26,025 bases of DNA from assembly GCA_905234205.1 (NCBI GenBank), contig CAJOGG010000001.1, positions 6,697 to 32,721 of the forward strand, in the 5' to 3' direction. The notes under the pieces were generated by a model. It searched no databases and was not told where the DNA came from. It saw only the letters and a list, made by a program, of their open reading frames with translations. The DNA comes from an uncultured Synergistales bacterium. GTDB taxonomy: Bacteria > Synergistota > Synergistia > Synergistales > Aminobacteriaceae. Numbering within the stretch: the stretch's first letter is position 1; each line of letters starts with the position of its first letter. The position numbers and the translations under genes are program-made. Shown one piece after another: positions 1 to 26,025 of this stretch.

Positions 1-1132
1 TATCTCCACCGAGAGTCCTAGCTCCTAATTCTGCAAGTCCTATGGCAACGCCAGCTTGAGGAATTAACGCTAATCCTAAATAATTTCGCACGAGTTTATC
101 TTTGTGAGTCACGAAACAGCCAACGAATGCCCCAACGTACTTACCGGCTATTCTCACAAGAAAATATACTATACCCAACATTAACAATGATGTTCCGCCT
201 TGATTGTTGCCACTTGTTAAAGCGCCCAAATCGAAGCATACTCCCGACCTAACGAAGAACAATAGCAATATGGGAGGGCTAAAATAATTCAACTGCTTGA
301 ATAATTTATCGTCATCAGTAATATTGATGTACACTGTTGCCATAAACATACAACCTAACAACGGGGATACGCCAAGCATTTCACATATACCGCAGAATCC
401 AAACAGAACTGCCACGGAAATTATTAACCTATTGTCGGTAGATCTATTAGGAGGCAGCAAAATCTTCAGCAGCACTCCCAGAAATGAGCCTATTACAACA
501 CACGCAAGATTTATAAGCACAGGGGAAATCACTTGCTTGAGCTCGAAGCCAGACGTTCCGGAAGCACTTGAAGCCAACGCGATAGATATAGCTATGCTGT
601 AAGCAATCAATCCCACAACGTCATCGAGTGCTACAACTTGAAGCAATGTGTTTACAAAATCACCATGAGCTCCAGTTTGTCGTATAGTCATCATTGTTGA
701 CGCCGGAGCAGTTGCAGAAGCAAGAGCAGCCAAGACCGTAGAGAACGCCAAATCCATTCGCAATACGTAATAAGCCGCAATAAACACAAACACCGATGCA
801 ACACACGCTTCTAGAACCGTTATGACCAAAACTTTAGAGCCATTGCCACGAAGAGCACTTAACCTGAAAAATTGCCCCGTGCTGAACGCTATGAAGGCCA
901 AGGCAATGTTAGGAAGAAAGGCAGTATTGTCAGCAACGAAATCAGGCACGAGATTCAGACAGTATGGCCCTAGTAATATCCCGGTTATAATATAAGCTGT
1001 AACGTTCGGAAGTTTTAGGAGACGCGTTATCCTTGTTAGACCAAAACCGAACAAGAGCATCAATGCTACTGTTAAAATCCCTCCACTGGACGATGAACCA
1101 GCATGAAGAAGTTCAACTAACTGAGCAAACAA
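1..1132 (-). CDS. cation:proton antiporter, CPA2-like (3' end outside window)
   Basis: About 377 residues are visible as one uninterrupted frame on the minus strand; the stop lies beyond the left edge. The protein is almost entirely hydrophobic helices, as in Na+(K+)/H+ exchangers of the inner membrane. After the first helices (VTAYIITGILLGPY, typical of the family start) comes ATAPAST and then VALDDVVGL; paired Asp residues at this place are the ion-binding residues of electrogenic CPA2 exchangers such as NapA. Near the edge RIAGKYVGAF and LIPQAGVAIGLAELG match the late helices of the family. The start chosen is TTG at 1130-1132: a TGA stop sits two codons upstream in frame, and AAAGGAGAG lies about 10 nt ahead. 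No regulatory TrkA-N domain can be judged because the C-terminus is missing. The transported ion is not determined. Confidence 0.85.
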   Translation of the reverse strand, partial: MFAQLVELLHAGSSSSGGILTVALMLLFGFGLTRITRLLKLPNVTAYIITGILLGPYCLNLVPDFVADNTAFLPNIALAFIAFSTGQFFRLSALRGNGSKVLVITVLEACVASVFVFIAAYYVLRMDLAFSTVLAALASATAPASTMMTIRQTGAHGDFVNTLLQVVALDDVVGLIAYSIAISIALASSASGTSGFELKQVISPVLINLACVVIGSFLGVLLKILLPPNRSTDNRLIISVAVLFGFCGICEMLGVSPLLGCMFMATVYINITDDDKLFKQLNYFSPPILLLFFVRSGVCFDLGALTSGNNQGGTSLLMLGIVYFLVRIAGKYVGAFVGCFVTHKDKLVRNYLGLALIPQAGVAIGLAELGARTLGGD

Positions 1133-1236
1133 TTTTCATTCTCTCCTTTCAACTTGTTTGCACACATAACAAAAAATTCAACCCCGCCGTCTCGCAACGT
1201 TGGGGGGATAAATTTCTATTAACGTATTGGAGAAGT

Positions 1237-1245
1237 ATTCTAACA
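1237..1245 (-). promoter_or_regulatory. extended -10 promoter for the antiporter
   Basis: On the minus strand TGT-TAGAAT is an extended -10 element about 100 nt before the antiporter start. No good -35 is visible, which is tolerated for extended -10 promoters. It fits the TGn-TAnnAT pattern seen before most other units here. Confidence 0.4.
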
Positions 1246-1293
1246 CTTTTTCACGCGTTTACATTCAGCGTATTACGTAGCGAAAATTTCATA

Positions 1294-1321
1294 TTGACAC
1301 CAAAAAATTTCAGGTTATAAT
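1294..1321 (+). promoter_or_regulatory. near-consensus sigma70-type promoter with no gene downstream
   Basis: TTGACA (1294-1299) and TATAAT (1316-1321) are both perfect hexamers, 16 nt apart, on the plus strand. Transcription would start near 1328 and run towards recX, which is on the opposite strand. No plausible protein-coding frame follows before 1513, so the promoter probably serves the structured RNA listed next. Confidence 0.65.
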
Positions 1322-1327
1322 GTTTGA

Positions 1328-1505
1328 CGTAACGAACAAATACGAAATGAACAATCAATCACGAAGACCTTAAACCTGCAAGAGGACTTTTGGATATAAC
1401 GAATAAAGATGAATTGATGACCCTCGTTCTTGTTCGATCGTTTTTAGTTTTACCCCCCTCATTAAAGGTCGGCTTCTTATTCAGGAGTCAGACCTTGAAT
1501 TTTAT
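1328..1505 (+). ncRNA. candidate structured small RNA of unknown family
   Basis: The transcript expected from the 1294-1321 promoter folds by eye into a long interrupted rod: 1333-1339 with 1430-1436 (7 bp), 1342-1345 with 1424-1427, 1354-1359 with 1413-1418, and 1364-1370 with 1383-1389 (one A-A mismatch). A U-rich stretch (TTTTTAGTTTT) follows at 1441-1451. A second hairpin pairs 1465-1476 with 1484-1496: 12 bp with one bulged A, followed by GAATTTT. Two G-U pairs in this hairpin become A-C mismatches on the opposite strand, so it is more stable in plus-strand RNA. The ~120-175 nt length and rod shape resemble 6S RNA, but I see no diagnostic 6S sequence and do not claim it. It also fills the otherwise gene-free stretch 1133-1513. 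Confidence 0.4.
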
Positions 1506-1513
1506 CTAAAACA

Positions 1514-1954
1514 TCAGAATTTCACGGCTTCACGCACTGATTTCCCTGAAAACCCGCGATTTAGTAAACGTGTACGCAATTTAATGTCGCTTAAGCCGGT
1601 TTTTCGCCAGCTCTCCACAAGTTCACAAGCTCTTGAAATCTCGTCCTGTGATTCATTCAATGCTGTGTCAATGTCTTCACGTTCAACACCCTTGGCAGCA
1701 AGTTCATAAGATATTTTGGCGTTTCCCCATGAAAGATGCCCCTCAATGAACAATTTCGCATAACTCAAATCATCAATAAGGCCCATACCTTCGGCTTCAG
1801 TCATCAATAAATTAACATAACGCTGGTCAGAAAGTTTTGAGCGCAATAAAAAATCTTCAGCCTGTTTTCTGGTGCATGGTCGACGCAACGCAAAGCTGAA
1901 GAATTTTTCCCGAACGTCTTTGTAGGTTACACTAGTTGCTTTCGTGTTCGTCAT
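1514..1954 (-). CDS. recX: RecX family regulatory protein
   Basis: A 146-residue cytosolic protein, a usual length for RecX, which binds RecA filaments and modulates recombination. The N-terminal segment FALRRPCTRKQAEDFLLRSK corresponds to the 'L..RP.SR.EL...L' helix repeat. GLIDDLSYAKLFIEG matches the family hallmark 'G.idD..yA..f...', and the final repeat LRTRLLNRGFSGKSVREAV is also typical. Its start overlaps the end of divIVA by 23 nt in another frame and has no clear ribosome-binding site, so it is probably translated by coupling. A GTG just after the divIVA stop is an alternative start. recA is not in this window. The family assignment is firm; the exact start is less so. Confidence 0.85.
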   Translation of the reverse strand: MTNTKATSVTYKDVREKFFSFALRRPCTRKQAEDFLLRSKLSDQRYVNLLMTEAEGMGLIDDLSYAKLFIEGHLSWGNAKISYELAAKGVEREDIDTALNESQDEISRACELVESWRKTGLSDIKLRTRLLNRGFSGKSVREAVKF

Positions 1955-2696
1955 TCACATTTTTGTCGTCAACGTTATCTGAGGCCATTTCCTCGTCAAT
2001 ATCCTGCTGTGCCCTATCAAGAACATTTCCTAGATCCATCAAAAGAGACACAGAATTTTTGAGGAACTGCTGCTTCTGAAGATGTAAGAATCGTATTTGC
2101 TTCTCATAGTCAGCGATTTGCTTCTCTGCGTCAGATATAAGCCTTTGAGCTTCAGCGCGTGCTTTTATCAAAATTTCGTCGGCCTTATCTTGAGCTTCGC
2201 GTCTCTGGCTTTCAAGTTCATGTTCTATATTTGCTCGTGATTGTTCGGCTTGAACTTTTCTATTCTGTGAGGCTTGAATGATTTCGTTGGCTCTATTTTC
2301 GGCTTTGGCAACAATTTCGTCGGCTCTTCTGTCAGCTTCGTCAACACGTTCCTGAACTTTTCCATCAGCTTCTGCTATGTGTTTCTCGGCCTCAACTTGA
2401 GCATCAGCAATAATTTTTTCAGCGTTAACTTTAGCTTGCTCCTCCATGTCCTGCGCAGCTTTGCGAGCCTGAATCAAAGCGTCCTTAATTGCGTCGGTCA
2501 TGCCCTCCTGTTTCTTAACGAATGCTTCAAGCTCTTGGACTCGAGCTTCTTTTTCGTCGAGTTGTATGGTATAAGCCTCAAGATCGTCTGCCACTTGATT
2601 TAAGAAATCTTCAACTTCAGGCACAGAATATCCGCCGAATTTTACTTTCTTGAAAACTTTTACTTCAACGTCTTTAGCTGTGAGTAAATCGCTCAT
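1932..2696 (-). CDS. divIVA: DivIVA domain cell-division/polarity protein
   Basis: A 254-residue protein. The N-terminal LTAKDVEVKVFKKVKFGGYSVPEVEDFLNQV region carries the membrane-binding DivIVA motif (F...GYs..EVd.FLd.v). It is followed by about 190 residues of Ala/Glu/Lys/Gln-rich coiled coil that would form long parallel filaments at curved membranes or the septum. I chose the ATG at 2696 (MSDLLTAKD...): it overlaps the sepF stop in an ATGA and has GGGAG upstream. An ATG 24 nt further up would add eight residues but overlap sepF by 28 nt. Position directly after sepF is the classic division-cluster arrangement. The C-terminus is very acidic (Asp/Glu/Asn) and overlaps recX. Confidence 0.85.
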   Translation of the reverse strand: MSDLLTAKDVEVKVFKKVKFGGYSVPEVEDFLNQVADDLEAYTIQLDEKEARVQELEAFVKKQEGMTDAIKDALIQARKAAQDMEEQAKVNAEKIIADAQVEAEKHIAEADGKVQERVDEADRRADEIVAKAENRANEIIQASQNRKVQAEQSRANIEHELESQRREAQDKADEILIKARAEAQRLISDAEKQIADYEKQIRFLHLQKQQFLKNSVSLLMDLGNVLDRAQQDIDEEMASDNVDDKNVNDEHESN

Positions 2697-3103
2697 TCCT
2701 GGTCGCTCCCTTCTGGCCATATTTCACACATATTAGTACGAGGCGTCAATAAATACTGTGAAGGCTCAATAAATTTCATTTCACCACTGCGGGCAAAAGC
2801 TACTCCACCCATGAACGTGATAAAGTCTTTGCCTTCTTCCTCAAATTGTCGTTGGTTTACGTTATGAAGATCGATAAGAATCATAGCGCCTTCGTTGAAA
2901 GCATCGCACAGTCTTTTTCTGTCATTGTTAAGTACAGGACCGTTGTAGTTGTAGATTATTATCTTCCCAGACATTCCGCCAGAACCTGAACGCGATGAAT
3001 CCGATCTACGACTTGTAGTTTTGCGCCTGTCTTCAGTGTAATCTTCCTTGTCTTCATAATCGTCATCTTCATTCTCAAAGCCAAACATACGCATTATGTT
3101 CAA
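2693..3103 (-). CDS. sepF: SepF-type cell division protein
   Basis: 136 residues. The N-terminal 45 are hydrophilic and disordered (Asp/Glu, then Ser/Arg-rich), after a short possible membrane-anchoring start MNIMRMFGF. Residues about 46-128 form the SepF fold: KIIIYNYNGPVL, a helix, MILIDLHNVN, a helix with DFITFMGGVAFARSGEMKFI, and the terminal strand YLLTPRTN; these match 'vvvnL...d...rriiDFlsGavyal.G.i..i....fllTP'. SepF anchors and bundles FtsZ filaments. The start is TTG at 3101-3103, with GGGAGG 8 nt upstream; the ATG three codons later would be too far from that site. Gene order sepF-divIVA supports the call. Confidence 0.85.
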   Translation of the reverse strand: MNIMRMFGFENEDDDYEDKEDYTEDRRKTTSRRSDSSRSGSGGMSGKIIIYNYNGPVLNNDRKRLCDAFNEGAMILIDLHNVNQRQFEEEGKDFITFMGGVAFARSGEMKFIEPSQYLLTPRTNMCEIWPEGSDQE

Positions 3104-3146
3104 AGAATATCCCTCCCGTTAAATCTATTACATTCGCTTGTTGATA

Positions 3147-3155
3147 AATATATCA
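3147..3155 (-). promoter_or_regulatory. extended -10 promoter for sepF-divIVA-recX
   Basis: TGA-TATATT on the minus strand, giving a transcript start near 3140 and a leader of about 37 nt before the sepF TTG. No convincing -35 is visible. Confidence 0.4.
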
Positions 3156-3237
3156 CGAATTTTCATTTTTATTGCTGAAAAATTTTTGAGGTTTACATGA
3201 ATAAAAGTTCACTTATTAATTTCAAGCTGAAAATAGA

Positions 3238-3265
3238 TTTACAGATTCAAGAATTTGTGTATAAT
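3238..3265 (+). promoter_or_regulatory. promoter of the substrate-binding protein
   Basis: TTTACA (3238-3243) and TATAAT (3260-3265) with a 16-nt spacer, about 45 nt before the gene start; a GGAGGAG ribosome-binding site follows at about 3298-3304. Confidence 0.55.
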
Positions 3266-3313
3266 ATCACGCGTTAAACTAGAAATAAATTTTGACGGAG
3301 GAGAGTCACAATC

Positions 3314-4114
3314 ATGAAGAAACTTTTTGTAGCAGCAGTGTTAATGTCATTCATGGCAAGCGCATGTTTTGCAGACGGATTGAATATTTCCAAGCCTAGT
3401 GAGTTTGTGAATTACAAGATCGGTACACAAAGAGGAACCATAGCCGAGGGAATAGCCAAAGATATGTTGGGCGACAAAGCTAAGGAACAACTTACGACTT
3501 ACGAAAAAGCCACAGACGTCATTCAGGCTCTTAAGGTTGGAAAAATTCAGGGCGCGATCATGGACGAAGCACCAGCAATTCAATTTTACAAGAACGATCC
3601 TGAAGTGTTGAAGATTTTGCCAGAGCCTCTCACAACTGAACAATATGCAATCGGATTCAAGCAGGGAAACAAAGAACTATTAGAGCAAGTTAATAAAGCT
3701 CTCGCTGAGATCAAAGCCGACGGATCACTCGAGAAAATCATGTTGAAGTATAAAGAAGACCCCACAGCCGCAAAACCTGAAGACATTGACCTTCACAAAG
3801 GAGCTAAGGGCGGGAAATTATATCTTGGAACAGAGTCAGGCTTCCCTCCTTACGACATTAAAGTTGGGGACGGGTACACTGGAATAGATATTGAAATGTG
3901 CGCACTTATCGCCGGGAAACTTGGTAAGGAACTCGAAATTATCGCTTATCCGTTCGACTCGTTGTTTATGGCTGTGAACAGTGGTAAGGTTGATATGATT
4001 TGTGCAGGCATTACAGTGAACGAGGAGAGGAAATTGTTCACTGACTTCTCTGATCCATATGAAGACGCCAAGCAAGTTGCAGTAGTTTTAGTTAAAGATT
4101 ACAAAGCTGACTAA
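3314..4114 (+). CDS. secreted amino-acid-type substrate-binding protein, lobes circularly permuted
   Basis: 266 residues with a signal peptide (MKKLFVAAVLMSFMASACFA, probable cleavage after residue 20) and a strong ribosome-binding site. It belongs to the SBP_bac_3 family that delivers polar amino acids to ABC transporters, but the order is reversed. Residues 31-146 are the usual second half: YKIGTQRGTIAEG, DVIQALKVGKIQGAIMDE, then the usual C-terminal helix ALAEIKADGSLEKI. A linker (about 147-167) leads to the usual first half at 168-262: KLYLGTESGFPPYDI, GIDIEMC, SGKVDMICAGITVNEERK, FTDFSDPY. Ligand-type residues are kept: Gly41-Thr42 and Asp84 in one lobe, Arg239 in the other. The new termini fall at the inter-lobe hinge. 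No permease or ATPase gene is adjacent, so it is an orphan here; substrate unknown. Confidence 0.85.
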   Translation: MKKLFVAAVLMSFMASACFADGLNISKPSEFVNYKIGTQRGTIAEGIAKDMLGDKAKEQLTTYEKATDVIQALKVGKIQGAIMDEAPAIQFYKNDPEVLKILPEPLTTEQYAIGFKQGNKELLEQVNKALAEIKADGSLEKIMLKYKEDPTAAKPEDIDLHKGAKGGKLYLGTESGFPPYDIKVGDGYTGIDIEMCALIAGKLGKELEIIAYPFDSLFMAVNSGKVDMICAGITVNEERKLFTDFSDPYEDAKQVAVVLVKDYKAD

Positions 4115-4150
4115 TAATTCACTCATTCACAATTTTTATTACAAACAACA

Positions 4151-4185
4151 AAACCCCGACGTAACAGCCGGGGCTTTATTTATCT
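4151..4185. terminator. bidirectional intrinsic terminator
   Basis: CCCCGAC (4154-4160) pairs with GCCGGGG (4167-4173) with one mismatch. CTTTATTTAT follows on plus, and TTTTGTTGTTTG on minus. It separates the convergent binding-protein gene and the minus-strand membrane protein. Confidence 0.75.
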
Positions 4186-4199
4186 GAAGGAGGTGCGGT

Positions 4200-4556
4200 T
4201 TACTCTGCAAGCTTCTTTAATGCTTCGACTCTAGCTTTCTGTGCCTCAACCTGTGCTTCAAGATAGGCAAGCTGGTCTTCTTCGGTCTTGACTGATTGTG
4301 TGAAACGCTCCGAGAATTTATCGGATAATGATTTCAAGTTAGCAAAATCTGCTTTGAGATCTGCAACATCTGGAAGTCCTCCCTGTTCAAGCTTCGTGAT
4401 TCTCTGCTCAAGAGCTGTCATTCCTGCTTTGACTTCATCAAGTCTGGGAGTGAATTTACTCTGGAGAATCGTCCACATAATATTAAGTGCAAGGATCACA
4501 CATACAATTCCGATAATTATCGCTTTCTTCTTGTCTACAGCTTTCTGTTCGCTCAT
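4200..4556 (-). CDS. hypothetical small membrane protein with coiled coil
   Basis: 118 residues; I do not recognise a family. A basic N-terminus (KAVDKKK) precedes one transmembrane helix at about residues 12-30 (AIIIGIVCVILALNIMWTI). The rest is a charged, heptad-like coiled coil: DEVKAGMTALEQRITKLEQ, then AYLEAQVEAQKARVEALKKLAE at the C-terminus. The topology is most simply a single anchor with the coiled coil on the outer side. A good ribosome-binding site (GGAGG, 10 nt) supports translation. It follows the rplL terminator on the same strand and has no obvious promoter of its own, so it may depend on read-through. Confidence 0.6.
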   Translation of the reverse strand: MSEQKAVDKKKAIIIGIVCVILALNIMWTILQSKFTPRLDEVKAGMTALEQRITKLEQGGLPDVADLKADFANLKSLSDKFSERFTQSVKTEEDQLAYLEAQVEAQKARVEALKKLAE

Positions 4557-4582
4557 TGTGATTCAACCTCCGTTCTTCACGC

Positions 4583-4617
4583 AATAAACAAAAGAGGCCC
4601 CAATATTTCCGAGCCTC
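4583..4617 (-). terminator. terminator of the rplJL unit
   Basis: On the minus strand GAGGCTC (4611-4617) pairs with GGGCCTC (4594-4600, one G-U), followed by TTTTGTTTATTG. It lies just after the rplL stop. Confidence 0.7.
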
Positions 4618-4640
4618 CGTGATTTTCATGATTAATTCGA

Positions 4641-5018
4641 TTACTTAACTTCGACGTCTGCGCCAGCTTCAGTAAGTTTCTTCTTAAGTTCTTCAGCCTC
4701 TTCCTTGGAAACGCCCTCTTTGATATTCTTCGGGGGGTTGTCAACAAGTTCTTTCGCTTCTTTGAGGCCAAGTGATGTGATCTCGCGTACTACTTTGATA
4801 ACTGCGATCTTGTTTGCGCCAGGGCCTTTGTAGACGACGTCGAACTCTGTTTTCTCCTCAGCAGGAGCAGCAGCCGCACCAGCACCAGGCATAGCAGCCA
4901 TCATAACGGGAGCAGCTGCAGCTGATACGCCGAATTTTTCCTCAAGAGCCTTTACAAGTTCTGCAAGCTCAAGTACTGACATTTCTTCAATAGCCTTAAT
5001 TAATTCTTCATGTGCCAT
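4641..5018 (-). CDS. rplL: 50S ribosomal protein L7/L12
   Basis: 125 residues. The N-terminal dimerisation helices ([20 protein letters not shown]) bind L10. An Ala/Gly/Met-rich flexible hinge follows at about residues 33-53. The C-terminal domain contains the strongly conserved [20 protein letters not shown] and ends in GADVEVK; it recruits elongation factors to the stalk. The start at 5018 is preferred because GGAGG sits about 10 nt ahead; an ATG six codons upstream lies within that ribosome-binding region. Unusually, a terminator and an unrelated gene follow instead of rpoB. Confidence 0.96.
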
Positions 5019-5072
5019 AATAAATTTTTCCTCCATAATGTTATAAATAATATTTCGATCGCAACACTAAAA

Positions 5073-5609
5073 TTATGCTGCTGATTCTTCCTTCTTGTCC
5101 TTGATCTGTGCGAGGACAGTAACAAAATTGCGCATTGTTCCGGCCAAAACGTTGACGAGTCCAGAAATAGGAGCTGCGATAGTTCTGACAACCTGACCAC
5201 GTAAAACGTCTTTTGACGGGAGATCCGCGAGTGCCATAAGCTGATTGAGATCAAGCTGTTGACTCTCAAGCAATCCACCTTTGAGAATAAAAGCTTTTTG
5301 CGATTTATCGTTGGCATATTCCTTGAGGACTTTAGCGACTGCAACAGGGTCATCATAGCATAACGCGTAAATATTCGGGCCTGCCATCATGCTCTCGGGC
5401 AAAGCTGCTAATCCGGCTTCCTTCATTGCTATTGCGAACAAAGTATTCTTTGCAACTTTTAACTCTCCACCGGCTTCTCTGACCTTTGCTCTTAACATCG
5501 TGCTTTGAGCCACTGTCATTCCGCGATATTCCCCTACGAAAACGGCTTTACTCTTGCTAAGTTTTGCTTTCAGACCGTCAACGAGATCGTATTTTACTTT
5601 TGCTGGCAT
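5073..5609 (-). CDS. rplJ: 50S ribosomal protein L10
   Basis: 178 residues, a normal length. The N-terminal region shows KAVFVGEYRGMTVAQSTMLRAKVREAG and KVAKNTLFAIAMKEAG, the L10 RNA-binding core, then LKGGLLESQQLDLNQLMALADLPSKDVL, and an Ala/Leu-rich C-terminal helix to which L7/L12 dimers attach. AAGGAGGTG lies just upstream. The gap before it holds an attenuator that uses L10 feedback. rplL follows after 54 nt. Confidence 0.96.
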   Translation of the reverse strand: MPAKVKYDLVDGLKAKLSKSKAVFVGEYRGMTVAQSTMLRAKVREAGGELKVAKNTLFAIAMKEAGLAALPESMMAGPNIYALCYDDPVAVAKVLKEYANDKSQKAFILKGGLLESQQLDLNQLMALADLPSKDVLRGQVVRTIAAPISGLVNVLAGTMRNFVTVLAQIKDKKEESAA

Positions 5610-5640
5610 TTATTCATTCACCTCCTTCAATGCTCTTCAC

Positions 5641-5672
5641 AAAAAAGCTCCCCCGAATTATATCAGGAGAGC
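5641..5672 (-). terminator. attenuator hairpin upstream of rplJ
   Basis: GCTCTCC (5666-5672) pairs with GGGGAGC (5647-5653), a 7-bp stem with one G-U, followed by TTTTTTG. Partial termination here would adjust rplJL relative to rplKA. Confidence 0.75.
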
Positions 5673-5765
5673 ATCATTGACACACTTAATTATTACTTCT
5701 CTCCTGGGCAGGATATTGAGCGTTAAGCACCTGCTGTCTTAGGATTTTATAGACTTCAACGAAAA
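5641..5765 (-). promoter_or_regulatory. ribosomal L10 leader with attenuator
   Basis: The minus-strand RNA between rplA and rplJ has the makeup of an L10 leader. A GCAGG/CCTGC stem (5730-5734 with 5708-5712) would be part of the L10-binding structure. AGGAGAG (5699-5705) can pair with CTCTCCT (5665-5671) as an antiterminator. The same CTCTCC segment is the 5' arm of a terminator (5666-5672 with 5647-5653, then T6). Excess L10 is expected to favour the terminator, as in the known L10 leader family; that mechanism is inferred from the family. Confidence 0.75.
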
Positions 5766-5769
5766 ATTT

Positions 5770-6474
5770 TTACAGTGCTAATTCTTTCTGTGCAACTGCC
5801 GGATCAACTGCGATACCAGGTCCCATCGTCGGAGCTATTGCTATACTCTTAACGTACGTACCTTTTACGGACGCTGGACGAGCTTTATAAATCGCCTGTA
5901 ACAAAGCTTTCACGTTGTCATAAAGTTGATCTACAGTGAACTCCTTACGGCCTGCAGCGTTGTGAGTGATGCCTGCTTTATCTGCTCTGAACTCAACACG
6001 ACCGGCCTTAATTTCTTTTACAGCGTTTGCAAGCTCAAATGTAACTGTACCGGTTTTAGCACTTGGCATTAAGCCACGAGGGCCAAGAACTTTTCCTAAA
6101 CGTCCAACGGATTTCATCATGTCAGGAGTTGCGATTACGGCATCAAAATCCATAAAGCCTCCCTGAATCTGCTGAACCATATCGTCTCCGCCAACTATAT
6201 CCGCGCCAGCGTCTTGAGCTTCCTTAATTTTCTCGCCCTGTGTGATTACGAGAACTTTCTTAGTTACACCCGTACCATGAGGAAGTGAGACTGTGCTTCT
6301 AACTTGTTGGTCAGCGTGTCTTGGGTCAATTCCTAAACGGACGTGAACTTCAATGCTCTCGTTAAACTTTGCAGTTGCTACACTCTTAAAAAGCTCCACA
6401 GCCTCACGAAGTCCGTATAATTTCCCGGCTTCAATCTTCTCTGCAGCTTCTCTATATCGTTTACTTCTCTTCAT
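5770..6474 (-). CDS. rplA: 50S ribosomal protein L1
   Basis: 234 residues, the normal length. The N-terminus [15 protein letters not shown] and [33 protein letters not shown], the switch region [17 protein letters not shown], and the signature [18 protein letters not shown] are all clear. The C-terminus carries [12 protein letters not shown] and [18 protein letters not shown]1 binds 23S rRNA at the E-site stalk and in other bacteria also represses its own mRNA. AGGAGGTAGG precedes the ATG. It lies 54 nt downstream of rplK in the usual order. Confidence 0.97.
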
Positions 6475-6528
6475 TATCCTACCTCCTGTGGTCGATTACG
6501 AGTTGATGAACTCTCCCACTTGTCCCTG

Positions 6529-6954
6529 TTAGTCTACGACTTCGAGTCCCATTGAACGTGCTGTGCCTTCGATCATTCGCATAGCGGCTTCAACGTCATT
6601 GGCGTTAAGGTCTTTCATCTTCATTTCTGCGATCTCACGAACTTTAGCGCGTGCAATTTTTCCGACTTTGGTCTTGTTGGGAACGCCTGAACCTGATTCA
6701 ATGCCTACAGCTTTCTTGAGCAACACTGCGGCTGGCGGAGTCTTAAGCTCGAACGTGAAACTTCTGTCGGCATAAACAGTAATAACTGCTGGGATAATTA
6801 ATCCTGCCTGATCTGAAGTCTTAGCATTGAACTGCTTGCAGAACTCCATAATGTTTACGCCGTGTTGACCAAGTGCGGGGCCTACAGGGGGCGCGGGTGT
6901 CGCTTTACCGGCTGGCAGTTGTAATTTTATCTGCCCTACAACTTTCTTAGCCAT
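6529..6954 (-). CDS. rplK: 50S ribosomal protein L11
   Basis: 141 residues, exactly the common length. The N-terminal domain has [37 protein letters not shown], the thiostrepton-binding/GTPase-centre segment. The C-terminal RNA-binding domain shows [13 protein letters not shown] and ends with [18 protein letters not shown]. The ribosome-binding site AAAGGAAAAA is adequate. It sits between nusG and rplA as in most bacteria. Confidence 0.97.
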
Positions 6955-7008
6955 GATAAAAATTTTTCCTTTCTGTCTGTGTTATCTATGAGTGCAAAAT
7001 ATTTTTGC

Positions 7009-7545
7009 CTAAATTTTCTCTAGTGCTTTGTAGTCCGTCTCCAGTACTGCACCACCAAGAACTTCACTCTTGAATTTAACGCGGCCCTTATTCATGTTGA
7101 CTTCAACAACTGGACCAGTAAATCCCTTCATTTCGCCCTCAGCTATTACTCGTACAGTATCTCCGGGCTTCAGGTCTAATTCTACTTTGAGGTTCTCTTC
7201 GTCCTTCTTCATGCCGTTCATGATCCTGTCAACTTCATCTTGCGACAAAGGGATAGGATGTGTACCGGCACCAATAAAGCCTGTTACTCCGGGTGTGTGC
7301 CTTACAGCGTACCATGATTGTTCATCAAGAATCATTTCAACCATGACATAACTAGGATATAACTTGCGCGTTACTTCTTTGCTCTTTCCGTCTTTGATTA
7401 CTACACGAGTCTCTGTAGGGACTAGGACATTAAAAATTTTATCCTGCATGTTCATGGCCGCAATGCGCTGACGCAAATCAGCTTCTACCCTTTTCTCATA
7501 ACTTGCATACGTCTGAACAACGTACCATTGACGATCGCCCGGCAT
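7009..7545 (-). CDS. nusG: transcription termination/antitermination protein NusG
   Basis: 178 residues. The NGN domain starts QWYVVQTYASYEKRVEADLRQ and includes RKLYPSYVMVEM and VRHTPGVTGFIG, which bind the RNA polymerase clamp. The C-terminal KOW domain is clear at LKPGDTVRVIAEGEMKGFTGPVVEVN; it links to Rho or ribosomal protein S10. There is no DII insertion as in some thermophiles. It follows secE by only 12 nt, and AGGGAT lies before the start. Confidence 0.96.
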   Translation of the reverse strand: MPGDRQWYVVQTYASYEKRVEADLRQRIAAMNMQDKIFNVLVPTETRVVIKDGKSKEVTRKLYPSYVMVEMILDEQSWYAVRHTPGVTGFIGAGTHPIPLSQDEVDRIMNGMKKDEENLKVELDLKPGDTVRVIAEGEMKGFTGPVVEVNMNKGRVKFKSEVLGGAVLETDYKALEKI

Positions 7546-7557
7546 CTTGTCTTATCC

Positions 7558-7770
7558 CTAACCCAATAATGCGCGGAACAGCCACGCAAGAACGAAATCA
7601 ATAAGCCCAAGATACAACGATACACAAAGCGTGAAAACTATTACGACTAATGTCCAATACCATATCTGCCTTCTTGTCGGCCAAGTAACTTTCTTAAGCT
7701 CGGCTTTTGCTTCTCTGATGAAATTCTTGAGTGAAGACAGCTTTGAAGGTTTCTCGATTGCTTTTGCCAT
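7558..7770 (-). CDS. secE: preprotein translocase subunit SecE
   Basis: 70 residues: the short single-helix form. A cytoplasmic amphipathic part (LKNFIREAKAELKKVTWPTRRQ) contains the conserved ELKKVTWPtr motif. A transmembrane helix follows at about residues 38-60 (WYWTLVVIVFTLCVSLYLGLIDF). SecE clamps SecY in the translocon. Order rpmG-tRNA-secE-nusG is the common bacterial arrangement. Confidence 0.95.
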   Translation of the reverse strand: MAKAIEKPSKLSSLKNFIREAKAELKKVTWPTRRQIWYWTLVVIVFTLCVSLYLGLIDFVLAWLFRALLG

Positions 7771-7792
7771 TGTTAATCTATCCTCATAAAAA

Positions 7793-7868
7793 TGGCAGGC
7801 CCGGTAGGACTCGAACCTACAGCCCCCGGTTTTGGAGACCAGTGCTCTGCCAATTGAGCCACGGACCT
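7793..7868 (-). tRNA. trnW: tRNA-Trp (anticodon CCA)
   Basis: A full cloverleaf of 76 nt on the minus strand: acceptor AGGTCCG/CGGGCCT, D arm GCTC/GAGC, anticodon stem CTGGT/ACCGG with loop CTCCAAA (anticodon CCA), and T arm GTAGG-TTCGAGT-CCTAC. G is the discriminator and the terminal CCA is encoded. It lies between rpmG and secE, where many bacteria carry tRNA-Trp. Confidence 0.97.
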
Positions 7869-7926
7869 GCGTGAATGTTACGTGCTAAATTCTACAACAG
7901 GTTTGAGACTTTCGCAACCTTAAGCA

Positions 7927-8076
7927 CTACTTTGACTCTTTATGCAGTACAGAAGCGTTGCACCACTTGCAAAATTTCTTGAGCTCAAGTTTCTTTTGTT
8001 GCTTCTTCTTGTTGACCGTTGTTACGTAATTTCTTCGCTTGCATTGTGTACAAGTCAATCCGACTATATCTGCCAT
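7927..8076 (-). CDS. rpmG: 50S ribosomal protein L33, zinc-binding form
   Basis: 49 residues starting MADIVGLTCTQCKRRNYVTT and ending HKESK. Cys pairs CTQC and CKWC form the zinc ribbon, so this is the C+ form. The ATG at 8074-8076 has AAAGGAAAAT before it; the frame stays open further upstream but has no similarity there. First gene of the rpmG-trnW-secE-nusG-rplKAJL cluster. Confidence 0.94.
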   Translation of the reverse strand: MADIVGLTCTQCKRRNYVTTVNKKKQQKKLELKKFCKWCNASVLHKESK

Positions 8077-8119
8077 TGTAAAAATTTTCCTTTCCGTTTT
8101 GAATCTTAAACACCGCGCT

Positions 8120-8128
8120 ATTTTAGCA
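8120..8128 (-). promoter_or_regulatory. extended -10 promoter of the rpmG-secE-nusG-rpl cluster
   Basis: TGC-TAAAAT on the minus strand, about 44 nt before the rpmG ATG. It is back to back with the toxin-antitoxin promoter, the two -10 boxes being 26 nt apart. Confidence 0.5.
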
Positions 8129-8148
8129 CAGCATAGAATTTTTGACGC

Positions 8149-8157
8149 TGATATAAT
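8149..8157 (+). promoter_or_regulatory. extended -10 promoter of the toxin-antitoxin pair
   Basis: TGA-TATAAT, so the transcript would begin near 8164, almost on the GAGGTG ribosome-binding site, leaving a leader of about 13 nt. No -35 at proper spacing is seen. Confidence 0.5.
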
Positions 8158-8176
8158 TTCGCCGAGGTGATTAATA

Positions 8177-8377
8177 ATGACAAATGCGACATTGACAAAA
8201 CCAGCATACGAAGAAGAATTATTCACAGAGGACGAAGAGTATAAGCCTGTGCCCATATTCGACAAGTACGGCAACCCGACCCCGGAGACTCTGGAAGCGT
8301 TTTATGAATCAGAACACGGACTCACAGAGCCAGTAACATTTGAGGAATTAATAGCATGGGCAAATGAGGACAATTGA
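8177..8377 (+). CDS. short antitoxin, partner of the YafQ-type toxin
   Basis: 66 residues, acidic, with a good GAGGTG ribosome-binding site. Its place, directly upstream of and overlapping a YafQ-type toxin by 14 nt, identifies it as the antitoxin. The C-terminal half (NPTPETLEAFYESEHG, then TFEELIAWANED) resembles toxin-wrapping tails of RelB/DinJ-type antitoxins. The N-terminal ribbon-helix-helix DNA-binding domain of about 45 residues, normal in DinJ, is not evident: the first 30 residues are acidic and contain Pro. The pair may therefore not autorepress in the usual way. Assignment is by context and weak similarity. Confidence 0.65.
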   Translation: MTNATLTKPAYEEELFTEDEEYKPVPIFDKYGNPTPETLEAFYESEHGLTEPVTFEELIAWANEDN

Positions 8378-8648
8378 GAACACCAAAGCATTTAAGCGAG
8401 ATCAGAAACGTGTAGACAAGAGCAATATTCGTAGTGCAGTCAAGAAACGTTTTGCTGAAGCACTTACAGCTCTTACTAATGATATTCCGCTTGATTATTC
8501 TTATCATGACCACCCGCTTTTAGGCAATTGGCTTGGAAGTCGTGAATGTCATTTAGCGTTCGATTTTGTGCTTGTGTATACGCTTGAAGGCGACGACAAA
8601 CTTATACTTGAGAGACTCGGGACTCACACTGAAACATTAGGGTTGTGA
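8364..8648 (+). CDS. YafQ family type II toxin (mRNA endoribonuclease)
   Basis: 94 residues with the RelE/ParE fold pattern. YafQ-type toxins cut mRNA on the ribosome. The family active-site residues known from E. coli YafQ are nearly all present and even similarly numbered: His50 in HDHPLLGNW, His63 and Asp67 in ECHLAFDF, and His88 in RLGTHTETLG. The Trp after the Asp is replaced by Phe and the terminal Phe by Leu, both seen as variable positions. The N-terminal helices (AFKRDQKRVDKSNIRSAVKKRF) are basic. It begins within the antitoxin gene (14-nt overlap) and is presumably coupled to it. Confidence 0.85.
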   Translation: MRTIENTKAFKRDQKRVDKSNIRSAVKKRFAEALTALTNDIPLDYSYHDHPLLGNWLGSRECHLAFDFVLVYTLEGDDKLILERLGTHTETLGL

Positions 8649-8654
8649 TATATT
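8646..8654 (+). promoter_or_regulatory. extended -10 promoter for the C39-like gene
   Basis: TGA-TATATT, whose TGA is the toxin stop codon. The transcript would start near 8661, with about 28 nt before the TTG start at 8689. Confidence 0.4.
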
Positions 8655-8688
8655 TTAGCGCGAAAAATTTTTAGAAGGTGTGTGAAAG

Positions 8689-9309
8689 TTGACAAGTAAG
8701 AAAGTTTTGAACTACTTCATGATCGAGAATGCTCCAGGGGGAAATCAAGATTGGCTTCCTGAATGGGATATGAACATGGGAGGCTGTGCAGCTGTTACAG
8801 CGTGTGATGTGTGCATATTTTTGGCAAGGTATGAGAAATTTAGTAAGCTCTTCCCATTTAACTTAAACCCACAAAATTTAACGCGTATGGATTTCGTAAG
8901 ATTCGCGGCCGTAATGAAACCGTATTTGACTCCACGTTATCACGGTATTGACTTTCTGGAAACTTACATTTGCGGCTTCTATGACTATTGCAAGAAAGTT
9001 GATAATGACTCGTTAATTCTCGAAGGCTTATCAGGAAAAGTTGACTATGAAATTTTCGCGCAGGCTATCAAGAATCAAATCGACCGAAATTTTCCAGTGC
9101 CGTATTTATTACTCAATCACCACGATATTAAGCTTGATGACTTCGAGTGGCATTGGTTCAACTTGGCCGGCTATGAAGAGCTTGACAATGATATGAACGT
9201 CTTGACCGTAACTTATGGTGAATATCAATGGTTCAGCTTAAGGAATCTTCACGAGACACGAAACGAACGCAAGGGCGGAATAATAAGAATTTTTGACAAA
9301 GGAGAATAA
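8689..9309 (+). CDS. uncharacterised protein resembling C39-type cysteine peptidases
   Basis: 206 residues, no signal peptide or membrane helix. The segment MGGCAAVTACDVCIFLARY (Cys33) resembles the catalytic Cys start of papain-like C39 domains ('GCgp.a...'). DDFEWHWFNLAGYEE (His155) resembles the His part ('.H....vGyd'), followed by a strand-rich end (NVLTVTYGEYQWFSL). The order Cys-then-His and the spacing of about 120 residues fit the fold, but no substrate can be inferred. The start is TTG with AAGGTG about 8 nt ahead. It lies 4 nt before the next gene, so the two are probably co-transcribed and may work together. Confidence 0.55.
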   Translation: MTSKKVLNYFMIENAPGGNQDWLPEWDMNMGGCAAVTACDVCIFLARYEKFSKLFPFNLNPQNLTRMDFVRFAAVMKPYLTPRYHGIDFLETYICGFYDYCKKVDNDSLILEGLSGKVDYEIFAQAIKNQIDRNFPVPYLLLNHHDIKLDDFEWHWFNLAGYEELDNDMNVLTVTYGEYQWFSLRNLHETRNERKGGIIRIFDKGE

Positions 9310-9313
9310 ATTC

Positions 9314-9922
9314 ATGATTACAGATAAAATTACTATTTCCAACAATGGCACGGGTATTGACGAAGCATTAAACCTCACAGAAGAATTTGCAGCAAAATTG
9401 AATCTCGAACGTAAACAAAGCTTCCATTTGAGATTGTTGGCCGAGGAAATGTTCAGCATGATCAAGACGATAACTGGGGACTTCAGCGCAAAATTCTGGA
9501 TACGAGAGGAAAATCGTAACTGCGAATTGCACATGGAAGCTGAATCTGAACTTGACTATCAAAAACGCAGGGAGCTGCTTTCAGTCTCAACGCGCGGGGA
9601 AAATATTGCTCATCGTGGAATAATGGACAAAATCCGCGAAATTATAGAGGCCGGACTTCATAGTTTTGGAGAAAGCTATGACCTTCAAGCCGAGTACGGA
9701 ACTGGAATGTTTCATTACGGAACATTTGACGCTGGAATGTCTGAAGCTATTTACGCTTGGTCGCTACAGAAATATAAATCCGACGTTGAAGCCAATCAAT
9801 CAGACGCGCTTGAAGAATGGGACGAACTCGAGAAATCAATTATTGCTAACATTGCTGATGAAGTCAAAGTAGGAATACATAAGGGCAGCATAGAATTAAT
9901 CGTGCAGAAAAACTTTAATTAA
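9314..9922 (+). CDS. uncharacterised protein, possible degenerate GHKL ATPase-like N-terminus
   Basis: 202 residues from the ATG at 9314, which has GGAG 9 nt ahead; an ATG seven codons upstream would overlap the preceding gene. Residues about 15-55 (IDEALNLTEEFAAKLNLERKQSFHLRLLAEEMFSMIKTI) look like the first helices of anti-sigma-type GHKL ATPases, where 'l.lAveEa..N' carries the N-box. Here the Asn is not evident and I see no clear G1 or G2 glycine boxes, so ATP binding is doubtful. The middle has the mixed pattern DKIREIIEAGLHSFGESYDL; the C-terminal half is acidic. It is co-oriented with and 4 nt after the C39-like gene. Confidence 0.5.
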   Translation: MITDKITISNNGTGIDEALNLTEEFAAKLNLERKQSFHLRLLAEEMFSMIKTITGDFSAKFWIREENRNCELHMEAESELDYQKRRELLSVSTRGENIAHRGIMDKIREIIEAGLHSFGESYDLQAEYGTGMFHYGTFDAGMSEAIYAWSLQKYKSDVEANQSDALEEWDELEKSIIANIADEVKVGIHKGSIELIVQKNFN

Positions 9923-9930
9923 AGCGACTG

Positions 9931-9939
9931 TGCTATTAT
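9931..9939 (+). promoter_or_regulatory. extended -10 promoter for the penicillin-binding protein gene
   Basis: TGC-TATTAT, giving a start near 9946 and a leader of about 36 nt. Confidence 0.4.
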
Positions 9940-9981
9940 TTGAGAATAAGAATTTTATTGAAGGGGTAGTATTTATTCATC

Positions 9982-12414
9982 ATGAACGAGAGAAATAATT
10001 TCCGTCGTCCCCGCGATAATGAACAACGAAACTTTAGAATAGATCCCGACGAGATTTTATACAATATCACACAGGAACGACGACCAAGAACTCATAAGAA
10101 GGCATTAAATCATAATCAGGAAAGACACGAACAAAAAACCCCACGACCTAAACGCAAGAAAAGATTCTCAATCCTGAAGATCATATTTATGACTATATTA
10201 CTCGTGATTATGCTGGCTACTGGTGCAGTTAGTGCCGGCGTTGCATGGTACGTCGTGAAACTCTCTGAAGACTTGCCCAGCATGGTTGAACTTGCTAACC
10301 CTCGAAACAGTTTACCGTCAATTATTTACGATAGAAATGGTGAAGTTGTTGCGCGATTATTCATAGAGAACAGGACCCCCAAGGAGCTTCACGAAATTTC
10401 GCCAGAACTTGTAAGAGCTGTATTAGCGGCTGAAGACTCGGCATTTTATCAGCACGGAGGCATAAGAATTGGTTCTATCATGAGAGCTTTGTGGACAGAC
10501 GTTGTTGAAGGCGGCAAAGTTCAGGGAGCTAGTACGATAACACAGCAGCTTGCTAGAAACTTATTTTTGTCCCACGAGAAGAGCGTGACTCGTAAAGCTA
10601 AAGAGATAATAATTGCTATGAGGCTCGAAAAATTATTCCCGAAAGACAAAATCCTGGAGCTTTATCTCAACACCATAAACTTTGGACACGGAGCTTGGGG
10701 AGCTGAAACTGCCGCACGAACTTATTTTGATAAATCCGCAAAAGATTTAGACTTGGCCCAATCAGCTATACTCGCAGGCTTAATCGCTAACCCAGGACGT
10801 TATAACCCACTTTCAAGTTTGAGCAACGCTAAAGCACGACAAAATTACGTTTTAGGACGAATGGAGACTCTAGGCTGGATAACTTCAGAGCAAAGAACCA
10901 CAGCTTACAATGAAGAGCTTGAATTTCGAAGCCGCGTAAACAAGATCGAAGAATTTAACCGTGCCCCGTATTTCGTATCACACTTACTCTTCAATGACCT
11001 GCTGCCAAAATATGGTAAAGATGAAGTCTATAGCGGCGGAATGGAAATATATACAACCCTTGACGTGAATTTACAGGACAAAGCCCGCGAAGCTATCAAC
11101 ACCCTTAATAAAACTGTGATGGGCGCGTTAGTTTGTATTCAAGCTGATACAGGAGAAGTGTTGGCTCTTGTTGGAGGTAAGGATTTCAAGGAAAGCAAAT
11201 TTAACCGTGCCACACAAGCAATCAGACAACCTGGCTCAAGTTTCAAGCCTATAGTTTATGCCGCAGCAATTGAAGAGGACGTAATGCCAAGCGATCATTT
11301 TCTTGACGCCCCTATAACTTTCAAACAGGCTGGAAACAGAAATAAAGGTTGGTCGCCTCATAATTCAGGTGGCGGTTATTCAGGTGAGGTAACTTTGCAG
11401 AGAGCTTTGACTAGTTCAATGAATACAGTAGCCGTTCGTGTAGCTGCTTATATTGGGACTGATGTAATAGTGCAAATGGCACGAAATATGGGGATCGAGA
11501 CAAAATATCTGCCCAACGATTTATCTATAGCGCTTGGTTCAGCGAGTCTGACTCCATTGGAAATGGCCGTAGCGTTTAATTGTTTTAACAGTGGCGGAAA
11601 AAGAATCGTCCCACTAATGATAAGAGAGATTCACGACAGAGACGGCAATGTCATAGAAAAGAGGCAAACAGCTTCAGAGCAGGCAATGAGACCGGAAACA
11701 GCCTATGCGATTCGTTCAATGCTTCAGGACGCTGTGAGATCAGGTACAGGAAAACCAGCAGCTATTGCTAAAGTGAACACGTTCGGTAAAACTGGAACTT
11801 CAAACGATTTCATTGACGCGTGGTTTGTTGGAGGTGTCCCAGGTCTAACTACAGCCGTATACGTTGGACGCGATGACCACAAAACTATGGGACGTAAAGC
11901 TTTCGGTGGAACTATGGCCGCGCCAGTCTGGAAAAAATTTATGACCTACGCTGTAGATGAGCTAGATACTCCTGCAAATTTCGATCCGCCTCCTGAATGG
12001 GTGGAAGTTAGCAAAGTATCCATATGCAGAACTACAGGTTATCTTGCTAGAAAAGGGTGTCCGGCCGTGCCTTTGTTTTTCCCTAAAGGTAAATCCCCCA
12101 CAGCCTCATGTCCGACTCACGGAGGAAGTTACAAAGCCGCTAACAATGATCCAAGGGGACCAAGGTTATTTCTTGTTGAACAGGACGACGCTTATTTAGC
12201 AAAACTTGAACGTCAGGAACGTGAAGCCGCAAAGAGTGAAGCCGCCGCTGCTGTCCCTGAAACATCTGTCGCACAACAACAAGTTACAGCACCTGCGACT
12301 CAAGCCGCTATTCCTCAACGTCCGAATCCGCCTGCGCCTCCTAGGCAAGAACCTAAGTTGAGTGAAGTCGAACAACGTTACAGACAATTGCTAAAAGATT
12401 ACGGACTGGAGTAA
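9982..12414 (+). CDS. class A penicillin-binding protein (PBP1A type)
   Basis: 810 residues; polymerises lipid II into glycan strands and cross-links the stem peptides. A basic cytoplasmic tail (1-64) precedes a transmembrane helix (about 65-93). The GT51 transglycosylase contains AAEDSAFYQHGG (catalytic Glu151), QGASTITQQLARNLFL and LYLNTINFGHGAWG. The transpeptidase has SxxK at Ser419-Lys422 (PGSSFKP), SxN at 479-481 and KTG at 603-605. A Cys-containing segment (SICRTTGYLARKGCP ... SCPTHGG) and an Ala/Pro/Gln-rich tail end the protein. The start has an in-frame stop five codons upstream; AAGGGG is about 15 nt away, somewhat far. dedA and comM follow closely. Confidence 0.95.
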   Translation: MNERNNFRRPRDNEQRNFRIDPDEILYNITQERRPRTHKKALNHNQERHEQKTPRPKRKKRFSILKIIFMTILLVIMLATGAVSAGVAWYVVKLSEDLPSMVELANPRNSLPSIIYDRNGEVVARLFIENRTPKELHEISPELVRAVLAAEDSAFYQHGGIRIGSIMRALWTDVVEGGKVQGASTITQQLARNLFLSHEKSVTRKAKEIIIAMRLEKLFPKDKILELYLNTINFGHGAWGAETAARTYFDKSAKDLDLAQSAILAGLIANPGRYNPLSSLSNAKARQNYVLGRMETLGWITSEQRTTAYNEELEFRSRVNKIEEFNRAPYFVSHLLFNDLLPKYGKDEVYSGGMEIYTTLDVNLQDKAREAINTLNKTVMGALVCIQADTGEVLALVGGKDFKESKFNRATQAIRQPGSSFKPIVYAAAIEEDVMPSDHFLDAPITFKQAGNRNKGWSPHNSGGGYSGEVTLQRALTSSMNTVAVRVAAYIGTDVIVQMARNMGIETKYLPNDLSIALGSASLTPLEMAVAFNCFNSGGKRIVPLMIREIHDRDGNVIEKRQTASEQAMRPETAYAIRSMLQDAVRSGTGKPAAIAKVNTFGKTGTSNDFIDAWFVGGVPGLTTAVYVGRDDHKTMGRKAFGGTMAAPVWKKFMTYAVDELDTPANFDPPPEWVEVSKVSICRTTGYLARKGCPAVPLFFPKGKSPTASCPTHGGSYKAANNDPRGPRLFLVEQDDAYLAKLERQEREAAKSEAAAAVPETSVAQQQVTAPATQAAIPQRPNPPAPPRQEPKLSEVEQRYRQLLKDYGLE

Positions 12415-12423
12415 ATTTGAATC

Positions 12424-13035
12424 ATGCACATAATTTCTGCTTTAACTGCTTGGCTAGTAAATACAATTGGGAAAATGGGTTACACGGGAATAATTTCGCT
12501 AATGTTTCTCGAGTCCTCATTCTTTCCGTTTCCCAGTGAAGTTGTAATGCCTCCCGCCGGCTATCTTGCTTGGAAGGGGGAAATGTCGTTAGCCCTCGTG
12601 TTGATTTCGGGGATCGTTGGAAGTGTATTGGGAGCGTTATTCAATTATTGGGTAGCTGTGAAATTAGGCCGCCCGTTTTTGTTGCGTTACGGTAAATATT
12701 TTTTCATCTCCCCTGAATCAATTAACAAGGCCGATGAATTTTTCTCGCGTCATGGTCATGTAAGCACGTTGGTTGGAAGATTGTTACCAGTTATTCGTCA
12801 ATATATCTCACTTCCAGCCGGTATAGCTCGTATGTCGTTAAAGACTTTCACGTTATTCACGACTATAGGCGCTGGAACTTGGGTATGTGTCTTGACATTC
12901 GCGGGGTATTTACTTGGAGAACACCAGAACTTATTACAGGAATATTTACACGTCATAACTATAGCTTGTATAGCCTTGGCCGTAATAATTGCTGGAGGCT
13001 ATTATTTATACATGAAGAGGCGTAAACGATCATGA
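12424..13035 (+). CDS. DedA family membrane protein
   Basis: 203 residues with several hydrophobic segments. The DedA/SNARE-associated features are present: [18 protein letters not shown] near the N-terminus (acidic Glu30 and Glu39), [22 protein letters not shown], and [20 protein letters not shown] (Arg119, Arg125), the conserved 'GR..P..R...p..aG...m' stretch. The C-terminus is a final helix followed by basic MKRRKRS. Family members act as lipid-carrier translocases (for example undecaprenyl phosphate or phosphatidylethanolamine) in other bacteria. Position after a penicillin-binding protein would fit recycling of undecaprenyl phosphate, but that is inference. Confidence 0.88.
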
Positions 13036-14540
13036 GCGGAATCCCAGGCGTAACTTTACGAGGCATTGAAGCTCTTCCGGTCGAAGTCGAAGTTGAAATC
13101 ACGGGAGGGCTTTTCGCTATCTCCATAGTAGGAATGCCCGATGTAGCAGTCAAGGAATCAAAGGAACGTGTACGAGCTGCATTAAGATCCCTAGGCTTGA
13201 CTCTCAAGGGGCGAATCTCCGTCAATCTTGCACCGGCTGACATACCCAAAGAAGGCGCCTTGTTAGATCTTCCCATAGCGTTAGGAATGATGAAGGCAAC
13301 AGGAACTCTTAATAATTGCCCACGAGCTTTGTATATGGGGGAACTTGCATTAGACGGACGATTGCGACGAGTTCGAGGAGCTGTACCAGCAGCTTTCTTG
13401 GCCAAGCAGATGAATATCCCGTTATATGTTCCAAGTGAAAACGCTGAAGAGGTCGCATTGGTTAATGGCGTTGAAGCTTATTGTGCTGATAGCCTTGAAG
13501 AATTAACCCTAATGTTGATGGGCAATGAAGATCCTAGGCCAGTGCCGCCCGCGTATATTCCTGACCTCAATACTAATGCTGACCCGGATTTTGCTGACAT
13601 TAAGGGACAGAAGCAAGCTCGACGAGCCGCCGAAATTGCCGCAGCCGGACATCATAATTTATTGCTAGTTGGATCGCCTGGAAGTGGTAAGACTCTAATA
13701 GCAAAAGCCCTAGCAGGAATCTTGCCTCCGTTGACCGATGAAGAACTCGTTGAAACTCTTTTAGTACGTAGCACATTAGGCATCGACACGAAGCCAACAC
13801 GTGAACGCCCATTCAGAACTGTACACTTCACAGCAAGCACAGTTTCAGTATGTGGAGGTGGAAATAATTTGCGCCCCGGTGAAGTCTCGTTAGCTCATAG
13901 AGGAGTTTTATTCCTTGACGAGTACACAGAATTTCGCAGAGACCTGACTGAAAGTTTACGTGCTCCGATTGAAGATGGCGTTATTACAGTTAGCAGAGCG
14001 GCCGGAACTGTTACTTATCCTTCACGAGTTTTGTTAGTGTTAGCGGCTAATCCTTGTGCTTGTGGTTACGCTGGAGATCCTGCTATGAAATGTACGTGTA
14101 CGTCTTCAGATATTGAACGCTACAAGAAGAAATTATCTGGCCCTATCATGGATAGAATCGATTTACAAATTAGCGTGCCAAGGTTGACTCCTGAAGAGCT
14201 ATTATCATTCACAAATAAAGGCGACCCTCCAGAGTCAAGCGCAGTGATTCGTGAACGAGTTATCAAAGCTAGAAAAATTCAGCAAGATCGTTGGCGAGAA
14301 TATGGCCTTGTGTGTAACGCTGAATTGCCAGAGAAATTAGTGAAGCGGTGTTTGACGTTGCCTGATGATACGAGAAGTTATTTAGCAAGTATGGCGGTCA
14401 AGTTGAATTTATCGGGAAGAGGTTTAAGCCGAGTGTTGAAAGTCTCAAGAACTATCGCTGATTTAGCAGGCGAAGAACAAATTACCAAGAAACATTTAGC
14501 CGAAGCTCTTATGTATCGCCAAGGTTATGGTCGTGGATAA
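13032..14540 (+). CDS. comM: ComM/YifB family Mg-chelatase-like AAA+ ATPase
   Basis: 502 residues, normal for the family. An N-terminal Lon-like domain (about 1-170: [37 protein letters not shown]) precedes the AAA+ core with Walker A GSPGSGKT (214-221), Walker [12 protein letters not shown] and the characteristic [11 protein letters not shown] ... [25 protein letters not shown]. The C-terminal Mg_chelatase_C domain has [13 protein letters not shown] and [19 protein letters not shown]. In Haemophilus and Vibrio ComM drives branch migration during natural transformation. The start overlaps the dedA stop in an ATGA. Confidence 0.93.
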
Positions 14541-14546
14541 AATGAG

Positions 14547-14573
14547 TCCCCCTGCGTGAGGGGGATTTTTTGT
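14547..14573 (+). terminator. terminator after comM
   Basis: TCCCCC (14547-14552) pairs with GGGGGA (14560-14565), loop TGCGTGA, then TTTTTTG. It ends the PBP-dedA-comM unit and lies next to the convergent wzz stop. Confidence 0.85.
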
Positions 14574-14576
14574 GCG

Positions 14577-15848
14577 TTAATCGTCGTCGTCATCATCGTC
14601 ATCGTAATCTTTCTTACGCCTACCAGCAAACATTTGCTTCTTCAAATTCGGGAATGCTGCCCAACAACTTGCCAGAAAACCTCCCATGAACGTACCCATT
14701 ATGCAAATTCTTGCGCGACTAGGTTTGTATTTGTAATCGGGTGGTGTAGCAGGATCAAGCACGTGTATCGTAGAAAGGTCACTGGCCTCGATTAATTTCG
14801 CGTTCTCGTATTGTCTAAGCATGGTGTTATATTTCGTGTTAGCAAAAGCTAATGTCCTCGCGTAACGTTGATATTCAATTCCAAGCTCCGGCATTTGTCC
14901 CGTCGAAAAATCCGTACCAGTTCGGCCTGAATTGACAGTGGTGTTAACTCGCCTTTGTTCCTCTTCAAGCTGCGCCAGCTCCCTCTCCATTGCCTCTAAT
15001 TCGGTCAACGCAACTTTCAATCTCGGGTTATCTTCTCGTGCATAGGCCCTCAATGAAGTTATCTCGATGTTCTTAGAAGCTATACGCGCTCGCAGAGAAG
15101 CTATTGTGCCTAAAAGAGTTCTAGCCTGTGCATCAGGGACAATTACTCCGCTTGATTGTTGGTATTGGATCATTTCGTTCTCTGCTTGAGTTAATTCCTC
15201 CAGTGCTTGCTTTAATTGATTCTCGTAAAAGAATCTGCTCTCCTGGGCGTCAGCGACTGACACATCAAGAAGCATTTTACGGAGTTCTTCTACAAATGCA
15301 TTGGCTATATCTGCTGCCTTCTGTGGATCTTCATCAAGATAGGCGACGCTCAAAATAAAACTCTTCGGATCTTCCTGGGCTTCGAGATTCTTGAGGACTG
15401 CTTTTCTTGCGTTAATTCGATATTCCTGTTCAAGTTCTTCCATGAGGTTGAATTTATTTATAATCGCATCAACAACCGTATCCCCCTGTAAAATACCCAG
15501 CATCATTCCGCCCGAACTAGTTGTCATGTTTGCACCTAACGTACTGGCCAAGCCTCCGAATTGTGCCGCAAACGAAGCTAATCTTCCACTTGAACCTGAT
15601 CCAGCATTAGGGGGCAAGAACCTACATTCAGCACGATAAATAAACGGCAAGTACAACGAATAAGCTAATGAACATACAGCAAATATAAACGTCACGAAGA
15701 ATATAAACCTTTTACGCTTCCATACAGCAGCGATTAACTCCAGTAAATCTATCTCTGTAACGTCCTCTTGTCCATTGTAAAAACGTGGCTGTTGAACATA
15801 AATATATTGTGGTTGTTGCGGTAATGGTGCATTGTTAATCTCAGGCAT
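14577..15848 (-). CDS. Wzz-type polysaccharide chain-length determinant, copy 1
   Basis: 423 residues with the polysaccharide co-polymerase layout: transmembrane helix 1 at about 47-67 after ELIAAVWKRKR, a long extracytoplasmic coiled-coil part with EELTQAENEMIQYQQSSGV and LRAYAREDNPRLK, and a Pro-rich approach (DPATPPDYKYKPSRAR) to transmembrane helix 2 near the C-terminus. No tyrosine-kinase domain follows. The N-terminus has QYIYVQQP, and the C-terminus ends in Tyr plus eight Asp. The next gene upstream is a clear paralogue 34 nt away. Such proteins set modal length of O-antigen, capsule or exopolysaccharide; no glycosyltransferase or polymerase gene is visible nearby. Confidence 0.85.
   Translation of the reverse strand: MPEINNAPLPQQPQYIYVQQPRFYNGQEDVTEIDLLELIAAVWKRKRFIFFVTFIFAVCSLAYSLYLPFIYRAECRFLPPNAGSGSSGRLASFAAQFGGLASTLGANMTTSSGGMMLGILQGDTVVDAIINKFNLMEELEQEYRINARKAVLKNLEAQEDPKSFILSVAYLDEDPQKAADIANAFVEELRKMLLDVSVADAQESRFFYENQLKQALEELTQAENEMIQYQQSSGVIVPDAQARTLLGTIASLRARIASKNIEITSLRAYAREDNPRLKVALTELEAMERELAQLEEEQRRVNTTVNSGRTGTDFSTGQMPELGIEYQRYARTLAFANTKYNTMLRQYENAKLIEASDLSTIHVLDPATPPDYKYKPSRARICIMGTFMGGFLASCWAAFPNLKKQMFAGRRKKDYDDDDDDDD
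14580..14603 (-). repeat. Asp-codon trinucleotide repeat (eight codons)
   Basis: Eight consecutive GAC/GAT codons encode the acidic tail of wzz copy 1. Mixed codons lower slippage but the tract could still vary in length between strains. Confidence 0.8.
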
Positions 15849-15882
15849 ATATTAAATCAAACTCCCTTCGTAAAATTTTGTG

Positions 15883-17145
15883 TTAATCGTCGTCTTCATC
15901 ATCATCGTAATCTTTCTTGCGTTTATCGGCTAATATTTGCTTCTTCAAGTTCGGATAAGCTGCTTTAGCTGTTGCAAGGAACCCTCCCATGAATGCCCAT
16001 ATTATCACAATTTTAGCGCGACTAGGTTTAAATTTGTAATCAGGTGGCATAGCAGGATCAATAATAGCGATCGTAGACATGTCGTCCATTTCTGCAAGTC
16101 TGGCACTTTCGTATTGTTGGAACATTAATTGATACTTTGCACCGGCGATCTTCAAAGCTCTTTCATAACGTTGATATTCAAGGCCAAGTTCAGGAAACTC
16201 ACCGACCGACAACATTACGTCACCTGACATTTTACGGCTATTACGTCCTGAATCATTGCGCTTTTGTTCTTCCTCAAGCTTATTCAATTCCCGCTGCATT
16301 CCCTCAAGTTGTGATATAGCCGATTTCAACATAGGGTTATTAGCAGTCGTGTAACTTCTAAGCTCGGTTATCTCTACATTCTTGGCCGCGATTTGAGTAC
16401 GTAATGAGGCTATTGCATTGATCAAAGCCTTTGCCTGTTCACTAAGTGATATAACGCCGCTAGATACTTGATATTTGAGCATAGCTTCTTCTGCTTCAGT
16501 TAGTTCTTGTTGAGCCTGCATAAGTTGATTCTCGTAGAATGATCTGCTTTGTTGAGCATTATTAACAGCTATTTCCATCATTTTCTTCTGAGTCTCCTGA
16601 ACAAAAGCGTTGGTTATGTCAGCAGCTTTCTGAGGATCTTCGTCCATGAATGATACTGTGATAATTCCGCTATCTATTTCTTCTTTAGCATCAAAATTTT
16701 CTAGGACTGCTTCACGAGCATGAAGTCGATACTCTTGTTTATATTCTTCCATTAGGTTAAATCTATCCGTGATTGTATCAACGATAGTATCACTTTTCAT
16801 AACAGCAATCATTGTTCCAGCAGCAGTTGACTTACCTGGCAAATTTACACCCACAAGGCTGGCCAAGCCTCCGTATTGAGAAGCAAGGGAAGCCAATCGT
16901 CCGCTACTGCCTCCGCTAGTTTGAGTCAATATTCTACATTCGGCCTTATATATCAGAGGCAAATAAAAAGCGTAAGCAAGTCCAACAACTCCCATTATCA
17001 TTGACGCTATAAAGATAAATATCTTGCGTTTCCAGATCGCACTAAATAACTCCCAAAAATCAATCTCATCTTCGTCATCATACGAATCATATTCCGGTTG
17101 TTGAACGTAAATATATTGTGGCTGAAGCTGATTGTTATCTTGCAT
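15883..17145 (-). CDS. Wzz-type polysaccharide chain-length determinant, copy 2
   Basis: 420 residues, collinear with copy 1: QYIYVQQP near the N-terminus, transmembrane helix 1 at about 42-62 after ELFSAIWKRK, then YLPLIYKAECR, SGRLASLASQYGGLASL, coiled coil QQELTEAEEAMLKYQVSSGV, the Pro-rich IIDPAMPPDYKFKPSRAK and transmembrane helix 2. It too ends with an acidic tail (DYDDDEDDD). Similarity along the whole length indicates a tandem duplication; divergence is enough for the two copies to have different roles or form mixed oligomers. GAAGGG precedes the start by about 14 nt. It lies 27 nt after the racemase gene on the same strand. Confidence 0.85.
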   Translation of the reverse strand: MQDNNQLQPQYIYVQQPEYDSYDDEDEIDFWELFSAIWKRKIFIFIASMIMGVVGLAYAFYLPLIYKAECRILTQTSGGSSGRLASLASQYGGLASLVGVNLPGKSTAAGTMIAVMKSDTIVDTITDRFNLMEEYKQEYRLHAREAVLENFDAKEEIDSGIITVSFMDEDPQKAADITNAFVQETQKKMMEIAVNNAQQSRSFYENQLMQAQQELTEAEEAMLKYQVSSGVISLSEQAKALINAIASLRTQIAAKNVEITELRSYTTANNPMLKSAISQLEGMQRELNKLEEEQKRNDSGRNSRKMSGDVMLSVGEFPELGLEYQRYERALKIAGAKYQLMFQQYESARLAEMDDMSTIAIIDPAMPPDYKFKPSRAKIVIIWAFMGGFLATAKAAYPNLKKQILADKRKKDYDDDEDDD

Positions 17146-17172
17146 GTATTGAATAAAATCCCTTCATAAAAA

Positions 17173-17862
17173 TTATTCCTCGTACAATGCTCGAATACAT
17201 GCATCACTAAGAGCTTTCAAGCTTGAGACTTGTTTATCCATAGGCAAGCCAGACGCCTCGTAAGCCAACGGTAATTCCGTACAGCCCATTGTTACAGGGA
17301 CATCACGCTCGCGCCATAATTCACTAACCACTTCATTCATGACCTCGCCTGCAGTTTTCATATCTCCGGCCTTAACGTAACGTATACATGATTGAATTTT
17401 GGCCTGTTGTTCATGCGAGGGCTTCAAGAAGTGATATTGCATTCTCTCCGCGCATGTTGGGTATATCAAGCTCTTTTGAGTCCCGTCAGTTGCTAACAAC
17501 CACGAACAATTCCCCTTGCTTAACTCCTTGGCCGCCGCTACAGTCTCTTCAACAATATGAATCAATGGCACCGGCAACTCGTCACGGAATCTATCAATGA
17601 AGTAATGCGCTGTGTTACATGGAACGGCTAACAATTCTGCGCCCCACTCAACAAGCTGTAACAAATTCTTACGAATCACTGGCAAAGGATCCGGGCCAAG
17701 CCCCATGAGTCCATCACTTCGATCGGGCGTTTCAGGATCAGAGAGCATGATAATTTTCGGGTGTTCTGAATCATTCTTAGCAGGAGCATCACGAGCCAAT
17801 ATCTTGAGAAATTCCGCACAAGCCGCTGGCCCCATTCCTCCTAGTACTCCTAGAGTCTTCAA
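17173..17862 (-). CDS. aspartate/glutamate racemase family protein
   Basis: 229 residues from a TTG at 17862, giving the typical start MKTLGVLGGMGPAACAEF; AGGGG lies 10 nt ahead and the ilvN stop is 1 nt upstream. These cofactor-independent racemases use two cysteines: here Cys82 in VPCNTAHYF and Cys194 in MGCTELPLAYE, both in the conserved context. Further family marks are SDPETPDRSDG and LLATDGTQKS. The product may be D-aspartate or D-glutamate for peptidoglycan, or another amino acid; broad-specificity members exist. The position inside an ilvBN unit is unusual. Confidence 0.85.
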   Translation of the reverse strand: MKTLGVLGGMGPAACAEFLKILARDAPAKNDSEHPKIIMLSDPETPDRSDGLMGLGPDPLPVIRKNLLQLVEWGAELLAVPCNTAHYFIDRFRDELPVPLIHIVEETVAAAKELSKGNCSWLLATDGTQKSLIYPTCAERMQYHFLKPSHEQQAKIQSCIRYVKAGDMKTAGEVMNEVVSELWRERDVPVTMGCTELPLAYEASGLPMDKQVSSLKALSDACIRALYEE

Positions 17863-17863
17863 T

Positions 17864-18376
17864 TTACATTTCGCCCCTTTCAATAGCAACTATTCCAGTA
17901 CGAGCAAGATCTATGATCCCGAACTCCTTCAACAAAGTCTCAAATGCCGCAGTTTTTTGGTCATCGCCTGTAACTGAAAGCGTAAGTGAGTCCGAAGTAA
18001 TGTCTACGACTGAACCGCGGAATATGTTGCATATCTGTATAATCTCATTCCTCGCAGCACGATCAGCAGCATGAACACGGACAAGCATTAATTCACGCCT
18101 GACTGCATTCGATGGGTCAAGAATCTCAACGTAATGAATCGGCACGAGCTTTCTTAACTGGTCGCACAACAATTTCACTTTTGCATCGTCAGAATAAATC
18201 TCAATCGTGAAGCGTGTAACGTTTTGATCGACTGTCCAGCCAGCCGCTATAGTCTCAATGTTATAGCCTTTACGTGAGAACAAGTGCGCAAGTTGTGAGA
18301 GTACACCGGCCTCGTTATCCATAGCTGTAATGATTGTATAACGCTTTAAGTTCTGTTTAGATTCTTTAGCTTGCAT
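17864..18376 (-). CDS. ilvN: acetolactate synthase small (regulatory) subunit
   Basis: 170 residues. The N-terminal ACT domain (RYTIITAMDNEAGVLSQLAHLFSRKGYNIETIAAG) binds valine for feedback inhibition, and the C-terminal domain contains LMLVRVHAADRAARNEIIQICNIFRGSVVDI, as in IlvH/IlvN. It activates the catalytic subunit encoded just upstream (16-nt gap). GGAGGTG ribosome-binding site. Length fits the IlvH-like form. The symbol ilvH would be equally valid. Confidence 0.95.
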   Translation of the reverse strand: MQAKESKQNLKRYTIITAMDNEAGVLSQLAHLFSRKGYNIETIAAGWTVDQNVTRFTIEIYSDDAKVKLLCDQLRKLVPIHYVEILDPSNAVRRELMLVRVHAADRAARNEIIQICNIFRGSVVDITSDSLTLSVTGDDQKTAAFETLLKEFGIIDLARTGIVAIERGEM

Positions 18377-18392
18377 GATTTATCACCTCCAA

Positions 18393-20138
18393 TTAATCAA
18401 GCATGAAGTTAGCGATAAAGCTATTGCCACCGACCATAGGGCGCACCATTTCATCAATATCGATTCTACAGTCAAGCACCCAGCCTCTTTTGTCGCCATT
18501 GAGTATAGCGCTTACAGCCTCGGTTAAAGTTTTGCGCAAAGTCTCTACGTCAGAAATTTTGACTCCGTGAACTCCGTAAGCCTCAGCAAGTTTTGAGAAG
18601 TCCGGCCCGCGGTTAAGAGTCGTCTGCGAATAACGCTCATGATAGATTAAATGCTGCCATTGCCTGACCATTCCCAACGTCGAATTATTGAATAAAAGCG
18701 TGATTATTGGGAGCTGATAAAATTCTTCCGTGCAAAGCTCGTTGCAGTTCATTCTGAAACTTCCGTCGCCTGTAACATGTAAGACAGTTTTTTCCGGGTT
18801 GCCAACCTGTGCCCCTATAGCTGCCCCGAGTCCGAAGCCCATAGTCCCGAATCCTCCTGACGTAATTAACTGGCCGGGATAATCGAATTTGAAGTGCTGG
18901 ATTGCCCACATTTGATGCTGTCCAACGTCTGTTGTAACGATTGTATCTTGCGGGAGAATCTCTGCGGCGGCCGATAAAATTTCTTTGGGAGTCAAAATTC
19001 CGTCGCCAGGGTCATCGTATTCAGTTTCGCGCTTGAATGAGAAAACGTAGTCCTTCCAGAGTTCATTCTTCTTGTCGCGTTTGAGCTTGGCCAACAACAA
19101 ATTCAGAATCTTTTTCGCGTCCCCGATTATGTGCAAGTCAGTCTTAACGTTCTTATCAATTTCCGAAGCGTCAATGTCAATGTGAACGATCTTAGCGTTC
19201 TTTGCAAAACCTGCGGGGTTAAGCGTAACTCTGTCGGAGAATCTACAGCCCACTGCTATGAGTAAATCGCAAGCATCACACGCCATATTTGAAGCTTGGG
19301 AACCATGCATTCCGATCATGCCAGTCTTCAAGGGATTGCCACCGGGGAAAGCTCCTCCACCCATTACCGTAATAGCCACGGGCGAATCGATTCTTGAAGC
19401 TAACGTTCTGAACTCCTGTGAGGCCTTCGCACGAACAACTCCACCGCCACAAATTAGTAATGGCTTCTCGCTCTTGTCAATCAATTCCGCTAACTCGTCA
19501 ATCGCCGCTAAATCAATATCAGGATAACCAACGCTAGGGTGATGTGTTGCTTTTAGTCTGGCAATGCGATTATTTGTGCTTGAGAAATATTCGTCGGGGG
19601 TTACGGGGTAATATTCGCACTCGTCCGCTGTAGCGTTCTTCTGAATGTCAATCAACACTGGCCCAGGACGACCTGAACGAGCGATCGCAAAAGCTTCTCT
19701 GATAGTATCTGCTAAATTCTCAACGTGACTAACGATATAGCTGCATTTTGTTATGGGAAGAGTTACTCCCGTGATGTCTACCTCCTGAAAAGAGTCTCGC
19801 CCGATTAAATCGCTATTGACGTTGCATGCAATGAAGACGACTGGAGCAGAATCCATGTAAGCTGTAGCGACTCCTGTCGTTAAATTCGTAGAGCCTGGCC
19901 CGGAAGTTGCCAAGCATACGCCGACTTTACCTGTTGAACGTGCGTAACCATCAGCAGCATGTGAAGCGCCTTGCTCGTGAGCGGTCAATATGTGAGTGAT
20001 TTCTTTGTGGTCATATAATTTGTCGTAAACATTCAAAATAGCTCCACCCGGATAACCGAAGATTGTATCGACGCCTTGTTCGATCAAGCATTGTATTAGA
20101 ATCTCGGAGCCAGTTAATTTTCTGCTAGTAGTGTTCAA
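18393..20138 (-). CDS. ilvB: acetolactate synthase large subunit
   Basis: 581 residues; joins two pyruvates (or pyruvate and 2-oxobutyrate) in the first common step of Val/Leu/Ile synthesis. The ThDP enzyme layout is complete: catalytic Glu55 in LTAHEQGASHAADGYAR, GRPGPVLIDIQKN, a central domain with GMIGMHGSQASNMACDACDLLIAVGCRFSDRV, and the ThDP-Mg motif GDG (457-459) leading to NN. The start is TTG with AGGGGAC about 8 nt ahead. No leader peptide, T-box or other attenuator is seen in the 100 nt upstream. Confidence 0.96.
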   Translation of the reverse strand: MNTTSRKLTGSEILIQCLIEQGVDTIFGYPGGAILNVYDKLYDHKEITHILTAHEQGASHAADGYARSTGKVGVCLATSGPGSTNLTTGVATAYMDSAPVVFIACNVNSDLIGRDSFQEVDITGVTLPITKCSYIVSHVENLADTIREAFAIARSGRPGPVLIDIQKNATADECEYYPVTPDEYFSSTNNRIARLKATHHPSVGYPDIDLAAIDELAELIDKSEKPLLICGGGVVRAKASQEFRTLASRIDSPVAITVMGGGAFPGGNPLKTGMIGMHGSQASNMACDACDLLIAVGCRFSDRVTLNPAGFAKNAKIVHIDIDASEIDKNVKTDLHIIGDAKKILNLLLAKLKRDKKNELWKDYVFSFKRETEYDDPGDGILTPKEILSAAAEILPQDTIVTTDVGQHQMWAIQHFKFDYPGQLITSGGFGTMGFGLGAAIGAQVGNPEKTVLHVTGDGSFRMNCNELCTEEFYQLPIITLLFNNSTLGMVRQWQHLIYHERYSQTTLNRGPDFSKLAEAYGVHGVKISDVETLRKTLTEAVSAILNGDKRGWVLDCRIDIDEMVRPMVGGNSFIANFMLD

Positions 20139-20171
20139 GAAAATAGTCCCCTCGTAAAAAATTTTTCGTAA

Positions 20172-20180
20172 ATTCTAGCA
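20172..20180 (-). promoter_or_regulatory. extended -10 promoter for ilvBN-racemase-wzz
   Basis: TGC-TAGAAT on the minus strand, about 34 nt before the ilvB TTG. Spacings downstream are 16, 1, 27 and 34 nt with no terminator, so all five genes may share it. Confidence 0.45.
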
Positions 20181-20197
20181 CACGCGCATTCATAATC

Positions 20198-20203
20198 TAT
20201 AAT
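20198..20203 (+). promoter_or_regulatory. -10 element for the DEAD-box helicase gene
   Basis: TATAAT about 37 nt before the ATG, without a TG extension; the -35 is unclear. It is divergent from, and close to, the ilvB promoter. Confidence 0.4.
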
Positions 20204-20239
20204 AGAGCTAATTAATTTTGAGGAGATATTAACTTTTTA

Positions 20240-21853
20240 ATGAATGATTTTGATTCTTACGGTCTTCGTAAAGAACTATTAAGCGCATTAGACGCACATG
20301 GATTTGATTCCCCAATGGAAGTTCAAGACAGAGTGCTTTCTGAGGATTGGAACGCTGATTTAATTGTCAGAGCTAAAACAGGTTCGGGAAAAACGTTGGC
20401 TTTCTTGCTACCACTGTTACAGGAAATGAAAATCGGTGAACGTGTACCGCAAATTTTGGTGTTGGCTCCAACTCGTGAGCTTGCACAACAAACTGCTGAC
20501 GAGGCAGAATTTCTGGGGAAGTTCTTGAAAATTTCCGTGGCTTCGTTGGTTGGTGGCATGGACATTTACCCGCAAATACGTACACTTAATCATGGTGCTG
20601 CGATAATAGCAGGGACTCCCGGCCGGGTTCGCGATCACATTCAACGAGGTACACTCAACACAAAAGAGATTCACAGCGTTGTACTTGATGAAGGAGATTT
20701 AATGCTTGATATGGGATTTCGTGAAGAGCTTGAATCGATTCTTGACGCGCTACCGGCTGGAAGACGCTGGCTATTTTCCGCGACAATGCCTCAAGAGGTC
20801 AGAGCCTTGGCCCAACGTTATTTGACAGAGCCATTTACTATTTCGGTAGGTGATGAAGGCGAACAGCACGAGGACATTTTGCACAAGGTCTATCGTATTC
20901 CCTCTAACAAACGTTTTGAAGGCTTGGTAGATATTTTGCTGTGGGAACACCCGTCACGAAGTCTTGTATTCTGTCACACAAAAATGGAGTCGATCGAAAT
21001 TGCCCAGCGTTTACAAGATCATGGCTTCAGCGCGGCAGCTCTTCAGGGCGATATGACTCAAGGGGAACGTAACGCAGTCTTAGCTTCATTCAAATCCGGA
21101 TCAGTTCCTTGTCTAGTCGCTACTAATGTTGCAGCACGTGGACTTGATATTGAGGGCGTGAGTCACGTTATACAACTTGGCTTGCCTGATGATAGAGAGA
21201 CATTTATTCACAGAAGCGGACGAACTGGAAGAGCCGGGCATGAAGGAGTCAATTTAGTGTTGCTTGCTCCTCCTGAAGTTGGACGCTTTAAGGAAATGTT
21301 ACGAGGCACTCACATAAAGACAGAATGGCTGGACATACCCAAGATTGAAGAAATCAGATCGGCGTGGAGAGATTCGGCGGAGCAGGAAATTTTCGCGTCA
21401 CCAGTTGATGCTGATTTTGGCGAGTGCGTGAAATGGGCAAATGATTTAATCACGAGAGCAGAACCGAAAGTCATAATCGCGAAATTATTAGCAGTCTTGA
21501 GTACTCGCAATAAAGGTTACAGCTTGGATAGGGAGCTTGCACGAGAACAGGCGCGCCGCAACAAAAAGCCTTCACAGCATTCAATGATCAAGGGTAAGAG
21601 CAAAATTAAATCGGACAAACCCAAGGGATCATTCAAGAGATTCGCAAGCAAGAACGGCAGCAAGAGTCTGAACACCGGGCAAATCTTAAACGCTATGTGC
21701 AGAGCTTTGAAGGTTGAACGCAATGAAGTCGGAGCAATAAGGATTCACGATAATTATATTTTGGTTGAGTTAATGCCGCTCGCTTTGTCAAAACTTGAAC
21801 AGGGTAAAGCAGGACTTTCGCGTTATGGTCTTGTGCCTGATGAGAAACATTGA
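20240..21853 (+). CDS. DEAD-box ATP-dependent RNA helicase with DbpA-like C-terminus
   Basis: 537 residues. Motifs in order: Q motif (Gln29), I AKTGSGKT (45-52), Ia PTREL (77-81), Ib TPGR (126-129), II DEGD (150-153, where the family has DEAD), III SAT (180-182), V ATNVAARGLDIEGV and VI HRSGRTGRAG. A very basic linker (KGKSKIKSDKPKGSFKR) leads to a C-terminal domain, RNEVGAIRIHDNYILVEL, that resembles the RRM-like RNA-binding domain of DbpA/CsdA helicases. The likely role is ribosome assembly or mRNA remodelling. The Ala-to-Gly change in motif II is unusual but conservative. GGAG lies about 13 nt before the ATG. Confidence 0.92.
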   Translation: MNDFDSYGLRKELLSALDAHGFDSPMEVQDRVLSEDWNADLIVRAKTGSGKTLAFLLPLLQEMKIGERVPQILVLAPTRELAQQTADEAEFLGKFLKISVASLVGGMDIYPQIRTLNHGAAIIAGTPGRVRDHIQRGTLNTKEIHSVVLDEGDLMLDMGFREELESILDALPAGRRWLFSATMPQEVRALAQRYLTEPFTISVGDEGEQHEDILHKVYRIPSNKRFEGLVDILLWEHPSRSLVFCHTKMESIEIAQRLQDHGFSAAALQGDMTQGERNAVLASFKSGSVPCLVATNVAARGLDIEGVSHVIQLGLPDDRETFIHRSGRTGRAGHEGVNLVLLAPPEVGRFKEMLRGTHIKTEWLDIPKIEEIRSAWRDSAEQEIFASPVDADFGECVKWANDLITRAEPKVIIAKLLAVLSTRNKGYSLDRELAREQARRNKKPSQHSMIKGKSKIKSDKPKGSFKRFASKNGSKSLNTGQILNAMCRALKVERNEVGAIRIHDNYILVELMPLALSKLEQGKAGLSRYGLVPDEKH

Positions 21854-21871
21854 TTAAACCACCCTCGAACA

Positions 21872-21883
21872 TGCTAATATAAT
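21872..21883 (+). promoter_or_regulatory. extended -10 promoter for the aldo/keto reductase gene
   Basis: TGC-TAATAT, overlapping a TATAAT at 21878-21883; the start would be about 26 nt before the ATG at 21915. Confidence 0.4.
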
Positions 21884-21914
21884 TCAAAATTTTACGAGAG
21901 GGGTAAAGTTCAGA

Positions 21915-23036
21915 ATGTCATACTTAGGTGAAGAGATAGGCAAGTTAGGTTTCGGGTTGATGCGTTTGCCGAAGTTTGAAGACGGTAAAATCGATATTGA
22001 GCAAGTGAAATTGATGGTTGATGAGTTTTTGGCGGCTGGGTTCACGTATTTCGATACAGCTTGGGCTTATACAGGGAGCGAGGACGCTATCAGACAAGCA
22101 CTTGTTGAACGTTATCCGCGTGAAAAGTTCCAGTTAGCTACGAAAAATGCAGCTTGGGTTAACTGCAAGACGAAGGAGGACGCTATCGCACAATACACAA
22201 CTTCATTACGTCAGAGTGGAGCAGGCTATTTTGATTTCTACCTGTTACATAACTTGGGAGACTCTCGTACACATGTATTTGATGATTTCGATCTCTGGAA
22301 TTACTTCCTGAACGAGAAGAAGGCCGGGAAAATTAAGCACTTGGGATTCTCATTCCATTCAACGCCAGAACAGTTAGAGGAGATTCTCAAGAAACACCCT
22401 GAAGCGGAGTTCGTACAGTTACAGATTAACTACGGCGATTGGGAAAGTCCTGCAATACAATCAAGAGCTTGTTACGAGGTTGCACGCAAATACAATAAGC
22501 CCGTTATCATAATGGAACCCGTTAAAGGCGGAAACTTGGCCACACCTCCGGAGAGTGTCGAAAAGATTCTCAAAGCTGCTGAGCCGGATTCATCATGTGC
22601 ATCGTGGGCTGTGAGATTCGCGGCGGACCTTGAGGGAGTTATAACGGTCTTGTCTGGAATGTCTAATATCGAACAAATGCGCGACAATCTTTCCTACATG
22701 AAAGGCTTCAAACATTTAACGCCTGACGAGAAGAAAGTTATTGAGGACGCACGAATAGCTCTGGCAAAAGTTCCGGTAGTTCCATGTACAACATGTAATT
22801 ATTGCGCAAAAGTTTGTCCGAAGGATATAGGCATATCGGGATCATTCGGGGCACTCAACATGTACACGCTTTACGGAAATTACGATTTAGCACATGGACG
22901 TGAACAATGGGACGTAGTTGGCCAAGGTCATAAGCGAGCGGAGGAGTGTATCAAGTGTGGAAAATGTGAACAAGTTTGTCCGCAGCATATAAAGATTCGT
23001 GATGAACTTGTGAGAGTCGCAGAGACATTCAAGTAA
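21915..23036 (+). CDS. aldo/keto reductase with C-terminal 4Fe-4S ferredoxin domain
   Basis: 373 residues. The TIM-barrel reductase has the full tetrad: Asp47 and Tyr52 in TYFDTAWAYTGSE, Lys77 in LATKNAAW and His112 in FYLLHNLGD, with the nucleotide-side region VLSGMSNIEQMRDNL. The C-terminal part carries two four-cysteine motifs, CTTCNYCAKVCP and CIKCGKCEQVCP, each fitting a 4Fe-4S cluster. Such fusions are widespread in anaerobes, often annotated as 'predicted oxidoreductase of the aldo/keto reductase family', with substrates mostly unknown. It is probably cytoplasmic and monocistronic. A shared hairpin separates it from the convergent gene downstream. Confidence 0.92.
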   Translation: MSYLGEEIGKLGFGLMRLPKFEDGKIDIEQVKLMVDEFLAAGFTYFDTAWAYTGSEDAIRQALVERYPREKFQLATKNAAWVNCKTKEDAIAQYTTSLRQSGAGYFDFYLLHNLGDSRTHVFDDFDLWNYFLNEKKAGKIKHLGFSFHSTPEQLEEILKKHPEAEFVQLQINYGDWESPAIQSRACYEVARKYNKPVIIMEPVKGGNLATPPESVEKILKAAEPDSSCASWAVRFAADLEGVITVLSGMSNIEQMRDNLSYMKGFKHLTPDEKKVIEDARIALAKVPVVPCTTCNYCAKVCPKDIGISGSFGALNMYTLYGNYDLAHGREQWDVVGQGHKRAEECIKCGKCEQVCPQHIKIRDELVRVAETFK

Positions 23037-23041
23037 AAATA

Positions 23042-23075
23042 TAACCCCCTTCGTGTTGGAGGGGGCTTTTGATTC
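23042..23075. terminator. bidirectional terminator between convergent genes
   Basis: CCCCCT (23045-23050) pairs with AGGGGG (23060-23065); CTTTTGATT follows on plus and TTATATTTTT on minus. Confidence 0.8.
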
Positions 23076-23084
23076 GTAATTAAG

Positions 23085-24392
23085 TTATTGTGCTATTCTT
23101 GTGAGGCCTGAGAAATTATATGTAGCCTTGATACTTACTTCCGGTGCGTCCATCGTTATATCTCTATAAGCAGGGATCGCGTAATTTCCCATTCCGCCAA
23201 TGTTGTAAATCTTGCTCATATCCCAGCCACGAGCGTTAAGAATCTTCATTAGATTGTTGACTCTTCCACCGCCCTGACACATTAAGAATATAGTTTTATT
23301 TTTCGGGAACAGAGCCGCTAAAATCGAATCAGACTCTTTGTAAACTGGTATTGGGTTATCAGTTGTACCAGCGTAAAGTTGTGGCAATGAAGAGTCTTTA
23401 TGCGCGTTTGCGTTGAAGATCAATGCGTTGTATGGAATGCACTCAAAGTTTCTTAAATGCTTCTGTGAGTAGTCCTCAAAGTCACGAATGTCAATATACA
23501 TAACGTCACTGCGGCCAAGGTATGCGCGTAAATTCTCGTTGGTTATCGCTGAACATGTAGGCCCAAAATTTCCAGGCTCACAGAATTTTTCGTCGGGGTC
23601 GTCCTTGTTGGCCTTGTATTTCTTATTTCTGTCAACAGGTGCGGGAAGTTCTTTTGTCTCAGCCGTGGCACTTGCTACATTGGATTTTTGATCAACAGCT
23701 TCTCTCTTCGCAGCCAAAACTCCTCGTAACTCAATCGCCTTCGGATCTCCATCAAAGAATGAGTCTGTAGCGTGATACGTAAACAAAGCTTGAATGGCTC
23801 TTAAAAGGTTGTTGCTTGAAACAGTTGCGCCTGTCCATGCATCTACGTTGAAGTCTTTGAAGCCGGAAATTTCGTTAATGCCAGCCAGGTCAGAACATTT
23901 CTTGCCGATATAGTACGGGAACATTTCAGCCTGGAATTTCTCAAGAGTTGCATTAGGTGCGAGCGGTGAAGGGTTGCTGTCTCCCCAAGAGCCTGCGATA
24001 TAATGTCCGGTCGAGTCTAATCCAAAGCTCAAGAATTTTACTTCAGAGTCCTCGATTTTCCCGCTTGATGGCAGAGTTAATTCGATATAAGCAGTTGACC
24101 ATACGTTGAGAGCTGCGGGACGGCATGTGCAGGGAAGGAACACGATTTGATACTTGATGTAATCGCGAGCAACATACTTAAACGGTACAAACGCGTAAAA
24201 TAAATCTTCCTCTTTTGGGCCGTCAATATGATTGAAGGGAATAACTGCGACTTGATTAGCCTTTGTGCCTTCACCGATTCTGGCCGAAGTGTTGAGGAAA
24301 TTGTTCACCTCGCTCAATGATAGCTCACTTGCTGAAGCTGTAACAGCAACCATTAACACGAGTACTAAACACGCGAAAAACTTTTTTGACAT
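23085..24392 (-). CDS. exported protein: FMN-binding-like domain fused to rhodanese
   Basis: 435 residues with a signal peptide (residues 1-22, cut near SAS/E). Residues about 95-205 resemble an FMN-binding domain: a strand pair (AYIELTLPSSGKIEDSEVKFLSFG), then FNVDAWTGATVSSNNLLRAIQALF, whose Thr-Gly-Ala-Thr at 187-190 fits the site where ApbE attaches FMN to a threonine. A charged linker (about 225-270) leads to a rhodanese domain: DVMYIDIRDFEDYSQKHLRNFECIPYNAL and FLMCQGGGRVNNLMKIL, with the active-site Cys372 and Arg377 of the C-x4-R loop. Other cysteines (C88, C90, C271, C280) could form disulphides. A periplasmic sulphur or redox role is possible; substrate unknown. AAGGAGG lies 9 nt before the start. 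Confidence 0.7.
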   Translation of the reverse strand: MSKKFFACLVLVLMVAVTASASELSLSEVNNFLNTSARIGEGTKANQVAVIPFNHIDGPKEEDLFYAFVPFKYVARDYIKYQIVFLPCTCRPAALNVWSTAYIELTLPSSGKIEDSEVKFLSFGLDSTGHYIAGSWGDSNPSPLAPNATLEKFQAEMFPYYIGKKCSDLAGINEISGFKDFNVDAWTGATVSSNNLLRAIQALFTYHATDSFFDGDPKAIELRGVLAAKREAVDQKSNVASATAETKELPAPVDRNKKYKANKDDPDEKFCEPGNFGPTCSAITNENLRAYLGRSDVMYIDIRDFEDYSQKHLRNFECIPYNALIFNANAHKDSSLPQLYAGTTDNPIPVYKESDSILAALFPKNKTIFLMCQGGGRVNNLMKILNARGWDMSKIYNIGGMGNYAIPAYRDITMDAPEVSIKATYNFSGLTRIAQ

Positions 24393-24433
24393 GATTTATG
24401 CCTCCTTGATTTATGATTAATTGAATTAAGTTG

Positions 24434-24442
24434 ATTGTATCA
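24434..24442 (-). promoter_or_regulatory. extended -10 promoter for the FMN-rhodanese gene
   Basis: TGA-TACAAT on the minus strand; the transcript would start near 24427, about 35 nt before the start codon. It lies only 10 nt from the opposing cobS -10 box. Confidence 0.45.
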
Positions 24443-24446
24443 CAGT

Positions 24447-24455
24447 TGCTATAAT
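24447..24455 (+). promoter_or_regulatory. extended -10 promoter of cobS, leaderless
   Basis: TGC-TATAAT ends 8 nt before the cobS ATG, so transcription would begin at or within 1-3 nt of the start codon. No ribosome-binding site precedes the ATG. Confidence 0.5.
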
Positions 24456-24463
24456 GACTCACT

Positions 24464-25186
24464 ATGTTGAATTCGTTATTAATCGTTGCATCATTTATTT
24501 CTGTATTTCCTGCGCCTATTCGTGATTGGAACGGTAAGAACTTGCGTTATTTCTGCCTCATGCTTCCAATTGTGGGTTTTGCGTTCGGGACATGCTGGTG
24601 GATTATGTGGCTGTTGCTTGTGAAATTTTCGGCACTCTCTGAAATTCTCCGCGGTTTCTTGATGACTCTATGCACTCTCGCGTTAACAGGCGGGCTTCAT
24701 ATGGACGGCCTTATGGATACTTGCGACGCTATATTCTCGCGACGAGACAGGCAAACGCGGCTCAAGATCTTATCCGACACTCACGCTGGATCATTTGCCG
24801 TAATGGGTTGCGTTATAGTTCTTATGGCCAAGACTTTGTTATTTGCAGAGTTATTTTCCAGGGACGTCAACTTATTCTTTGTGCCCGTATATTCGCGCTT
24901 AGGAATGGGAGTGTTGCTCAACAATTTACCCTTCGCAAAATCCGACGGCCTTGCAGTAATGTTAGGTTCGTCAAGAAATTCACGGGATAATTATTTTTTC
25001 GCGTTAATGTTCATCGTGCTGTTGTTCGTGAATCAATTAATAGCCGTAACTTTGGCCGCAAGCTTCATAATCTGGTCGCGAGTCTGCACAAAAATTTTCG
25101 GAGGCATAACCGGCGATTTATTGGGAGCGTTCGTTGAAATTTCAGAGTTATTTATCTTGATGATTGTCGTTTTCGTCTGCGCTTAA
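24464..25186 (+). CDS. cobS: adenosylcobinamide-GDP ribazoletransferase (cobalamin synthase)
   Basis: 240 residues, an integral membrane protein that joins adenosylcobinamide-GDP and alpha-ribazole at the end of B12 assembly. The signature TGGLHMDGLMDTCDAIFSRRDR, followed by LKILSDTHAGSFAVMGC, corresponds to the CobS 'GglHlDGlaDt.DG......r..aleImkDs..G.fg' motif with its metal-binding Asp residues. About six hydrophobic segments follow. The N-terminus, with FPAPIRDWN, also fits the family ('t..P....'). No Shine-Dalgarno sequence is present; see the adjacent promoter. A cobU-like gene lies 288 nt downstream. Confidence 0.9.
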   Translation: MLNSLLIVASFISVFPAPIRDWNGKNLRYFCLMLPIVGFAFGTCWWIMWLLLVKFSALSEILRGFLMTLCTLALTGGLHMDGLMDTCDAIFSRRDRQTRLKILSDTHAGSFAVMGCVIVLMAKTLLFAELFSRDVNLFFVPVYSRLGMGVLLNNLPFAKSDGLAVMLGSSRNSRDNYFFALMFIVLLFVNQLIAVTLAASFIIWSRVCTKIFGGITGDLLGAFVEISELFILMIVVFVCA

Positions 25187-25338
25187 AATTCGAGGCATGA
25201 GAATTTGTAATTTTTGAGACACTAAGTAATTCTATCCTGGCCAATAGCGATAAATTAAGTTTTTCGATTCGTCGACGCACAAGCCAAAATTTAACTTTCT
25301 AGTAATAACAAGACTTTATGAGTTCGTTAAATCAAAGT
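25187..25338. other. non-coding stretch after cobS
   Basis: A/T-rich; no gene, hairpin terminator, B12-box or tRNA is seen here. The structured leader begins further right. Confidence 0.5.
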
Positions 25339-25367
25339 TTGCGTAATTCGTGCAGGTATGCTAAAAT
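25339..25367 (+). promoter_or_regulatory. promoter of the cobU-like gene
   Basis: TTGCGT (25339-25344), a 17-nt spacer, and TGC-TAAAAT (-10 at 25362-25367). The start near 25374 leaves a leader of about 100 nt. Confidence 0.6.
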
Positions 25368-25384
25368 CCCCCCACATCAGCGAC

Positions 25385-25437
25385 GGTGAGAATCGTTGAG
25401 GGTTACGAACCTTCCTATTAGGGATATAATTCTTACC
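25385..25437 (+). promoter_or_regulatory. folded 5' leader, possible three-way junction
   Basis: GGTGAGAAT (25385-25393) pairs with ATTCTTACC (25429-25437): nine pairs, one G-U. Inside are two small hairpins, AGGGTT/AACCTT (25399-25404 with 25408-25413) and CCT/AGG (25414-25416 with 25420-25422). It does not match a riboswitch class I know, including cobalamin. A regulatory role is inferred only. Confidence 0.35.
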
Positions 25438-25474
25438 TTATTTCATCATTCAATTATTCAAGGGTGTGTTGGAC

Positions 25475-25843
25475 GTGCATTTGATTTTAGGCGGGCGTTA
25501 TATGGGCAAACGTGGCTATGCCTATACGTTGTACGGGAGTTTTGAGCGAGTCTATGATCTTGCTTGTGAAAAGCCTGAAGCTGTAGTGAGTGCGGGGCTT
25601 ATTGTGAATCTTCATATGGGCGTGAGAGATTTATTGGCTCGTGAGATTGACGCGTTTGAATTTTTCCGTGAACGTACAAATATTTTGAGGGCGTGTGTTA
25701 TTATCGGTGACGAAATTTCCGGCGGAGTTGTTCTCAATGAGGGCGATATGATTGTCGTCGAACCCGAAGAAGCCCACAAGCCCAAGTGCGCCGCCGGAAC
25801 TCCCTGCAAAGTCAAAAAAGTCGTGATTAAAGTCAAAATTTAA
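25475..25843 (+). CDS. chimeric frame: CobU-like N-terminus joined to YhcH/YjgK-like C-terminus
   Basis: 122 residues from GTG at 25475, which has AGGG 10 nt ahead; earlier GTG and TTG codons are too close to it. Residues 1 to about 90 look like the start of adenosylcobinamide kinase/guanylyltransferase: HLILGGRYMGKRGYA (P-loop position, with the family Ser/Thr replaced), GLIVNLHMGVRDLL and ACVIIGDEISGGVV (compare VsNEVG.GIVP). CobU should continue for another 70 or so residues. Instead the frame turns into EGDMIVVEPEEAHKPKCAAG and CKVKKVVIKVKI, the C-terminus of YhcH/YjgK/YiaL proteins. GC content rises at that point from about 42% to 50-60%. Either a deletion fusion or an assembly join; a working CobU is unlikely. 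Confidence 0.6.
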   Translation: MHLILGGRYMGKRGYAYTLYGSFERVYDLACEKPEAVVSAGLIVNLHMGVRDLLAREIDAFEFFRERTNILRACVIIGDEISGGVVLNEGDMIVVEPEEAHKPKCAAGTPCKVKKVVIKVKI

Positions 25844-25855
25844 GGAGAAATAATC

Positions 25856-26025
25856 ATGCAGACTGTTTATGAACTTGCTCCCGGGCTCAGGCTCATTGAC
25901 CTTTCAAAACTCGTTGACCCTGCGACCGAAACAAGGAGATGCAAACTTTACCGCTTCAATACGGGCGGTCCTATCCCTGATTTTCACACAAACGTTGACA
26001 TCATGACGCATTTGGGAACACACGC
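25856..26025 (+). CDS. cyclase family protein (5' part only)
   Basis: 56 codons before the right edge. AAGGAG lies 9 nt ahead of the ATG. The N-terminus GLRLIDLSKLVDPATETRR and the end HTNVDIMTHLGTH resemble the putative cyclase/kynurenine-formamidase-like family, where 'IDLS..l.p' starts the protein and a 'H.GTH.D.P.H' motif binds metal. Only the first part of that motif is visible. It follows the YhcH-like tail by 12 nt and shares its higher GC, so both probably belong to the same original operon. Confidence 0.6.
   Translation, partial: MQTVYELAPGLRLIDLSKLVDPATETRRCKLYRFNTGGPIPDFHTNVDIMTHLGTH

Follow-up and report, generated by a model that had tools for sequence, protein, structure and literature searches.

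A putative circularly permuted amino-acid-binding protein of an uncultured Synergistales bacterium and its swapped-order relatives in the Synergistota

Results

The locus and the order of its halves

The window, by which we mean the whole stretch of 26,025 nucleotides that was analysed, comes from an uncultured Synergistales bacterium. It carries an SBP_bac_3 gene that reads from ATG to TAA (Table 1), and a terminator-like hairpin separates this gene from the convergent ORF 4200-4556.

Table 1. Features of the permuted gene and its flanks, in window positions
Feature	Position	Strand	Details and basis
Circularly permuted SBP_bac_3 gene	3314..4114	+	266 aa; profile and PDB alignments
Promoter-like TTTACA-16-TATAAT	3238..3265	+	48 bases 5' of the ATG; 11/12 consensus positions
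Signal peptide, residues 1-21, signal-peptidase I type (...FA|DG)	3314..3376	+	cleavage site inferred from sequence
Former C-terminal half (hinge to C-terminus), residues 29-147, first	3398..3754	+	T42 and D84 inside; HMM
New linker, residues 148-165, old C-terminus to old N-terminus	3755..3808	+	HMM; pN/pS
Former N-terminal half, residues 166-258, second	3809..4087	+	R239 inside, former hinge strand at end; HMM, model
Terminator-like hairpin, 14-pair stem and T tail	4147..4180		listed on minus strand only

Pfam SBP_bac_3 (PF00497) matches the ORF in two stretches, with 107.8 bits against a gathering cut-off of 26.4, and the better stretch (residues 171-259) corresponds to positions 3-91 of the 132 in the profile. 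In NCBIfam, the first half (residues 23-146) matches the canonical second half of a cystine SBP model (139-259 of 266), and the second half (164-258) matches the first half of TIGR01096 (21-116 of 250). The PDB alignment to AncQR places chain residues 9-102 on query residues 166-258 and chain residues 114-230 on query residues 30-146, and the other PDB alignments listed have the same swapped order. When the sequence is rotated back it aligns without a break to canonical binding proteins; AncQR then gives 138.2 bits in one stretch, against 129.7 bits in two pieces for the unrotated sequence. None of the curated NCBIfam cut-offs (HisJ/ArgT, GlnH, TcyJ and others) was reached before or after rotation, the best model being TIGR01096 with 117.6 bits (122.9 rotated, cut-off 256.35). 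The N-before-C half order of SBP_bac_3 is swapped in the query and in all 32 orthologs fetched (HMM), and judged by its sequence the gene product is a permuted variant of the family, not an ordinary member. A first-pass annotation had read the lobe order as reversed, which Pfam, NCBIfam, the PDB alignments and the rotation all bear out, and had proposed a new linker of about 20 residues; the new linker stands, but its extent is corrected by the HMM to 18 residues. Half matches, or a label such as "tandem SBP", would hide the permutation in an annotation.

Fold, conserved residues and selection

AlphaFold2 gives one compact protein (pLDDT 93.2, pTM 0.85) and not two non-interacting halves, with the strand 250-259 as the end of the former N-terminal half, and a two-lobed type II binding fold is predicted for the permuted protein. 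The 50 fold matches listed are binding proteins, related enzymes and LysR effector domains, and no type I binding protein was seen among them. A separate Foldseek comparison gave only poor superpositions in the 50 matches listed for it (rmsd 4.8-20 Å), as is expected because the query is permuted. ATP phosphoribosyltransferases were among the Foldseek matches, which we take to reflect a common fold only.

All 11 family a rows and all 5 family b rows of the alignment (families defined below) retain T42, D84 and R239, residues at positions that we take to be ligand contacts in GlnBP-like proteins. They had already been singled out as ligand-type residues, and both their numbering and their conservation hold. 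Compared with 22 of the orthologs, the gene has a median pN/pS of 0.088 for residues 22-262, where synonymous change is saturated in 20 of the 22 pairs, and of 0.074 for the linker (residues 149-166). The permuted gene is under strong purifying selection, linker included.

A TTTACA-16-TATAAT site with identical hexamers and spacing is found 5' of 16 of the 32 orthologs, and TATAAT alone 5' of 30 of them. Shuffled upstream regions reach 9 of 12 consensus matches in 0.42 of cases, so the weight of the promoter assignment lies on the identical hexamers and not on the score. The FA motif of the signal peptide is kept in 32/32 orthologs. A lipoprotein was considered and rejected; a Cys precedes the cleavage motif in only 21 of the 32, and lipidation is thus no conserved feature. 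Together, the compact model, the purifying selection, the kept residues and the conserved promoter-like site favour the initial impression of what is probably a working, cleanly permuted protein.

Orthologs and genomic neighbourhood

A contig scan of genomes with query-specific patterns returned 36 loci. Thirty-two are orthologs with 78-91% identity, whose record titles give Synergistaceae, Synergistales or Fretibacterium and in 27 cases also mention a ruminant or the rumen; the remaining four (L042-L045) come from other phyla and have the canonical order. Among the 20 other window ORFs scanned with Pfam there is no ABC component and no conventional SBP copy, in agreement with the first-pass description of an orphan gene with neither permease nor ATPase nearby. 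A match to the ATPase or permease probe lies within 3 kb at only 3 of the 32 ortholog loci (L014, L016, L029), and the one of these neighbours that was scanned with Pfam, at L016, is a MalK-type ATPase. Four loci (L013, L018, L022, L036) have a cluster c12 gene within 7 kb, and the one at L013 is a hybrid histidine kinase.

At 21 of the 32 loci (among L016-L041) the family a gene is preceded on its own strand by a cobalamin-synthesis gene (cluster c2, TP_methylase), and at all but one of these the distance is no more than about 215 bases. The window has no c2 neighbour, and its CobS ORF (24464-25186) is about 20 kb off. Co-transcription of the family a gene with the upstream cobalamin genes was considered; the conserved promoter-like site of the gene itself speaks against this, but it may still occur. 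The recurrent cobalamin gene is unexplained by the amino-acid reading of the protein.

A swapped-order lineage in Synergistota

The phylum survey covered 185 Synergistota genomes in 62 genera, with families counted by identity from the matches listed. Among these matches, family a (at least 78% identity) occurs in 39 genomes, of which 35 belong to the window's genus (g1, 43 genomes surveyed) and four make up the whole of g11. Family b (51-59%) is likewise present in all four g11 genomes; it also occurs in 39 of the 43 g1 genomes, those of G055 and G063 being partial, and in a single genome of each of the genera g5, g8 and g10. Family c (39-46%), again among the matches listed, is in some genomes found as two neighbouring genes. 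All five family b and all six family c loci fetched have the C-N order (L075-L084, L094; domain scan). As controls of the domain scan, GlnP of E. faecalis reads N-C-N-C and three other plasmid-borne relatives N-C; these plasmid relatives are four fetched of the 15 matches listed of 457, and all are canonical. Permuted proteins are present in at least 8 of the 62 genera (g1, g5, g8, g10, g11, g15, g19, g33), as stand-alone genes, as SBP-permease-ATPase operons and as permease fusions with 1 to 12 modules. The first-pass annotation was right about the single permuted protein, but missed that it belongs to a swapped-order lineage with permease fusions and operons.

The window's genome has two further swapped paralogs, L002 and L003, the latter coming after an ATPase ORF and a permease ORF. 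They belong to a divergent permuted branch together with L075:6987-7811 and 7893-8723 and L088:15554-16375. Equivalents of T42, D84 and R239 are absent in the four members aligned (L002, L003, and one each of L075 and L076), so proteins of this type would bind something else, and their ligand is, from sequence, probably not a plain amino acid. A canonical SBP, L093, is matched at E <= 1e-40 in 56 of the 185 Synergistota genomes and in none of the 43 of g1. Permuted forms may have replaced the canonical SBP in that genus. Four tandem canonical SBP_bac_3-like ORFs, each with an N-terminal hydrophobic segment, were also seen (L004-L007, on G000:C152), preceded by an ORF that we presume to be UvrB from its looks.

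Permease fusions and module arrays

A phylum search with the 513-residue fusion L090 gave 47 of 185 genomes at E <= 1e-30, unfused permeases included, and two sets of 20 loci fetched contain 27 permuted proteins longer than 400 residues. One module, uncut by a contig end, is present in L090, L130, L131, L145 and L129, two in L137, L142 and L146, three in L136 and L144, four in L139, L140, L143 and L089 (one of its modules damaged), six in L088, L132, L133, L134 and L138, seven in L091, eight in L085 and L086, and twelve in L128, a protein of 3249 residues; L087, L135, L141 and L147 run into a contig end. At L128:3857-13603 (G053:C39) the 12 tandem permuted SBP modules and a permease are followed by an ATPase ORF, and smaller versions of this array exist in other genomes of the genus. 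At L129:5995-8691 (G122:C6) a permuted SBP, a permease and an ATPase form one chain of 899 residues.

Pfam identifies the C-terminal part as a BPD_transp_1 permease in the fusions scanned (L085, L088, L090, L128, L129). The permease probe is matched by 26 of the 27 fused proteins, and L129 also matches the ATPase probe. For 21 of the 27 there is a separate ATPase ORF no more than 500 bases away, L129 has its ATPase in the chain, and for five (L087, L089, L135, L146, L147) no ATPase ORF was found within that distance. Over the loci fetched, 52 of 53 permuted ORFs longer than 400 aa (47 distinct) match the permease probe, and the single one that does not is cut by a contig end. Most of the ATPase ORFs that adjoin the arrays have 355-377 residues, and the one at L086:13909-14979 has no Pfam match past about residue 210.

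Modules within the 12-module protein are 23-63% identical to each other, so the modules of the array are no assembly copies. In an alignment of 14 array modules the positions of D84 and R239 are variable, a pattern that fits different ligands for different modules.

The arrays begin with a C half and finish with an N half, with the exceptions of L126 and L147, where the stretches are cut. In proteins with at least three C halves, all 140 C-to-N gaps measure 17-19 residues, and the 111 N-to-C gaps range from 1 to 50; some of the loci behind these counts overlap or repeat a protein already counted. Over 79 modules, the pairwise distances between N halves correlate with those of their own, preceding C half with a Pearson r of 0.84, and with those of the next C half with an r of 0.38. 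A two-module AlphaFold2 model built with 33 sequences (pLDDT 90.3, pTM 0.55) falls below a pLDDT of 50 only at residues 1-3 and at 239-244, the latter being between N1 and C2. Among the 50 fold matches listed for it, 44 solved chains lie on one C-N module, five canonical chains lie across N1-C2 with 10-11 Å rmsd despite 23-30% identity, and one row spans both modules. The idea that the arrays are ordinary N-C modules with an odd half at each end was rejected on the linkers, the correlation and the two-module model; by the same linker lengths, half-to-half correlation and model, the swapped C-N pair is the unit of the arrays.

Origin of the permutation

For the trees, thinning by identity reduced 211 permuted modules to 72 rows and 39 canonical ones to 22, and one long row, L129, was left out. 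An earlier FastTree run had the permuted rows in two groups with low support, the best split having 0.465. Several independent permutations were considered. The free quick tree needs three changes, which speaks against one origin; a tree constrained to keep the 71 permuted rows in one group scores better by 5.0 log units and is not rejected (p-AU 0.58). A single origin of all permuted modules is allowed by the sequences but not proven.

The permutation would have arisen from a tandem N-C-N-C binding protein in which the first N half and the last C half were lost, and such an origin is probable. One stretch of the query (P0001) aligns across the SBD1-SBD2 junction of GlnPQ, and in sequence the permuted form looks like the C half of the first tandem domain followed by the N half of the second. 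Among the Synergistota loci fetched, no tandem N-C-N-C protein came to light as a possible ancestor.

Discussion

Function of the window's protein

We interpret the gene product as a naturally permuted, soluble periplasmic amino-acid receptor that would serve an ABC importer encoded elsewhere, and put the probability of this at about 0.74. The permutation would be located at the first inter-lobe crossover, with new termini at the hinge and the old N- and C-termini joined by the 18-residue linker. The protein would be exported and fold into two lobes that are joined by one covalent crossover instead of two, the lobes would close on an amino acid between them, and the loaded protein would dock on the permease and deliver its cargo. 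For this species the preferred and likeliest partner would be the permease of the sister family b. Four of the five family b loci fetched encode a permease and an ATPase of their own, and this permease occurs in 39 of the 43 genomes of the genus. It was not found in the window's assembly, nor in G057, G071 and G082, three genomes that have family a without b and are 64-83% complete. In the genus, 30 genomes reach 90% completeness with no more than 5% contamination; the family b permease is present in 29 of them, and only the window's, with 92.8% completeness, is without it. The best matches to it in that assembly are 32% (C36 operon) and 31% (C53) identical; the C53 permease sits with a canonical SBP, and the SBP of the C36 operon itself is without the canonical ligand residues in the alignment. 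That the window's genome is the sole well-covered one without the proposed partner slightly lowers our confidence in the receptor.

The missing partner also speaks for a periplasmic sensor or chemoreceptor partner, which would signal the presence of the ligand to a membrane receptor, and so do the window ORFs scanned, free of ABC components, the few ortholog loci with a transporter probe match close by, the MalK type of the one scanned there, and the c12 genes with their histidine kinase. We consider this unlikely, as nearly all long permuted ORFs match the permease probe, the sister family b sits in ABC operons at most of its loci, and the few proteins scanned with Pfam showed no signalling domain fused to them. 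Branches of the lineage are fused to ABC permeases or share operons with them, and transport is thus likelier than sensing.

A binding-protein fold can also be turned into an enzyme or a structural protein, as in cyclohexadienyl dehydratase and MltF, and canonical relatives of that kind are among the NCBIfam and PDB matches. The top PDB matches are transport or ancestral binding proteins, however, and with T42, D84 and R239 kept throughout the family a rows and family b in ABC operons, such a conversion is very improbable here. The order of the halves is exactly what would remain of a tandem protein with both ends cut, which could suggest debris or an assembly rearrangement, but 32 orthologs from many assemblies share this order, the pN/pS is 0.09 with saturated synonymous sites, and the promoter-like site is conserved, with TATAAT 5' of nearly all orthologs. 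We give this next to no credence, as the first-pass annotation did when it judged the gene not to be debris.

Comparison with known systems

The SBP_bac_3 proteins (GlnH, HisJ, ArtJ, TmArgBP, AncQR) share with the permuted protein the family profile, the predicted fold and the ligand-type residues, and align to it over their full length after rotation, but have their halves in the opposite order. OpuAC, which binds glycine betaine in Bacillus subtilis, is 14% identical to the permuted protein and has betaines as ligands; Pfam OpuAC has no match to our protein up to E = 1, and the resemblance is in fold and order only. Natural permuted binding proteins are already in print for the glycine-betaine group and for TpMglB-2 (Tp0684), a glucose-binding natural circular permutant of Treponema that has retained ligand binding and shape change (PMC4990184). 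TpMglB-2 differs from the protein described here in its type I fold, its sugar ligand and its break point. Circularly permuted binding proteins have also been engineered for FRET sensors, an artificial use of the same principle (PMC7683729, ref. 53, as cited there). In the open-licence literature searched, as far as its accessible text goes, we found no report of a natural permutant of the amino-acid SBP family, which is weak evidence.

GlnPQ-type importers have two tandem binding domains fused to the permease (PMC8025302). A tandem fusion to the permease is thus common to both systems, but GlnPQ-type proteins have the canonical half order, N-C-N-C in the E. faecalis homolog, and two domains per chain, whereas those of Synergistota have between 1 and 12 modules, each in swapped order. 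In the same open-licence texts we found no importer that carries more than two binding domains fused into one chain, and this too is weak evidence.

A class of importers in Synergistota

We tentatively suggest, with somewhat more doubt than belief, that Synergistota have their own class of ABC importers made of permuted modules, with up to 12 diverged modules per permease chain and up to 24 receptors of differing specificity per two-permease complex. The permutation would make head-to-tail chaining possible, as the polypeptide would run into each module by one lobe and out by the other at the hinge, and neighbouring modules could sense when one of them closes. The protein of the window would then be a soluble, free-standing member of this set, broadening the range of ligands that such an array transporter takes up.

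Within one lineage the permuted form has persisted, split into several families and been joined into chains of up to 12 modules on a single permease. This is a natural test of the role of the two hinge connections in binding proteins, and of the number of receptors that one ABC importer can use.
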